Shown: positions 1 to 64,000 of the stretch, one piece after another
Position numbering within the stretch: the stretch's first letter is position 1
Layout: each line of letters begins with the position of its first letter
Source: Candidatus Schekmanbacteria bacterium
GTDB lineage: Bacteria; Schekmanbacteria; GWA2-38-11; J061
Reading direction: 5' to 3'
Assembly: GCA_016219965.1 (NCBI GenBank)
Contig: JACRJM010000009.1
Coordinates: 1-64,000 of the forward strand
DNA: 64,000 nucleotides
Notes under the pieces: generated by a model
The model's database searches: none
What the model was told of the DNA's origin: nothing
The model's input: only the letters and a program-made list of their open reading frames with translations
Position numbers and translations under genes: made by a program

Positions 1-156
1 CAGTCCTATTTTAACGGCACATGGGACAACAATGATCCGAGAACCGCTGACTGGGCATTTCATGCCCTTGTTCAACCTGTTCCTGAGCCTTCAACACTGC
101 TCCTTATAGGCTTTGGTATTACCGGAATGGCTGTATGGAAAAAAAGGAGGAAGTAA
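1..156 (+). CDS. C-terminal end of a PEP-CTERM sorted exported protein (5' end outside window)
   Basis: Frame 1 is open from the window edge to TAA at 154-156, giving the last 51 residues. The tail has the three parts of a PEP-CTERM signal: VPEPST, a hydrophobic stretch (LLLIGFGITGMAVW) and a basic end (KKRRK). In known systems this tail is recognised by an exosortase and the protein is delivered to the outer surface or extracellular matrix of Gram-negative bacteria. Nothing can be said about the mature domain, and no exosortase gene is present in this window. Confidence 0.85.
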   Translation, partial: QSYFNGTWDNNDPRTADWAFHALVQPVPEPSTLLLIGFGITGMAVWKKRRK

Positions 157-440
157 ACACCTTCTGGAAAAATTATACCTAATGAACTTAAAATTTGTAA
201 ATAAAATATTTGTTTTCGTTTTGCGTTTTTTCCCATAATTAATGATATCAATCTAACTGAACCATTGCTTCCATACGAGGTACTGATAAACATCCCGCAT
301 TGTTTTTTCTATCACAGTTTGTGTTCCCCAAGTTTTTAAGAATTTAATGGACTTTTGTTCAAACCTTTTGTATGAAGAGGCACCAAAAATAAGTTTTTAA
401 ACTTGGTGATGAAAACTTGATTTAGGAGGAGGATTTTAAG

Positions 441-2372
441 GTGAACCAGAACTTGACACAGAAGATTTTCAAGGAACATCGTGTAAGCGGAAGTCTTGTT
501 GCCGGCGAAGAGATCGCAATCAGAATTGACCAGACACTGACGCAGGATGCAACCGGTACAATGGCATATCTGCAATTTGAGGCTCTCGATATTCCGCGGG
601 TAAAAACTAAACTTTCGGTAAGCTATATTGACCATAATACTCTTCAGACTGGATTTGAAAATGCTGATGACCACAGGTATCTTCAGTCTGTAGCCGCCAA
701 ATACGGAATCTATTTTTCAAAACCCGGCAATGGTATCTGCCATCAGGTAAACGTAGAGCATTTCGGTGTTCCGGGAAGAACTCTTCTCGGCTCTGACAGC
801 CATACTCCGACAGGCGGAGGAATTGGCATGATCGCAATCGGCGCAGGCGGTCTTGACGTAGCAGTGGCAATGGGAGGAGGACCATTTTATCTTACAATGC
901 CTAAGGTAGTCCTTATTGACCTTAAGGGGAAACTCAAACCCTGGGTTTCCGCAAAGGATATAATACTTGAAGTTTTGAGAAGGCTGACTGTAAAGGGCGG
1001 GGTTGGAAAGATATTCGAATACGGCGGTGAGGGTGTTGCTTCACTTTCAGTCCCGGAGAGAGCGACAATCACCAATATGGGTGCAGAGCTCGGGGCAACA
1101 ACATCGATATTCCCAAGCGATGCGGTTACAAAGGAGTTCCTTAAAGCGCAGGGGAGAGTAAAAGACTGGAAGGAACTTAAGCCTGATAAGGGATGCACCT
1201 ATGATGAGGTTGTAACGATTGACCTCAATAAGCTTGTACCAATGATCGCACAACCTCACAGCCCTGACAATGTCTGCCGCGTAAAGGATCTGGAGGGAAA
1301 AAAAGTTGATCAGGTAATCATTGGAAGCTGTACGAATTCTTCATACAAAGACCTTATGACTGTGGCTGCAATTCTTAAAGGGAAAAAAGTAAGCCCTGAT
1401 GTAAGTTTTGCTATTGCTCCAGGCTCTAAACAGGTTTTCGAGATGATCGCAGAAAATGGAGCGCTTAGGACTTTGGTAGAGGCTGGGACAAGGATACTAG
1501 AATCAGCATGCGGTCCATGTATCGGCATGGGACAGTCGCCATGCAGCGGCGGGGTTTCGGTGAGAACTTTTAACAGAAACTTTGAAGGAAGGTCAGGAAC
1601 AAAGGACGCAGGTGTTTACCTTGCAAGCCCGGAGGTTGCTGTTGCTGCAGCATTAAAAGGGAAATTTACCGATCCGCGCAAGCTTGGAAACTTCCCGAAA
1701 GTCGCAAGGCCAAAGAAATTTTTTATCAACGACAGTCTCATTGTGAAGCCACCGAAAGACGGAAGCAAAGTCGAGGTTTTAAGAGGACCGAACATTGCTC
1801 CTCTTCCCAAGAACATGCCATTGCCTAAAGTGCTTCACGGGAAAGTGCTTCTCAAGGTTGCTGACAATATAACAACTGACCATATCATGCCGGCAGGGGC
1901 AAAGGTACTTCCTCTCCGCTCGAATATCCCCAAAATTGCAGAGCATGTTTTTGAAGTGGTTGATCCCAATTTCGCATCGCGTGCAAAGGCAGAGCATGGC
2001 GGCTTCGTAGTAGGCGGTGACAACTATGGCCAGGGCTCAAGCCGCGAACACGCAGCGCTTGCACCAATGTATCTTGGAATCAAGTTCGTTCTCACTAAAT
2101 CATTTGCCAGGATTCACAGGGCGAACCTGATTAATTTCGGAATACTCCCGCTTACCTTCATCAATGCTTCCGATTATGGTTTGCTCAAGGAAGGGGATGA
2201 GCTGGAAATCAATAATGTACATGAAGCCCTGAAAAGCGGTAATAAGCTCAAAGTTGAAAACCTAAAGTCAGGCAAGTCTTTCGAAGTAATGTTTGATTTA
2301 ACTGAAAGACAGAAAGAGATAATACTGGCAGGAGGCTTGCTGAATTACACAAAGGTGAAAGCTGGTCGGTAA
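441..2372 (+). CDS. acnA: Aconitate hydratase, short single-chain type
   Basis: Interconverts citrate and isocitrate in the TCA cycle, in the cytoplasm. The 643-residue chain is shorter than E. coli AcnA or AcnB (about 870-890) and matches the compact aconitase type of Aquifex and many anaerobes. The three [4Fe-4S] ligands are visible: C297 in IGSCTNSS, and C357 and C360 in ACGPCIGMG. The swivel domain follows from about residue 470, with GQGSSREHAA near 550. The GTG start is chosen because a strong AGGAGGAGG ribosome site lies just upstream at 424-432. The gene stands alone, but citrate synthase and the other cycle genes follow within 20 kb. Confidence 0.95.
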   Translation: MNQNLTQKIFKEHRVSGSLVAGEEIAIRIDQTLTQDATGTMAYLQFEALDIPRVKTKLSVSYIDHNTLQTGFENADDHRYLQSVAAKYGIYFSKPGNGICHQVNVEHFGVPGRTLLGSDSHTPTGGGIGMIAIGAGGLDVAVAMGGGPFYLTMPKVVLIDLKGKLKPWVSAKDIILEVLRRLTVKGGVGKIFEYGGEGVASLSVPERATITNMGAELGATTSIFPSDAVTKEFLKAQGRVKDWKELKPDKGCTYDEVVTIDLNKLVPMIAQPHSPDNVCRVKDLEGKKVDQVIIGSCTNSSYKDLMTVAAILKGKKVSPDVSFAIAPGSKQVFEMIAENGALRTLVEAGTRILESACGPCIGMGQSPCSGGVSVRTFNRNFEGRSGTKDAGVYLASPEVAVAAALKGKFTDPRKLGNFPKVARPKKFFINDSLIVKPPKDGSKVEVLRGPNIAPLPKNMPLPKVLHGKVLLKVADNITTDHIMPAGAKVLPLRSNIPKIAEHVFEVVDPNFASRAKAEHGGFVVGGDNYGQGSSREHAALAPMYLGIKFVLTKSFARIHRANLINFGILPLTFINASDYGLLKEGDELEINNVHEALKSGNKLKVENLKSGKSFEVMFDLTERQKEIILAGGLLNYTKVKAGR

Positions 2373-2682
2373 AATTTAAGGAAATTTTCTGACCGATTTT
2401 TACAGATGTTCAGCAAGCGCAGTCCCTTGTTATCTATGGGTTAGAGAGCGTAGATAAGAAAACGATTAACAACTTATAATGGTAAGAATACCTATAGCTG
2501 TTGCCGGGGGAGCTTAAATTATTAGGTGGAAAAAGTATTATTAATTGCATAAATTTGAAAAAAGAGGTTGCGTGATTAACATTTAAGTGCGTAGTATCAT
2601 ATTAATAATGAAATCCATCAATAGATAAGGAAATAATTATACCTGAATAAAACTAGTATCTATTGAAAATGGAGGTAGCATC
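2373..2682. other. Intergenic region, no recognisable gene
   Basis: These 310 bases separate aconitase from the small HTH gene. No convincing reading frame, tRNA or known riboswitch is seen. A weak promoter-like pair (TTGCGT at 2568-2573, 18 bases, TAGTAT at 2592-2597) could serve the HTH gene. A good ribosome site, GGAGG, sits at 2671-2675. Confidence 0.4.
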
Positions 2683-2889
2683 ATGAAGCTGATGACAATT
2701 AAAGAGGTTGCAAGGTTGTTGAAGATTAATGAGCATACAGCTTATAGGTATGCAAAAGATGGGAGAATTCCTGCAACGCGTGTAGGTAGAAACTGGAGAG
2801 TTTTGGAAGAGGTTCTTGAAACCTGGCTTAAAGAACGTTCCGGGAAAACTATGGGTGCCTGGAAAAGAAGAAAGCCTATTAAAAAGTAG
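2683..2889 (+). CDS. Excisionase-family (MerR-like) HTH DNA-binding protein
   Basis: A 68-residue protein. Residues 3-50 fit the winged-helix excisionase or HTH_17 pattern: TIKEVARLLKINEHTAYRYA, then a DGRIPATRVGRNWR wing, then a helix. The tail is rich in Lys and Arg. Such proteins bind DNA as small regulators or as recombination directionality factors in mobile elements. It lies 229 bases before tRNA-Ala, a common integration target, but no integrase, direct repeat or other phage gene is seen here, so a free-standing regulator or an element remnant are both possible. A strong GGAGG lies upstream of the ATG. Confidence 0.8.
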   Translation: MKLMTIKEVARLLKINEHTAYRYAKDGRIPATRVGRNWRVLEEVLETWLKERSGKTMGAWKRRKPIKK

Positions 2890-3118
2890 GTTTGACAGCC
2901 AGTTTTTTGCAGTTAGAGTTAATTCGTTATTTATGTGTGAAGTCTTGCAGTATGACTAAGTTTTTGTCATTCCCAATGAAAGTCTTTTTTCCTTTAAAAT
3001 ACCTCTATTTACTTTTTTAAAAAATTGTTTTATTTTCAGTCTATTCGAAATGCCTTTAGATTTATTCCGTTCCGTATGGTTATTCTCGAATATGATAAAT
3101 AAATGCAATTTATTTTTT

Positions 3119-3191
3119 GGGGATGTAGCTCAGCTGGGAGAGCGCCTCGTTCGCAACGAGGAGGTCGGCGGTTCGAGCCCGCTCATCTCCA
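3119..3191 (+). tRNA. tRNA-Ala (anticodon CGC)
   Basis: A 73-base cloverleaf. The acceptor stem GGGGATG/CATCTCC has one G-U pair and discriminator A at 3191. The D stem is GCTC/GAGC, the anticodon stem is CCTCG/CGAGG around loop TTCGCAA, and the T arm contains GTTCGAGC. The anticodon CGC reads GCG alanine codons. CCA is not encoded. The mqnE start codon follows only 21 bases later, so the two may share a transcript. Confidence 0.93.
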
Positions 3192-3212
3192 TTAAGAAAC
3201 AGAGAGACAGAA

Positions 3213-4292
3213 GTGGAGATTGTTTCAAAAGAGTTTGCTGACATTTATGATAAAGTAAGGGCAGGGGGAAGACTGTCTGCTGAAGAGGGTCTGCGTCTTT
3301 ATCGCTCGAATGATGTGATATCCCTTGGTTTTCTTGCAAATATTATAAGAGAAAGAAAAAACGGGAACAAAGCCTACTTTATAACCAACCGCCATATCAA
3401 CTACAGCAATATATGCGCCAACCGGTGCCGTTTCTGTGCTTTTAGCAGGAGTGCGGGAGACGATGGGGCATATACTATGAATATCGATGAAATAATGGAG
3501 AAGGCAAGAGCAGTCAAAGACAGTCGCGTGAAGGAATTTCATATTGTCGGAGGCCTCCATCCTGAACTACCATTCTCTTATTATCTGACAATGCTGAGGT
3601 CCTTAAAGAGCGAGTTTCCTGATGTCCATATCCAGGCATTTACAGCGGTTGAGATAAAACATCTTTCCGCGATAGCAAATCTTTCAGTTAGTTATACATT
3701 AAAAGAGCTTTATAATGCAGGTCTTGGCTCTCTTCCCGGAGGAGGAGCTGAGGTTTTTTCTCCACGTGTGCGAAACCTACTCTGTGATGAAAAAACATCA
3801 GGAAATGTATGGCTTGATGTAATGAGAGAGGCGCACATGCTTGGGCTTAGAAGCAACGCCACAATGCTTTACGGTCATGTAGAGACTGATGAAGAAAAAA
3901 TAGAACACCTGATTAAACTTCGCGAACTTCAGGATGAAACAGGAGGCTTTCTTGCTTTTATCCCTCTGGCATTTCATCCTGAGAACACGGACCTTAAAAC
4001 TCTTGCATATACGACAGGTATAGATGATTTAAAAGAGCTTGCAGTCGCAAGGCTTATGCTTGATAATTTTTCGCACATAAAGGCTTTCTGGATTATGATA
4101 GGGCTTAAGCTTGCGCAAGTTTCTCTTTCATTCGGTGTTGATGATATCGACGGAACTGTTGTTGAAGAGAAAATCACACATTCTGCAGGAGCAAGGACCG
4201 GGCAATTTGTAAGCCGCGAAGAACTTATGGACATAATAAAAGAAGCGGGCAGAGAACCGGTCGAGAGAGATACACTTTATAACTGCGTATAA
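3213..4292 (+). CDS. mqnE: Aminodeoxyfutalosine synthase, radical SAM
   Basis: Joins the enolpyruvyl benzoate made by MqnA to SAM-derived adenosine, giving aminofutalosine, in the futalosine route to menaquinone. The chain is 359 residues with the radical SAM cluster motif C68-x3-C72-x2-C75 inside NICANRCRFCAF, preceded by NRHINYSN, which is typical of MqnE. IVGGLHPELPF near residue 112 and PGGGAEVF near 175 are shared with MqnC. The start is GTG with only a weak GA-rich ribosome site. A second family member, mqnC, is at 5960. The two are distinguished by NRHINY here against DRNINF in MqnC, and by the neighbouring phosphorylase. mqnA and mqnD are not in the window. A GCGGGCAGA/TCTGCCCGC inverted repeat spanning the stop codon could form a long-loop terminator. 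Confidence 0.9.
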   Translation: MEIVSKEFADIYDKVRAGGRLSAEEGLRLYRSNDVISLGFLANIIRERKNGNKAYFITNRHINYSNICANRCRFCAFSRSAGDDGAYTMNIDEIMEKARAVKDSRVKEFHIVGGLHPELPFSYYLTMLRSLKSEFPDVHIQAFTAVEIKHLSAIANLSVSYTLKELYNAGLGSLPGGGAEVFSPRVRNLLCDEKTSGNVWLDVMREAHMLGLRSNATMLYGHVETDEEKIEHLIKLRELQDETGGFLAFIPLAFHPENTDLKTLAYTTGIDDLKELAVARLMLDNFSHIKAFWIMIGLKLAQVSLSFGVDDIDGTVVEEKITHSAGARTGQFVSREELMDIIKEAGREPVERDTLYNCV

Positions 4293-4349
4293 TTCTCGGC
4301 GTCTTCTGCCCGCCTCTTTTCATTGCTTATCTATAAAAACTTATCTTTC

Positions 4350-5627
4350 CTATTTCTTTACCTGTGCCTGTACCCAGTTTGTCTGTACTGACTTCGGCCT
4401 TGTTATTGGAGTTCCCATGCCGAGGTTCAAAATCATCTGAGAGCACATACCCATTGCACGGGATACGCTGAAGAGCACTGTGTAATAGTCAAATTCAGTA
4501 AGCCCGAAATGATAAAGGAGCGAACCTGAACCTGCGTCAACATTAGGCCATGGGTTCTTTGCTTTTCCCTGTTCCTTCAGTACTTCCGGGACTATTTTAT
4601 AGAGTTTGTCAACAATCTGGAATACTTCGTCCTTGGGACATACTTTTTTCCCGAATGCATGGAATGCTACAAAGCGTGGATCAGGGCACCTTAATACTGC
4701 ATGGCCGTAACCGGGGACTACTTTCCCTGCGTTAAGGTTATCCCATGTGAATTTTCTCAAATCCTCGTCTGAAGGCACTCCCTTGTATTTCTCCCTAAGC
4801 TGGAGAACGAAACCTAAACACTCCTGGTTTGCCAAGCCGTGAAGAGGTCCTGCAAGTCCGTCTAATCCGGCAGATACTGAATAGTAGACATCTGAAAGCG
4901 CTGAGCTTACGGTATGGCAGGTATATGCGCTGACGTTTCCGCCCTCATGATCGCAGTGAAGCGTCATGTAAAGTCTCATAAGGTTCTTGAATTCTCCTGA
5001 TGGATCAGGAAGACCGAGCATATGAGCGTAATCAGCTCCCCAATCTAAATTCGGATCGCTTTCAATCCTGTCGCCTTTCCTGAACCTGTGCCTGTAAATT
5101 CCTGCGGCTATTGAAGGCAGTTTTGCAATCAGGTTAAGGGAATCCTCAAGTGCGTATACCCAGTACTCATCCTTCTTTATTCCTTCGTCATATTTCTTCC
5201 TGAAAACTGATTCCTTTTCAAGGACAAGTATTAATGCATTGAGTGTTGCCATGGGGTGTGCATCTGCGGGCATAGCTTTTAAAACATCCCATACATATGA
5301 TGGGACTTTTGAACGTGCCTTTAAGTCCTGCTGGAGAGATTTGAGCGCTGCTGCATCGGGGAGTTCTCCTGTCAGAAGTAAGTACAATATCTCTTCAGGA
5401 AGTTTTTCCTTGATATCCCCGATAGGGTTACCTCTTATTATTAACCCTTTATCTGCTTCAACGAGAGATGTATCGCATATCAGTCCTATGACCCCTCTCA
5501 AACCGCCAAAAACCTGATCTACAGTTACTTCAGATACAACCTTTGTTCCATGTTCCTTTACCAGTGCCTTAGTCTCTTCTTTTAGCTTCGGGATCTGTTG
5601 TGATAGTCTTTCTTTCAATGTTGCCAT
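4350..5627 (-). CDS. gltA: Citrate synthase, eukaryote-like type
   Basis: Condenses acetyl-CoA and oxaloacetate to citrate. The 425-residue chain resembles the mitochondrial type rather than the hexameric bacterial GltA: it has the long N-terminal part, LHCDHEGGNVSAYTCH, GPLHGLANQE, GYGHAVLR and NVDAGSGSLLYHFG. The catalytic triad is visible as H263, H309 and D364 (H274, H320 and D375 of the pig enzyme). Eukaryote-like citrate synthase is a known feature of Geobacteraceae. The gene runs opposite to its neighbours and has its own promoter (5843-5871) and a 7-base inverted repeat (5794-5816) in its leader. Confidence 0.95.
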   Translation of the reverse strand: MATLKERLSQQIPKLKEETKALVKEHGTKVVSEVTVDQVFGGLRGVIGLICDTSLVEADKGLIIRGNPIGDIKEKLPEEILYLLLTGELPDAAALKSLQQDLKARSKVPSYVWDVLKAMPADAHPMATLNALILVLEKESVFRKKYDEGIKKDEYWVYALEDSLNLIAKLPSIAAGIYRHRFRKGDRIESDPNLDWGADYAHMLGLPDPSGEFKNLMRLYMTLHCDHEGGNVSAYTCHTVSSALSDVYYSVSAGLDGLAGPLHGLANQECLGFVLQLREKYKGVPSDEDLRKFTWDNLNAGKVVPGYGHAVLRCPDPRFVAFHAFGKKVCPKDEVFQIVDKLYKIVPEVLKEQGKAKNPWPNVDAGSGSLLYHFGLTEFDYYTVLFSVSRAMGMCSQMILNLGMGTPITRPKSVQTNWVQAQVKK

Positions 5628-5793
5628 AGTGAATCTCCTTTCAATTAGAATAGGGTCGTTTTACGAACACTGTTGATAAACTGATCTGCTTATGCATTGA
5701 CCGGGAATCTGGGGACTCTTCTAACTTTCCATTATGCAATGGCTCTGCTAATCTCAACTGAACTCCCCCGCCCACGTGGAATTTCATGGTTTA

Positions 5794-5816
5794 ACTCTTC
5801 ATTGAAATAAGAGTTT
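5794..5816. promoter_or_regulatory. Inverted repeat, candidate operator in the gltA leader
   Basis: AACTCTT, 9 bases, AAGAGTT: a perfect 7-base inverted repeat. It lies about 20-40 bases downstream of the predicted gltA start point on the minus strand, where a repressor could block elongation. No binding protein can be named. A chance repeat is possible in AT-rich DNA. Confidence 0.4.
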
Positions 5817-5842
5817 TAGAAATTTATATAGTTTTTTAAATT

Positions 5843-5871
5843 AATTTAAGTTAAAAAGTCTGGCAAGTCAA
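5843..5871 (-). promoter_or_regulatory. Predicted sigma-70-type promoter of gltA
   Basis: Read on the minus strand: TTGACT (5871-5866), 17 bases, TAAATT (5848-5843). The predicted start point is near 5836, leaving a leader of about 200 bases before the gltA ATG at 5627. Confidence 0.45.
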
Positions 5872-5959
5872 TACTACGGCAGTAAAGTCATGTCAACAGT
5901 AATGTAGCACAAACAGAGGAGCAGCAACACATTGTTATTAATTGTGTTAAGCATCTAAA

Positions 5960-7030
5960 GTGGGCAATTATAAAAATATCGCTGAAAAAGTTGAGAAGCG
6001 TCAGAGGATTTCTACTGACGAGTGCCTCGAACTCTTAAAATCTGCAGACTTTTTTCTGCTGGGACGACTTGCCAATAATCTTCGTCTTTCATCCTCTCCT
6101 ACTGACAAGGTGACCTATGTAGTTGACAGGAATATAAATTTCACCAACATCTGTGTTTCAGAGTGTGCTTTCTGTGCCTTTTACAAAAATCCTGAAAGCA
6201 AAGAAGGATATGTGCTTCCCGATGAAGAAATATTTAGGAAGATTGAAGAAGCAGTCAAGGCAGGTGCAACACAGATATTGATGCAGGGGGGATTAAATCC
6301 ATCCCTTTCTATTGATTATTACGAGGGGCTTTTGAGGAAAATCAAAAGCAGATTCCCTGTTCATATCCATTCATTTTCACCTCCCGAGATTGTATTCATA
6401 GCAAAAACTTCAGAGATTCACGTGAAAGATGTCCTGCTCAGGCTCCGGGATGCAGGGCTTGACACTATCCCGGGAGGAGGAGCAGAGATACTTGTGGACA
6501 GGGTAAGGCAGGAGATAAGCCCTCATAAATGCAATGCCGGAGACTGGCTTGATGTTATGAGAAGGGCTCATGAACTAGGGATAGGTTCAACTGCAACAAT
6601 GATGTTCGGACATGTGGAATCTCTTGAGGAGAGGATTACACATCTTTTAAAGATAAGGGAACTTCAGGATGAAACAGGAGGATTCAGAGCGTTCATTCCA
6701 TGGACATTCCAATGGGAGAACACAAAGATAGGAAAAGTCACCACATCTGCCATTGAATATTTAAGGACTGTGGCAATATCAAGAATATTTCTTGATAATA
6801 TAAAAAACATACAGGCTTCATGGGTTACGCAGGGGCCCAAGATATCACAGCTTTCTCTCATGTTCGGGGCAAATGATTTTGGCGGTACAATGATGGAAGA
6901 GAATGTCGTACGCATGGCAGGTGCCTCATTCAGGATGACTGAAAAGGAGATCATTGAACTTATAAAGCATGCAGGCTTTGTCCCTGCCAGAAGAGATACA
7001 AACTACAATGTTCTGGAGGTTATGAGTTGA
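5960..7030 (+). CDS. mqnC: Dehypoxanthine futalosine cyclase, radical SAM
   Basis: Cyclises dehypoxanthine futalosine in the futalosine route to menaquinone. The chain is 356 residues with C65-x3-C69-x2-C72 in NICVSECAFCAF. VTYVVDRNINFTN before it, LMQGGLNPSLSIDYYE near 106 and HIHSFSPPEI near 132 are MqnC hallmarks. It is about the same length as MqnE at 3213 and clearly a paralogue of it. The stop codon overlaps the TTG start of the phosphorylase by four bases (TTGA), so the two are translationally coupled. Confidence 0.9.
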   Translation: MGNYKNIAEKVEKRQRISTDECLELLKSADFFLLGRLANNLRLSSSPTDKVTYVVDRNINFTNICVSECAFCAFYKNPESKEGYVLPDEEIFRKIEEAVKAGATQILMQGGLNPSLSIDYYEGLLRKIKSRFPVHIHSFSPPEIVFIAKTSEIHVKDVLLRLRDAGLDTIPGGGAEILVDRVRQEISPHKCNAGDWLDVMRRAHELGIGSTATMMFGHVESLEERITHLLKIRELQDETGGFRAFIPWTFQWENTKIGKVTTSAIEYLRTVAISRIFLDNIKNIQASWVTQGPKISQLSLMFGANDFGGTMMEENVVRMAGASFRMTEKEIIELIKHAGFVPARRDTNYNVLEVMS

Positions 7031-7911
7031 GAGGTAAAGAAAAGTTCTCAGGCTTCGGAGTAATAGGGGGAAGCAAGGCTTTTCTTTCCATCAATGGAGA
7101 CTGGGGCAATTGTATAAGCAGTAGAAAAATCAAGACGCCCTTTGGCATTAGTTCTCCTTTGCATATATATGAGAAAGATGAAATAAGGTTTGCTTTCATC
7201 TCCAGACATGGAGAAAAAGGTTACGAGATAGCCGCTCCATTTATCAATTACAGGGCAAATATCTTTGCCATGAAAAGCATTGGCGTAAAAAGGATAATAT
7301 CCTGGTCTGGTCCCGGTATAATTAATGACAAGAAACTTAAAGTAGGGGAGCTTTATCTTCCGGATGATGTGCTTGATGAAACGAAACATAGGAAAGACAC
7401 ATTTTTTGAAAGGGGAGGTATAGGCTTTGTAAGACAGAACCCGGTATTCTGCAATGAGCTTTATGATTTTATCAAAAAAACTCTTCGCTCAATGAAGATA
7501 AGATTTAAATCCGGCGGTATTTATGTCTGCACAGAGGGTCCCCGTCTCGAAACAGTGGCTGAAATAAAAAAATATAAAGTGCTTGGCGGTGATGTGGTGG
7601 GTATGACAATTGCGCCTGAGTGCTTTCTGGCAAGGGAGCTTGAGATATGCTACCACTCGATATGTTATCTTACAAACCTTGCCGAGGGAATTGGTGAAAA
7701 GAAATCTTTTAAGCCCGGTGTGCTTTTTGAAGGAATGCAGGATGAAAAGGAAGCGAAAAAGGTAAGTGAAATCCAGCAGGTTCTTCCTGAGATAATATTT
7801 AATGTTATAAAGAGCTTTGCGGAAAATATCCGAACATGCGTTTGTCCTGATTACATGCTCCGCTATAAAAAAAGAGGTGTTCTGGACAGCGAATGGAGAA
7901 AATGGTTTTAA
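7027..7911 (+). CDS. Purine nucleoside/MTA phosphorylase family protein, candidate futalosine-pathway enzyme
   Basis: A 294-residue member of the trimeric MTAP/PNP family, which splits a purine nucleoside with phosphate. Visible family motifs are FGVIGGS (10-16, phosphate loop), SRHGEKG (59-65), FINYRANIFAMKSIG (72-86), TEGPRLETVAEI (169-180) and VVGMTIAPECFLARE (190-204). The base-specificity position reads Y-L-T-N-L-A (214-219). Asn is usual in 6-oxopurine enzymes, whereas MTAPs normally have Asp. Because it is coupled to mqnC, I infer that it supplies dehypoxanthine futalosine, from futalosine or aminofutalosine, in place of the hydrolase MqnB. Alternatives are a plain inosine/guanosine or methylthioinosine phosphorylase. 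TTG start with GGAGG just upstream. Confidence 0.75.
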   Translation: MRGKEKFSGFGVIGGSKAFLSINGDWGNCISSRKIKTPFGISSPLHIYEKDEIRFAFISRHGEKGYEIAAPFINYRANIFAMKSIGVKRIISWSGPGIINDKKLKVGELYLPDDVLDETKHRKDTFFERGGIGFVRQNPVFCNELYDFIKKTLRSMKIRFKSGGIYVCTEGPRLETVAEIKKYKVLGGDVVGMTIAPECFLARELEICYHSICYLTNLAEGIGEKKSFKPGVLFEGMQDEKEAKKVSEIQQVLPEIIFNVIKSFAENIRTCVCPDYMLRYKKRGVLDSEWRKWF

Positions 7912-7953
7912 TTTTTCAATCAGTAAAATTCTTGTTGCCAATAGGAGGTTCTC

Positions 7954-9753
7954 ATGAAGTGTAAAGTGAAATCTGTCTTGTCCTTGTTTGCTGTTGTAGT
8001 GTTGCTAATGCCTTTTATTTTAGAAGCTACCGGGACAATCGAGCTTCCCCAGACAGGGCAGACAAAGTGCTACGATACATCAGGTGCAGAGATCTTATGC
8101 ACAGGTACCGGGCAGGATGGGGATATTCGTACCGGAGTTGTGTGGCCAGACCCAAGATTTACTGACAATGGCGATGAAACTATTTCGGATAATCTTACAG
8201 GGTTAGTATGGGCAAAGAACGGGAATCTTATGACAGCAAGAGACATTGGGTTTGATACTGATGGTACGTCTGGCGATGGAAGAGTGACATGGCAGCATGC
8301 CCTGGACTATGTAGCGAAATTAAATGCTGAAGACTATCTTGGATATAACGACTGGCGCCTGCCAAATGTCAATGAGCTTGGAAGCCTTATCAATTCTGGC
8401 GAAGCGGATACATCAGCAGATCTTAATGCGCAGGGTTTTAGCAATGTGCAATCTTACTACTATTGGTCGTCTTCTACTTACGCCTTCAGTATGTTCAATG
8501 CATGGTACGTCGGCATGGGCGATGGCTACGTGGCATACAGCTATAAGGGGAACGATAACTATGTTTGGCCCGTTAGGTCTGGATTTGGTTCTTCGGTTAT
8601 TTCCCTTCCCCTGACAGGGCAGACAAAGTGCTATGACGAAGCAGGCACTGAGATTACCTGCGAAGGCACAGGGCAGGATGGTGATATTCAGGAAGGTATT
8701 GCATGGCCAAGTCCAAGATTTACTGATAACAGCAATGAAACTGTCACGGACAATCTGACAGGCTTGATGTGGACAAAGAATGCAAATCTTCCAAATGGTC
8801 AAAAAACATGGCAGGAGGCACTCGACTATGTAGCATCGCTTAACAGCAGTAATTATCTTGGATTTAACGACTGGCATCTACCAAATGTCAACCAGCTTAG
8901 AAGTCTTGCAAATGCTGGCGAATTGCACACATCATCATGGCTTAATACGCAGGGTTTCAGTAATGTGCAGTCAGACTTCTATTGGTCGTCTTCTACTTAC
9001 GCCTACGATACTGATTATGCGTGGTACCTCTATATGTATGATGGCTACGTGGGGAGCCTTGGCAAGGACTACTATTACTATGTTTGGCCGGTTAGCTCTG
9101 GACAGGTTGTGTCATTAACTCCTTCGGTTATTTCATCCAGTCCAAATTCCGGAGTGCAGGGAGAAACATTGGATGTCACAATAAGCGGCGCAAATTTTAC
9201 AGGAGCTGAATCCATAAGTTTTGGCTCAGGAATAACAATTGCTTTCTATACTGTTGTAAGCGACACAGTAATTACCGCCAATATCACAATAGATTTATCA
9301 GCAACTGCAGGTGTAAGGGATATTGTAATTACAACAACAAATGGCACGGGGACATTATCTTCGGGTTTTACTGTTACACCACCGGGTAAACTGTCAGATC
9401 TCACGGTAAGCTCTGTAAGCTTTAAAGGTAATGCAAAAAAAGGAAAGAAGATTAATATTGCAGCGGTAATAAAAAACATTGGCGAGAAGAATGCGCTGAA
9501 CTCTTCAGTGAAGTTTTATCTCTCAAGTAATAACACTAGTTCCATTGATGGAGACACACCGATTGGTCCAAAGAAGGCGACAGGAAAGATAAAGGTGAAA
9601 GGAAGAGTTACTGTCAAACTTATATGGAAAGTTAAGGCACCATCAGGGGTAGGGGATTATTATTTAAAAGCCGTCTGCGACAGCGGCAGTGTCGTGCCAG
9701 AATCGAATGAAAGCAACAACACAAAGGCGTCAAAGAAGTTCAGTATAAAATAA
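7954..9753 (+). CDS. Secreted protein with two DUF1566 (Lcl_C) domains, an IPT/TIG-like domain and a CARDB-like domain
   Basis: A 599-residue exported protein. An N-terminal signal peptide of about 26 residues is followed by two tandem DUF1566 units (about residues 31-215 and 218-382). Each carries GQTKCYD, DNLTGL-W-K, YNDWRLPNVNEL or FNDWHLPNVNQL, YYWSSSTYA and YVWPV. DUF1566 has a C-type-lectin-like fold. An IPT/TIG-like segment (about 390-475, SSPNSGVQGETLDVTISG) and a CARDB-like beta domain (about 480-599) complete the chain. The role is probably surface binding or adhesion, and the ligand is unknown. The C-terminal 31 codons of the two lectin-like units differ strongly while the flanks match, as listed under the repeats. 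It is a single gene with AGGAGG before the ATG. Confidence 0.85.
   Translation: MKCKVKSVLSLFAVVVLLMPFILEATGTIELPQTGQTKCYDTSGAEILCTGTGQDGDIRTGVVWPDPRFTDNGDETISDNLTGLVWAKNGNLMTARDIGFDTDGTSGDGRVTWQHALDYVAKLNAEDYLGYNDWRLPNVNELGSLINSGEADTSADLNAQGFSNVQSYYYWSSSTYAFSMFNAWYVGMGDGYVAYSYKGNDNYVWPVRSGFGSSVISLPLTGQTKCYDEAGTEITCEGTGQDGDIQEGIAWPSPRFTDNSNETVTDNLTGLMWTKNANLPNGQKTWQEALDYVASLNSSNYLGFNDWHLPNVNQLRSLANAGELHTSSWLNTQGFSNVQSDFYWSSSTYAYDTDYAWYLYMYDGYVGSLGKDYYYYVWPVSSGQVVSLTPSVISSSPNSGVQGETLDVTISGANFTGAESISFGSGITIAFYTVVSDTVITANITIDLSATAGVRDIVITTTNGTGTLSSGFTVTPPGKLSDLTVSSVSFKGNAKKGKKINIAAVIKNIGEKNALNSSVKFYLSSNNTSSIDGDTPIGPKKATGKIKVKGRVTVKLIWKVKAPSGVGDYYLKAVCDSGSVVPESNESNNTKASKKFSIK
8485..8577 (+). repeat. 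Variable segment 1 of the DUF1566 protein
   Basis: 31 codons that align without gaps to 9004-9096. 17 codons differ in amino acid, 2 differ silently and 12 are identical. The 24 bases directly before the segment (8461-8484) are identical to those before segment 2. Most variable codons end in C or T. Confidence 0.7.
9004..9096 (+). repeat. Variable segment 2 of the DUF1566 protein
   Basis: Partner of 8485-8577. Variable positions are filled mostly with Tyr, Asp, Gly, Ser and Leu, codons reachable from AAY by changes at the first two bases. No third copy resembling a template repeat is visible in the window. Confidence 0.7.
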
Positions 9754-9764
9754 GTCGTACCTGA

Positions 9765-9811
9765 ACCACAGAGGACACAGAGGGTAAACACATCTCTATG
9801 CTCTTTGTGGT
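9765..9811. repeat. Inverted repeat downstream of the DUF1566 gene
   Basis: ACCACAGAG (9765-9773) faces CTCTTTGTGGT (9801-9811), with a two-base bulge. It could act as a weak transcription end, but no tight T-run follows directly. Confidence 0.4.
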
Positions 9812-9879
9812 AAATTATTATTTTTAGGTTGCGGGAGTTTTTTTGTTGATTATGTATTGTCCTGTCTAAATACTGTAAC

Positions 9880-9892
9880 TGACATTATGTCA
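9880..9892. promoter_or_regulatory. Candidate enhancer site for a sigma-54 activator
   Basis: TGACAT, one base, ATGTCA: a perfect 6-base dyad about 110 bases upstream of the -24 box at 10001. This is the usual distance for an NtrC-type activator site. The activator is unproven; the gene at 22187 is one candidate. Confidence 0.35.
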
Positions 9893-10000
9893 TAGAAGCC
9901 AAAGAAATTTGTCAAAAAAGAAAAAATACTTTTTTTCTAATTTTCTCTCAAATATAGTTTTAACAGTAAGTTAAACCTCTCTTTCCCCCTAAATAATCGG

Positions 10001-10016
10001 TGGCACGGAATATGCA
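10001..10016 (+). promoter_or_regulatory. Sigma-54 (-24/-12) promoter of icd-mdh
   Basis: TGGCACG, 5 bases, TGCA. The GG (10002-10003) and GC (10014-10015) are exactly 10 bases apart as required, and the -24 box is the full consensus. The predicted start is near 10027, about 170 bases before the icd TTG. Confidence 0.7.
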
Positions 10017-10196
10017 TTTTTTACACGTTCAATTTTTTTTGGGTATTTTTTCCCTGTTTTTTTAACAGGTTAAACGGCTTGACAGAAATGGAGTTTTTTA
10101 ATAAGCTCCGCACAAATTTTTTTAAACTCGGATACTTGGGAATTAAAGCTTTTTGATAAAGCGTAATGAGAAACCATACAGAGAAGGAGAAGAAAG

Positions 10197-11438
10197 TTGG
10201 CACTGAAAAAACCTGATGGCGGAACAAAGATAGAAATAAAAAATGGGATGTTGATCATCCCTGATGACCCGATTATCCCATTTATTGAGGGAGACGGAAT
10301 AGGTGGCGACATATGGGCAGCTTCTGTGAGAGTTTTTGATGCAGCTGTTCAAAAGGCTTACAAGGGAAAAAGAAAAATAAAATGGTTTGAGATCCTTGCA
10401 GGAGAAAAAGCAAACAATGCCACGGGCTCATGGCTTCCTGATGAGACAGTCGAAGCAATAGCAGAGTATAAGGTAGCAATCAAGGGTCCCCTTACAACAC
10501 CAATTGGAGGAGGCATCAGAAGCCTGAATGTCAGCCTCCGCAAACTTCTTGATCTTTATGCATGCGTAAGGCCAATAAAGTATTTTAACGGTGTTCCAAG
10601 TCCGGTAAAAGATCCAAGCAAACTTAATGTCATAATCTTCCGTGAAAACACTGAAGACGTCTATGCAGGTATAGAATGGAAACAGGGCTCTGAAGATGTA
10701 AAAAAGGTAATTAATTTTCTCAAGAAGGAAATGAATGTCACTGTAAGAGAAGACTCAGGCATAGGCGTAAAGCCGATGAGCGTGTTTGGTTCGAAGCGCC
10801 TCGTAAAAATGGCTATCCAGTATGCAATAAAAAAGAAAAAGAAAAGCGTTACCCTTGTCCACAAGGGGAACATAATGAAGTATACGGAAGGTGCCTTCAG
10901 AGATTGGGGATATGAGCTTGCACGTGAAGAGTTTTCCGATATCACTGTAAGCGAGCAGGATCTTTGGGATAAATACAATGGACAGGCTCCTGAAGGGAAG
11001 ATAATCATAAAGGACAGGATAGCTGATTCTATGTTCCAGCAGATTCTTACCCGTCCTGATGAATATGAAGTTCTTTGCACCCCAAACCTTAATGGTGACT
11101 ATCTCTCCGATGCATGCGCGGCTCAGGTTGGAGGTCTCGGAATCGCACCTGGTGCGAATATCGGCGATAATTCAGCGCTCTTTGAAGCAACACACGGGAC
11201 GGCTCCCAAGTACGCAGGCAAAGACGTTATTAACCCTGGTTCTGTAATTCTTTCAGGGGTAATGATGTTTGATCATATGGTGTGGGATGAAGCGGGAGAA
11301 TTGATTACAAAGGCTTTGGCAAAGACCATTCAGGATAAGACAGTCACATATGACCTTGAACGTCTTATGCCTGGGGCTAAGAAGGTGAAGTGTTCAGAGT
11401 TTGGGGATTGCATAATCAGAAACATGGACAATGTCTAA
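10197..11438 (+). CDS. icd: Isocitrate dehydrogenase, NADP-dependent
   Basis: Oxidatively decarboxylates isocitrate to 2-oxoglutarate. The 413-residue chain aligns with E. coli Icd: [11 protein letters not shown] near residue 28, [14 protein letters not shown] near 145-160, and [16 protein letters not shown] near 340-355. The K-Y pair in APKYAG is the pair that contacts the NADP 2'-phosphate in bacterial enzymes, so NADP use is inferred. The TTG start is supported by GAGAAGGAGA just upstream. mdh follows after 14 bases, and a terminator closes the pair at 12404. It is transcribed from an apparent sigma-54 promoter, which is unusual for this gene. Confidence 0.95.
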
Positions 11439-11449
11439 GGGGGAGCTGA

Positions 11450-12385
<936 letters not shown>

Positions 12386-12403
12386 GTTTTTTAAAACGAA
12401 GGG

Positions 12404-12445
12404 GGAGGGGAAATTGGAAATGACAAGGTTCCCCTCCTTATTTTT
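12404..12445 (+). terminator. Rho-independent terminator after mdh
   Basis: GGAGGGGAA (12404-12412) pairs perfectly with TTCCCCTCC (12429-12437), followed by TTATTTTT. It separates icd-mdh from the fumarase-sdh block. Confidence 0.8.
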
Positions 12446-12613
12446 ACAGGCAGGGAAAAAAGAGCTGAAACATTGCGGTTTAAGTTTCCCGTAAAATCTC
12501 AGAAAATCAAAATCCTCCCCTCTCCGGCAGAAACCTATTTGACATTGCTATATAAATCTTCTATGAGTGGGCAATTTTTTTAGTAACAATATCTCCAACA
12601 GAAGGTCACTGCG

Positions 12614-13456
12614 ATGAAGACTATAAAAACTTCAGTAATTGTTGATGCAGTAAAAAAGATGTGCATGGATGCCAACTTTTATCTTGGCGAAGATGTTATG
12701 AATGCCCTTGACAAGGCAATAGAGAGAGAAGAATCCCCTACATGCAAATCCGTCCTCGGACATATCAAGGAGAACGCTGAGATTGCAAGAAGGGATAATG
12801 TCCCTATGTGTCAGGATACCGGATTTGCTGTGTTTTTTGCAGAGATCGGTCAGGATGTGCATATTGAAGGTGGAAATTTCGAGGAAGCGATCAATGAAGG
12901 AGTAAGGCAGGGATATAAAGAAGGATACCTTAGAAAATCAATCGTAGGTGATCCGTTAAAAAGGGTAAACACAGGCGATAACACTCCTGCAATAATCCAC
13001 ACTAAGATAGTCCCCGGCGATAACGTGAAACTTCTTATTGCTCCCAAGGGCGGAGGAAGTGAGAACATGAGCGGGCTGAAGATGTTAAAGCCCTCAGAAG
13101 GCATTGAAGGGGTTAAGGCGTTTATCCTTGAGAAAGTGACTGATGCCGGTCCTAATCCTTGCCCGCCCATAGTTGTGGGTGTCGGGATTGGGGGGACCTT
13201 TGAAGTCTCAGCGATTCTCGCTAAGAAAGCGCTTACCAGGAATCTTGGAAGTTCTAACCCTGATCCTGAAATAGCTGCGCTTGAAAAAGAGATGCTCGAA
13301 AAAGTGAATAACCTCGGCATAGGTCCGCAGGGTTTTGGCGGCAGGATAACAGCTCTTGCAGTTCATATAGAGAAACATCCATGTCATATAGCGAGCCTGC
13401 CGGTGGCTGTGAACATAAATTGCCATGCCCACAGGCATAAAGAAGTAATTCTATAA
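12614..13456 (+). CDS. Class I fumarate hydratase, alpha subunit
   Basis: The N-terminal half of the oxygen-sensitive [4Fe-4S] fumarase or tartrate dehydratase family, here as a separate 280-residue subunit. Cluster ligands are probably the Cys in NVPMCQDTG (near residue 61) and the Cys residues in GPNPCPP (near 182) and HPCHIAS (near 260). GGGSENMSGLKML is the family's conserved loop. Interconverts fumarate and malate. The beta subunit follows after 21 bases. Its place directly before sdhCDAB makes fumarase much likelier than tartrate dehydratase. First gene of a long block that runs to korC. Confidence 0.92.
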   Translation: MKTIKTSVIVDAVKKMCMDANFYLGEDVMNALDKAIEREESPTCKSVLGHIKENAEIARRDNVPMCQDTGFAVFFAEIGQDVHIEGGNFEEAINEGVRQGYKEGYLRKSIVGDPLKRVNTGDNTPAIIHTKIVPGDNVKLLIAPKGGGSENMSGLKMLKPSEGIEGVKAFILEKVTDAGPNPCPPIVVGVGIGGTFEVSAILAKKALTRNLGSSNPDPEIAALEKEMLEKVNNLGIGPQGFGGRITALAVHIEKHPCHIASLPVAVNINCHAHRHKEVIL

Positions 13457-13477
13457 ATTAAAAAAGAGGGTTATGAA

Positions 13478-14035
13478 ATGAAAGGGCCAATTAGACTAAC
13501 AACTCCGCTAAAGGATGAGGATATTGAAGGTTTAAAGATTGGAGATGCGGTCCTGATAAGCGGAACACTGCTTACCGGAAGGGATGCAGCCCATAAAAGG
13601 CTTATAGAGCTCATAGACAAAGGGGAAAAACTCCCTGTAGATGTGAGAGGACAGGTTATTTATTATGTTGGGCCAACGCCTGCAAAACCGGGCAAAGTCA
13701 TAGGCTCGGCAGGGCCTACCACGAGCGGCAGGATGGATGCCTATGCTCCTAAGCTTATAGAACTTGGGCTCAAAGGGATGATAGGTAAGGGGTCAAGAAT
13801 ACCGGCGGTAATTGATGCAATGAAAAAGTACAAGGCCGTCTATTTCGGAGCAATCGGAGGGGCTGCGGCTCTTATATCAAACCAGATAAAAAGCTGTGAA
13901 ATCCTTGCATACGAAGACCTTGGTCCTGAGGCGATTCGCAGGCTCGAGGTCGTAGATTTTCCGGTTGTTGTTATAAATGATATATATGGCAATGACCTCT
14001 ATAAAGAAGGCAGACAAAAATACCAAATAAAATAA
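13478..14035 (+). CDS. Class I fumarate hydratase, beta subunit
   Basis: The 185-residue swivel-domain subunit that completes the [4Fe-4S] fumarase. Family motifs are LISGTLLTGRDAAHKRL (near 29-45), YYVGPTPAKPGKVIGSAGPT (near 66-85), TSGRMD and GAIGGAAAL. sdhC follows after 25 bases. Confidence 0.92.
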   Translation: MKGPIRLTTPLKDEDIEGLKIGDAVLISGTLLTGRDAAHKRLIELIDKGEKLPVDVRGQVIYYVGPTPAKPGKVIGSAGPTTSGRMDAYAPKLIELGLKGMIGKGSRIPAVIDAMKKYKAVYFGAIGGAAALISNQIKSCEILAYEDLGPEAIRRLEVVDFPVVVINDIYGNDLYKEGRQKYQIK

Positions 14036-14060
14036 CCCAGTATTTTTCGGGAGGGAAAAG

Positions 14061-14417
14061 ATGAGATATAAATGGCGGACAGGGATGTGGGCATGGGTCC
14101 TGCATCGAGTAACAGGATTGGGTATAACGTATTTCATATTGCAGCATATATGGAGTGTAAGCCATCTTCAGCAGGGGCGGGAATCTTTTGATAATCTAAT
14201 GAAACTATACAACCTGCCAATTTTCAAGCTCGGCGAGCTTGGCTTGCTCGGGATATTGATTTACCACTCAATGAACGGAATTCGCGTCTTCCTGATAGAT
14301 TTCTACGGAGGGGCAAAGTATCACAAGCAGCTATTCTGGGTGCTTACGATAATCGGTGCAATTATGTTCTTAGCTGGTGCATATCCTTTTGTAAATCCAT
14401 TATTTGCTGGCGAATAA
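14061..14417 (+). CDS. sdhC: Succinate dehydrogenase cytochrome b subunit
   Basis: A 118-residue membrane anchor with three predicted helices. W-VLHRVTGLGITYF near residues 13-25 is the quinone-side SdhC signature, and YHSMNGIRVFLIDF near 72-85 carries the likely haem-ligand His. It works with SdhD to hold SdhAB on the membrane and pass electrons to quinone, here presumably menaquinone given the mqn genes. Confidence 0.85.
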   Translation: MRYKWRTGMWAWVLHRVTGLGITYFILQHIWSVSHLQQGRESFDNLMKLYNLPIFKLGELGLLGILIYHSMNGIRVFLIDFYGGAKYHKQLFWVLTIIGAIMFLAGAYPFVNPLFAGE

Positions 14418-14436
14418 CTAACGGGGGATTTGATAG

Positions 14437-14817
14437 ATGGAACTTCAAAACAGGGTTTCAAGCGATACAGGGGCAATAAACTGGTTTATGCAGAGGCTGT
14501 CAGGCCTTGTGCTTTTGATTCTTTTATTAATGCATATGTGGATAATGCATTACAGTGGTGGAGAGGAGAAGATCTTATTCGATGCAGTTATAAAAAGACT
14601 TTCTAACCCTTACTTGAAAGTTGTTGATATTTGCTTTCTGGTTCTTGGGCTTTACCACGGGCTTAACGGTGTATGGATGGTAATTCAGGACTACATAAAA
14701 TCAGCAACGTGGAAGATAACCCTTTTCAGTGCACTGACATTTGTTGGACTTGTGCTGTTAGTGATGGGGGTAGTTGCAGTTGTTCCCATTTCAAAGGAAT
14801 GGGTAAATTTACCTTAG
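14437..14817 (+). CDS. sdhD: Succinate dehydrogenase membrane anchor subunit
   Basis: A 126-residue protein with three predicted membrane helices. WFMQRLSGLVLLILLLMHMW near residues 17-36 and YHGLNGVWMVIQDY near 73-86 echo the SdhC motifs, so the two anchors look like distant paralogues. A two-anchor SQR is seen, rather than the single large cytochrome b of many menaquinone-linked enzymes. Confidence 0.82.
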   Translation: MELQNRVSSDTGAINWFMQRLSGLVLLILLLMHMWIMHYSGGEEKILFDAVIKRLSNPYLKVVDICFLVLGLYHGLNGVWMVIQDYIKSATWKITLFSALTFVGLVLLVMGVVAVVPISKEWVNLP

Positions 14818-14850
14818 CTTAGGTATACCAGAATAATTCGGAGGTAGACG

Positions 14851-16575
14851 ATGATACATGAACATGATGTAGTAATAGTCGGTGCTGGTCTGGCCGGATC
14901 AAGAGCGGCTGTTGAACTGGCTGCGAATACAGATGTTGCTGTTATAAGCAAGGTTTTTCCTACAAGATCCCATTCCTCTACAGCACAGGGAGGAGTTGGT
15001 GCAGCACTTGCAAACGAGGAGGAAGATTATCCTGAATGGCATATGTTCGACACAGTTAAAGGGAGCGATTATCTGGGAGACCAGGATGCGATAGAGATAA
15101 TGACATACGATGCTCCACGTACCATATATGAGTTGGAGCATATGGGAGTTCCATTCAGCCGGACACCTGAAGGGAAGATAGCGCAGAGGCCTTTCGGGGG
15201 GCATACAAGGAATTTCGGAGAAGCACCGGTAAGGCGCGCCTGTTATGCAGCAGACAGAACAGGGCATGTGATGCTTCATACATTGTACGAACAATGTATC
15301 AAAAATGAAGTCAGGTTTTATAACGAATTCTTAATGCTTGATCTTATTATCAAGGATAATGTCTGCCGGGGTGTAGTTGGAATGGACATAAGAACTGGAG
15401 AGATAACAGTTCTTCATGCAAAGGCCGTGATGTTTGCAACCGGGGGTTATGGGAAAGCTTTCAAGACCACATCCAATGCATATGCATCTACAGGCGATGG
15501 AATGAGTATTACCTACAACGCGGGGCTTCCTCTTGAGGACATGGAATTCGTACAGTTCCATCCTACGGGCATATACAGACTTGGGATACTAATAACAGAA
15601 GCAGCGCGTGGAGAAGGTGGAATTCTCCTCAATGGTAAGGGTGAAAGGTTCATGGAAAAATATGCCCCTACTGTTAAGGACCTTGCACCGCGTGACGTTG
15701 TTTCAAGGGCGATTTATACTGAGATAAGAGAAGGAAGGGGAATTGGCGGAAAGGACTATGTGCATCTTGATGTGAGGAAACTTGGAAAGGCTGAAATTGA
15801 GCTTAAGCTTCCGGAAATAGCTGAATTCTGCAAAACCTATCTTGGCATTGAACCTTCTGAAGAACTCGTTCCCATTCAACCCACAACGCACTATGCAATG
15901 GGTGGAATTCCTACAGATTATGACGGCAGGGTAATAAAAGACAAGAACAACACCCCTGTACTCGGTTTTTACGCGGCAGGTGAGTGTGCATGCGTTTCTG
16001 TACATGGCGGCAACAGACTCGGTACGAATTCACTCCTTGATACAGTTGTATTTGGAAGAAGAGCCGGGAAAGATATAGCTCAGTACCTGAGGTCAGCAAA
16101 ATATGAGCCTCTTCCTGATAAACCTGATGGCGGTGCACGGGAGAAGATTGATAAGATTCTTAATGGAAAAGGGAATGAGAAAATCCACGTCATCAGGAAG
16201 GAAATGCAGGAAGAGATGATGGACAAGTGCTCAGTCTATAGGGAGGAGAAAGGACTAAAACCTTTGACTGAGAAGTTAAAAGAATTGCGCGAAAGATACA
16301 ACAAGATATCAATAACTGACAAAGGAACAACTTACAATACTGACCTTCTCGAAGCTATTGAGCTTGGTTTCATGCTTGATAACGCTGAGATTATAACAGC
16401 ATGCGCCCTCAACAGGACAGAGAGCCGCGGCGCTCACACCCGTGAGGATTATCCGAATCGTGACGATGTGAACTGGTTGAAACATACCCTTATCTCTAAG
16501 ACAGATAAAGGTTTTAGTCTAGATTACAAAAAGGTTTCCATTACGAAGTTCCAACCTAAGGAGAGGAGATATTAG
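14851..16575 (+). CDS. sdhA: Succinate dehydrogenase flavoprotein subunit
   Basis: The 574-residue catalytic subunit. The FAD-binding start is VVIVGAGLAGSRAAVELA, and the His for covalent FAD is in TRSHSSTAQGGVGAAL. The active-site segments are RPFGGHTRNF, FVQFHPTGIY, TEAARGEGGILLN and PTTHYAMGGIPTDYDG. The C-terminal region has RTESRGAHTREDYP. GGAGG precedes the ATG, and only two bases separate its stop from sdhB. A fumarate reductase direction is possible with the same architecture. Confidence 0.95.
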   Translation: MIHEHDVVIVGAGLAGSRAAVELAANTDVAVISKVFPTRSHSSTAQGGVGAALANEEEDYPEWHMFDTVKGSDYLGDQDAIEIMTYDAPRTIYELEHMGVPFSRTPEGKIAQRPFGGHTRNFGEAPVRRACYAADRTGHVMLHTLYEQCIKNEVRFYNEFLMLDLIIKDNVCRGVVGMDIRTGEITVLHAKAVMFATGGYGKAFKTTSNAYASTGDGMSITYNAGLPLEDMEFVQFHPTGIYRLGILITEAARGEGGILLNGKGERFMEKYAPTVKDLAPRDVVSRAIYTEIREGRGIGGKDYVHLDVRKLGKAEIELKLPEIAEFCKTYLGIEPSEELVPIQPTTHYAMGGIPTDYDGRVIKDKNNTPVLGFYAAGECACVSVHGGNRLGTNSLLDTVVFGRRAGKDIAQYLRSAKYEPLPDKPDGGAREKIDKILNGKGNEKIHVIRKEMQEEMMDKCSVYREEKGLKPLTEKLKELRERYNKISITDKGTTYNTDLLEAIELGFMLDNAEIITACALNRTESRGAHTREDYPNRDDVNWLKHTLISKTDKGFSLDYKKVSITKFQPKERRY

Positions 16576-16577
16576 AG

Positions 16578-17279
16578 ATGGAAGTGACTCTTACTATTTA
16601 CCGCTACGATCCTGAGAAGGATAAGAAGCCTTACTATAAGACATATAAGGTTGAAGTGGACTTGATGGACAGGATAGTTGACTGTCTTAATAAAGTAAAG
16701 TGGGAACAGGATGGGACCCTTACGTTCAGGAAATCCTGTGCACATGGGGTTTGCGGGTCAGATGCGATAAGGATTGACGGCGAGAACGGGCTTGCCTGCC
16801 AGACTCTTGTCAAGGACCTCAAAGGGGGGAAAGCTGTCATCGAGCCTTTGCTTGAATTCCCGGTAATAAAAGACCTTGTTGTTGACCTTGATCCATTCTT
16901 CAAGAATCTTGAGAAGATAAAACCCTATTTTATTAATAACTCACCTCCGCCTGATAAGGAGCGCTATCAGAGTAATGAGGACAGAGACAGGATTGATGAC
17001 TCTTTAAAATGCATACTTTGCGGTTCATGTACCTCATCATGCCCATCCTACTGGTATAACAAGGACTATCTCGGACCTGCTGCACTGGTAAAGGCCCACA
17101 GGTTTATCCTTGACAGCCGGGATGAAGGGAAAGAAGAGAGGATAAGCATAGTTAACGATCGTAATGGATTGTGGAGATGCCACACCATTTTGAACTGCAA
17201 TGAGGTTTGCCCAAAAGAGATAAATATTACGCAGTGTATTTCAGAACTAAAACGTTTCGTGCTGGCTTCAAAACTGTAA
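16578..17279 (+). CDS. sdhB: Succinate dehydrogenase iron-sulfur subunit
   Basis: A 233-residue three-cluster subunit. The [2Fe-2S] site is KSCAHGVCGSDAIRIDG and LAC; the Asp in CGSD replaces a Cys, as in E. coli SdhB. The [4Fe-4S] site is CILCGSCTSSCP and the [3Fe-4S] site is CHTILNCNEVCPK. It carries electrons from SdhA to the membrane quinone site. sucC follows after 19 bases. Confidence 0.95.
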   Translation: MEVTLTIYRYDPEKDKKPYYKTYKVEVDLMDRIVDCLNKVKWEQDGTLTFRKSCAHGVCGSDAIRIDGENGLACQTLVKDLKGGKAVIEPLLEFPVIKDLVVDLDPFFKNLEKIKPYFINNSPPPDKERYQSNEDRDRIDDSLKCILCGSCTSSCPSYWYNKDYLGPAALVKAHRFILDSRDEGKEERISIVNDRNGLWRCHTILNCNEVCPKEINITQCISELKRFVLASKL

Positions 17280-17298
17280 GTTTAGAGAGGAATGAGGA

Positions 17299-18459
17299 AT
17301 GAAAATTCACGAGTATCAAGGAAAAGAGATTTTAAAGAAATATGGAGTAGTTGTTCCTGAAGGATCGGTGGCAACCAACCCTGCTGATGCCAAAGAAATT
17401 GCAAAAGGACTTGGCGGCGGAGTATGCGTTGTTAAGGCCCAGATACATGCAGGTGGAAGGGGAAAAGGGGGCGGAGTAAAAGTTGCGAAGAACCCTGATG
17501 AGGTTTTTGAACTTGCTAAAAGTATTTTAGGTATGAACCTTGTTACGCATCAGACAGGTCCTGAGGGGAAGAAAGTAAAAAGAGTTCTGATTGAAAAAGG
17601 ATGCGATATAGAGAGAGAACTCTATCTCGGTATCGTCATTGACCGTGTTACATCAAGGCCTGTTGTGATGGCGAGCGAGGCAGGCGGTATGGAGATTGAA
17701 AAGGTAGCAGCGGAAACTCCTGAAAAGATATTAAAAGAGATTATTGACCCGAGAGTGGGGCTTCAGGCTTTTCAGGCAAGGAAACTTGCATTTGGTCTTA
17801 ATCTAAAAGCTGACCAGATTGGTAAAGCAACAAAGCTTATTATGGCTCTTTACAGGGGATTCGAAGCTATAGATGCATCACTTGTAGAAATAAATCCGCT
17901 TGTTGTCACAAAAGCCGGTGATGTGATGGCACTTGATGCGAAAATAAATTTTGATGATAATGCCCTTTACAGGCACAAAGAAATTGAAGAACTCCGAGAC
18001 TTTGATGAAGAAGAACCTCTTGAGATAGAGGCTTCAAAATTTGATCTCAACTACATAAAGCTCGACGGTAATGTGGGATGCATGGTAAACGGAGCAGGTT
18101 TGGCAATGGCTACGATGGATATAATCAAACTTGCCGGAGGCGAGCCCGCAAACTTCCTCGATGTGGGAGGCGGAGCTAACGTTGAACGAGTTGCCAATGC
18201 ATTCAAAATTCTGATGTCTGACAAAAATGTCAAGGCTGTGCTGATAAATATCTTTGGCGGCATAGTTCGCTGCGACAGGGTTGCACAGGGTGTTATTGAG
18301 GCAAGCCAGCAGGTAAAGATAAATCTTCCTGTCGTTGTTAGGCTTGAAGGAACAAATGCAAGTGAAGCTTCTGAGCTGATAAATAAGTCGGGGCTTAATT
18401 TCATTGTTGCAAAAGGATTGAAAGACGCGGCGCAGAAAGTCGTGGCAACGATAAAATAA
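17299..18459 (+). CDS. sucC: Succinyl-CoA synthetase, beta subunit
   Basis: A 386-residue ATP-grasp subunit. It starts [16 protein letters not shown] and contains [16 protein letters not shown] (nucleotide loop), [21 protein letters not shown] and VNIFGGI-like [11 protein letters not shown]. It makes succinate and ATP or GTP from succinyl-CoA, or runs in reverse. Paired with sucD 30 bases downstream. Confidence 0.95.
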
Positions 18460-18489
18460 ATTTCATATAGGAGAGGCGGAGAAACTGAT

Positions 18490-19365
18490 ATGAGCATACT
18501 TGTTAATAAAAATACAAGACTGGTAGTTCAAGGGATAACCGGTGGTGAAGGTTCGTTCCATACTGGCCAGATGGTGGAATATGGTACAAACGTTGTTGCA
18601 GGAGTAACTCCCGGCAAAGGCGGTACAACGCATAACGGGGTCCCTGTGTTTAATACAGTGGCTCAGGCTGTAAAAGAAAAGGGTGCGAATGCTTCTGCTA
18701 TTTTTGTTCCGCCTCCATTTGCTGCCGATGCCATAATGGAAGCTGCAGATGCAGGTGTTGCAGTTATAGTCTGCATAACTGAAGGTATCCCTACGATTGA
18801 TATGGTAAAAGCCTATGAATATCTCAAGGGGAAAAATGTAAGGCTCATAGGACCAAACTGCCCCGGTATAATATCTCCCGGGAAATGCAAGATAGGCATA
18901 ATGCCTGGATTCATTCATAAAGAAGGAAGAATCGGTGTCATATCGAGGTCAGGTACATTGACATATGAAGCTGTTGCACAGCTTACAAGCCGCGGGCTCG
19001 GGCAGTCAACGTGCATAGGTATTGGAGGCGACCCTATAATAGGCTCCAAGTTCATAGATCTTCTTGCTCTTTTTGCTGAGGACCCTGAAACAGATGGTAT
19101 TATCATGATAGGGGAAATCGGAGGAACAGCAGAAGAAGAAGCAGCAGAATTTGTAAAGGCTAACGTTAAGAAGCCGGTTGTTGCTTTTATTGCAGGACAG
19201 ACTGCTCCTCCGGGAAGAAGGATGGGGCATGCTGGTGCAATTATTTCCGGAGGGAAAGGAACTGCACAGGAAAAAATGGCTGCACTCAAGAAAGCAGGCA
19301 TTGAAGTCAGTCAGGATCCCTCAGCAATCGGTGAAACAATGGAAAGGGTTTTGAAGAAAGGTTGA
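18490..19365 (+). CDS. sucD: Succinyl-CoA synthetase, alpha subunit
   Basis: A 291-residue CoA-binding subunit. It has [37 protein letters not shown] and [10 protein letters not shown], and the phosphohistidine loop [14 protein letters not shown] near residue 245. The ferredoxin subunit of the 2-oxoglutarate oxidoreductase begins only four bases after its stop, so the two enzymes acting on succinyl-CoA are coupled. Confidence 0.95.
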
Positions 19366-19369
19366 ATAA

Positions 19370-19564
19370 ATGACTAAGAAAGCAAAGGAAATAAGGATTA
19401 ATGAGAAGTGGTGCAAAGGGTGTGAGATTTGCGTTGCATTCTGCCCGACAAATGTCCTGGAGATGAAGGGCTTTGTTGCAGTTGTAAAGGATCTTGATAA
19501 ATGTATACTGTGCAAGCAGTGCGAGATAAGATGCCCTGACTTTGCAGTAGAGGTTATCGAATAA
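19370..19564 (+). CDS. korD: 2-oxoglutarate:ferredoxin oxidoreductase, delta (ferredoxin) subunit
   Basis: A 64-residue 2[4Fe-4S] ferredoxin. Its two motifs are CKGCEICVAFCP and CILCKQCEIRCPD. It is the electron-output subunit of the four-subunit KGOR that follows as korABC. Confidence 0.9.
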   Translation: MTKKAKEIRINEKWCKGCEICVAFCPTNVLEMKGFVAVVKDLDKCILCKQCEIRCPDFAVEVIE

Positions 19565-19591
19565 ACGTTACTCTGGAGGCTTAAGAAAAAG

Positions 19592-20722
19592 GTGGAAAGA
19601 AAAACAAGATTTCTACAGGGGAATGAGGCAAGTGCGGAAGGAGCGATTGCTGCGGGGGTAAAGTTCTTTGCAGGATATCCTATCACTCCTTCTACTGAAA
19701 TAGCTGAAGTGCTGGCAAGGAGACTTCCGCAGATTGGCGGACGGTTCATCCAGATGGAAGATGAAATAGCTTCTATGGGTGCAGTAATAGGGGCATCGCT
19801 GGCAGGTGCTAAATCAATCACTGCTACAAGCGGTCCGGGCTTTTCGTTGAAGCAGGAAAACCTTGGTTTTGCATGCTTGACAGAGGTGCCGGTAGTTATT
19901 GTTAACGTTATGAGGGGAGGCCCAAGTACAGGTCTTCCGACAGCGACATCGCAGTCAGATGTTATGCAGGCAAGGTGGGGAACACATGGCGACCATCCTA
20001 TGATCGCTCTTGTGCCATGGTCTGTGGAAGAATCATTTTATTTAACCGTAAGAGCATTCAACTTGTCGGAGAAATACAGAACACCGGTTCTCGTTCTTCT
20101 CGATGAAGTTGTAGGGCATATGAGAGAGGCAATAGAGCTTCCGGATTACTCCACTTTAGAAATTATAAACAGGAAGAAGCCAACATGCAAGCCTGAGGAA
20201 TATCTCCCTTATGATCCTAAAAACGAGGTAAATCCTTTGCCTGCTTATGGAGAAGGATACAGGTTTCATGTAACGGGACTTAATCATGACGCGACAGGAT
20301 TCCCAACAGGCGATCCGAAGCTTGTTGAGGTAGATGAAGAACGGCTCATGAATAAGATACTGAACCATCTTGATGACGTGCTTACCTGGGATGAGTTCAT
20401 GGCTGACGACATGGAGATTATGATCTTTGCCTATGGTTCAACAGCAAGGTCTGCAAAGGCTGCAATAAAAGCAGCAAGAAAAGAAGGGATAAAGGTCGGC
20501 ATGTTTAGACCAATAACTCTTTGGCCTTTCCCCGATGCGAAGGTGAGAGAGCTTTCAAAAAGAGTAAAAAAGATAATAGTCCCGGAAGTAAATCTAGGGA
20601 TGATAATAGGTGAAGTTCAGAGGGTAGCAGCAAAAGATATACCGATAGTCGGAATAAACAGGGCTGATGGAGAAACCATAACTCCGAATCAAATTTTGAC
20701 TCGTATAAAGGAGCTTGCCTGA
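19592..20722 (+). CDS. korA: 2-oxoglutarate:ferredoxin oxidoreductase, alpha subunit
   Basis: The 376-residue alpha subunit. GNEASAEGAIAAGVKFFAGY and PITPSTEIAE near the start are characteristic, and TSGPGFSLKQENLGFA and PSTGLPTATSQSDVMQARWG are typical of KorA rather than the pyruvate enzyme. GTG start with an upstream GGAGG. Two bases separate it from korB. The complex oxidatively decarboxylates 2-oxoglutarate to succinyl-CoA with ferredoxin, or carboxylates succinyl-CoA in reverse. Confidence 0.93.
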   Translation: MERKTRFLQGNEASAEGAIAAGVKFFAGYPITPSTEIAEVLARRLPQIGGRFIQMEDEIASMGAVIGASLAGAKSITATSGPGFSLKQENLGFACLTEVPVVIVNVMRGGPSTGLPTATSQSDVMQARWGTHGDHPMIALVPWSVEESFYLTVRAFNLSEKYRTPVLVLLDEVVGHMREAIELPDYSTLEIINRKKPTCKPEEYLPYDPKNEVNPLPAYGEGYRFHVTGLNHDATGFPTGDPKLVEVDEERLMNKILNHLDDVLTWDEFMADDMEIMIFAYGSTARSAKAAIKAARKEGIKVGMFRPITLWPFPDAKVRELSKRVKKIIVPEVNLGMIIGEVQRVAAKDIPIVGINRADGETITPNQILTRIKELA

Positions 20723-20724
20723 AG

Positions 20725-21549
20725 ATGAGCATATATCAAGATTACATGCGGGAAGATAAATTTCCGCACATCTGGTGCCCGGGATGCGGACATGGCATTG
20801 CCACGAAATCCGTAATAAGGGCTATCAGCAAAACAGGAATCAAGAAAGATGATATAACTATGGTTTCCGGGATAGGATGTTCAAGCCGTACACCGGGTTA
20901 CCTTGATTTTAATACTCTGCATACGACACACGGCAGGGCATTACCCTTCGCAACAGGGGTAAAGATGGCGAAGCCTGAGATGACCGTTATTGTTGTCTCA
21001 GGAGACGGTGATGCTACGGCCATAGGCGGAAATCATTTCATACATGCAGCAAGAAGAAACATCGATATGACATATCTTATTTACAATAACTATATTTATG
21101 GAATGACCGGAGGTCAGTATTCTCCAACCACTCCCCAGGGAAGAATGGCAACAACAGCTCCCTACGGAAATATCGAGCCGCCTTTTGATATTTGCGAGCT
21201 TGCAGCAGCAGCAGGCGCAACTTTTGTTGCAAGGGGAACGGTGTATCAGGCTGTTCCACTCGATAAACTTATCGAACAGGCAATTAAGAAAAAAGGTTTT
21301 TCTGTTGTTGAAGTACTTAGCCCATGTCCGACGGCTTATGGGCGCCGGAATAAGCAGAGTACTCCGGTTGATATGTTGAATTGGCTGAAGGATAACTGCA
21401 TCGCCAAAGCAAGATACGATAAACTTACAGATGAAGAAAAGGTCGGCAAGGTTCCAACAGGAGTTCTCCTCGATATAGAGAAACCGGAGTATATGGAACA
21501 GTACGCGCTTCTTATGGAAAGAGCTCAGGCGAATAACAAGAAAAAATAG
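20725..21549 (+). CDS. korB: 2-oxoglutarate:ferredoxin oxidoreductase, beta subunit (TPP-binding)
   Basis: A 274-residue subunit. The TPP-site motif is GDGDATAIGGNHFIHAARRN followed by YNNYIYGMTGGQ. The N-terminal WCPGCGHGI and IGCSSRTPGY supply Cys residues for its cluster. CPTAYGRRN near residue 205 is conserved in KorB. Confidence 0.93.
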   Translation: MSIYQDYMREDKFPHIWCPGCGHGIATKSVIRAISKTGIKKDDITMVSGIGCSSRTPGYLDFNTLHTTHGRALPFATGVKMAKPEMTVIVVSGDGDATAIGGNHFIHAARRNIDMTYLIYNNYIYGMTGGQYSPTTPQGRMATTAPYGNIEPPFDICELAAAAGATFVARGTVYQAVPLDKLIEQAIKKKGFSVVEVLSPCPTAYGRRNKQSTPVDMLNWLKDNCIAKARYDKLTDEEKVGKVPTGVLLDIEKPEYMEQYALLMERAQANNKKK

Positions 21550-21565
21550 CGGGAGTGAAATACTA

Positions 21566-22111
21566 ATGGGTGGAAATAGTCATTATGAAATAAGGTTTAG
21601 CGGTTCAGGAGGTCAGGGGATAATATTAGCTGCTGTTATTCTCGGTGAGGCGGCATCTATATATGAAGGTAAGAAAGCAGTACAGAGCCAGTCCTATGGC
21701 CCGGAAGCAAGAGGTGGTGCGAGTAAGTCTGATGTCATTATAAGCGATAGTGAAATAGATTTTCCTAAAGCTACAAGAATTGATGTTCTTCTTGCACTTA
21801 CCCAGAAAGCATGCGACAAATATGTTGTCGATTTGAAGCCTGACGGAATATTGATAGTTGAAAAAGACCTTGTTAAAAATATTCCAGCCGGAAACTACAA
21901 AGTTTTTAAAGTTCCTGTCATAGATATAGCAAAAAACAAGGTTGGTAAGGTTATAACTGCCAATATTGTAGCCCTCGGAGCACTTGTAGGTGCAACAAAA
22001 GCTGTTTCCAAAGATGCAATTGAGAAGGCTGTTCTGGCAAGGGTCCCAAGTGCATTTGTTGAACTCAACAAGAATGCGCTTGCAGAAGGTTTTAAAGCAG
22101 TAGAAGGCTGA
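21566..22111 (+). CDS. korC: 2-oxoglutarate:ferredoxin oxidoreductase, gamma subunit
   Basis: A 181-residue gamma subunit. The opening FSGSGGQGIILAAVILGEAA and QSYGPEARGGASKSDVIIS are the family signature. It is the last gene of the fumarase-sdh-suc-kor run. No clear terminator follows, and the regulator at 22187 lies 75 bases downstream, so read-through is possible. Confidence 0.93.
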   Translation: MGGNSHYEIRFSGSGGQGIILAAVILGEAASIYEGKKAVQSQSYGPEARGGASKSDVIISDSEIDFPKATRIDVLLALTQKACDKYVVDLKPDGILIVEKDLVKNIPAGNYKVFKVPVIDIAKNKVGKVITANIVALGALVGATKAVSKDAIEKAVLARVPSAFVELNKNALAEGFKAVEG

Positions 22112-22186
22112 TAAAGCTTAATACTCCCGTTCCTTGTCTGCTCACAGTGCAAGCTGCGTGCGTAGTCTATTGCTTACTTACTTTTT

Positions 22187-23557
22187 ATGCCTGATAATAA
22201 AATATCTGTTCTCATAGTAAGTGAAGATCAAAACACGAGAGAGGAGCTTGCTTCCTGTTTTAATGATGTGCTTTTTTCAGTTGAGAAACTTGCTGGCAGT
22301 ATAAGGGCGAGAGACCTTATCTCAAAGAAAGAGTTCGACATTATCTTTTCAGACATTCACATGACATATGTGGATGGGATGGAACTTCTCGAAGCAGTAA
22401 AATCAAAGTCACCCGTTTCTGACGTCATACTCATGTCAAACCGCGGGACAATCACCTTAGCAATCGATGCCCTTAAAAAGGGTGCTCACGATTTTCTTCA
22501 GCTTCCCATAGATACAAAGCATTTCAGAAACTATCTTATTAACTTAGGCCAGAGGCGAATGCTAATCAATGAGAACAGAAAGCTTAAGGAAATGTTGAAA
22601 ATTGATTCTCAAAATGATGAGATAGTTGGTACAAGCCCAAGGATAAAACTGGTATATAAACTGATTGACGAAATAGCCCCGACAGATGTCACGGTTCTTC
22701 TTGAAGGTGAGAGCGGAACCGGGAAAGAATTAGTTGCGAGGGCGATTCATAGAAGGAGCCACAGGAATGACAGACCTTTTATTGCCTTAAATTGCGGGGC
22801 TTTGCCGGAGACCCTTATAGAGAGTGAATTGTTTGGATATGAAAAAGGTGCTTTTACAGGAGCCGTTGCGCGAAAAAAGGGGAGAATAGAACAGGCACAT
22901 ACAGGGACCCTTTTCCTTGATGAGATAGCAGAGCTCACTCTAAATAATCAGGTTGATTTGTTGAGGGTACTTGAAGAACAAAAAGTTATGAGACTTGGCG
23001 GACTTGAACGAACTGATGTTGATGTAAGATTCATTGCGGCGACAAACAAAGACCTTGAACAGCTTTGCAGTAGAGGAGAATTCAGGGAAGATCTTTTTTA
23101 CAGGCTTAATGTTATAAGATTAAAATTGCCTCCATTGCGCGATAGGCAGGAAGATATCCCTCTTCTGGCAAATGCTTTTGTGGAAAAGTTTTGTCGTAAA
23201 TATAGCAAGGATATGAAATCATTGTCGCATGAAACATCTGCGATTCTAAATAGGTATTCATTTCCTGGAAACGTAAGAGAGCTAAAAAATATAGTAGAGA
23301 GAGCCGTGGTTCTTTCGAAGGAAACGACTATCACTCCACATGATTTGCCTGAACAGATATATAAGGATATTAAGGGTCCAGTTCAGAGAGAAGATGGAGA
23401 CGATAAATTCGCTTCGTTAAAAGTACGTGAAAGAAATGCAATAAAAGAAGCCCTTGAACTTTCCGGTGGCCATAGACAGAAGACTGCAAAACTTCTTGGA
23501 ATGAGTTTAAGAACCCTTCATTACAAGCTTAAGAGATATAATATAGGTTCCAAATAG
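22187..23557 (+). CDS. Sigma-54-dependent NtrC-family response regulator with atypical receiver
   Basis: A 456-residue three-domain activator. The receiver (5-120) keeps the phosphorylatable D56 (FSDIHM), but the usual acidic pair reads S12-E13-D14, the switch Thr is S84, and the normally invariant Lys of the KP motif is L106 (QLPID). The AAA+ domain (about 142-380) has GESGTGKE, the sigma-54 contact loop GAFTGA and LFLDEIAEL. A Fis-type HTH (about 415-452) has GGHRQKTAKLLGMSLRTLHY. There is no partner kinase nearby. Its position between the kor genes and a sigma-54 promoter (23824) suggests that it controls neighbouring genes, possibly with weak or no phosphorylation. Confidence 0.9.
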   Translation: MPDNKISVLIVSEDQNTREELASCFNDVLFSVEKLAGSIRARDLISKKEFDIIFSDIHMTYVDGMELLEAVKSKSPVSDVILMSNRGTITLAIDALKKGAHDFLQLPIDTKHFRNYLINLGQRRMLINENRKLKEMLKIDSQNDEIVGTSPRIKLVYKLIDEIAPTDVTVLLEGESGTGKELVARAIHRRSHRNDRPFIALNCGALPETLIESELFGYEKGAFTGAVARKKGRIEQAHTGTLFLDEIAELTLNNQVDLLRVLEEQKVMRLGGLERTDVDVRFIAATNKDLEQLCSRGEFREDLFYRLNVIRLKLPPLRDRQEDIPLLANAFVEKFCRKYSKDMKSLSHETSAILNRYSFPGNVRELKNIVERAVVLSKETTITPHDLPEQIYKDIKGPVQREDGDDKFASLKVRERNAIKEALELSGGHRQKTAKLLGMSLRTLHYKLKRYNIGSK

Positions 23558-23609
23558 CTCAGACTCAATTTCCTGATTATCATTGTAAGTGAAATGCAAA
23601 AGCGTAATG

Positions 23610-23724
23610 TGCATATAATGCATATATATGCAGTTGTTGCACTAACTATCCTTCCTTAAATACCTCAGTTAATCAAATAGATACTTCTTAATTAATGATA
23701 TGTATGCAATTTATGCATATATGA
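23610..23724. promoter_or_regulatory. Paired palindromic sites, candidate enhancers for the sigma-54 promoter
   Basis: A perfect 14-base palindrome TGCATATATATGCA (23619-23632), preceded by a direct TGCATATA (23610-23617). A second cluster, TATGCAATTTATGCATATATG, broken at 23704-23708 and 23712-23723, lies about 90 bases further on. They are roughly 100-210 bases upstream of the -24 box, as expected for activator binding. AT-rich palindromes also arise by chance. Confidence 0.45.
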
Positions 23725-23823
23725 CCTTTGAAATGCTTTCATAGTTATATGGATAAATTGGGTTAAATTGCGTTAAGTTATATTTTATTGTATTTATTTT
23801 GTGAAATAATAGTGTGACCAATT

Positions 23824-23839
23824 TGGTACGGTTTTTGCG
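23824..23839 (+). promoter_or_regulatory. Sigma-54 (-24/-12) promoter before the PtsN-like gene
   Basis: TGGTACG, N4, TTGCG. The GG at 23825-23826 and GC at 23837-23838 are exactly 10 bases apart. The predicted start is near 23850, only about five bases before the ATG at 23855, so the transcript would be nearly leaderless or translation may begin further in. Confidence 0.6.
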
Positions 23840-23854
23840 ATAGCATATTTCACC

Positions 23855-24337
23855 ATGCAATTAAATAATTTGATAAGAAAAGAACATATAATTCTTGGAT
23901 TAAGAAGTTCAACTGTTTCTGGTTGTCTTGGGGAGATTCTCCTTCATCTTGAGGTAGTTGGGGCTATTAACAGGCAAAGCGAATATCTCATTGAACTTAT
24001 TGAGAGAGAAGAAAATTCATCTACAGTTCTTTATCCTGGAATAGCTTTCCCTCATGTCCGTTCATCAAGTATTAGTTCTCCGGTAATTGCAATAGGCCGC
24101 TCATTTAAGCGTGTTGATTTTAAATCTGTATCCGGTGAGAAAGCTGAGTGGATCTTTCTGATACTACTTCCAAAGGAAGGGAATTATTTGTGGGTATTTT
24201 CTGAGCTTCTAGAATGTCTTTCATCACCTTACGCAGTTAATAAACTAAAACAGTGCAATACCGTTGCTGAAATAAAGGCAGTTTTAAATACAGATGTATT
24301 ATTATCAGGGGAGACAAAAGTAGCATTAACAAGGTAA
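23855..24337 (+). CDS. PTS EIIA-like (PtsN/EIIA-Ntr family) regulatory protein
   Basis: A 160-residue single-domain protein. The phosphorylatable His is H67 in YPGIAFPHVRS, matching the GIAIPHGK site of PtsN and EIIA-fructose. The domain covers about residues 5-145. No EI, HPr or sugar permease gene is nearby, which favours a regulatory role over sugar transport. It follows an NtrC-type activator and a -24/-12 promoter. Classical ptsN is linked to rpoN, which is not in this window. Confidence 0.82.
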   Translation: MQLNNLIRKEHIILGLRSSTVSGCLGEILLHLEVVGAINRQSEYLIELIEREENSSTVLYPGIAFPHVRSSSISSPVIAIGRSFKRVDFKSVSGEKAEWIFLILLPKEGNYLWVFSELLECLSSPYAVNKLKQCNTVAEIKAVLNTDVLLSGETKVALTR

Positions 24338-24360
24338 CCACTTTTAAAAGGAGTTTCTCT

Positions 24361-24678
24361 ATGAAAAACCAGATTGATATGCTGATTGAACTGCAGGAGA
24401 TGGACTCAACTGACAATTCATCAAACGCTAAGAAGTGCAATAATGGCAAAAATACCGATCAGAAACTCCGAGACAAGCTCAAATCCGCTGTAACTCCACA
24501 TGTTTTTACTCTTTATGAGAAACTTTATAGGGCAAGAGAAGGTCAGGCACTCGCAAAAATTGAAGATGGAGTTTGCGGTGGTTGCCATGTAGTATTACCC
24601 ACAAAAGAGCTTCCATTTGTTGCTGAAGCAAAGAATATAGTTCAATGCTGGAATTGCCAGCGAATTCTTTACACATAA
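24361..24678 (+). CDS. Short C4 zinc-ribbon protein, truncated paralogue of the gene at 30253
   Basis: 105 residues. The C-terminal C-GGCHVVLPT (CGGC) and CWNCQRILYT form a four-Cys zinc ribbon (pfam02591 type). The first dozen residues (QIDMLIELQEMD) match the start of the 237-residue protein at 30253 (KIDLLVKLQYLD), and the last 55 residues match its end, but the long coiled coil between is missing. An internal deletion or parallel shortening is inferred. The function is unknown; long relatives are proposed nucleic-acid or RpoN-associated chaperone-like proteins. It follows the PtsN-like gene after 23 bases, so the two are probably co-transcribed. Confidence 0.75.
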   Translation: MKNQIDMLIELQEMDSTDNSSNAKKCNNGKNTDQKLRDKLKSAVTPHVFTLYEKLYRAREGQALAKIEDGVCGGCHVVLPTKELPFVAEAKNIVQCWNCQRILYT

Positions 24679-24845
24679 TAATTTCTGCAACTCTCCTGTT
24701 AGTGCTTTAAGGGAGGAATTTTTTAGAAACCTTCTGAAATTAGCGGTTTTTTCAGCTTCCTCGCCTTGACAATTACCTTTAATGCACTATATTTAAGATT
24801 TGCAAAATCTACATAATATCTTATAGATCTGATAGTTAAAACATT

Positions 24846-25292
24846 ATGGCTATTATTGAAAATTTAACAAATGACATGAAAGATGCCCTTAAGAAAGGTG
24901 AGGCATTGCGCCTTTCAGTGATACGGGGGCTTATAAATGATATTAAAAACAAAAAAATTGAAAAAAGGGCAGAAGTCACTGACCAGGAAACTCTTGAGAT
25001 ATTTTCCTCAGCCCTTAAAAGAAGAAATGAGTCAATTGAGGAATTTGCCAAAGGAGGCAGGCAAGATCTTGTAGATAAAGAGAAGTCAGAGGCTGACATT
25101 ATAAGGACATATCTGCCTCAGCCATTAACTGATGACGAGATAAAACAGATTATAATTGAATCAATCAGGGAGTGTGGTGCAACCTCTAAAAAGGAACTTG
25201 GCAAAGTAATGAAGACAGTAATGCCAAAATTTGTTGGAAGGGCAGACGGGAAGATAGTTAACCGGATTGTTCTTGAGTGCCTCGGCAATTGA
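24846..25292 (+). CDS. YqeY/GatB-like tRNA amidotransferase-associated protein
   Basis: 148 residues with the YqeY pattern: MKDALKKGEALRLSVIRGL near the start, ENISRK-like alternation replaced by KKIEKRAEVTDQE, KRRNESIEEFAKGGRQDL (near 57-74) and YLPQPLTDDEI (near 90-100). The fold matches the GatB C-terminal domain, so a link to tRNA-dependent amidation is proposed for the family but unproved. It is a frequent neighbour of rpsU-dnaG-rpoD clusters, as here. A terminator follows at 25331. Confidence 0.9.
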   Translation: MAIIENLTNDMKDALKKGEALRLSVIRGLINDIKNKKIEKRAEVTDQETLEIFSSALKRRNESIEEFAKGGRQDLVDKEKSEADIIRTYLPQPLTDDEIKQIIIESIRECGATSKKELGKVMKTVMPKFVGRADGKIVNRIVLECLGN

Positions 25293-25330
25293 GAAGACTC
25301 TGCATTATTTTATACAAAAACCAACCACTT

Positions 25331-25358
25331 CCTTGCAGGATTCTGCAAGGATTTTTTT
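25331..25358 (+). terminator. Rho-independent terminator after yqeY
   Basis: CCTTGCAG, loop GATT, CTGCAAGG, then ATTTTTTT. A perfect 8-base stem with a T-run. Confidence 0.9.
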
Positions 25359-25377
25359 AATTCTATAAGGTGATTTG

Positions 25378-26355
25378 ATGAAGGTAAAACGGATTTATGA
25401 GATTGCTGTCGCAAAAGGTATAGAGTGTGATCCAAGAGGCAGAGATACAGTGGAGTCTTACTTAAAAAAACAGAAAGAGGACTATGATGAGCTTAAGACT
25501 GACAAAAAAGTTTTCTTCGACAAAGAGAAGATAACAAATCCTTTTGCAGATACACGTATTCTATGTGGTGATCTGGAAAAAGAAGTAAAAACTGTACTTC
25601 TGGGAATTGACATGGAGGTGGGAGAGATACTTCTTGCTGACAGGCTAACTCAGAGGGGAACAACTGTTGACCTTGTGCTTGCGCATCATCCGGAAGGTAA
25701 GGCAATGGCGAATTTTTATGCGGTTATGGATATGCAGGCAGATATTCTCCATAAATTCGGTGTGCCAATCAATGTAGCGGAATCGATTCTTGAGCCCCGC
25801 ATAAAAGAAGTTGCAAGAAGGGTGATGCCTTCAAATTATAACAGGAGCGTTGACGCTGCAAAACTTTTGGGTATTCCCATGATGTGTATACATACTCCGG
25901 CAGACAATGCTGTTACTGATTTTCTGCAAAAGATATTTGATTCAGAAAAACCAGAATATGTGAAGGACGTGATAAAGATCCTTCAGGATATTCCTGAATA
26001 TAGGACATCACTTGCTGATCAGAATGTGCCTGCTGTCATTGTGGGCTCAGAAAAAAGGCGGTGCGGCAAAGTGTTTGTGGATATGACCGGAGGGACTGGC
26101 GGCGCAAAGGAGATGTTTGAAAAACTTGCTAATACAGATGTAGGCACTGTAGTGGGAATGCATATAGGAGAGGACCACAGGAAGGAAGCTGAGAAGCACC
26201 ATATAAATGTGGTTATAGCAGGACATATGGCGAGTGACTCACTGGGAATAAATATCATAGTTGATGAGCTTTTGAAAGAAGATCCATCTATGGTCATATA
26301 TTCTTGTTCCGGACATACACGTGTTAGCAGGCTAAATAGTGATAAAAAGCTGTAG
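25378..26355 (+). CDS. NIF3/YbgI-family metal-binding protein
   Basis: 325 residues from the ATG; an adjoining TTG one codon earlier is possible. The metal-site motifs of the Nif3 fold are visible as LAHHPEGKAM (near residue 100) and MHIGEDHRKEAEKHHINVVIAGHMASDS (broken at HHIN; near 262-290). The family has a di-metal centre, and its biochemical role is not settled. Here it lies eight bases before dnaG, like many Nif3 genes that sit in the dnaG-rpoD macromolecular-synthesis cluster. Confidence 0.85.
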   Translation: MKVKRIYEIAVAKGIECDPRGRDTVESYLKKQKEDYDELKTDKKVFFDKEKITNPFADTRILCGDLEKEVKTVLLGIDMEVGEILLADRLTQRGTTVDLVLAHHPEGKAMANFYAVMDMQADILHKFGVPINVAESILEPRIKEVARRVMPSNYNRSVDAAKLLGIPMMCIHTPADNAVTDFLQKIFDSEKPEYVKDVIKILQDIPEYRTSLADQNVPAVIVGSEKRRCGKVFVDMTGGTGGAKEMFEKLANTDVGTVVGMHIGEDHRKEAEKHHINVVIAGHMASDSLGINIIVDELLKEDPSMVIYSCSGHTRVSRLNSDKKL

Positions 26356-26363
26356 GAGGAATA

Positions 26364-28136
26364 TTGAACAATTTCGCAGCAAACGATAAGGTTGAAGAGA
26401 TAAGAAGGGCATCTGATATCCTCGATATAATCTCGGAGTATGTATCTCTTACCAAATCGGGAAGAAACTATAAAGGACTTTGTCCATTCCACCATGAGAA
26501 GACTCCATCCTTTATGGTTTCACCTGACAAGCAGATATATCATTGCTTCGGATGCGGTGCAGGAGGGAATGTTTTTGCTTTTCTTATGAAACATGAAAAT
26601 CTGACATTTCCGGCTGTGCTCAAAAAACTTGCTGCGAAATACGGGATAAAGTTCAACGTTTCAGGTAACAGTAAAGAAGCGGAGCAGATTGACACGGTTT
26701 ACAAAATTAATGAAGAAGCATCCGTGTTTTTTTCCGCTGCACTCAGCAAGACAGTGGGAAAGAAAGCGCGGTCTTATCTTGATGAGAGAGGTATAGACGA
26801 GCTGATAATAAAAAAATTCAATGTAGGCTATGCTCCTGACAGCTGGGATTCGTTATCAACTTATCTCTCTCAAAAGAGATTTTCCAGAGAAGATATAGTG
26901 AAGTCAGGTCTTGTGGTGGAAAAACAAGATGGACGAGGTTACTACGACAGGTTCAGAGATAGGGTAATCTTCCCAATAGAAGACAGAGATGGAAAAGTAG
27001 TAGGCTTTGGAGGCAGAACAATTGGAACCGCTAAAGACGGAGCTAAATATATAAACAGTCCTGAGACTCCTATTTACAGGAAAGGAAAAATTCTTTACGG
27101 ACTGTCATATTCCAAAGAGCATATAAGAGAGGCAAAAACAGTTTTAATAACTGAAGGATATATGGATGCAATAACTGCTGTTAAATATGGCTTTAACAAT
27201 ATTGTGGCCACGCTCGGTACTGCTCTTACGGAAGATCATCTTAAGGTACTCAGGGCTTATACTGATAATTTAATACTTGTTTTTGATGCTGATGCAGCAG
27301 GAGTGAAGGCCGTTATACGTGCATGGGAAACGATAGCTGCCGCGGGTCTGTCATCAAAGGTGCTTGTTCTCCCTTCCGGAGAGGATCTTGACAGTTCTCT
27401 GAGGAACAGAGGGAGTGAGTTCGTGCAAAAACAGATATCTGACGCTGTAGACACCGGAGAATTTATTATTTCCGAGCTCGTAAAGCCATTTGACCTAAAG
27501 GATTCTGGGGAAAGGAAAAAAGCTCTGGACAGTATTTTTGAAGCGCTGTCAGCAGTTTCTGGTGTTTACAACATTGCTATTTATGGTTCTTTTATCGCTG
27601 AAATACTTAAGACTGATGAGAGGATTATTATTGAGGCTTTTAAAAGCGTGAACAGGAGTAAACGCTTAGGTGATGTAAAAAAAGACAATGAACTCCCTGA
27701 GAGAAGCAAAAATGTAAATAGCCTTGATGCGCATTTGCTTATGATTTCACTTGCTTCGAAAGAATGGGCATTGCGTGTATTCGAAGCAATAGATACTGCA
27801 GATATAGAAGACAGGCTTTTAAGTAGTATTGCTGAGAAACTTAAAGTGAGTATTCAGGACAAAGACAATATAGATATTGGAAGTATATGCCAGGAACTTG
27901 ATGAAACTTCCGCAGGTATATTAAGTGAGATAGCGTTTAGAAAGGAGGAAGTGATAGACATAAAAAAAAGCTTTGATGATTGCATCAACATGTTCAGACG
28001 CAGACAATATATAAGAGCACTGGAAATGAACAAGGCAGAGATCAAAAAAGCACTTTCAAATGGCAATGAAGGAGTTGTTGAACATCTGCTAAAAGAAAAC
28101 CAGAGGCTTCAATTTAATATTAAGGCGAAGTTTTAA
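26364..28136 (+). CDS. dnaG: DNA primase
   Basis: A 590-residue primase that makes RNA primers at the replication fork. The N-terminal CHC2 zinc finger reads CPFHHEKTPSFMV ending YHCFGCGAGG (about residues 40-66). The TOPRIM core (about 255-335) has ITEGYMDAI, GTALTEDHL and FDADAAG. The C-terminal DnaB-binding part is present but divergent. The TTG start is supported by AGGAGG just upstream. Between nif3 (8 bases) and rpoD (29 bases). Confidence 0.95.
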   Translation: MNNFAANDKVEEIRRASDILDIISEYVSLTKSGRNYKGLCPFHHEKTPSFMVSPDKQIYHCFGCGAGGNVFAFLMKHENLTFPAVLKKLAAKYGIKFNVSGNSKEAEQIDTVYKINEEASVFFSAALSKTVGKKARSYLDERGIDELIIKKFNVGYAPDSWDSLSTYLSQKRFSREDIVKSGLVVEKQDGRGYYDRFRDRVIFPIEDRDGKVVGFGGRTIGTAKDGAKYINSPETPIYRKGKILYGLSYSKEHIREAKTVLITEGYMDAITAVKYGFNNIVATLGTALTEDHLKVLRAYTDNLILVFDADAAGVKAVIRAWETIAAAGLSSKVLVLPSGEDLDSSLRNRGSEFVQKQISDAVDTGEFIISELVKPFDLKDSGERKKALDSIFEALSAVSGVYNIAIYGSFIAEILKTDERIIIEAFKSVNRSKRLGDVKKDNELPERSKNVNSLDAHLLMISLASKEWALRVFEAIDTADIEDRLLSSIAEKLKVSIQDKDNIDIGSICQELDETSAGILSEIAFRKEEVIDIKKSFDDCINMFRRRQYIRALEMNKAEIKKALSNGNEGVVEHLLKENQRLQFNIKAKF

Positions 28137-28165
28137 TTACAATTTAACGAAGGGGGTTATCCCGA

Positions 28166-29941
28166 ATGAGCAACAGAAACCTTGAAGAGATTAAGACACT
28201 CATCGATACGGGGAAGAAGAAAGGCTTCCTTACTTACGATGAGGTCAATGAAGTTCTTCCAGCGGGCATTACCGATAGCGAGGATATCGACGACATCATG
28301 ACAATGTTTGATGAGAATGAAATAGAAATAATAGATGCTAAACCTGTTTCTCTTGGGGTTAATGTACCTCTTGATGAAAAAGAAGGGTCTAGCGAAGATA
28401 ATGTTCATATTGATGAAGAAAAGATCATGACAATAACTGATGGTACTACCCCTGGCCTTCCAAAAAGTGATGATCCTGTCAGGATGTACCTTAGGGAAAT
28501 GGGGGCTGTTTCTCTTCTTAGCAGGGAAGGGGAAGTTGAGATAGCAAAAAAGATAGAACAGGCTGAACATCAGATTATAAATGCCGTCATTACAACTCCG
28601 TTGGCTATAAGTGATATAACTGATCTTGGTGAAAAACTGAAGAAAGGTAAAATCGAGATCGGAGATGTAATTACATTAAGTGATTTTGATGAATTTTATA
28701 CTGAGAAAGGCAAAAAAGAAGAGAAGAAAGCTATATCTATCCTTGAGAAAGTAAAAGTAAAGGAAAAACAGTATACAAAATTGCTCATAGAACTTCAGAA
28801 ACTGAGTCCTGACGGGAAGAAGTATGCTTCTCTTAAGGAGAAAGCCAGTGCTGTTCACAGGGACATTGTTGAGTATATTAAGGACTTACATCTTAACTCC
28901 AAACAGATAGACCGTATTGCGGCAAGGCTTGAAGCCCTCGTGCTTAAAGTTGAAGAGGTTGATAAGGAAATAAAGGACGCAGAAATAAAGATACTTGAAT
29001 ACAAGAAGAAACTTGCAAAATTGAAAGCAGCAGGAGGCAACGCGAAGAATTCAAGAAAGTCAGAGTTGCTTAAGATTATTGAAGAAGAGAACAAGGTCTT
29101 AAAGAATTCAAAAAGAAAGATAAAGAGAATAGAGTATGAAGTGAATCTTAGCAGTGAAGATCTTAAAAATACGGTAAGACTGATACAAAATGGCCGTATA
29201 ATAGACAAGAATGCAAAAGCAGAACTTGCAAAAGCTAATCTTCGCTTGGTTGTGAGCATAGCCAAGAAGTACACCAATCGAGGTCTTCAGTTCCTTGATC
29301 TTATACAAGAAGGGAACATCGGGCTCATGAAAGCTGTCGAGAAGTTTGAATACAAGAGAGGATACAAATTCAGCACCTATGCGACATGGTGGATCAGACA
29401 GGCAATAACAAGAGCAATAGCTGATCAGGCAAGAACCATAAGAATCCCTGTGCATATGATTGAGACGATTAATAAGCTTATAAGGACATCAAGACATCTT
29501 GTGCAGGAGAAAGGTAGAGAGCCAACTCCTGAAGAAATTGCAAGCAAGATGGAACTGCCAGAGGATAAAATCCGCAAGGTGCTTAAAATAGCAAAAGAGC
29601 CTATATCTCTAGAAACTCCTATAGGAGAGGAAGAAGACAGCCATCTTGGTGATTTCATAGAAGATACTAAGGCAATTTCTCCGGCTGAGGCTGTAATTGG
29701 ACTTGACTTAAAAGAAAAAGTGAGAGAAATACTAAAAACTCTTACGCCCAGAGAAGAAAAGGTTCTCAGGATGAGGTTCGGTATTGATGTTAATGCTGAA
29801 CACACTCTGGAAGAAGTGGGTAAGGATTTCAACGTAACCCGCGAGAGAATAAGACAAATAGAAGCTAAAGCATTGAGAAAGCTTAGGCATAAGAGCAGAA
29901 GCAGGAAACTAAGGCCATTTGTAAGCCTTGTTAACGGATAA
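28166..29941 (+). CDS. rpoD: RNA polymerase primary sigma factor (sigma-70)
   Basis: 591 residues. Region 1.1 is at 1-85, and region 1.2 opens with [14 protein letters not shown] near 106. A long charged, partly coiled insert (about 150-340) sits between 1.2 and 2.1. Region 2 is [27 protein letters not shown] with the -10-binding [10 protein letters not shown]. Region 3 starts at [13 protein letters not shown]. Region 4.2 has [22 protein letters not shown]. It directs housekeeping transcription; the TTGACA/TATAAT-like promoters seen here fit it. Confidence 0.96.
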
Positions 29942-29958
29942 AAACTATTAAAGTTTCA

Positions 29959-30031
29959 GGGCCCATAGCTCAGCTGGAAGAGCCACCGGCTCATAACCGG
30001 TAGGTCCCTGGTTCGAACCCAGGTGGGCCCA
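29959..30031 (+). tRNA. tRNA with CAT anticodon (elongator Met, or Ile2 if lysidine-modified)
   Basis: A 73-base cloverleaf: acceptor GGGCCCA/TGGGCCC with discriminator A, D stem GCTC/GAGC, anticodon stem ACCGG/CCGGT around CTCATAA, T arm CCTGG-TTCGAAC-CCAGG. It is not the initiator: the acceptor is fully paired and the anticodon stem lacks the three G-C pairs. Methionine elongator and isoleucine-AUA (TilS substrate) cannot be separated by eye. It lies 17 bases after rpoD. Confidence 0.9.
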
Positions 30032-30109
30032 TATGTGGATAGATGATATGAGATTGAAAAAAAGAGGATGGGATAAAGATTGGAGAGGGGTTACTACTCC
30101 TTAAAATAA

Positions 30110-30139
30110 AAAGAGTGCAGAAATGCACTCTTTTTTTTT
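30110..30139 (+). terminator. Rho-independent terminator after rpoD-tRNA
   Basis: AAAGAGTGCA, loop GAAA, TGCACTCTTT, then a run of T. A perfect 10-base stem. Confidence 0.92.
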
Positions 30140-30252
30140 ATCTTTTATCGCAGATTGTTATTAATTTTGAAATACTAAGCAGGTGTATTCTCAGAGATTA
30201 TTTGCGTGGAACTTAAATCAAAGTATTATTTTTTTCCTGGAGGAAAACTGAA

Positions 30253-30966
30253 TTGGGAAGCAAAATTGATTTGTTAGTGAAGTTGCAGTATCTTGACCAG
30301 AATATCAATTCACTTGAAAGTACAAAAATTAAGATACCTGAAGAGTTAGAGTCAGCAAAGTCTGAAATGATCAGGGTTGAAAACAAACTGAAAGATGCAG
30401 AAAAAAAATATTCCGATTACCAGAAGGCTTTAAAGATTAAAGAAGGTGAAATAGATGATGAAAAGGAAAAGGTTAAAAAAAGCAGGGTAAGGCAGAATGA
30501 AGTAAAAACAAATGATGAATACCGTGCTCTTTTAAAAGAGATCGATTTTATAAACAGCAGAATAGACACCATTGAAGAAGAACTTATTAAGATGTTTGAT
30601 CTGGCGGAGCCATACAAGGAGGAGATAGCATCTGCTAAAAAAGAACTTGAAAATGAGAAGAAGCTGTATGATGAACAAATTATTATAAAGAATAAGGAAC
30701 TGCAGGATATTGAGAGTGAAATAAAATTCAGTCGTGAAGAAAGAGAAAAACTCATGATCGAGATAGATTCGGAAATTTATAGGATTTATGAGAGGTTATG
30801 CAAGTATAAAGAAAATATAGCTATTTCGAAGATAGGCAAAAGAGGAATATGTCAGCATTGTTCGGTTCTTATACCGCCACAGACAGTAAATGAAGTAATT
30901 GCTGATGACAAGGTGCTTTATTGCCCTAACTGTCAAAGAATACTTTATTACACTGATGATGTGTGA
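30253..30966 (+). CDS. Coiled-coil protein with C4 zinc ribbon (CT398/pfam02591 type)
   Basis: 237 residues. A Glu/Lys-rich antiparallel coiled coil covers about 5-180. It is followed by a zinc ribbon with CQHCSVLIPPQ and CPNCQRILYY. Structural relatives (Chlamydia CT398, Helicobacter HP0958/FlgZ) bind RNA or RpoN/FliA-associated partners; the exact role here is unknown. The TTG start has GGAGG at 30239-30243 just upstream. See 24361 for a shortened paralogue. Confidence 0.82.
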   Translation: MGSKIDLLVKLQYLDQNINSLESTKIKIPEELESAKSEMIRVENKLKDAEKKYSDYQKALKIKEGEIDDEKEKVKKSRVRQNEVKTNDEYRALLKEIDFINSRIDTIEEELIKMFDLAEPYKEEIASAKKELENEKKLYDEQIIIKNKELQDIESEIKFSREEREKLMIEIDSEIYRIYERLCKYKENIAISKIGKRGICQHCSVLIPPQTVNEVIADDKVLYCPNCQRILYYTDDV

Positions 30967-31019
30967 GCTGCTGAGAGTGTTTATCTTTTCCATTAGGTGC
31001 GTCTGTTGGAGGAGCCAAA

Positions 31020-32894
31020 TTGCCGGTTAGAAGGTTCCAGGAAAATGATATAAAAAATTTTGTTTCCCGTATAACATTTTTCCGCATAATCATCATTTCA
31101 TTGTTTTCTATCGTAATGTTTAAATTCTTCCTTTTGCAAATGATCGATTTTCGTAAGTTCTATACAATGTCTATTGACAACAAAATAGGGATGATTTCGA
31201 AGTCTGCATTAAGGGGAACGATTTATGACAGGAATGGAGTGATCCTAGCAAGGAACAATCCAAGCTTCGATGTAGCAGTGGTCCCAGAAGAAATAAAGTC
31301 GCAGAAGGATGTTATAATCAAACGCATTGGTTCTATCCTCTCTGTTCCGGACAACCAGCTTTTTCAGAATCTCTCAACAGCACAATCTTACAGGAAATAT
31401 GATCCTGTGATATTAAAGAGAGGTCTGGCAAGGGATGAAGTTGCAAGGCTTGAAGAAAACAGGGATGTTTTAAGATCTGTAGAAGTAAATATAGAAGAAA
31501 GAAGGCTTTACCCACTTGGGAACATAGCTTCCCAGGTACTGGGGTATATAGGTTTCCCCAGTCGAGATGACCTTCAGGCAAGAGAGAATCTCAGCATGAA
31601 TACATCTATAGGAAAACACGGAGTGGAAAAAATATATGATGATATACTTCGCGGTGAAGATGGATGGGAAGCGGTTTTAAAAGATACTTATGGACGAATA
31701 AAGGAAGCTAAGGGAAGGCAGAAGGTAGAACTAAGAACTCTTAGCAAAGAACCACAATCAGGGACAGATATAGTTTTAAACCTTGATGCAAATTTGCAGG
31801 CTTACGCTGAATCTCTTCTTGAAGGGAAAAAAGGCGCAATAGTAGCTATCGAACCGCAAACCGGTGAAGTTCTGGCAATGGTAAGCCAGCCCTCTTTTAA
31901 TCCAAATATCTTTGTCAACGGAATAAGCAGCAAAGAATGGCAGGAGCTTATTGGTACTAATGGCAATCCTATGATGAACAAAGCTATTGGCGGATCATAT
32001 CCGCCGGGTTCGGTGTTTAAGGTCATCACAACTATTGCGGGTTTAGAGACAGGAATTATAACTCCGGATACATCAGTACATTGCAGCGGTGAAATTACAA
32101 TAGGCAACAGAATTTTTCATTGCTGGAAAAAGGGAGGACATGGGACACTTAACCTTGATGGAGCTATAAGGAATTCATGTAATGTATTTTTCTATACCAT
32201 GGGGAAAAGATTGGGTGCAGATACTATACTTAAATACGCATCTATGCTTGGTTTCGGGAAATCTACAGGATTAGACTATCCATTTGAAATTCCCGGATCT
32301 CTTCCTGATAAGAAGCTTAAAGAAAAATCCTCTGTTACTCCTTCGTCAGCTAGCAACTCTTTGACTGTTGCTATTGGACAGGGTAATATTATGGTTACTC
32401 CAATACAGGTTGCCCGGATGATGGGTGCTGTTGCAACCTTTGGTAAACTTCCAAAGCCCAAGCTTTTAAGGAGCATAGGACATGAACCATTGAAAGAAGA
32501 AAAAATATCTTCAGATGACAATCTTAATTTGAACAGTGGGACTTTCGCAATTATTAGAAAAGCTCTGTGGGGTGTTGTAAACGGAGGTGGCACGGGAGGA
32601 GGAGCAAGAGCAGCGGGGATAGTAGTTGCGGGAAAAACAGGGACAGCTCAGGTAGTGACACGTTCAGTTATAAAGGCATATCAGGAAAAAGGATTACCAG
32701 TTCCGGAGCAATTGATGGATCATTCATGGTTTGCAGGTTTCGCACCATATGATGACCCTAAAATAGCTTTTGCGATTTTTGTGGAGCATGGTGGATCCGG
32801 TGGGAAAGCAGCAGCACCGATAGCAAAAAAACTTATAGAATTCTATTTTAAAGATAGCAACGATGGCGACGAAGAGCTAACATCACCAACTTAG
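31020..32894 (+). CDS. mrdA: Penicillin-binding protein 2 (elongasome transpeptidase)
   Basis: 624 residues. One N-terminal membrane helix (about 20-42) anchors a periplasmic protein. A PBP-dimer domain follows, then the transpeptidase domain with catalytic S331 (SVFK), S386-C-N388 and KTG in AGKTGTAQ (near 541). It cross-links peptidoglycan for side-wall growth. The usual partners mreBCD and rodA are not next to it. TTG start with GGAGGA upstream. Confidence 0.93.
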   Translation: MPVRRFQENDIKNFVSRITFFRIIIISLFSIVMFKFFLLQMIDFRKFYTMSIDNKIGMISKSALRGTIYDRNGVILARNNPSFDVAVVPEEIKSQKDVIIKRIGSILSVPDNQLFQNLSTAQSYRKYDPVILKRGLARDEVARLEENRDVLRSVEVNIEERRLYPLGNIASQVLGYIGFPSRDDLQARENLSMNTSIGKHGVEKIYDDILRGEDGWEAVLKDTYGRIKEAKGRQKVELRTLSKEPQSGTDIVLNLDANLQAYAESLLEGKKGAIVAIEPQTGEVLAMVSQPSFNPNIFVNGISSKEWQELIGTNGNPMMNKAIGGSYPPGSVFKVITTIAGLETGIITPDTSVHCSGEITIGNRIFHCWKKGGHGTLNLDGAIRNSCNVFFYTMGKRLGADTILKYASMLGFGKSTGLDYPFEIPGSLPDKKLKEKSSVTPSSASNSLTVAIGQGNIMVTPIQVARMMGAVATFGKLPKPKLLRSIGHEPLKEEKISSDDNLNLNSGTFAIIRKALWGVVNGGGTGGGARAAGIVVAGKTGTAQVVTRSVIKAYQEKGLPVPEQLMDHSWFAGFAPYDDPKIAFAIFVEHGGSGGKAAAPIAKKLIEFYFKDSNDGDEELTSPT

Positions 32895-32916
32895 AATAAA
32901 ATAAGAAAGGGGAAAA

Positions 32917-33858
32917 ATGCAACGTACGCTTGTTACCGGAGGTGCTGGATTCCTTGGATCACATCTTTCTGATAGGCTTTTAGCTGAAGGACATGAGGTT
33001 GTCTGCATGGATAATCTCATAACTGGTGATATGGACAATATCGCTCATCTGTTTGGGAATAAGCATTTTCATTTTATCAATTATGATGTGACGGAGTTTG
33101 TTTACGTTCCCGGAAAGGTTGACAATATACTACATTTTGCATCACCTGCAAGTCCTATAGATTACCTTGAATATCCTATACAAACTTTAAAGGTAGGGTC
33201 TCTTGGTACACACAAAGTACTTGGGCTGGCAAAGGAAAAGAAAGCAAGGTTTCTTCTTGCATCCACCTCGGAGGTTTACGGAGATCCTCTTATACATCCG
33301 CAGCCGGAGACATATTGGGGTAATGTCAACCCAATAGGCCCAAGAGGCGTTTATGATGAGGCAAAAAGATTTGCAGAGGCTATGGTAATGGCATATCACC
33401 GTTATCACGGAGTCGAAACAAGAATAGTAAGGATATTTAATACTTATGGCCCGAGAATGAGAATAAATGACGGAAGGGTTCTTCCAACTCATATGTGTCA
33501 GGCTCTCAGAGGGGAAGATATCACGGTTTTTGGTGATGGCGGACAAACAAGAAGTTTTTGCTATGTGTCAGACCTGGTTGAAGGAATTCTGAGACTTCTC
33601 AATTCAAATATAGTTGAACCGGTCAACATAGGAAACCAGGAAGAGATTACTATCCTTGATTTTGCTAAAGAGATTGTAGAACTGACAGGAAGCAGAAGTA
33701 AAATCATATTTAAGGAACTACCTCAGGATGATCCAAAAGTTCGCAGACCTGATATAACTAAAGCAAAACAGCTGCTTGGCTGGCAGCCAGCTGTCAACCG
33801 GAAAGAGGGACTCGCCAGAACCCTTGACTATTTCAAGCAAAAACTTAATCTTGCCTGA
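32917..33858 (+). CDS. UDP-glucuronate decarboxylase (UDP-xylose synthase) type SDR enzyme
   Basis: 313 residues, extended short-chain dehydrogenase fold. It has [10 protein letters not shown] (9-18), the UXS-typical [15 protein letters not shown] (near 68-82), STSEVYGDP, the catalytic Y-x3-K in [10 protein letters not shown] (near 145) and [10 protein letters not shown]. It converts UDP-glucuronate to UDP-xylose, a sugar donor for surface glycans. Two glycosyltransferases follow within 10 bases of each other, fitting a small glycan operon that begins after mrdA. Confidence 0.88.
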
Positions 33859-33867
33859 TAAAGAAAA

Positions 33868-35073
33868 ATGTCAAAGATAGCAGTTGTCGACCTTCTTTTT
33901 CACTGGCCACCTGATGGTGGATCGAGAATTGATCTTAAAGAAGTATTCTCAAGAGTGGCGCAAAAGCATGAAGTGAAGTTTTTTGTTCCTGAGTTTATGC
34001 GCTATTACCCTCGGGGTGAAATTCTTACTCCCTTTAATGATTCGATAGAACTTGAGCTGATTCGTTTCAATGCAATTACTTATAACTTCTACCATGTCCC
34101 TACAAGGATAAAAAAAGTAGTAGATAAATTTAAACCTGATTATGTTTTTGTGGCTGACGGCGAGCTCATAAAACCTTATGTGATTGATGCTCTCAGGGAA
34201 TATAAACCTATATTACGATATTATTCATATGATAGCTTCTGTATAAAGGATTACGGGACTTTCTTTCATAATGGTAAAGTTTGTAACCGCTGTTATCTTG
34301 ATACGCCTCTTTATTGCATTAACTGCTCGTTAGCATGGATACTTAAATACAGGGCCCGGATGGCATCACATACATTCCTGACATCTCTTGCTTTTACTCC
34401 TCTTCTGTATAGGACTATCAAGCGTGGCCTGGCTTCGGCTTCAGCGATAATAGTGTATAATAACTATATTGCTGAGATAGTAAAACGTTTTAATCCTGAA
34501 TGCCTTGTCGTCCCTTCCGGTGTAGATATAGAAAGATTCTCTCCTGTTTCAGGAAAGGAGAGAAAAGGAAAATTTAAAGTTCTCATGGCGGGGAGAGTCG
34601 ATGACCCGGGGAAAGGATTTGATATACTTTACAGAGCTTGCAAGAAGCTCATCGCTATGGGACGGGACATAGAGCTTGTTATTACTGGTGAAAAGAAAGT
34701 GAGGGATGAATTTGTACGATCTGCAGGATGGCTTACACCTGATGAAATGCCCGGGCTATATAACGAGTGTGACATAAGTGTTGTTCCTTCTATCTGGATG
34801 GAACCTTTTGGAATGGTGGCCGTTGAGTCGCTTGCGTGTGGAATTCCGCTTATTGCAACAAGGACCGGCGGGCTTCAGAATATTATTGAAGAATGCAAGA
34901 ATGGTTTTCTTGTTGCCCCGGGTGATGTTGACGAGCTGGCTTCTGCTATTGACAGATTTATTTCTGACAGAGGATTGCTTGAAAAAATGAGTGTTGCAGC
35001 GCGTAAAAGCTCGGAAGACAGATATGATTGGGACAAGATTGTCAGTCAGGTTTACATGCCGCTCTTCGAATGA
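33868..35073 (+). CDS. Glycosyltransferase family 4 (GT-B fold)
   Basis: 401 residues. The C-terminal donor domain has VLMAGRVDDPGKGFDIL (near 232-248), PSIWMEPFGMVAVESLACG (near 308-326) and EX7E spacing typical of GT4. A four-Cys motif, CNRCYLDTPLYCINC (near 139-153), in the acceptor domain is uncommon and could bind a metal. Donor and acceptor sugars are unknown. The stop overlaps the next gene's ATG (ATGA). Confidence 0.85.
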   Translation: MSKIAVVDLLFHWPPDGGSRIDLKEVFSRVAQKHEVKFFVPEFMRYYPRGEILTPFNDSIELELIRFNAITYNFYHVPTRIKKVVDKFKPDYVFVADGELIKPYVIDALREYKPILRYYSYDSFCIKDYGTFFHNGKVCNRCYLDTPLYCINCSLAWILKYRARMASHTFLTSLAFTPLLYRTIKRGLASASAIIVYNNYIAEIVKRFNPECLVVPSGVDIERFSPVSGKERKGKFKVLMAGRVDDPGKGFDILYRACKKLIAMGRDIELVITGEKKVRDEFVRSAGWLTPDEMPGLYNECDISVVPSIWMEPFGMVAVESLACGIPLIATRTGGLQNIIEECKNGFLVAPGDVDELASAIDRFISDRGLLEKMSVAARKSSEDRYDWDKIVSQVYMPLFE

Positions 35074-35897
35074 AAATATCACTTTATATTCCATGCTTTA
35101 ACGCATCTCTTTATATTAAGCGGTGCCTCGAAGGGGTTTTTAACCAGAGCATCAATATAGACGAAGTGCTAATAATTGATGATGGAAGTACTGATAACAC
35201 AGTGCAGATTGCGTCTAAGTTCGATGTCAAAATAATATCTCATGAAAGCAACAAAGGTCTTGCCGCAGCAAGAAACACTGCCATAAAAAACTCGGCAGGA
35301 GATTATATAGCATCCCTTGATTCAGACTGTGTTCCAGAAAAAAACTGGATCGAAAAACTCATCCACGAATTCAGGGACAATAAGATTGCAGGAATAGGAG
35401 GGATGCTTGTCGAAGGATATCAGGATAAACCCGCTGACCTTTGGAGGGCGGTAAACATGCCCCAGCACTGGGGTAACGAACTGACTTATAATCCGGAATT
35501 TCTTTTTGGCAGCAATAATATTTTTCGTAAGGAAAGTCTTTTAAAGGTTGGTATGTACGATGAAGCTCTGGGGAATAACGGAGAAGACCACCATATATCT
35601 CAAAAACTCAAATCAATGAATTATGCCTTGATATATACTCCGGCTGCAAGAGCAGTCCATTTAAGGCAGGATACTGTTTCATCTATATTACGTACTCACT
35701 GGAATTGGTACAGGATGTTCCACGAACCCGTGAATATCGAAAATCTGAAATTCAGGACTCGATACAATCTCAGGACTTCGCGTGACAGGATAAAAGAGGA
35801 TATAAGGAATAGACAGTACAAACTGCTCTCCATTGATTTAATTCTTCCAGCCGATCAATTTATTAGAGACATCAGGTACTTTGTACGGAAAAGATAG
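35070..35897 (+). CDS. Glycosyltransferase family 2 (GT-A fold)
   Basis: 275 residues from the ATG that overlaps the GT4 stop as ATGA. An earlier in-frame start (35028) would lie inside GT4 and is not favoured, because the family fold begins at MKISLYIPCFNA. It has LIIDDGSTDNT, AAARNTAI and the metal-binding DSDC in SLDSDCVPEKNW, then GEDHHISQKL near residue 170. Linked to UXS and GT4 in one transcript. Confidence 0.87.
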   Translation: MKISLYIPCFNASLYIKRCLEGVFNQSINIDEVLIIDDGSTDNTVQIASKFDVKIISHESNKGLAAARNTAIKNSAGDYIASLDSDCVPEKNWIEKLIHEFRDNKIAGIGGMLVEGYQDKPADLWRAVNMPQHWGNELTYNPEFLFGSNNIFRKESLLKVGMYDEALGNNGEDHHISQKLKSMNYALIYTPAARAVHLRQDTVSSILRTHWNWYRMFHEPVNIENLKFRTRYNLRTSRDRIKEDIRNRQYKLLSIDLILPADQFIRDIRYFVRKR

Positions 35898-35902
35898 AAA
35901 TC

Positions 35903-37156
35903 CTAATGTCTCTTTTTTATGTCTGCCAGAATAGATGATGTTTTAACCCTTTTAAAGGAAAAAATCCTCAGAAGGTGAAATGGCCTGTAAAGATAATAAA
36001 GTAGAAGCATTCCCCCAGATGCGGGTGGTCCATAGATTTCCTTCATTGTCGAAACTGGCGGGCAAATATGTCTTAGAAAGAAAATAACTTTTTTCACCAG
36101 AGTAGGCTGCATAAAGAAAGTTTCCCATCCTGCGAGTGTTATCTTGGTGTTTATACCGGCTAAAATATTGTCCACCATAGTTTCAGTGAATCGCAGCAGT
36201 GATGGTGATACCAGAGGTTTAAGTTTTTCAGCAAGTTCTTCAAATTTTTCTGATGACAGAACGAAAGCTCCTATTCTGCATGAATAATAGAGAGGCTCAG
36301 CAAGATTAAGATCTACAGTTTTTTTAATAAATGAATCTGATAATAAGGTGTTGCCGCATTTTGAAAAAATCGCATCCATATCGCAACAGTGACGTGGAAG
36401 CATAGTAAGGTCTGTAATGTGTGATTTCTTGGATATATGGAGAGATATTGAAAGCATTAGATTCTCAGGTGACGGTATGAAAATGTTTTGTGTTTCCGGC
36501 AAAAGTGTTTTGCCTTCCCAGAACCAGTTTGTTTGCGGAGAAACTCCTGTGAAAATCTCAGCAAATTTAAAATGTACCTCTAATGGAGAAGCAAAATCTT
36601 GATAGTAATAATGCGGAAGGTGATTAAGATTATCAATACACCACTTGGTATTGCCGGGAAAATTTGAACACTTAAAACCGTTTTCTAAAAGTATTTTTTC
36701 AAATTCCAGCACCTCTGAGGATTTTACCATTATATCAATATCACTTAAATATCTGAGAGAAGGATGTTCGTATACTGACGAAATCAATGCCGTTCCCTGC
36801 ATGAGCATAATTTCTTTTCCGTGTTTTAGGGTTATTTCAGAAATATGTTTGAGAATATTCATGATAAGAAGGTTTCTTGCAGCGTTGGAGTGGTAGAGTT
36901 GTTCGAGCTTTTCCTTTACCCTGATTGGAATTGAATTTAAATGGCCTGTCTGCTTAAGATTATAAAAAATAATATTAGAAAGGCCGGTATTAAAGAATAT
37001 CCCCATTGCCCTGTCCCAGATAGAATTCTGGGCAAGATCAATTCCTGAATTTTCTTTAGCGGGGTTTTTAAGATAAGACAATGACGAGAGTGTTAAGAGA
37101 AGCCTCTGGTCATCGGGCAGTTTGTCAAAATAGTCGCTTATGAAGCGCTTTTCCAT
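35903..37156 (-). CDS. Nucleotidyltransferase-fold family protein (NTP_transf_5 type)
   Basis: 417 residues. A Pol-beta-type nucleotidyltransferase signature is seen at LRYLSDIDIMVKS (near 134-146), with the D-x-D metal pair and a supporting acidic residue after it. Such proteins often occur in polysaccharide loci, and their substrate is unknown. The gene converges with the glycosyltransferases (5-base gap). Its ATG overlaps the stop of the upstream minus-strand gene by one base. Confidence 0.72.
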   Translation of the reverse strand: MEKRFISDYFDKLPDDQRLLLTLSSLSYLKNPAKENSGIDLAQNSIWDRAMGIFFNTGLSNIIFYNLKQTGHLNSIPIRVKEKLEQLYHSNAARNLLIMNILKHISEITLKHGKEIMLMQGTALISSVYEHPSLRYLSDIDIMVKSSEVLEFEKILLENGFKCSNFPGNTKWCIDNLNHLPHYYYQDFASPLEVHFKFAEIFTGVSPQTNWFWEGKTLLPETQNIFIPSPENLMLSISLHISKKSHITDLTMLPRHCCDMDAIFSKCGNTLLSDSFIKKTVDLNLAEPLYYSCRIGAFVLSSEKFEELAEKLKPLVSPSLLRFTETMVDNILAGINTKITLAGWETFFMQPTLVKKVIFFLRHICPPVSTMKEIYGPPASGGMLLLYYLYRPFHLLRIFSFKRVKTSSILADIKKRH

Positions 37157-38061
37157 TAATCGAGCACTATTATTACATTACCTGCATCAAGAAATTTGCT
37201 TTTCTTATTTTCGTACTCTATCTTTCTTGAATCCTTATTGGATAATATTATTCCGCTTTCATCAGTTCTGATCTTTATCAATGCCCTCAGAACAAGAGGA
37301 CGTGTTCCTGCTTTGGGATTTGAAAGAGCGCTTTTAATATCTTTCGTGTAGAGAACAAAACTCTCGTCCGGAATGTTTTTAACTGACAGTTTGGAGAAGC
37401 TGTATATTTCTTTCCCGCTCTCATCAGTTATTTTGGGGAACATTACCGGAGTAGTTTTTGTATGACGTGCGTCAATTATAAGTCCGGAATATTTTCCGGT
37501 AACCACAGCCACAGGTGTTTTAGGGGATTGTGAAGTCACCCTCATAGCTTGTCGCTCGCGCAATTCTTCTATAAGGGCTTCATCAGGATTTTTTTCCACT
37601 CGCGTTTCTTTTGTATAAGGGAGAAGAGACTGTGAAAAATTGCCGTAAATTTTCAGGGTTACAGTCGTTCTTACAAAATCATCTCTGATAAGCTCGTTCT
37701 TGATATCAGCAACCTTTGCAGCATTGCTTATCTTGGCGCCTACTAATTTGATTTTTGAACTGAGATCTTCCACTGAAATCTTTGAATCAAGTTTAACCTG
37801 CTTTAGAATATCTATAAGATTTTCTTTTGCTTTTATTATGGCATTTCTTTCCGCCAGCTCCTTTGAAAGCCTGTAAGGACTGACAGAAGCGTCAACCGGG
37901 GCGCTACCCCATGCATAGACAAATCCTTTTGACCAGTTTATTCTACCGTTTTCAAAGGATTGAATAGTGTCTGCAGCCTTTGCGCATAACATACCTGAAG
38001 CAAAAAAAAGTATGACAAACAGCACTGCTTTTCTCATTACATTATTTTTTAAAGTTTCCAT
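37156..38061 (-). CDS. Exported LPP20-like protein of unknown function
   Basis: 301 residues. A signal peptide MRKAVLFVILFFASGMLCAK is seen if translation starts at the second Met (38037); the earlier ATG at 38061 adds eight residues. Residues about 35-150 resemble the LPP20 domain: a GxVYAWGSAPVD-like opening, then AERNAIIKAKENL and a beta-rich segment with VTLKIYGNF. No lipobox Cys follows the signal, so it is probably periplasmic or envelope-bound. Translationally linked to the nucleotidyltransferase downstream. Confidence 0.6.
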   Translation of the reverse strand: METLKNNVMRKAVLFVILFFASGMLCAKAADTIQSFENGRINWSKGFVYAWGSAPVDASVSPYRLSKELAERNAIIKAKENLIDILKQVKLDSKISVEDLSSKIKLVGAKISNAAKVADIKNELIRDDFVRTTVTLKIYGNFSQSLLPYTKETRVEKNPDEALIEELRERQAMRVTSQSPKTPVAVVTGKYSGLIIDARHTKTTPVMFPKITDESGKEIYSFSKLSVKNIPDESFVLYTKDIKSALSNPKAGTRPLVLRALIKIRTDESGIILSNKDSRKIEYENKKSKFLDAGNVIIVLD

Positions 38062-38118
38062 ATTTTAACGTTAAATAAAAACCATTACCAAATCAATATA
38101 AAAGCTGAAAAGCTCTGC

Positions 38119-39300
38119 CTATACTGCAAGTTTGTTTAATGAATATACTGCTTTTGATATTTCTTCTTCAGTATTGAAAAAGTTAACTGAAAAACGGAGA
38201 ATATTTTCTTTGGTGAAATAACGTACAATTATTCGATGCTTCTCGTAGAGCTCTTTTGTTAATGATGAAGCGTCACGGCCATTGATCTTTAAGGCAACAA
38301 GCCCTGAGTCAGGTTTACCGTCATAGCTTGATGGCGTCAGGACTTTTATGTTCTTGTTATTAGCGAGACCTTCTATCATTTTTTCTGCAAGGAATCGAAT
38401 CCTCTCCTCAACAGCTTTTATCCCGAATTCGGTCAGGATTTCAACACCAGCATCAAGTCCTGCCACCAGGCTGCAGTTTGTATCGTACATTTCAAACCTT
38501 CTGGCAGCCGGGTGAATCTCCATTTCAAGTCTTTCTGTATCAAGTGATTTGATAGATCTGTAACCGGCATTGATGCTCTCAGTCTTGGCAAGGAGATCAC
38601 GCCGGACGAAAAGAGCTCCGGTACTTTCAGGTCCAAGCATCCACTTTTGGCCGGGGATAGCATAGAAATCACATCCGATTTCATTAAAGTCCACATTGAT
38701 ATGTCCTGCCGACTGAGCACCGTCAACAAGCAGTGGAATACCGCATTCTCTTGAGATCTCTGAGATTTGCTTTATTGGGAATCTGTATCCGGACATACAG
38801 GATATATGGCTTAACATTATAAGCTTTGTTTTCCTGGTTATTTTTTTTCTGAGCGAATTCAGTAAAACTTCAGGAGGTTCAACATTTAGAATTTTGATAT
38901 TTACTCCTTTCAGCCTTTTAAGCTGAATCCATGGGACTATACCGGCAGGATGCTCTTCTGAAGAAATTATTATTTCATCTTCTTGCTTAAAATCAAGGCA
39001 AGTGACTACAATATTTATCCCTGATGACGTGTTCTGGGTAATTGCAATTTCATCTTCATCAGCACTGAAAAATGCTGCAAGCCTCTTCCGCAGAGAGTTG
39101 CGCGCAGCCTCATGAAGCTTCCATACATCCAGGTTGGCGACTCCCTCTTCAATCTCTGTTGCTGAAAAGGCATCTATCGCGCCCTGCACTTTTTTGCTGC
39201 GCGGGGCGCACCATCCGGTGTTCATGTAAATATATTTTCTGAATACCGGAAAATCATTGTGAAGCATTTTTATGTCGCTGTCTTTGATAGTAATATCCAT
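38119..39300 (-). CDS. Class V aminotransferase (cysteine desulfurase / epimerase-like)
   Basis: 393 residues, PLP fold type I. It has YMNTGWCAPRSKKVQGAI near the start, TQNTSSGINIV (near 88), VDGAQSAGHINVDFNEIG (near 192) and the PLP-binding Lys in AIPGQKWMLGPES (near 219). The family includes SufS-like desulfurases and isopenicillin-N-epimerase-like enzymes. The SufS active-site Cys loop is not evident, so the epimerase-like branch is favoured. The substrate is unknown. First gene downstream of nrdR on this strand (42-base gap). Confidence 0.8.
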   Translation of the reverse strand: MDITIKDSDIKMLHNDFPVFRKYIYMNTGWCAPRSKKVQGAIDAFSATEIEEGVANLDVWKLHEAARNSLRKRLAAFFSADEDEIAITQNTSSGINIVVTCLDFKQEDEIIISSEEHPAGIVPWIQLKRLKGVNIKILNVEPPEVLLNSLRKKITRKTKLIMLSHISCMSGYRFPIKQISEISRECGIPLLVDGAQSAGHINVDFNEIGCDFYAIPGQKWMLGPESTGALFVRRDLLAKTESINAGYRSIKSLDTERLEMEIHPAARRFEMYDTNCSLVAGLDAGVEILTEFGIKAVEERIRFLAEKMIEGLANNKNIKVLTPSSYDGKPDSGLVALKINGRDASSLTKELYEKHRIIVRYFTKENILRFSVNFFNTEEEISKAVYSLNKLAV

Positions 39301-39342
39301 TGTGAATGCTTTAGCCTGCTGTAACAGGCGAAATTCGATCCA

Positions 39343-39819
39343 TTATTTTTTCTTTGATTTCTTTTTTCTCTGGTTAAGCAGTCCTGACAACTCTTTCATG
39401 AACTCATTAATATCCCTGAACTGCCTGTAAACAGATGCAAATCTGACATAGGCTACGTCATCAAGTTCATGCAGTCTATTAACAACTATTTCGCCTATCT
39501 TTGTGCTCGAAACCTCTTTTTCTCCCAGTTCCTGCACAGCATGCTCTACCTCCTCGGCAAGTCTTTCCATGGCGTCAACGCTGATAGGCCTTTTCTCGCA
39601 TGCCTTTGTTATGCCTGAGAGGATTTTTTGTCTGTCAAAAGGTTCCCGTCTGCCATCCTTTTTTATGACCATTACTGAAATTTCTTCTATGTGTTCGTAG
39701 GTGGTAAACCTGGTTCTGCACTTCAGACATTCCCTTCTTCTCCTGATCCGCCTTCCATCCTTGTCTTCCCTTGAATCAACGACCTTGTCTTCAATATGTC
39801 CGCATGCAGGGCATCTCAT
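39343..39819 (-). CDS. nrdR: Transcriptional repressor of ribonucleotide reductase
   Basis: 158 residues. The zinc ribbon has C3, C6, C31 and C34 (MRCPACG and ECLKCRTRF), and the ATP-cone covers about 49-139 ([17 protein letters not shown]). It senses ATP/dATP and represses nrd genes at NrdR boxes. The start overlaps the dCMP deaminase stop by four bases. The NrdR-deaminase-glyA order is widely conserved. Confidence 0.95.
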
Positions 39820-40265
39820 GGCAGGTCAACCTTATAAGAGCATATGCCGGCTTCTGCGAGAAGTTCTTTTGCTAGCTCATCAGGGTATCCCTCGATGAAG
39901 TATATCTCTTTTATCTTTGAATTTATAAGCATCTTTGCACACAGCGAACAGGGATAATGAGTGCAAAATATGGTTCCTCCTGATATGGTAGCTCCCGAAA
40001 CTGCTGACTGGATAATAGCATTCTGCTCAGCATGGAGTGCACGGCAAAGCTCGTGGCGCTCTCCTGAAGGTATTCCGAGCTTTTCTCTCATGCAACCTAT
40101 CTCAAGGCAGTGTGAAAGACCTGAAGGCGCGCCATTATATCCGGTAGCGAGAATTTTTTTATCTTTTACTATAACACAGCCCACCTGACGGCGAAGGCAA
40201 GTCGACCTTGACTTTACAATCATGGCAATCTGCATGAAATATTCGTTCCATGAGGGTCTTTTCAT
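39816..40265 (-). CDS. dCMP deaminase / ComE operon protein 2 family
   Basis: 149 residues with the zinc cytidine-deaminase signature: [11 protein letters not shown] (His and catalytic Glu) and the Cys pair in [11 protein letters not shown]. An extra N-terminal Cys/His set (CLRRQVGC and HCLEIGC) fits the dCMP deaminase type with a second zinc. It deaminates dCMP to dUMP for dTTP synthesis, so it shares a theme with NrdR and with GlyA (one-carbon units for dTMP). Confidence 0.9.
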
Positions 40266-40280
40266 ATTCTTTGTATTTTT

Positions 40281-42005
40281 TTATTGGAGCCTGTGAGCAT
40301 AAAATGGAAACTTCTTGCAGAGCTCTTTCACTTCTGCTTTTACTCGTTCCGCGGTTGCCTGGTCATCCTTGTGCTCAAGGACATCGTTTATCCAGCCGGC
40401 TATTATCTTCATTTCAGGTTCTTTTAATCCCTTTGTAGTAACTGCCGGAGTACCTATTCTTATTCCGCTTGTTACAAAGGGGCTTCTTGTTTCAAAGGGA
40501 ACAGTGTTTTTGTTTACTGTTATTCCTGCTTTTTCAAGTGCAGCCTCTGCATCCTTGCCTGTGAGATTCTTATTGTTTAAATTTACAAGCATCAGGTGTG
40601 TGTCTGTTCCCCCTGATACAAGGTGAAACCCTCTTTTTACAAGCTCCGACGCCAGTGTCTGGGCATTTTTGATAATCTGCTTCTGGTAATTCTTAAATTC
40701 ATCGCTTAAGGCCTCCTTGAAAGCAACTGCCTTTGCAGCGATTACGTGCATCAACGGTCCACCCTGAATTCCGGGGAATATGTTTTTATCCATGAGCTTT
40801 GCAAGTTCTTCGTTATTTGTCATTATCATTCCTCCGCGTGGTCCGCGAAGTGTCTTATGGGTTGTTGTGGTGACGAACTCGCAATAAGGGACCGGGTTAG
40901 GGAAAAGACCTGCTACCACAAGCCCTGCATAGTGAGCAATATCAGCCATCACCATGGCTCCAGTTTCATCTGCTATTTCCCTGAACGCTTTGAAATCTAT
41001 CTGTCTGGGGTATGCACTTGCCCCTACAACAATGAGGCGCGGTTTGTGCTCTTTCGCAAGTTTTCTCACCTCGTCGTAATCAATTGTTTCCGTGTCCTGT
41101 CTTACGCCGTAAAATTTTATGTTATAAAGCATGCCTGAAAAATTCACAGGACTTCCATGAGTTAAGTGCCCGCCATGTGAAAGGTTCATGCCAAGCACGT
41201 TGTCGCCCGGTTTGCATACAGAAAAATAAACTCCCATGTTTGCCTGCGAACCGGAATGGGGCTGGACGTTTACGAATTTCGCTCCGAACAACTTTTTTGC
41301 ACGTTCCCTGGCAAGATCTTCGGCAACATCTACAAACTGGCAGCCGCCGTAATATCTTTTTCCCGGTAAACCTTCGGCGTATTTGTTGGTCATAATGCAT
41401 CCCTGTGCTTCGAGAACAGCTTCACTTACAATGTTTTCAGATGCAATGAGTTCAAGCTTGTATTCAAGCCGTTCTGTTTCTTTTCTTATTGCTTCTGCAA
41501 GTTCCGGATCAACTTCGCTTAGTCTTTTCACTCCAGTACTCCTTGTGTTGTTATTATTTTTTCCAAAAAGTTCGTTTTCAAGTGTTGTTATGCGGTCAAG
41601 CCTCTTCTGGTGCCGCCCTCCTTCAAATTCTGTTGTAAGCCAGACTTCGGTTATTTCAACTGCATGTTCCTGTTCAATTGTTCTCCCGCCAAGGATAAGA
41701 ATATTTGAGTTGTTGTGTTCCCTGCTCATCTTCGCTGTATATGTATTGCAACAAAGTGTCGCCCGTACTCCCGGAAATTTGTTGGCCACTATGGACATCC
41801 CGATGCCTGTACCGCATATCAATATCCCTGAATCAGCTTTCTTCTCAGATATGCGGCGTGCAACTTCTATGGCATACGCCGGATAATCGACTGAGTTATT
41901 TGATTCCGTTCCCAAGTCTTGATAGGGGATACATTTTTTTTCAAGGTATTTTTTTATTGTTTCTTTGAGCTCAAATCCACCGTGATCAGAACCTATTAAA
42001 ATCAT
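40281..42005 (-). CDS. Fused ribose-5-phosphate isomerase B - serine hydroxymethyltransferase
   Basis: A single 574-residue frame. Residues 1-147 are complete RpiB (SDHGGFELK near 6-14, C64 in [12 protein letters not shown]). Residues 148-158 are a short Asn-rich linker. Residues 159-574 are complete GlyA ([24 protein letters not shown], and K384 for PLP in [13 protein letters not shown]). RpiB interconverts ribose and ribulose 5-phosphate; GlyA makes glycine and methylene-THF from serine. The two genes are usually adjacent but separate. A ribosome site and GTG inside the frame (41529-41544) would allow GlyA alone to be made. Followed by the dCMP deaminase after 15 bases. Confidence 0.93.
41529..41544 (-). 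promoter_or_regulatory. glyA: Internal ribosome-binding site and GTG start for glyA inside the fused gene
   Basis: On the minus strand AAGGAG (41544-41539) stands seven bases before GTG (41531-41529), which is residue 159 of the fusion. Starting there gives a 416-residue GlyA, the normal family length. The linker DNA looks like the old gap between rpiB and glyA, now in frame. Confidence 0.65.
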
Positions 42006-42605
42006 GGCATTATCCGTTTCTTTTAAGGTTGCTGTTATGGAACTATATTGAAGAAGGGGTGCTTGTCAAGGAGACTTTTTTATCTGCATATAAGCGACTT
42101 AAACGCTAACTCATTTTTTAACAAATGGGTCTTTGCTGAGCATGGTAAAATGATGTGGTGTGTTAATGAGAGTCAATTTGAATTTTAATCAAATGTATAT
42201 GAAATGCAGTTGGTTTTTTCTATGTTAGGAGTCTTTATCTTTAGATAGAAAAGAAGTTAACACATTGTAATTTTGCAATTTAACGGAAGCAAAAAATAAT
42301 GAAAATAACGATTGTTCTAATGTTATATTCGTTTATGAAAAGTCATTTGCTTGGCGTTGTTGTACAAAATTGAACAGCATTTCAAGCCTCGATTTATAGT
42401 TTTTCTTCAAGTTTTGATGTTTCATTTTTTAACAATAATTTTAGTTAATATCTCGTTTTATTTGAGCATGTTGGTTCACTTTTTTAATAGAAAAATGAAA
42501 AGTGTTTTTTTGTTTTGGAACAAGACTTGCATGTACCAGACGAACTAGAAAAAAATAATGGAAAGGAAGTAATCAGAGAAAACTAAAAAGTAAATTTTGG
42601 GATTA
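42006..42605. other. Long AT-rich intergenic region
   Basis: About 600 bases between the divergent rpiB-glyA gene and the GEMM riboswitch. It must hold the promoters for both. A 65-codon plus-strand frame (42351-42548) has low-complexity hydrophobic content and no ribosome site, so it is not called. No clear promoter pair was identified. Confidence 0.4.
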
Positions 42606-42692
42606 GGAAGTCTCCGAAATGGTAAACCCTGTGCAAGCAGGGGGCACAAAGCTTCGAATCCTTTGCGGGATGGTCGGGCTGCCGAAGAGACA
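42606..42692 (+). promoter_or_regulatory. GEMM-type cyclic dinucleotide riboswitch aptamer
   Basis: The conserved GEMM-I core is visible. P1 is GTCTC (42610-42614) with GAGAC (42687-42691). AATGGTAAACC leads into hairpin P2, CCTGT-GCAA-GCAGG, closed by a GNRA tetraloop, followed by GGGCACAAAGC. Then comes a second hairpin ending in GGTCGGGCTGCCGA, which matches the tetraloop-receptor side of known members. GEMM-I RNAs bind c-di-GMP, or 3',3'-cGAMP in the Geobacter subclass. Which ligand applies cannot be decided by eye. A terminator follows 20 bases later. Confidence 0.85.
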
Positions 42693-42711
42693 CATTACAG
42701 GTTCGATAAAT

Positions 42712-42753
42712 AAAAGCCTGTTCTTCGCGTCCGGAGAACAGGCTTTTTTATTT
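42712..42753 (+). terminator. Terminator hairpin of the riboswitch expression platform
   Basis: AGCCTGTTCT (42715-42724) pairs with AGAACAGGCT (42735-42744), followed by a T-run and a matching A-run on the 5' side. Its position just after the aptamer implies control by transcription termination. Confidence 0.88.
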
Positions 42754-43166
42754 ACGACTTTATAACAAAGAAAAAATTATGGAAAACTTTCGTGAAAAAA
42801 ATTTTTTAAATATGAAAAAAATTTTCCTTATTGCGTGTAAATTTAATTTCCAATTTTATAGGGATGGTAAATTAAATGACGTTTCAGTTTAAAAGTAAAC
42901 GATGTTTAAAAACAGAAACATTAATTGACTGGGCTGTTGTTGTAATTATTTATACTACAACATCATATAATATAATTAATAAATTTATAAAGAATATTCT
43001 GAAAAATATTCCGAATATGGAACGACAATTGCATAATTGCAACTAGGTTGTGGGATTTCCCAAAAGATTAAACCTGTAAAAAATGAAGGAATGAAGTTTC
43101 GAAATATACGCACTGTGTAATGAACACGAGGAGTTATTTAACAACATTATGAAAGGGGAGTAGAAG
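42754..43166 (+). other. Unusually long AT-rich leader between riboswitch terminator and the haem protein gene
   Basis: 413 bases with no gene. It holds short inverted repeats (for example GTTGTA/TACAAC near 42939-42961) and a TTGACT at 42925-42930 without a well-spaced -10 box. A GAAAGGGGAG ribosome site precedes the ATG at 43167. It may be untranslated leader, or may hold a second promoter. Confidence 0.45.
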
Positions 43167-46100
43167 ATGAAAAGCAGATGTATTGTATTAGCAGTTTTTT
43201 TAATGTCGATTTTTTCAAGTTCAGTTTTTGCGCAAAGCAATTATGTAACAACATGGCAGACACGCTATCCTTCATCGCAGTCAGTGAATAATGTTAATAC
43301 TGCTTTGGGATCTAAATGCCGCTTCTGTCATTTTACTTCTTCAACATCAACATGGAATGCCTATGGTTGGGCCTTAAGGTTAGAAATTAATAATAATGGA
43401 AAAACAATTAGTCAGGCACTTGCTGCTGTAGAGTCTCTAAACTCTGATGGAGATCCTACGAACTCATCTAACCTGGTAGAAATCAACGCAAACGCACAAC
43501 CAGGATGGACATCAGGCGCTAATAATACCAGATATAATACTAGTTCAACTGTTTTAAATCAAACAGCTCCAGCAATTTCTAATTTAGATCCTGCGGCAGC
43601 TACACAGCCTGCCATTAACGTGTCGCCGGCGTCTCTTGCTTTTGGTTCAGGAGTTGTTGGCGTAACCAAGACGCTTGCAGCCACTATAAGCAACAGTGGG
43701 AATGCTAACCTTAGTGTTACCGGTCTTTCAATCACCGGTAGTTCGGATTTTAAGCTTAACTCATCTGTGCCGGCTACACCATTAACAGTTGCACCCAGTG
43801 CCTCAGTTAATATATCTGTTGATTTTACACCTTCATCTACGGGTGCAAAGGTTGGAACTTTTCAGATTGCAAGCTCTGACCCGAGCAAAGCGACAGTTTC
43901 AGTAAATCTTTCGGGGACTGGTGATCCGGTTCCCCAACCAGATATCAATGTGCTGCCAGTATCACTTGGTTTTGGTACAGAAGTAGTTGGTGCAACGAAG
44001 ACTCTTACGACTACTATAAATAACATTGGTAATGCAAGTCTTACGGTAACCGGTCTTTCAATCACCGGGAGTTCTGATTTTAAGCTTAACTCATCAGCTC
44101 CGGCTGTGTCCTTTACAGTTGCAGCTAACGCTTCAGTTGATGTAGCTGTTGATTTTATTCCTTCATCTACAGGTGCTAAGGTTGCAACCCTTCAGATTGC
44201 AAGCTCTGATCCGGATGAAGCTACTGTGTCTGTAAATCTTTCAGGGACAGGTAGCCCTGTATTGCAACCAGACATCAATGTACTTCCAGTATCACTTGGT
44301 TTTGGTACAGAAGTAGTTGGTGCAACGAAGACTCTTACGACCACTATAAACAATATAGGCAATACAGACCTTACGGTAACTGGTCTTTCAATCAGCGGTA
44401 GTTCGGATTTTAAGCTTAACTCATCAGCTCCGGTTGTATCCTTTACAGTTGCAGCTAACGCTTCAGTTGATGTAGCTGTTGATTTTATTCCTTCATCTAC
44501 AGGTGCTAAGGTTGCAACCCTTCAGATTGCAAGCTCTGACCCGGATGAAGCGACAGTTTCTGTAAATCTTTCGGGGACTGGTAGCTCGATGACGCAGCCT
44601 GACATCAATGTACTTCCAGTATCACTTGGTTTTGGTACAGAAGTTATTGGTGCAACTAAGACCCTTACTGCCACTATAAGCAATGTCGGTAATGCTGACC
44701 TTACTGTAACCGGTCTTTCAATCAGTGGCAGTTCTGATTTTAAGCTTAACTCATCAGCTCCGGCTGTGTCCTTTACAGTTGCAGCTAACAACTCAGTTGA
44801 AATAGCCGTAGATTATACGCCTTCATCTGCCGCAGCAAGCAGTGCAACATTACAGATTGCAAGCTCTGATCCGGACGAGGCGACAGTTTCTGTAAATCTT
44901 TCCGGGACTGGTAGTTCTGTTGCCCAGCCTGATATCAATGTATTGCCTGCGGCTCTTGATTTCGGGACAGAAGTTGTTGGCACTACCAAGACACTTACAG
45001 CTGCTATAAGCAACATCGGGAATGCTGACCTTACGGTAACCGGTCTTTCAATCAGCGGCAGTTCAGATTTTTCGCTTAATTCATCAACACCATCTGTATC
45101 ATTTACAGTTGCAGCTAACAACTCGGTTGAAATAGCTGTTGATTTTACTCCTTCATCTGCCGCAGCAAGCAGTGCAACATTACAGATTGCAAGCTCCGAT
45201 CCGGACGAGGCGACAGTTTCTGTAAATCTTTCCGGGACTGGAACTGACACAACAATCCAGAGTGTTGACTATGATGTTAAAGAGTTTTCTGTAACAAAAA
45301 GTGTGAAATTGAAAGAAGGAAAATCTATTAAGATAAAGTTGGTTGCTGAAAATAATGGAACGACCAATGAACCTCGAAATGCTACTGTAAAAGGTATTCA
45401 GAATAACGCGGAAATCTATAATCAGACAATATCCATCTCTGTTGATCCTGCAAATAGCGATGATGGTGATGATGACGATGATGACGACAACAATAATGGC
45501 GGAGGTTCCAATGGGCATACAGTAAATGAGGACGGAGTCTATCATAGACCTGGCCTGAAGGACCCGATGACGAACTGTACCGAATGTCATGGTTCGGATC
45601 TTAAGGGTGGAGATGTAGGAGTATCCTGCTATAGTTGTCATGATGCAAAGTGGTCTGAAAGTGGCAATGGAGATGGCAACAATACCGGAGGTTCCAATGG
45701 GCATACAGTGAACAAGGACGGAGTCTATCATAGACCTGGCTTGAATGATCCGATGACTAACTGCACCGAATGTCATGGTTCAGACCTTAAGGGCGGAAGC
45801 GTCGGAGTGTCTTGCTATAGTTGTCATGGTGCTAAATGGTCTGAAAATGGAGACGATGACGAGAGTGATAAACAAGCCCTTACTGCTAATAAAACCACAT
45901 CCTCATCAGAAGAAGATAATGATGAAGAAGAAGCTAATGTTGAGACCTTTGAATTTCCGGATTATACAGCGATTGCATCAGGTGATATAACATGGACAAT
46001 AACTATAGATGATGACGATTCTGATCTGGATGAAGCGTCGGCAACAACAAAAGTCTCCGGACAAAAATCTTCTGTTGTTGAAGTTAAACCGAGCAAAGTT

Positions 46101-46379
46101 AGTATAAAAGCAGGAAAGAAGAAGGAACTTGCAGCAAACATTAAAACCAAATCAAGCAAGAAAAAATCTGCAACAACATCACAAAAGTTTGATTGGTATG
46201 TAAATGATGTCCTTGGGGGCAACAGTGAAGTAGGGACCATAACGCCGGTTAAAAAAGGTGGAAAAGCGAAATATGCAGCCCCCACCAAACTTACCGGGAG
46301 TAACAAAATAACAATCAAGGCTGTTAGCAAGAGCGACTCATCGCTGTACGGAACATCTCAGGTTACTATACAAAAATAA
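43167..46379 (+). CDS. Secreted multihaem repeat protein (five CxxCH motifs, five ASH-type repeats)
   Basis: 1070 residues. A signal peptide ends near AQS (about 22-24). A first haem motif, CRFCH, is near residue 51. Five tandem repeats of about 110 residues (about 145-692) match the ASPM-SPD-2-Hydin/choice-of-anchor type (INV-P-SL-FG, TISN-GN, GSSDF-LN). An Asp-rich low-complexity linker comes next, then two copies of a di-haem cassette with CTECHG and CYSCH (about 783-832 and 845-893). A Lys/Ser-rich beta C-terminus ends the chain. It is probably an extracellular or outer-membrane redox or adhesion protein. The GEMM riboswitch upstream suggests second-messenger control. No PEP-CTERM tail is seen. 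Confidence 0.85.
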   Translation: MKSRCIVLAVFLMSIFSSSVFAQSNYVTTWQTRYPSSQSVNNVNTALGSKCRFCHFTSSTSTWNAYGWALRLEINNNGKTISQALAAVESLNSDGDPTNSSNLVEINANAQPGWTSGANNTRYNTSSTVLNQTAPAISNLDPAAATQPAINVSPASLAFGSGVVGVTKTLAATISNSGNANLSVTGLSITGSSDFKLNSSVPATPLTVAPSASVNISVDFTPSSTGAKVGTFQIASSDPSKATVSVNLSGTGDPVPQPDINVLPVSLGFGTEVVGATKTLTTTINNIGNASLTVTGLSITGSSDFKLNSSAPAVSFTVAANASVDVAVDFIPSSTGAKVATLQIASSDPDEATVSVNLSGTGSPVLQPDINVLPVSLGFGTEVVGATKTLTTTINNIGNTDLTVTGLSISGSSDFKLNSSAPVVSFTVAANASVDVAVDFIPSSTGAKVATLQIASSDPDEATVSVNLSGTGSSMTQPDINVLPVSLGFGTEVIGATKTLTATISNVGNADLTVTGLSISGSSDFKLNSSAPAVSFTVAANNSVEIAVDYTPSSAAASSATLQIASSDPDEATVSVNLSGTGSSVAQPDINVLPAALDFGTEVVGTTKTLTAAISNIGNADLTVTGLSISGSSDFSLNSSTPSVSFTVAANNSVEIAVDFTPSSAAASSATLQIASSDPDEATVSVNLSGTGTDTTIQSVDYDVKEFSVTKSVKLKEGKSIKIKLVAENNGTTNEPRNATVKGIQNNAEIYNQTISISVDPANSDDGDDDDDDDNNNGGGSNGHTVNEDGVYHRPGLKDPMTNCTECHGSDLKGGDVGVSCYSCHDAKWSESGNGDGNNTGGSNGHTVNKDGVYHRPGLNDPMTNCTECHGSDLKGGSVGVSCYSCHGAKWSENGDDDESDKQALTANKTTSSSEEDNDEEEANVETFEFPDYTAIASGDITWTITIDDDDSDLDEASATTKVSGQKSSVVEVKPSKVSIKAGKKKELAANIKTKSSKKKSATTSQKFDWYVNDVLGGNSEVGTITPVKKGGKAKYAAPTKLTGSNKITIKAVSKSDSSLYGTSQVTIQK
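43600..45243 (+). repeat. Five tandem 330-base repeats (ASH-type domains)
   Basis: Units begin near 43600, 43933, 44263, 44593 and 44923, each encoding about 110 residues. Units 2 and 3 share long stretches of identical DNA, including the segment coding FTVAANASVDVAVDFIPSST, and units 4 and 5 share another set. This indicates recent duplication or gene conversion. Confidence 0.9.
45513..45846 (+). repeat. Two copies of a di-haem cassette
   Basis: Copy 1 covers 45513-45660 and copy 2 covers 45699-45846. Each encodes GHTVN-DGVYHRPGL, then C-ECHGSDLKGG, then SCYSCH-AKWSE: two CxxCH motifs in about 49 residues. A third, diverged copy occurs in the minus-strand protein at 51780-51925. Confidence 0.88.
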
Positions 46380-46409
46380 GTTGTAAAACCTGAAGCTATA
46401 ACGCATCAG

Positions 46410-46446
46410 CCGGCAGAGTGAAAGTGGACAACTCTGCCGGTTTTTT
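46410..46446 (+). terminator. Rho-independent terminator after the multihaem repeat protein
   Basis: CCGGCAGAGT (46410-46419) pairs with ACTCTGCCGG (46431-46440), then TTTTTT. Confidence 0.92.
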
Positions 46447-46474
46447 ATTGATAAAATTTCTTGCAGGACTGATA

Positions 46475-47851
46475 CTAAAAAAAAGGTTCTGCATGGATGA
46501 TTACTCTGTATGCATTTGGGATGTTCTGTAGAATCATCCATTCAAAAGCTTTTGTTATAGAATGTACTTCATCTAGAAGTACGGAGTTGTCAAAGGAACA
46601 AAGCAGGGATATAAAAAGTCTTTCCTTTTCAGTTTTGCGTATCTGAATATTCTGAACGTCATATATGTGGCCTATCTCTTCAGCAGTACGCATGATAATT
46701 TTTTTTAAATCATCTTCTACTTCGGGTGCCAGTGGCGTACTTCCTTTTTCATCTGGCGGAAGAGGATCGATATGTATACTTATATCAATGTTGTTATTAA
46801 ACTCCTTTCTGATGTCATCTTCAAAATTGGAAACGATATCATGGGCCTCCTTTATTGTCAGACCACGATCAACTTCCACATCGAAACTTACAAGAACCTT
46901 CTCTTCAGCAGTAGTTGTAGCAATATTATGGACATTAATATTGTGGTTCATACCTATTATATGAACCCGTTCAGCGACAGTCTCACAGTCCAGCGCAACA
47001 GGTTTGGTGTTAATAGTTATGTCACCTATCTCGCATATTTTGCTGACATGGCTTTCTATGGTACTGCAAATTAGCTGTACGCTTTCGATAGACAGGTTTC
47101 TGCTGACGTTTACAGTCATTTCAACAAATACGTGAGGGCCCGCAGGCTTAACCCTTATCTTTTCTATGTTTACAACACCATTTACCGTTTTTGTCGCTGC
47201 AATTATCTGCTCAGTTATACCTTCCGGAGCTGCATCTGTAAGAACGTTAACAGTTCTTTTCCCTAGACGAAAAGCAGCAGAAAGAACAATAACTGCAACA
47301 GTGATACCAGCAATTGCATCAGCCCAGGTAATCCCAATTGCCACGAAGACAAGTCCGCCAAGAACTACTGCGGAACTGAAAATATCAAGATTGAAATGAA
47401 GCGCATCCGCTTCCAGCGCCTGGCTCTTTGTTTCCTTAGCTACTTTTGACAATGCCCTGGACCTTGAAAAGTCAACGACCATGGAAATTATCAGAACAAG
47501 GACGGAATACCATGTGACTTTGACGTCGCTTTCCCTGTACATGAGCCTGTGAGCGGCTTCATAAATGATCAGGGAACTTGCTATCAGCAAAATGCCGCTT
47601 TCGATGAGTGCTGCGATACTCTCTACTTTGGTGTGGCCGTAATGGTGGTCTTTGTCAGCCGGCTTGTCTCCGATCTTTACTGCAAAATAGGTAAGCGATG
47701 CGACGCCGAAATCAAGACCAGAATGAGCGGCTTCAGATATGATGCCGATGCTTCCTGTAGCAATGCCTACAACAAGTTTCATTCCAGTAAGAAGGAAGCT
47801 TGCTATCACGGAACTCAGGGCAACATTTTGTTTTTTTTTCTTATATTTCAC
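46475..47851 (-). CDS. Cation diffusion facilitator transporter with extended C-terminus
   Basis: 458 residues. Six predicted membrane helices lie within about 10-205. The metal site reads H43-x3-D47 in SEAAHSGLDF and H152-x3-D156 in ALHFNLDIF, the H-D/H-D arrangement found in zinc-type CDFs. DHHYGH (68-73) follows helix 2. The C-terminus (about 206-458) is much longer than in typical CDFs of about 300 residues and appears to hold two or three successive ferredoxin-like cytosolic domains. Exports a divalent metal, probably zinc, by exchange with protons. Confidence 0.88.
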   Translation of the reverse strand: MKYKKKKQNVALSSVIASFLLTGMKLVVGIATGSIGIISEAAHSGLDFGVASLTYFAVKIGDKPADKDHHYGHTKVESIAALIESGILLIASSLIIYEAAHRLMYRESDVKVTWYSVLVLIISMVVDFSRSRALSKVAKETKSQALEADALHFNLDIFSSAVVLGGLVFVAIGITWADAIAGITVAVIVLSAAFRLGKRTVNVLTDAAPEGITEQIIAATKTVNGVVNIEKIRVKPAGPHVFVEMTVNVSRNLSIESVQLICSTIESHVSKICEIGDITINTKPVALDCETVAERVHIIGMNHNINVHNIATTTAEEKVLVSFDVEVDRGLTIKEAHDIVSNFEDDIRKEFNNNIDISIHIDPLPPDEKGSTPLAPEVEDDLKKIIMRTAEEIGHIYDVQNIQIRKTEKERLFISLLCSFDNSVLLDEVHSITKAFEWMILQNIPNAYRVIIHAEPFF

Positions 47852-48016
47852 AACTTATCCCGGCCATGAGCGACAATGTCATTGTCCTCTGCCCAATGGC
47901 TTTTTACATAGAAGGCACTTGATGTCAAGGTCGTGTTAAGCGTAAAAAGTGCAATATTCCATGTAATGGCTTCATCAATGTTTCATACTTGATGATTGAT
48001 ATGAATAGTATGATAA

Positions 48017-48796
48017 TTAAAAGGAAGGGGTAAGCCGGATGCTGTCGATCCTTTGACCACCCTCAGAATGTACTCTGGAGATTTTACTTTTATAAGGTTT
48101 CTTTCCTTTAGCCAGAGAGGAATCAGTGTCATAAAGCACGATAGATTGGATGTTATTGGTGGCCATGTGGGGCTTTAATGCTGTCACAAGCACAGGGAAA
48201 ACTTCTTCAGGTTGAGATGAGGGTCCAGTGCTTGTTGCTTTTATATTCCATAAAAGGACTTTATTTTTTTTCTGATATTCTTTGCCGTCATACGCGTCAA
48301 GTCTGATAAATCTATCAAAGACTGTTATTGTTTTTTTTACTTCTGTATAGCCTACCACACCCTGCCCAGGCGCATTGCTGGATACTCCGAATTTGGTTCC
48401 CAAATAAACTATTTTATCCTGATTAGGATCTGACTTGACGCTCATCTGATCCCATATAGGGATTTTTTTTGTGGTTTGTATTTGCTGGGGCTTCCCTATA
48501 CCATAGGAGAAGTTTATAACCATTTCTGCTGGTTCATTCTCTTTTGCAGGAACAAAGCCATGCCCGGTAAGCGCTTCATCCAGTAAAGATGCGACTTCTT
48601 CATAACGCTGGTTTCCAGTAGTGCTTTCAATTCCATCCGGGACCAGGAGATAGCTCTTTCCTGTTGATGCAGTGTCCGTATTATTAACGGATTCAATGTT
48701 TACAGTGAATTCGTGTTCTTTCGAAGCGGAACAACCGGAAAAGATCAGCAGAAGAATTAACAGTGCAATTTTTTTGCTATGTTTAGCTTCATACAT
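48017..48796 (-). CDS. Lipoprotein of unknown function (DUF4136-like)
   Basis: 259 residues. The signal peptide ends with lipobox FSGC (Cys near residue 22). Residues about 45-200 form a beta-rich domain that resembles DUF4136, with YEEVASLLDEALTGHGF near 65-81. It is inferred to be an envelope lipoprotein. It is a single gene with no operon partners. Confidence 0.65.
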   Translation of the reverse strand: MYEAKHSKKIALLILLLIFSGCSASKEHEFTVNIESVNNTDTASTGKSYLLVPDGIESTTGNQRYEEVASLLDEALTGHGFVPAKENEPAEMVINFSYGIGKPQQIQTTKKIPIWDQMSVKSDPNQDKIVYLGTKFGVSSNAPGQGVVGYTEVKKTITVFDRFIRLDAYDGKEYQKKNKVLLWNIKATSTGPSSQPEEVFPVLVTALKPHMATNNIQSIVLYDTDSSLAKGKKPYKSKISRVHSEGGQRIDSIRLTPSF

Positions 48797-48930
48797 ATTT
48801 ATTCTCCTTATTAATTTATATAAGGAATCAAATTTGTTAAAAGCGTCTATGATCTGAAAAGTTTTACTTGACTGAATTTTATAATTAACACATTTAAAAG
48901 CTACAATAAACTATAATTGTTGAAATATAA

Positions 48931-49785
48931 ATGACAAAACATCTTTATCTCATTGACGGAAGCTCATATATGTACAGGGGATTTTTTGCCATGCCCCGGC
49001 TTTCCAATTCAAAAGGGATTCCCACTAACGCGATTCTCTCAGTCACCAATATGCTGAGAAAGTTCATTCGTGAGAAACAGCCTGAATATCTTGCCGTTGC
49101 CTATGACAGAAAGGAAGAAACATTCCGCCATGTTGAATATGAGGACTACAAGGCCAACCGTCCCGGTATGCCTGATGAGCTTGTTCAGCAGATCCCTTTT
49201 ATCAAGGCAATTGTAGATTATATGAACATCCCGGGGCTTGAAAAGGCGGGCTTTGAGGCTGACGATATTATGGCAACTCTTGCAGTGAGAGGAGTCGCGG
49301 AAGGTTACAATATTACATTTGTGAGCGCAGACAAGGATATGATGCAGTTGATAGATGAAAATATAAATATGTATGATCCTATGCGCGACAGATGGTTTGA
49401 TGAAATGGCAGTGATTGAACGTTTCGGTGTTCCCCCTGCAAAAGTTGCTGACGTTCTTGCACTTATGGGAGACCAGTCAGATAACATTCCCGGAGTTCCA
49501 GGTATTGGAGAGAAAACTGCAAAGAATCTTATACAGGAATTTGGGAGCATAGAGGCATTGATTGAAAATTCATCATCAATAAAGCAGAAGAAGGTAAAAG
49601 AGAAGATAGATACTTTTAAAGAACAGGCACTGCTCAGTAAAAAGCTTGTGCTTCTTGAAAGGAATGTCCCGCTTGATATTAGCATTGAAGAGCTAAAACT
49701 TGGTGAACCAAAAAAAGAGGAACTCATACTTCTTTTCCGCGAACTTGAGTTTAAGAATCTGCTCAGGGAGTTTGAAGGGCATTGA
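48931..49785 (+). CDS. Stand-alone 5'-3' exonuclease (PolA N-terminal domain type)
   Basis: 284 residues. It has YLIDGSSYMYRGFFAMP at the start, the acidic metal ligands in AYDRKEETFRH, GFEADDIMATLA and VSADKDMMQLI, and the H3TH region GDQSDNIPGVPGIGEKTA (near 185-202). It ends at residue 284 without the 3'-5' exonuclease and polymerase domains of PolA, so it is either a free-standing flap/primer exonuclease or a split PolA. No polymerase fragment follows in any nearby frame. Confidence 0.88.
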   Translation: MTKHLYLIDGSSYMYRGFFAMPRLSNSKGIPTNAILSVTNMLRKFIREKQPEYLAVAYDRKEETFRHVEYEDYKANRPGMPDELVQQIPFIKAIVDYMNIPGLEKAGFEADDIMATLAVRGVAEGYNITFVSADKDMMQLIDENINMYDPMRDRWFDEMAVIERFGVPPAKVADVLALMGDQSDNIPGVPGIGEKTAKNLIQEFGSIEALIENSSSIKQKKVKEKIDTFKEQALLSKKLVLLERNVPLDISIEELKLGEPKKEELILLFRELEFKNLLREFEGH

Positions 49786-49861
49786 CTGCTGATATTATAT
49801 CTTCTTCGTAAATCATGGATAGTCTTGACTTTCTCTGTACAGATTATAAAAAATAAACATC

Positions 49862-51028
49862 ATGATAAAATCTACTATAATAGATGCAGCCATAAAGAGC
49901 ATTTTAAGAGGAGAAATAGAAGTTACAGGATATCTATGCCCAACTCTTAAATCCCCTAAATCCTCTTGCCATATATGTATGGAAGTTTGTCCGGCAAATG
50001 CCATTTCAATGTCTGAAGGGATGATAGATGAGGCGAAATGTTTTAACTGTGGTTTATGCATTTCTGCGTGTCCGTCCGGAGTTTTTCTATCACGTCTTGA
50101 AAGCGATGCCAATATAGTCGAGCTTGCAATGTCAGCGGTAAAGAACAGCACTGACGGCGCTTCTGTTATTTTTGCATGCGGAATGGCGCACAATGAGATG
50201 GGACCGGTTGTACCTATTAGATGTCTGGGAAGATTGACTGAAAACATCCTTCTCTGGCTTAAGAAAAATGGCATTACGAATATTACGTTCGAAAGCGGAG
50301 ATTGTCCAACATGCAGTCTGTCGAGAGGGGATGCTGTATTCAAATATAACCATCGTCTGGCAAGGCTTATAGCTGAAAGCGCCGGGATCAAATGGGAGAA
50401 AGGACAAGCACAGGAAATAAGGAAAGAGGAAAATGCCGGGGAAAAGAAAGAAAAAAATATCAGTGTCCCATCCGGAGGTTTTTCAAGGAGGGATTTCTTT
50501 AAAAGACTAAGGGGTGAAGGCATTTTAAAGGTAGGTGAGATGGTTACTGAGTCAATTAAAATGCCGCCGAAGGAAAATGTAAAAACAAGCGGGAAAAGCC
50601 CGAGGCGCAACCTTTTAAAGAAGATACTTGATGGTATGGGCAATGGAAGCATTTATGATGGAAGCGGAGGTATATATATACCTTTTGGTGATGTTTCCAT
50701 TAGTGCTGAATGTATTGGTTGCGATGTATGCCAGATACTTTGCCCCACTGCGGCATTATACAAAGAGAAGTCTGAAGACAAAGTAAAGCTGATGTTCAGT
50801 TACGACAGGTGCATAAGCTGCGGTTTGTGTGCGGAGATTTGTCTCGGCAAGGCTATAAAAGTACAGCCTCTGTTTGACCCTAAAAAGATTGTTAACCCTT
50901 CTCCCCGCGAGCTTATTTCCTTCAGGAATAAAACGTGCAGTGTCTGTTCAACTGAGTTTGCATCACGCTCTGATGATGAAGAGATATGTTTTTTTTGCAG
51001 CAAGAGAGGAAAATACAGGGGAGGCTGA
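49862..51028 (+). CDS. Multi-cluster [4Fe-4S] protein (polyferredoxin) with internal twin-Arg motif and C-terminal zinc ribbon
   Basis: 388 residues. The N-terminal cluster motifs are CHICMEVCP (36-44) and CFNCGLCISACP (60-71). A central domain (about 95-175) with Cys at 106, 121, 148 and 151 may bind a further cluster. A hydrophilic linker holds SRRDFFK (208-214), which looks like a Tat motif but lies mid-protein with no hydrophobic core after it. Two more cluster motifs follow: CIGCDVCQILCP (285-296) and CISCGLCAEICLG (317-329). A CxxC...CxxC ribbon (359-379) ends the chain. It is an electron carrier of unknown partner. Confidence 0.8.
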   Translation: MIKSTIIDAAIKSILRGEIEVTGYLCPTLKSPKSSCHICMEVCPANAISMSEGMIDEAKCFNCGLCISACPSGVFLSRLESDANIVELAMSAVKNSTDGASVIFACGMAHNEMGPVVPIRCLGRLTENILLWLKKNGITNITFESGDCPTCSLSRGDAVFKYNHRLARLIAESAGIKWEKGQAQEIRKEENAGEKKEKNISVPSGGFSRRDFFKRLRGEGILKVGEMVTESIKMPPKENVKTSGKSPRRNLLKKILDGMGNGSIYDGSGGIYIPFGDVSISAECIGCDVCQILCPTAALYKEKSEDKVKLMFSYDRCISCGLCAEICLGKAIKVQPLFDPKKIVNPSPRELISFRNKTCSVCSTEFASRSDDEEICFFCSKRGKYRGG

Positions 51029-51050
51029 AATCAACCTCCCCTTTTGTTTT
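51018..51050 (+). terminator. Terminator at the end of the polyferredoxin gene
   Basis: GGGGAGG (51018-51024) pairs with CCTCCCC (51035-51041), followed by TTTTGTTTTT. The 5' arm lies in the last codons of the gene. Confidence 0.85.
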
Positions 51051-51052
51051 TG

Positions 51053-53263
51053 TTAGTTGCTCAAAGCTCCCTGATTAATCCAATCTTTGATAGTCTGAAG
51101 CTGTGTTGGTGTGATTGAACCGCCAGGAGGCATTGTGCCGTCTATGATTCTTGTGATGAGCAGACTGTTATCCGCGTCGAAGGGGATAACTGCTGGTCCG
51201 CTTGCACCGCCCTGATAGATCTTTGAAACTGTGCTTACATCAAGCCCGCCTAGTGCACCACTGCCGCTGTGGCAGCCGAGGCAGTTCGGGTCAAGCACAG
51301 GAACAACATCGCACTTGAATCTAACAATTCCCGAGCCATCGCTTGCAACATTTATAAGAACTGTTGCTGATGCTGTTCCTCCGAGATTGTCAGTTACTGT
51401 TAATGATACATTGAATGTTCCCGGACATGCGAAAGAATGTACCGGGTTTATCTCGGAGCTTGTTGTTGAGTCTCCGAAATCCCAGAAGTATGTTGCTATA
51501 GAGCCGTCAGAGTCACTTGCTGTTGATGTAAATGTTACGTTTAGAGGAATTACTCCTGATGTAGGTGTTGCAGAAACAGAAACAGTAGGCAGTGCATTGG
51601 GCTGTGACATCTTGTCCAGGGTGTCTATAAGTACCTGAAGGATTGAACGGACACGTTTCTGTTCGTTGCAATCAATGATTGCATCATTTGAATCAGGCTC
51701 AGTGCCGCAACCGTCAAGTTTATTAAGCATGTTTTTTGTCTCTAAAAGTGCCTTGCCGTAATCTACATAGGGTCCTCCGGTGCTCCACTTTGCGCCGTGG
51801 CATGTATAGCATGATGGAGCTGTAACGCCGCCTGTTAGATCTGCGCCATGACAACCGGTGCAGTAGGTTTCAGGATAGTGTAACCCCGGTCTGTGATAAA
51901 CGCCGTTGTTGTTGATTGTATGGCCCAAGAAAGCTCCGCTACCGCTGGAATATTCTTCTTCGTGAAGCCCTACGAATTTGCTTATATTATTTAATTTTAC
52001 AATTAGCAATTCACGGCTTGCTTCACCATTGTTAAATGATGTGGAAGGCAGTCCATTTATGACATTTCTTAATCCTATTATCTGCCTGTCAACAGGCGCC
52101 ACATAAGTCTGGGTTAGCTTCTCTACCTGAATAGTAGGAACGCGGTTCAGGTCATAACTTAATCCGCCGTTTCGAAGCACGCGTCCGTCGGGCAGAAGGT
52201 TATACCCTGCAGTATCTCCACCTTCTTTCAAAGAAGCGGTGATTGTCCAGTTATTCATATAAGGGTCATAGAGAAAACAGTCTTTAAGTATTCCAAGGGA
52301 ATTTGCACCGCCCGGAATAAGCACTGAGCCATCATAAAGCTTTACCACTGAAAAAAGGTTACCTCTGATTGATGGCATTGACTTTATTGATGTGAAGGTT
52401 CTTGTCGCCGGGTCATATAGTTCTGCTGTTGCTGTTGTGGTAGTTCCTGTGAGACCGCCGCCTGCAATCAGCACTTTCCCATTGTTTAAGAGCATATGAG
52501 CATGTGTGTTCCTTACACTGTTCATATTGCCTATATATGTGAAGGTGTTTGCCGCCGGGTCATAAATCTCTGCGCTGGATTGCGGATTTGTGATGCCCAC
52601 AAGCGTTCCTCCTGTGAGGAGTACTGTCCCGTCAGGAAGAAGATCTGCACCATGAAAAAGCCTCGGTGTTGTCATGTCGCCTATGTAGGTGAATGCCCCT
52701 GTTGCGGGATCATAAATTTCCGCTGTCTTAAGAGCAATAGAGCTTCCAAGGCTAGCTCTGTCTCCACCGCCCGTGACCAGCACTCTGCCGTCGCTAAGGA
52801 GAGTCATCTGATGGTTTCTTCTCGCATAATTCATTGAGCCGGTCAGAGTCCAGACTCCTGTTGCAGGGTCAAATATCTCTGCTTTGTTGGTTATTAATGT
52901 CGTTCCGCCGCCGTAGGCAAGTCTTCCGCCGCTTACGAGCACTCTGCCGTCATTTAGGAGGACTATTCCCATGCTCATTCTACCGACGTTCATTGACCCG
53001 GTAGAAGTCCATGTATTTGTGGTTGCGTCATAGATTTCTGCGCTTGTGAGTGCTGGTCCGCCGGTAGCATTTGTGCCTCCTGTTGACAACACTCTTCCGT
53101 CAGCTAAATTTACACTTCCGTGGAGAAATCTTCGTGAGTTTAAATCAGCTTCCTGATACCATCCACCAGGCATCTTTGGATTGTATTCTACTGCCCATGT
53201 GAGAATAACAAAAGAAAGAACTGCAAGTAAAGCTATCCTGTAACTTTTACTCCCAATTTTCAT
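51053..53263 (-). CDS. Secreted kelch-propeller protein with di-haem cassette, PKD domain and C-terminal cytochrome c
   Basis: 736 residues. A signal peptide or anchor is at about 8-26. Six to seven kelch-type repeats (about 40-390) each carry L-DGRVL-TGG, AE-YDP-T and a closing MN--R, typical of a galactose-oxidase-like propeller. The di-haem cassette (GHTINNNGVYHRPGL, CTGCHG, CYTCHG) is near 447-495. A PKD domain (about 560-645) has FWDFGDSTTS. A final single-haem domain has CLGCHSG, and TMPPGG may provide the distal Met ligand. It is an extracellular redox protein of unknown substrate. It shares its di-haem cassette with the protein at 43167. Confidence 0.85.
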   Translation of the reverse strand: MKIGSKSYRIALLAVLSFVILTWAVEYNPKMPGGWYQEADLNSRRFLHGSVNLADGRVLSTGGTNATGGPALTSAEIYDATTNTWTSTGSMNVGRMSMGIVLLNDGRVLVSGGRLAYGGGTTLITNKAEIFDPATGVWTLTGSMNYARRNHQMTLLSDGRVLVTGGGDRASLGSSIALKTAEIYDPATGAFTYIGDMTTPRLFHGADLLPDGTVLLTGGTLVGITNPQSSAEIYDPAANTFTYIGNMNSVRNTHAHMLLNNGKVLIAGGGLTGTTTTATAELYDPATRTFTSIKSMPSIRGNLFSVVKLYDGSVLIPGGANSLGILKDCFLYDPYMNNWTITASLKEGGDTAGYNLLPDGRVLRNGGLSYDLNRVPTIQVEKLTQTYVAPVDRQIIGLRNVINGLPSTSFNNGEASRELLIVKLNNISKFVGLHEEEYSSGSGAFLGHTINNNGVYHRPGLHYPETYCTGCHGADLTGGVTAPSCYTCHGAKWSTGGPYVDYGKALLETKNMLNKLDGCGTEPDSNDAIIDCNEQKRVRSILQVLIDTLDKMSQPNALPTVSVSATPTSGVIPLNVTFTSTASDSDGSIATYFWDFGDSTTSSEINPVHSFACPGTFNVSLTVTDNLGGTASATVLINVASDGSGIVRFKCDVVPVLDPNCLGCHSGSGALGGLDVSTVSKIYQGGASGPAVIPFDADNSLLITRIIDGTMPPGGSITPTQLQTIKDWINQGALSN
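51780..51925 (-). repeat. Third copy of the di-haem cassette
   Basis: Encodes GHTINNNGVYHRPGL, CTGCHGADLTGG and SCYTCHGAKWS, the same order and spacing as the two copies at 45513-45846, inside an otherwise unrelated protein. Confidence 0.85.
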
Positions 53264-53695
53264 AAATAAACCCCCGGTTGAAAAATATTTTAATGAAATT
53301 TCTATTTATGTTTAAATCGTGTTTATGAAATCCTTAAAACTGTTCAGGAAGGTTTGTTTCTATCTGATTACCACCCCCTTTCAATCAATCCAGTTTAAAA
53401 GATTGTTAAGTGCAGTGTTAAAAATAGTCGTGTGGTTATCAACATAGAATAGAATTGAACATTTTATTCAACCAGCACGTTGCTCTTCTTTTGCTGTAAA
53501 TTGCTATTGTTGGAAAAAGAGCAAAAAACTGAAAAACACTTCAACTTGCTGTTTTTTTTAATTTAATTGGTGGACTATGATCTTATTTTATTGAATCGAA
53601 CAAATTTTCTTCTCATTTATTCCGGATAGGCAGTTGCAACCCCTTTTCATTGTTGATTTATCTTATCTATACGTGTTAATTCTGCCTCTATACTT
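53264..53695. other. Divergent intergenic region
   Basis: 432 AT-rich bases between the kelch-cytochrome gene (minus) and tmk (plus). No riboswitch core like that at 42606 is seen on either strand. A weak promoter for tmk may be TTGATT (53653-53658), 17 bases, TTAATT (53676-53681). Nothing else is recognised. Confidence 0.4.
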
Positions 53696-54358
53696 ATGAA
53701 TAGAAATAGCAAGAAAAATGGGGTTTTTATCACCTTCGAAGGGATTGAAGGATGCGGTAAGACTACGGCTATAAAGTATGTGGCTCAATATCTAAAGAAG
53801 ATGGGACATGATGTAGTTCTCACAAGGGAGCCGGGCGGAACAAAGATAGGTAACAGGATAAGAAAGATACTGCTTTCCCAGAAGAGTTCTGCAATGACAC
53901 CAAAGGCAGAACTTATGCTATACTGTGCAAGCCGGGCACAGCATGTTGAGGAAATAATCTTTCCTGCCGTCCATGAAGGGAAAATAGTTCTTTGTGACAG
54001 ATTTTCTGATGCTACACTTGCCTATCAGGGTTACGCAAGAGGCCTCGGGGTAAAAGAAGTGAAATCTCTCGATAAAATAGCATGCAGGGGTTTGGAGCCT
54101 GACCTTACAATACTTCTTGATGTAGATGTACGTATAGGATTGCGGCGTGCCATGAGAAGGAATGATGAAAACAATGGATGGGATGAAGGAAGGTTTGAAA
54201 GAGAAAGCGAAGAATTCCACAACAGAGTAAGAGAAGGTTACTTAAAGCTTGCGCAAAAAGAGAAAAAAAGGATAAAGATAATAGATTCAACTGTTAGTGA
54301 GAAGGAGATGGTGTATAATGCAGTCAAAGAGGTGGAGAAGTTTTTAAGAAAAAAATAA
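53696..54358 (+). CDS. tmk: Thymidylate kinase
   Basis: 220 residues. It has the P-loop FEGIEGCGKTTAIKYV (near 14-29), TREPGGTKIG (near 44) and the DRFSDATLAYQGYARG segment (near 101). It phosphorylates dTMP to dTDP. In many bacteria tmk is followed by holB and then ricT. Here holB is absent and ricT follows directly after 47 bases. Confidence 0.95.
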   Translation: MNRNSKKNGVFITFEGIEGCGKTTAIKYVAQYLKKMGHDVVLTREPGGTKIGNRIRKILLSQKSSAMTPKAELMLYCASRAQHVEEIIFPAVHEGKIVLCDRFSDATLAYQGYARGLGVKEVKSLDKIACRGLEPDLTILLDVDVRIGLRRAMRRNDENNGWDEGRFERESEEFHNRVREGYLKLAQKEKKRIKIIDSTVSEKEMVYNAVKEVEKFLRKK

Positions 54359-54405
54359 TTTCATATTGGCAAGCTCCAATATGTTTATAATCCTGAGGAT
54401 GGAAG

Positions 54406-55275
54406 ATGGAACAAGAGGGAACAGAAATAAAAGAGGAAACACCTGAGATAATACGGACGAGATTGATTGGATGCTGTAAGCTTTATCATTTCATCACTGC
54501 CGGGATTAAGCTAAAAAAGGGTGATTACTGTATTGTTGAAGTTGATAAAGGACAGGATGCTGCGATTGTAACATCCGATCCCTTTATCCCGCACAAGGGG
54601 ACAGATATCTCATCATTTAAAAAAGTAATAAGAAAAGCTACAGATGATGATGTTAAGAAAATAGAGACACACAAGGAGAAGGAAAGGGAAGTATTAAGAA
54701 AAGCCGGAGATAAAGTTGAATCGCGCAATCTTCAGATGAAAATTGTTCGTGTAGACACTTCCTTTGATGACTCGAAAATAATATTTTATTTTATTGCTGA
54801 CGGCAGGATCGACTTCAGGGAGCTCGTAAAAGACCTTGCTTATGAGTTCAGAACAAGAATTGAAATGAGGCAGATAGGAGTAAGAGACCAGGCACGGATA
54901 ATCGGGGGCTACGGTCATTGCGGCAGGGAACTCTGCTGCAGCTCATTCCTTGAAGAGTTTGAGCCTGTTTCCATTAAAATGGCGAAAGCTCAGAACCTGA
55001 CTTTGAATCCCAATAAACTTTCCGGAATCTGCGGGCGTCTCATGTGTTGTCTTATGTATGAATACACGACATACAAGGAGATAAACCGAGACCTGCCTAA
55101 ATATGGCAAAAAGGTGACTTTGCATGATGGAAGGACAGGGAAGGTGAGAAAGGTCAACACCATTACGCGTAAGCTCATAGTCGAACTTGAAGACACCACA
55201 ATGGTGACTGTAGACGCCGATGATCTTGACGTGGAAAAGGTTGCCCTCGAAGCTGACGACTCAGCGGATGAATGA
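54406..55275 (+). CDS. PSP1-domain protein, RicT/YaaT family
   Basis: 289 residues. The family core is GGYGHCGRELCCSSFLEEF (near 167-185) followed by GICGRLMCCLMYE, with the Cys residues that hold iron-sulfur clusters in the Bacillus RicAFT complex. RicT assists RNase Y-mediated mRNA maturation in Bacillus; the role here is inferred from family only. Overlaps the prepilin peptidase start by four bases. Confidence 0.88.
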   Translation: MEQEGTEIKEETPEIIRTRLIGCCKLYHFITAGIKLKKGDYCIVEVDKGQDAAIVTSDPFIPHKGTDISSFKKVIRKATDDDVKKIETHKEKEREVLRKAGDKVESRNLQMKIVRVDTSFDDSKIIFYFIADGRIDFRELVKDLAYEFRTRIEMRQIGVRDQARIIGGYGHCGRELCCSSFLEEFEPVSIKMAKAQNLTLNPNKLSGICGRLMCCLMYEYTTYKEINRDLPKYGKKVTLHDGRTGKVRKVNTITRKLIVELEDTTMVTVDADDLDVEKVALEADDSADE

Positions 55276-56054
55276 TGCCTGGCCTGGTACTTTCAGTTTT
55301 CATTTTTGCAGCAGGTCTATGTGTCGGTAGTTTTATAAATGTTTGCATCTACAGACTTCCCAGAGAGGAATCAATAGTAACTCCCCGTTCTCACTGCACC
55401 CGGTGCGGAAATCTTATCAGCTTCTATGACAATATACCGGTAATAAGCTATATTGTACTTGCCGGAAAATGCAGGCACTGCGGAGTTAAAATATCTTTTC
55501 AATACCCTCTGGTTGAAATCCTTACAGGGTCACTGTTTTCTGCCATATACTATGTTTACTCTTATTCCGCAGAGTTTGCTGTCTATCTCGTTCTTACGTC
55601 GGCTCTTCTGATAGTAAGCGGTATTGACATCACTCACAGGATCATACCTGACGAGATATCGCTGGGATTTATTCCTCTCGGGATATTGAGTTGCTTTGTC
55701 AGGGAATTAAAATTTATTGATTCACTGGCAGGGATACTCGCAGGCGGCGGAGTGCTTTTTTTTATTGCATGGGCATATGAAAAGTTAACAGGTGATGAAG
55801 GTATGGGCGGAGGTGATATAAAGCTTCTTGCCATGATCGGTGCATTTACAGGCATCATGGGAACAGCATTCACACTGTTTATCGGCTCGCTGCTCGGAAG
55901 CCTTGCAGGCGGTGCCATGATACTCTTTGGAGGGAAAGGAAGAAAATACCCGATTCCATTCGGAGTTTTCCTTTCTCTTGCAGCTCTGATTTTTATTATT
56001 GCCGGCAAAAAACTGATTGGTCTTTATACAGGATTACTTACAGGAAACTACTGA
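55272..56054 (+). CDS. pilD: Type IV prepilin peptidase / N-methyltransferase
   Basis: 260 residues. An N-terminal cytoplasmic domain has the two Cys pairs C42/C45 and C67/C70 (HCTRCGN and KCRHCGV). The GxGD aspartyl protease sites follow: D119 in GIDITHRIIPD, and the second Asp in MGGGDIKLLAM. It has about eight membrane helices. It cleaves and N-methylates type IV pilin-like or type II secretion pseudopilins. No pilin gene is in this window. Confidence 0.93.
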   Translation: MMPGLVLSVFIFAAGLCVGSFINVCIYRLPREESIVTPRSHCTRCGNLISFYDNIPVISYIVLAGKCRHCGVKISFQYPLVEILTGSLFSAIYYVYSYSAEFAVYLVLTSALLIVSGIDITHRIIPDEISLGFIPLGILSCFVRELKFIDSLAGILAGGGVLFFIAWAYEKLTGDEGMGGGDIKLLAMIGAFTGIMGTAFTLFIGSLLGSLAGGAMILFGGKGRKYPIPFGVFLSLAALIFIIAGKKLIGLYTGLLTGNY

Positions 56055-56149
56055 AATTCAGTCACTCTTTATTCTTCATTTCTCATGTCAAATATTATTA
56101 CCTGTCATAAGTTTACATACAATATAAATATGTTATTACTATAAATAAA

Positions 56150-56178
56150 TTGACGTACATTGTTATTATGGTTATATT
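56150..56178 (+). promoter_or_regulatory. Promoter of the toxin-antitoxin pair
   Basis: TTGACG (56150-56155), 17 bases, TATATT (56173-56178). The predicted start is near 56185. This places any translation start before that point out of use and supports the ATG at 56205. Confidence 0.65.
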
Positions 56179-56204
56179 TTATTGTATATCTAATGGGAGA
56201 TTTT

Positions 56205-56435
56205 ATGGATAAATCGCTTGTCACATCCAAGGGACAGATAGTAATCCCCTCAAGACTGCGCCGCAAGTATGGCATCAAAAAAGGAACACAGGTTTTTATT
56301 TATGAGCAGGATGAGAAAATAATTATTAAACCAGTCACAGATGAGTATATAAAAAGCCTTGCCGGGATAACCAAAACAAAGGGAAGGCTAATGAAGGCGC
56401 TGATGGAAGAAAAGAAAAAGGAACGGGTACTGTGA
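56205..56435 (+). CDS. AbrB/MazE-family antitoxin
   Basis: 76 residues. The SpoVT-AbrB swapped-hairpin domain (about 3-45) reads SLVTSKGQIVIPSRLRRKYG and then KKGTQVFIYEQ. The C-terminal tail binds the toxin. The ATG at 56205 is chosen over an upstream in-frame ATT/TTG-type start because the -10 box lies at 56173-56178 and GGGAGA stands nine bases before this ATG. Overlaps the toxin's GTG by four bases, a typical coupling. Confidence 0.85.
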   Translation: MDKSLVTSKGQIVIPSRLRRKYGIKKGTQVFIYEQDEKIIIKPVTDEYIKSLAGITKTKGRLMKALMEEKKKERVL

Positions 56436-56836
56436 GGATTGTAAAAAAAGTTTTAGACAGCTATAGCCTCATAGCCTTCTTTGAAGGTGAAGCTGGAAAA
56501 GATAAGATGGTTGAAATATTTCAGGATGCGAGGGATTCAGGACGCCCAGCTCTTCTCTCCGTAGTGAATTGGGGAGAGATCTATTATATAACACTTCGGG
56601 AAGACGGGCGCGAGCGGGCTGACCAGTTAGCCCATTTGATTTCTACGTTGCCAATAGAATTGATTCCGGCAGATTTGGAGCTTGCCAGACAGGCTGCTGA
56701 ATTCAAAGCAGTAAAAAAAATGTCTTATGCTGACTGTTTCGCGGCGGCTCTGGCAAAATTGCGGAAGGCTGAGCTTGTTACCGGTGATAAGGAATTCAGG
56801 CAGGTGGAAGGGGAGCTGAAAATACATTGGCTTTAG
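56432..56836 (+). CDS. PIN-domain (VapC-type) toxin ribonuclease
   Basis: 134 residues. The four acidic residues of the PIN active site are present: D9 (LDSYSLI), E49 (NWGEIYY), D101 (SYADCFAAA) and D119 (VTGDKEF). It is therefore likely to be an active Mg-dependent RNase neutralised by the antitoxin upstream. GTG start within GTGA. The pairing of an AbrB-type antitoxin with a PIN toxin is the common VapBC arrangement. Confidence 0.88.
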   Translation: MRIVKKVLDSYSLIAFFEGEAGKDKMVEIFQDARDSGRPALLSVVNWGEIYYITLREDGRERADQLAHLISTLPIELIPADLELARQAAEFKAVKKMSYADCFAAALAKLRKAELVTGDKEFRQVEGELKIHWL

Positions 56837-56875
56837 AGAGGATAGGTTTTGCAAACATTGTGTTATTTACACGTA

Positions 56876-58270
56876 CTAAGAAGATGTGTTTTCCAGCTTA
56901 TTTATTATGAAGTCAGATAAATACTGGCCTATAAGCTGATTGCCAAAATCATTATAGTGAACCCAGTCGAAATATGTTCTTTGAGATTCTCCATTGAAGA
57001 ATCCTCTCATATCAAGAAAAGAATCATGTAATTCATCGCCGATCTCTTTTGCTGCGTACTCCGAAGAATCATAAATCATCTTGTGATAGTCTACATGATA
57101 TTGCTGGGCAGCGAATTGGACATTGCAATCATAAAGCATCTTTTCCGCCGGAGTAAAAACTTTCTTTAGTTCGGGAAGAAGCATTGGCTGCAATATTGAA
57201 AGGAAGAAAACTTTTCTCTTGTCAGTTACTGCTTTCATGAAAACTATATTGGTAATGTAGTGTTCGATATTGTGTTTGTTGACAGCATTCGGCAGCGATT
57301 CAATCTGTTTTTCAGTAAGCCATTTGTCATAATTCAAATTGCTTCGCCACTTTACAATCGGATGAAATTCTTCTTCTGTTGTGGACGGGTATTTATTAAT
57401 AATAATATCCGGTATTTTAACCTTTGGGCGGGGAAGTGAGTTTTGCAGTTTAACAAATAATTTATCAGAATATGTTATAGCCATATCCAAGAAATATGAA
57501 TAACGCCAGATTTGATATCTTTCCGGAAGTTGAATCTTGAATTTTGGATTCTCTGCATCTGCTTTTAATTCTACATGTCTTTCGTTCCAATGATATCGTT
57601 CCGGATATGAATTATCTGTTTGCTCAACTATATTTTTTTGGAAAAAATCATTGTAACCGTCAAAAACAATGATCATGTCCGGCTTGTAGAATAAGATTTC
57701 AAATTCCAGGTAAGCAAGTTCCATTGATGAGTAATATCCTGCCACACCTGCATTGATAACCTCAAAATGATAATTTAAATTCTTTGGTTTGGTTGAATTT
57801 AAATATTTTTCCGTCTGGGCTGAAATGCTCTTGCTTGGTTCTGTAACACCGTGCCCTGCAACTGTTGAACCGCCAAGAATAAATATCCGGAAGACATCCT
57901 TCCTTTTCGAATAAACATCCCTGTTGATATCGCCATTACAAATGAACCCTGATTTGTCTGTAGCGTATATTGTTCTTTTGCCGGTAAAGCTGTTCCTCCA
58001 GCCGTACCAGGGATCATATTCATTCCATCTGGAAGCCTCATCATTTATTGCCTTTGATGTTTTTTGTTTTAACAGGACTCTGGTGAATATGGGATGGAAA
58101 TTATCTTTGTATTCCATGAAGGTGCCGCCACTTGATATTCCGGTAATATACAAGAAGTAACTGAAAGCAAAAGCTCCCATTTCCAGAAACACAATTACCA
58201 GCAACATAGAGAAAAAAACAAGCGCTGATCTGCTAAACCAGTTTAGCTTTTCAAATCGATTGTTGTCCAA
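56876..58270 (-). CDS. Membrane-anchored SGNH/GDSL-like hydrolase
   Basis: 464 residues. One N-terminal membrane helix (about 15-40) places the rest outside the cytoplasm. SGNH blocks are GGSTVAGHG (S135), GVAGYYSS (Gly block), FDGYNDFF (Asn block) and DWVHYNDFGNQL (Asp/His near 445). Such proteins often add or remove acyl groups on surface glycans; the substrate here is unknown. Confidence 0.78.
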   Translation of the reverse strand: MDNNRFEKLNWFSRSALVFFSMLLVIVFLEMGAFAFSYFLYITGISSGGTFMEYKDNFHPIFTRVLLKQKTSKAINDEASRWNEYDPWYGWRNSFTGKRTIYATDKSGFICNGDINRDVYSKRKDVFRIFILGGSTVAGHGVTEPSKSISAQTEKYLNSTKPKNLNYHFEVINAGVAGYYSSMELAYLEFEILFYKPDMIIVFDGYNDFFQKNIVEQTDNSYPERYHWNERHVELKADAENPKFKIQLPERYQIWRYSYFLDMAITYSDKLFVKLQNSLPRPKVKIPDIIINKYPSTTEEEFHPIVKWRSNLNYDKWLTEKQIESLPNAVNKHNIEHYITNIVFMKAVTDKRKVFFLSILQPMLLPELKKVFTPAEKMLYDCNVQFAAQQYHVDYHKMIYDSSEYAAKEIGDELHDSFLDMRGFFNGESQRTYFDWVHYNDFGNQLIGQYLSDFIINKLENTSS

Positions 58271-58321
58271 TAATCAGTCTCCTGCTAAGAAATATTGTTC
58301 AGCATTAATTATCTTTGTTTT

Positions 58322-59068
58322 TTAAAACATATCAAGCTCATACTGAATAAGACTTATTGCTGCGAATACTGCTGTTTCAGCACTGAGAATATACTTGCCG
58401 AAGGTGGCGGTATTGAATCCGGAATCTCTGAGTATCTCTATTTCATCCGCGCATAGACCTCCCTCAGGTCCTATGACAACAATAACCGGGAAAGACCGCT
58501 GTTCCTGTATTCCCTTCAATACATTCCGCAGGCTTTCATGAGCCTCCTCCCAGAAGACTATTTTTGTGGGGTAATGGGATGATGAGTGAGCAAGCTCTTC
58601 GATGGTCAACGGTGTAGAGATTGAGGGAATAAAGGCCCTTCTCGACAGTGCGCATGCCTGAGCTGCGATCTTTGACCAGCGGTCGATTTTGCCTTTAATG
58701 GTTGCTTCTGTAAGCTTTACCTGGCTTCTCTTTGTCATTAATGGGAGTATTGCAGTAACGCCAAGCTCCGCTGCCTTTTCAATGGCTGTTTCCATTTTTT
58801 CTTTTTTCAGTATTCCAAGTGCAAGTGTTATTTTTGTTTCATCATTCACGCCAGTACGTCTTTCTTCGATGACAGCGCAGATACATTCTTTCTTCGATAT
58901 TTTCTCTACCCTCGTTTCATATTCAGTTCCCTTGCCGTTAAAAAAAATAACCTTTGCTCCCGGTATTATTCTAAGAACACGCGTAAGTTTATGATAAACC
59001 TCTTCTGATACGCTTATCCTGCCGTCTTTTATGCGGTCTTCGCTCGTAAAGATTCTTGGTATTGTCAT
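58322..59068 (-). CDS. rsmE: 16S rRNA (uracil-1498-N3)-methyltransferase
   Basis: 248 residues, SPOUT methyltransferase with a PUA-like N-terminus. The SAM-knot signature is VIGPEGGLCADEIEIL and then LGKYILSAETA-like FGKYILSAETAVFAAI near the C-terminus. The start overlaps the prmA stop by one base. Last gene of the hrcA-dnaJ-prmA-rsmE operon. Confidence 0.93.
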   Translation of the reverse strand: MTIPRIFTSEDRIKDGRISVSEEVYHKLTRVLRIIPGAKVIFFNGKGTEYETRVEKISKKECICAVIEERRTGVNDETKITLALGILKKEKMETAIEKAAELGVTAILPLMTKRSQVKLTEATIKGKIDRWSKIAAQACALSRRAFIPSISTPLTIEELAHSSSHYPTKIVFWEEAHESLRNVLKGIQEQRSFPVIVVIGPEGGLCADEIEILRDSGFNTATFGKYILSAETAVFAAISLIQYELDMF

Positions 59069-60021
59069 CAGGTTTGTTTCTTTGTTACATTTTTGTTTTT
59101 AGTTTCAGTCCGTTTCAGGAGAAGCCCTTTCCATTCACCGCATGATTTTGTCTTGATTTTTTTAAAATGATTTGAGATTTCCGGATGAGAAAGAAGTTCT
59201 TTTTCCTGTCCTTCAACGAGCCCTGATACGGCTAACAGTCCATTAGTTTTTACGATGTTCTTATAACATGAGCATATCCCAATATGTTCTGACAATATCA
59301 TGTTAGCCGCAACTGCATCAAAATATTCACCGCCAAGATCAAAAGGAGAAAGGACATGGAGAGATATTTTACTTTTTAACCTGTTAAGGATTATATTTTC
59401 TTCAGCATTGTTTACTGCTTCCGGGTCTATATCTATCCCCTTGCAGCTTTTGAACCCGGATTTCGCGGCGGCTATTGAGAGGATGCCCGAACCTGTTCCT
59501 ATGTCGAGAAATTTTTTTAGTTTTGCGGACTCAGTCATCGCGCTTATTTCTTCTATGAGCTTTAAGCATATCTTTGTTGACTCATGAGTGCCTGTTCCAA
59601 AGCCTTGTCCGGGATTTATTATAATTACAATCCTGCGGTTATGATACTTTTTATTCCATTCTTTATTCGTTTTATTCTTTTTATTCCAGGGCGGCAGAAT
59701 GATAAAGGTTTTCCCGATTCTGACAGGCTTGAAGTGTTTCTTCCATTCTAACCCCCAATCCATACTTTCTATGGATTGGAAAGCGATCTTGACTTTTTTT
59801 GAGGCCTTGTTCCCTCTCTTGCAGACTGACTGAAGTCTTTTCCTGATATTCCGGACAGATGACTTGAAATCTTTTTCAGGAAAGTATGCTTTAAGGGTAA
59901 TTATACTGTCTTCAATGGATAGCCTTTCCTCTTCGGTTCCGGATGCGCCTTCTTCAAAAAGGATGTTTGACAAAGCATCCTGGAAGACTGCTGGAGCTGT
60001 GATTGATAGTTCGATCCACAT
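59068..60021 (-). CDS. prmA: Ribosomal protein L11 methyltransferase
   Basis: 317 residues. An N-terminal substrate-recognition domain is followed by a class I SAM methyltransferase core with GFGTGTHESTKICL (near 143), LDIGTGSGILSIAA (near 172) and DIDPEAVNNAEEN. VAANMILSEHI occupies the NPPF-like position. A lysine-rich insert (about 115-130) and tail are unusual but mild. Five bases after dnaJ. Confidence 0.92.
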   Translation of the reverse strand: MWIELSITAPAVFQDALSNILFEEGASGTEEERLSIEDSIITLKAYFPEKDFKSSVRNIRKRLQSVCKRGNKASKKVKIAFQSIESMDWGLEWKKHFKPVRIGKTFIILPPWNKKNKTNKEWNKKYHNRRIVIIINPGQGFGTGTHESTKICLKLIEEISAMTESAKLKKFLDIGTGSGILSIAAAKSGFKSCKGIDIDPEAVNNAEENIILNRLKSKISLHVLSPFDLGGEYFDAVAANMILSEHIGICSCYKNIVKTNGLLAVSGLVEGQEKELLSHPEISNHFKKIKTKSCGEWKGLLLKRTETKNKNVTKKQT

Positions 60022-60026
60022 CAGGG

Positions 60027-61097
60027 TTATTTTGATGCTTGCAGTTTGTGAAGTTCCCGCAGAAGCTCTTTTTCTTTTGCTGTAAGATTGACAGGGGTCA
60101 AGACTTTGAACTTTACGAACTGGTTCCCTTTCTTCTTTGTGTTCTTGTCAGGGAGTCCTTTGCCTTTAATCTCTATTATATTTCCTGACTGTGTGCCATG
60201 CGGTATGGACACCTTTGTTTTGCCGTATAAGGTAGGTACTTCAAAATCATCTCCAAGGGCTGCCTGTGTGAAGGATATTGGTATCTCGCATTTTATGTCG
60301 TTCCCTTCGCGCTGGAACAACTCATGGTCTGTTATTCTGATATGAAGCAGCAGATCTCCGCTTTTTCCTTTTCTGATCCCTGAGTTTCCATTACCGGTGA
60401 ACCTGAGCCATGTGTTTGTTTCGACTCCGGGAGGAATTTTAAATGATTCGTTTCTTATTATTTTAGTCCTTCCGGTCCCGTTGCATTTACCGCATTCCCT
60501 CAAAACAATATATCCTTCACCGAAGCAACACCTGCATGTCCGCTCTACTTTGAAGAATCCATGATGGTAAACAATGCTGCCAATCCCTTTGCATATAGGA
60601 CATATTGACTTGCCCTGCTTCAGCTCAGCTCCGGTTCCATTGCATGAATGGCAGGTGTCGAAGCGCTCTACTTCAATCACACTCTCCTTGCCAAAGGCAA
60701 CATCTGTAAGTGTAATTTCAGTTCTTATTCTTATATCACTCCCTTTTTTTTGGGCGTGTACGTGAGGAGAATAATGGTATCCCTCAAAATCATTTACAAT
60801 GCCGTCAAATATATTCCTGAATCCGCTGCTGCTGCTTTCGTAAAAGTCAAAGAGATCCCAGTCGTTTCCAACGCCGTGCCTGAAAATCGTATCATTGTAT
60901 TCCTGACGTTTTTTTCCATCGCTCAGGATTTCGTATGCAGAGGCTATTTCTTTGAATTTGTCTTCAGATTCCTTGCTTCCGGGATTTTTATCGGGATGGA
61001 ACTTAATGGCAAGTTTCCTGTATGCCTTTTTTATGTCGGTTTCCGTGGCGTCATGATTGATGCCAAGGATCTGGTAGAAATCCCTGCCGTCTATCAT
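60027..61097 (-). CDS. dnaJ: Chaperone DnaJ (type I Hsp40)
   Basis: 356 residues. The J domain (about 5-70) has the HPD motif in FHPDKNPG. The G/F-rich linker is short and poor in Gly. Four zinc-finger motifs follow: [24 protein letters not shown] and CGKCNGTG. The C-terminal substrate domains run to the end. It stimulates DnaK ATPase. It sits one base after hrcA, without grpE or dnaK between, unlike the common hrcA-grpE-dnaK-dnaJ order. Confidence 0.93.
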
Positions 61098-61098
61098 G

Positions 61099-62139
61099 TC
61101 AGCTTTGCGTAAGAAGTTCGCTGACTGTTTTTGCGGTATAGTTCACAATCGGGATTACCATTGAATAGTTCATTCTTTTCGGTCCCAGCACACCGAGAGT
61201 TCCGATGGCTTTGTCTCCTTTCTTGTAAGTGGCTGCGATAATGCTCAGATCAGCCATTTCACCGATGGAGGCTTCTGCTCCGATATAAATGGTTACCCCG
61301 TTTGCGGCAAGGCATTTGTCGAGGATCTTTAGTATAAGGCTCTTTTCTTCAAAAGCAGAAAGAAGCTTTTTCATTTCCTCTGTACCGGAAAACTCAGGTT
61401 CTTCAATCAGGTTTGACGTGCCGTCATAGTATATCTCACCTTCCCCGGAAAATGAGAACATGAGATTGCTGAGCTTCATTGCTTTTTCCACAAGCTCATC
61501 GAAATTTCTCTTGTCTTCAAGCAGCATTTCCCGCAGTTTTCTTTTGATTTCCGGAAGAGTTGATCCATGGAAAGATTCGTTGATGAAGTTTCTTACCTTA
61601 TCAAGCTCGCCCTGTAAAATGTCTTCCTCGGTGTTTATAACTTTGTTTTCCACTAATCCTGATTCACCTATGATTATGGCAAGGATATGTTGTTTCTTCA
61701 GCCTTATAAATTCAATATGTTTAAGAGTAACGAAATTTATTTTAGGCGCTGATATTATTCCCATGTTGTGCGATTTTCTTGAAAGAAACCTTGTTGTCTG
61801 CTTAAGAAGTTCTTCAATGCTTGCCGGCTCTCTTTCGAGTGAAAGAGCCTCAGCATCAAGTTTTGCCGGATTGATTCCATCTTCAGACAAAATAGAATTT
61901 ACATAAATCCTGTATGCCTTATCTGTTGGTATTCTCCCGGCAGAAGTATGGGGGTGAGTAAGGTAGCCTGACTCTTCGAGGTCTGCCATTACATTCCTGA
62001 TAGTGGCAGGGCTTATATCGAAATTACTCATCTTTGCTATCGACCCGGACCCTACAGGTTCAGGTGACACCATGTAACTTTGAATAATCGCCCAAAGAAC
62101 GCTTTTTTCTCTTTCTGTCAGGTTTTCCATACTTGTCAT
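61099..62139 (-). CDS. hrcA: Heat-inducible transcription repressor HrcA
   Basis: 346 residues. The N-terminal winged helix has [20 protein letters not shown] and the [20 protein letters not shown] segment, both HrcA signatures. The central GAF-like domain and the C-terminal [20 protein letters not shown] block are also diagnostic. It represses heat-shock genes at CIRCE elements. No CIRCE (TTAGCACTC-N9-GAGTGCTAA) is visible upstream of this operon. First gene of hrcA-dnaJ-prmA-rsmE. Confidence 0.94.
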
Positions 62140-62151
62140 ATCCTTTGTTTA

Positions 62152-62180
62152 GGAATAATAGGAAAAAGCAGTTTTGTCAA
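62152..62180 (-). promoter_or_regulatory. Predicted promoter of the hrcA operon
   Basis: Minus strand: TTGACA (62180-62175), 17 bases, TATTCC (62157-62152). Full-consensus -35 with a weak -10. The predicted start is near 62145, only about six bases before the hrcA ATG, so the leader would be very short. Confidence 0.4.
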
Positions 62181-62289
62181 GAACTTGCAAGCTCTATATT
62201 AACTTCGCTGCTTGACTAACATTCTTAACCTCATTTATATAGGAAACATTTAAAATTACTATTATAACATTGTGAAATTACTATAAATT

Positions 62290-63834
62290 ATGACGCTGAT
62301 TAAGAGATGCTTATCTTGTATTTTGATCTTCCTCCTCTTTTCCGCTTGTTTAAAGGAAAATAGCGAGAACAGGAATAAAATTATCATAGCCTTTGAAAGC
62401 GCACCTGCAACATTTGATCCACGCATGTCAACTGATGTACCTTCTTCAAGGATTGCCGGTCTGCTCTTTAACGGACTTGTTAAATTTGATCGCGAGCTTA
62501 AGATTGTGCCTGACCTTTCAACTGACTGGGAAAGCGAAGACGGAAGAACTTATATTTTCCATTTAAGGCGTGGAGTGTTCTTCCATACAGGGGAAATCCT
62601 GACATCTTCTGATGTTGTCTATACTTACAAATCCATTTTGTCAGATAAACTGAAGTCACCGCTTAAAGGTGCTTATGATTTCATAGAAAATATACAGGCT
62701 GTTGATGATTACACGGTAAAGTTCACTCTCAACAGAGAGTTCGCTCCATTTCTTTCCACCATGACTACAGGTATTGTTCCGGTGAAATATGCAGAGAAGG
62801 CCGGTGAGGATTTTGGAGAGCACCCTTCGGGAACAGGCCCTTTCAGGCTTGCATCAGTCGAAAGAGACCGGGAGATAAGGCTTTCAAAAAATGAACGGTA
62901 TTTTGAACAAGGAGTGCCAAAGATTGCTGGGATTGTGTTTAAAATAATAAGGGATGAATCTATCCGGGCTCTTCAGCTTGAAAAAGGGGATATAAATTTT
63001 TGCGAGAATGTTTTCTCTCCTGACATGGTGGAGAGGTTGTCTCTTAATAAAAATCTCAATGTGATTAAAGAGATGGGAACTGACTATTATTATATCGGGA
63101 CCAACATGAAAGATAAACTCTCGGGAAACCTTAATGTGAGAAAAGCCATTGCCTGTGGAATAGATAGAAATTCTATTATAAAGAATATCGAAAGAGACGG
63201 GGCAGTGCCGGCAACCGGCCTCTTGCCGCAGGGGCATTGGGCATACGAAGGGGATGTTGAAAAATACGATTATGATCCGGAGCGCTCAAAACAATTTCTT
63301 GATGAGGCGGGATTTAAAGACCCTGACGGCAACGGACCAAAGATGCGTTTAAATCTTACATTTAAAACTACCTATGAAGAGAGGAGCAGAAAATTCGCCG
63401 AAGTCTTTCAGGAACAGATGAGAAAGATCGGGATTGGAATTGATATAAGGATGTATGAGTGGGCGACTTTTTATAATGATATTAAAGGAGGTAACTTTCA
63501 GCTGTTCAGGCTGAAGTGGGTGGGCGTCACTGATCCGGATCATTATTACGAGATTTTTAATTCCGGAAGGTTCCCACCTGCAGGGAAGAACAGGGGGTTT
63601 TACAGCAACAGCGAGGTTGACAGGCTTACTGAAGAGGGGAGAAAAACTCTGGATATCGGGAAGAGACGGAAGATTTACAGCGATGTCCAGAAAATCGCTG
63701 CATCAGAACTTCCTTATATCAGCCTCTGGCATGCGTATAACATAGCTGTTTTGAACAGGAATATAAAAGGGTTTTTGTTGTATCCGAGAGGCGAATTTGA
63801 TAGCTTAAAGTATGTCTATATTGAAAAACAGTAA
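62290..63834 (+). CDS. Peptide/nickel-type ABC transporter substrate-binding lipoprotein
   Basis: 514 residues, SBP family 5 (DppA/OppA). The signal peptide ends with lipobox FSAC (Cys near 20). It has PATFDPRMSTDVPSSRIAGL (near 35-54), FHLRRGVFFHTGE, NVRKAIACGIDRNSI and GLLPQGHWAYEG. It delivers oligopeptides or a similar ligand to an ABC permease. No permease or ATPase genes are adjacent, so it is an orphan here. argB follows after 27 bases. Confidence 0.9.
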   Translation: MTLIKRCLSCILIFLLFSACLKENSENRNKIIIAFESAPATFDPRMSTDVPSSRIAGLLFNGLVKFDRELKIVPDLSTDWESEDGRTYIFHLRRGVFFHTGEILTSSDVVYTYKSILSDKLKSPLKGAYDFIENIQAVDDYTVKFTLNREFAPFLSTMTTGIVPVKYAEKAGEDFGEHPSGTGPFRLASVERDREIRLSKNERYFEQGVPKIAGIVFKIIRDESIRALQLEKGDINFCENVFSPDMVERLSLNKNLNVIKEMGTDYYYIGTNMKDKLSGNLNVRKAIACGIDRNSIIKNIERDGAVPATGLLPQGHWAYEGDVEKYDYDPERSKQFLDEAGFKDPDGNGPKMRLNLTFKTTYEERSRKFAEVFQEQMRKIGIGIDIRMYEWATFYNDIKGGNFQLFRLKWVGVTDPDHYYEIFNSGRFPPAGKNRGFYSNSEVDRLTEEGRKTLDIGKRRKIYSDVQKIAASELPYISLWHAYNIAVLNRNIKGFLLYPRGEFDSLKYVYIEKQ

Positions 63835-63858
63835 TCCGGAATATGAGTAAAGGAGTAG

Positions 63859-64000
<142 letters not shown>

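Follow-up and report, generated by a model that had tools for sequence, protein, structure and literature searches.

A predicted class-I c-di-GMP riboswitch with a probable OFF-type platform upstream of an ASH-repeat multihaem protein gene in Candidatus Schekmanbacteria

Introduction

The closest described relatives of the RNA reported here are riboswitches of the GEMM-I type, which differ from each other in ligand and in the direction of switching. In Clostridioides difficile, the class-I c-di-GMP riboswitch Cd1 is followed by a post-terminator leader of 338 nt, which holds an invertible switch (PMC5386303). In the pilM riboswitch of Geobacter, the aptamer and the terminator are mutually exclusive, an ON geometry (PMC9262584). 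The numbering of the residues that form the ligand pocket follows published accounts (PMC9049102, PMC6274999); A47 is the intercalating base, and mutants of G20 and C92 shift the specificity (PMC9049102). On the side of ligand synthesis, Hypr cGAMP synthases carry a serine at the Hypr position of the GGDEF domain (PMC6456294).

Here, we describe a GEMM-I locus of a Candidatus Schekmanbacteria bacterium, a member of a sparsely sampled bacterial lineage, which is thereby added to the c-di-GMP riboswitch record. The window is the whole stretch of DNA analysed, 64,000 nucleotides of contig JACRJM010000009.1, and all positions without a contig label refer to it. The best explanation of the locus, to which we assign a probability of roughly 70%, is that a class-I c-di-GMP (GEMM-I) riboswitch acts as a transcriptional OFF-switch under an upstream sigma54-type promoter.

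Results

Table 1. Features of the riboswitch locus, with positions in the window.
Feature	Positions	Strand	Basis or description
Predicted sigma54-type promoter P1 (upstream promoter)	42516..42531	+	TGGAAC-N5-TTGCA (-24/-12), start ~42542
GEMM-I (c-di-GMP-I) aptamer including helix P1	42610..42691	+	RF01051, RF03167, 17-homologue alignment, pair covariation
Predicted antiterminator	42683..42727	+	Fold series of growing lengths (co-transcriptional)
Intrinsic terminator	42712..42750	+	16-pair stem 42712-42747, T-rich tail
Leader	42754..43166	+	413 nt, AT-rich, 26% GC
56-codon ORF, probably not a gene	42876..43046	+	SD-like AGGGATGG
Inverted repeat	42935..42962	+	TGTTGTTGTA-N8-TACTACAACA, speculative enhancer-binding site
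Candidate sigma54-type promoter P2 (leader promoter)	43018..43033	+	TGGAAC-N5-TTGCA, start ~43044, downstream of the terminator
Controlled gene	43167..46379	+	1070 aa; signal peptide by inspection
C-terminal Ig-like domain	46074..46376	+	~95 aa, WYVNDVLGGN..VGTIT

The GEMM anatomy that the original prediction had read from the sequence was confirmed by inspection: helix P1 is formed by GUCUC (42610-42614) and GAGAC (42687-42691) and extends through CG/CG beyond an AA bulge, a GCAA loop of the GNRA type closes P2, and the CACAAAGC segment and the receptor hairpin P3 are all present. The covariance model RF01051, against which it had proposed to score the aptamer, matched within 42611-42687 (+) with 56.7 bits, well above the gathering score of 35, and nine of the 12 predicted pairs carried compensatory changes on both sides among 17 GEMM aptamers. 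Helix P1 is absent from the consensus fold of these 17 aptamers, and its support comes from the inspection of sibling loci. J1/2 comprises 5 nt instead of the usual 6, as it does in two other aptamers of the order (G000 C4, a paralogue in the same genome, and G003 C135), which could change the affinity of the window aptamer. The likewise predicted intrinsic terminator is strong; it begins 20 nt past P1 and is the sole terminator-like site in 1.2 kb, where 0.4 were expected. The window RNA is a GEMM-I riboswitch with attached terminator and an ordinary member of GEMM-I.

The gene downstream starts with an ATG preceded by the SD sequence AAGGGGAG, and its product, which is predicted to be exported, consists of an N-terminal monohaem module, five ASH/choice-of-anchor-D repeats, two dihaem modules and a C-terminal Ig-like domain, with CxxCH motifs at residues 51, 804, 821, 866 and 883. 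The five ASH-type repeats and five CxxCH motifs had been recognized before and called a new architecture; the combination is as described, but it is a shuffle of local modules, each of which is also present on its own at other places in this genome. Contig C15 encodes a monohaem protein of 253 aa and an ASH protein of 945 aa that lacks CxxCH, and dihaem modules are found at 51053-53263 of the window and at C4:381824. The former, encoded on the minus strand, is a Kelch/PKD protein that combines the dihaem module of the riboswitch gene (GHTxNxxGVYHRPGL...CxxCH...CYxCHGAKW) with a PSCyt1-type haem site. Another ORF of the window (40281-42005, minus strand) encodes a complete serine hydroxymethyltransferase preceded by an N-terminal RpiB-like part, as seen from its translation.

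To look for promoters, the 400 nt ahead of each of eight aptamers from the order were scanned with weights for sigma54 -24/-12 elements, and clear best matches emerged at three loci: TTGGAACAAGACTTGCA at -96 in the window, TAGGCACAGTAATTGCA at -88 at G000 C4 and CTGGCATAGTTATTGCA at -91 at G003 C135, counted from the aptamer match. At each of these loci, none of 300 base-composition shuffles contained a site as good. The element at 42516 has GG at -24 and GC at -12 with correct spacing, and the genome encodes one RpoN. Genome-wide, TGGMAYN5TTGCW has 80 matches versus eight for the reversed control; the excess is carried by TGGCAY, of which 42 of 53 lie outside long ORFs. TGGAAC, with four of 12 sites outside ORFs compared to a baseline of 14.5%, is only mildly enriched and counts as a weak variant of the sigma54 element. 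Support for the upstream site comes mainly from its position relative to the aptamer, since this is conserved in the three loci, and the predicted promoter with a start near 42542 probably drives the riboswitch transcript. A scan for sigma70-type promoters was uninformative (eight found, 5.4 expected).

Between the terminator and the start codon, the original prediction had counted 413 bases, a distance that it considered far longer than usual and suspected of holding a second control element or promoter. The gap of about 415 nt is indeed long when compared to the roughly 20-90 nt of siblings with a downstream gene; however, a post-terminator leader of 338 nt has been published for Cd1, so that length alone is not new. 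A second riboswitch, an invertible repeat or a strong RNA structure was not found in the leader. It contains no Rfam family, and a permissive search gave sub-threshold matches, mostly over the terminator hairpin. No convincing leader homology was detected in three relatives of the order, and a search for a source from which the leader might have been copied returned only AT-rich chance matches. The fold of the whole leader has a z of -1.1 and lacks strong overall structure. Its inverted-repeat content does not differ significantly from shuffles (p 0.17), the only long inverted repeat is one AT-rich palindrome, and an invertible element like that of Cd1 was rejected for want of suitable repeats. 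Two overlapping 100-nt leader windows (42954-43093) are more stable than shuffles, with z ~ -2.4. The 56-codon ORF was discarded as a gene; its longest-ORF p in shuffles is 0.038, and a homologue was not found in the order.

The part of the suspicion that stands is the promoter, as the leader contains a second -24/-12 match after the terminator, whose motif is identical to the upstream one. As a riboswitch bypass, this candidate promoter is statistically only suggestive, and we put it forward tentatively, given that it is without the conserved-position support of the upstream site. The speculative enhancer-binding site in the leader is located ~80-108 nt before the predicted start, and a search for a shared enhancer-site motif upstream of the four sigma54 sites gave nothing convincing. 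If the leader promoter dominated, the riboswitch would work, but the gene would be expressed mainly from ~43044, c-di-GMP would hardly affect the protein, and the aptamer and terminator would yield a short RNA. Such a start would give a leader of 123 nt, and the identity of the two motifs fits as well; the motif variant, however, is just mildly enriched between genes, and no homologous leader was found on which conservation could be judged. We consider it unlikely that the gene depends mainly on this start.

In addition to the promoters, the direction of the proposed OFF-switch was addressed by folding six order-level platforms with terminators at growing lengths. In five of them, the best free fold just before completion of the terminator pairs the terminator 5' arm with the 3' strand of helix P1. 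In the window, CGAAGA (42683-42688) of the P1 3' strand is complementary to UCUUCG (42722-42727), and ACAGGUU (42697-42703) lengthens the stem. Once the terminator 5' arm is complete, this antiterminator folds ~2 kcal/mol better than a structure that keeps P1, which is among the smallest advantages of the folded platforms. The terminator wins in full-length folds, where retention of P1 costs 0-0.8 kcal/mol in five siblings and 2.1 kcal/mol in the window. The pattern corresponds to the OFF geometry of Cd1, unlike that of pilM (PMC9262584). The duplex of P1 strand and terminator arm alone has a p of 0.31 in comparison to shuffles in the window, and p values of 0.0005-0.036 in four siblings. The assignment as an OFF-switch rests on the siblings, because the antiterminator of the window gains little over the fold that keeps P1, and its duplex is no better than shuffles; taken together, the modelled folds suggest that the window switch probably acts as a transcriptional OFF-switch. 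An ON-switch, in which ligand binding would prevent termination, is known among the cGAMP-binding GEMM-I members of Geobacter, but P1 and the terminator of the window share no nucleotides and can coexist, and it is the P1 3' strand that keeps the terminator from forming in the alternative fold. ON behaviour of the window RNA is therefore improbable.

The residues of the ligand pocket were located by an alignment of 17 sequences, in which the equivalents of Vc2 G20, A47 and C92 are positions 42621, 42648 and 42682 of the window. The equivalents of A47 and C92 are invariant in all 17 homologues, and that of G20 is a G in 16. The window thus reads G20-A47-C92, a standard c-di-GMP pocket. The genome (3.58 Mb, 98% complete) was surveyed for cyclases and has 13 GGDEF matches; ten include the catalytic motif region, each of these possesses an aspartate at the Hypr position, none of them is of the serine (Hypr) type, and an SMODS-type CD-NTase was not detected. 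Since both the base at position 20 and the cyclases of the genome point in the same direction, the predicted ligand is very probably c-di-GMP.

The original prediction had instead brought up cGAMP, which would make the window RNA a GEMM-Ib riboswitch like those of Geobacter cytochrome genes. This is tempting in view of the CxxCH motifs in the controlled protein, an A20-type GEMM ahead of a multihaem gene in a relative of the same order and a Hypr-like GGDEF in another relative; however, A20, the mark of GEMM-Ib, is replaced by G in the window, this genome yielded neither a Hypr GGDEF nor an SMODS CD-NTase, and the window platform is predicted to be OFF-type, whereas the studied pilM cGAMP switch is ON. 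We therefore rejected cGAMP as a ligand of the window copy, for which the idea is not supported and highly improbable; it would suit a sibling (G003). A GEMM-I aptamer in front of a haem protein gene does not suffice to assign the ligand.

For the window aptamer, the top-ranked Rfam family is RF03167 (c-di-GMP-I-GGC), with 60.2 bits (E 1e-11; 42611-42687, +) and thus 1.2 bits over the gathering score of 59; RF01051 is placed below it, and RF03167 also scores best for the C4 paralogue (60.7 bits). We take GGC to denote the residues at positions 20, 47 and 92, and the G at 47 to define the class. Although RF03167 is nominally the best match, membership in this variant class, and with it altered ligand recognition, is hardly credible and was rejected, as the margins of 1-2 bits are small and the A47 position, the base after the second P2 strand, is a G in the consensus of the Rfam alignment (GACGCGAAG) but an A in the window (GGCACAAAG).

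Several loci of relatives deserve mention in their own right. L024 (1501-1577; G003:C144:5016-5092) is a GEMM-I aptamer with A20 (cGAMP-type) located 21 nt ahead of a multihaem protein gene; the SD sequence GGAGG has its complement, CCUCC, in the 5' strand of P1, which suggests translational control. L079 (G002:C1:10388-10858) encodes a Hypr-like GGDEF protein (GHLVGSSVL ... GGDEF), a candidate cGAMP synthase, and no GEMM-I was detected in the relative that carries it (G002). L009 (G001:C116) is a GEMM-I aptamer without a sizeable ORF directly downstream, on a short contig.

GEMM-I occurs in three copies in the genome: one lies ahead of an Ig/repeat protein gene (C3), one ahead of a minor-pilin operon (C4, with PilV/W/X-like proteins by inspection) and one ahead of the window gene. 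Of the eight GEMM loci in the order, five have products that share the Ig-like domain, i.e. the window locus and four others (G000 C3, G000 C9, G001 C40, G003 C135 and G003 C122 in all). Three of the five are orthologous as judged from their architecture, and the same genes supplied the search profile; the domain is present in 18 genes of the three GEMM-bearing genomes. It appears that minor pilins and exported Ig/ASH proteins are joined in a single regulon through c-di-GMP riboswitches.

Discussion

Transcription of the window locus probably begins near 42542, at the sigma54-type promoter. At low levels of c-di-GMP, the P1 3' strand would pair with the terminator 5' arm, and the polymerase would read through into the ASH/multihaem gene; binding of c-di-GMP would lock P1, allowing the terminator to form and the transcript to end. 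A start in the leader would yield a transcript free of the riboswitch. The point of interest is whether the leader promoter makes expression of the gene independent of c-di-GMP. An arrangement in which two sigma54-type promoters bracket the terminator switch, c-di-GMP gates the upstream transcript only and the downstream one bypasses it is possible, although we regard it as doubtful; if it holds, the choice between c-di-GMP-sensitive and c-di-GMP-blind expression would fall to enhancer-binding proteins. Three observations from the sequences appear to be new: the sigma54-type element at a conserved upstream position in three loci, the candidate second element inside the leader, which is suggestive, and the Ig-like domain shared among the GEMM products. 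Only the candidate bypass promoter would be a new arrangement.

Among the known systems, the GEMM-Ib riboswitches of Geobacter (pilM, pgcA, omcAHG; PMC9262584, PMC6456294) have the GEMM-I fold and the control of cytochrome and pilus genes in common with the loci described here; they bind cGAMP, in contrast to the G20 pocket of the window and a genome in which no Hypr GGDEF was found, and pilM is an ON-switch, unlike the predicted OFF-type platform. Bc1 of Bacillus thuringiensis (PMC11218506) likewise has a long expression platform, with two terminators 28 bp apart, whereas one was found in the window. Cd1 of C. difficile (PMC5386303, PMC9262584) differs in its sigmaA promoter, in its flagellar target flgB and in its invertible 154-bp element with 21-bp repeats, for which no comparable repeats were found in the window, where the upstream promoter is sigma54-type in look. 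It shares with the window the GEMM-I aptamer and the long leader after the terminator, and its terminator-based OFF geometry, in which the P1 3' strand and the terminator compete, is the one predicted for the window.
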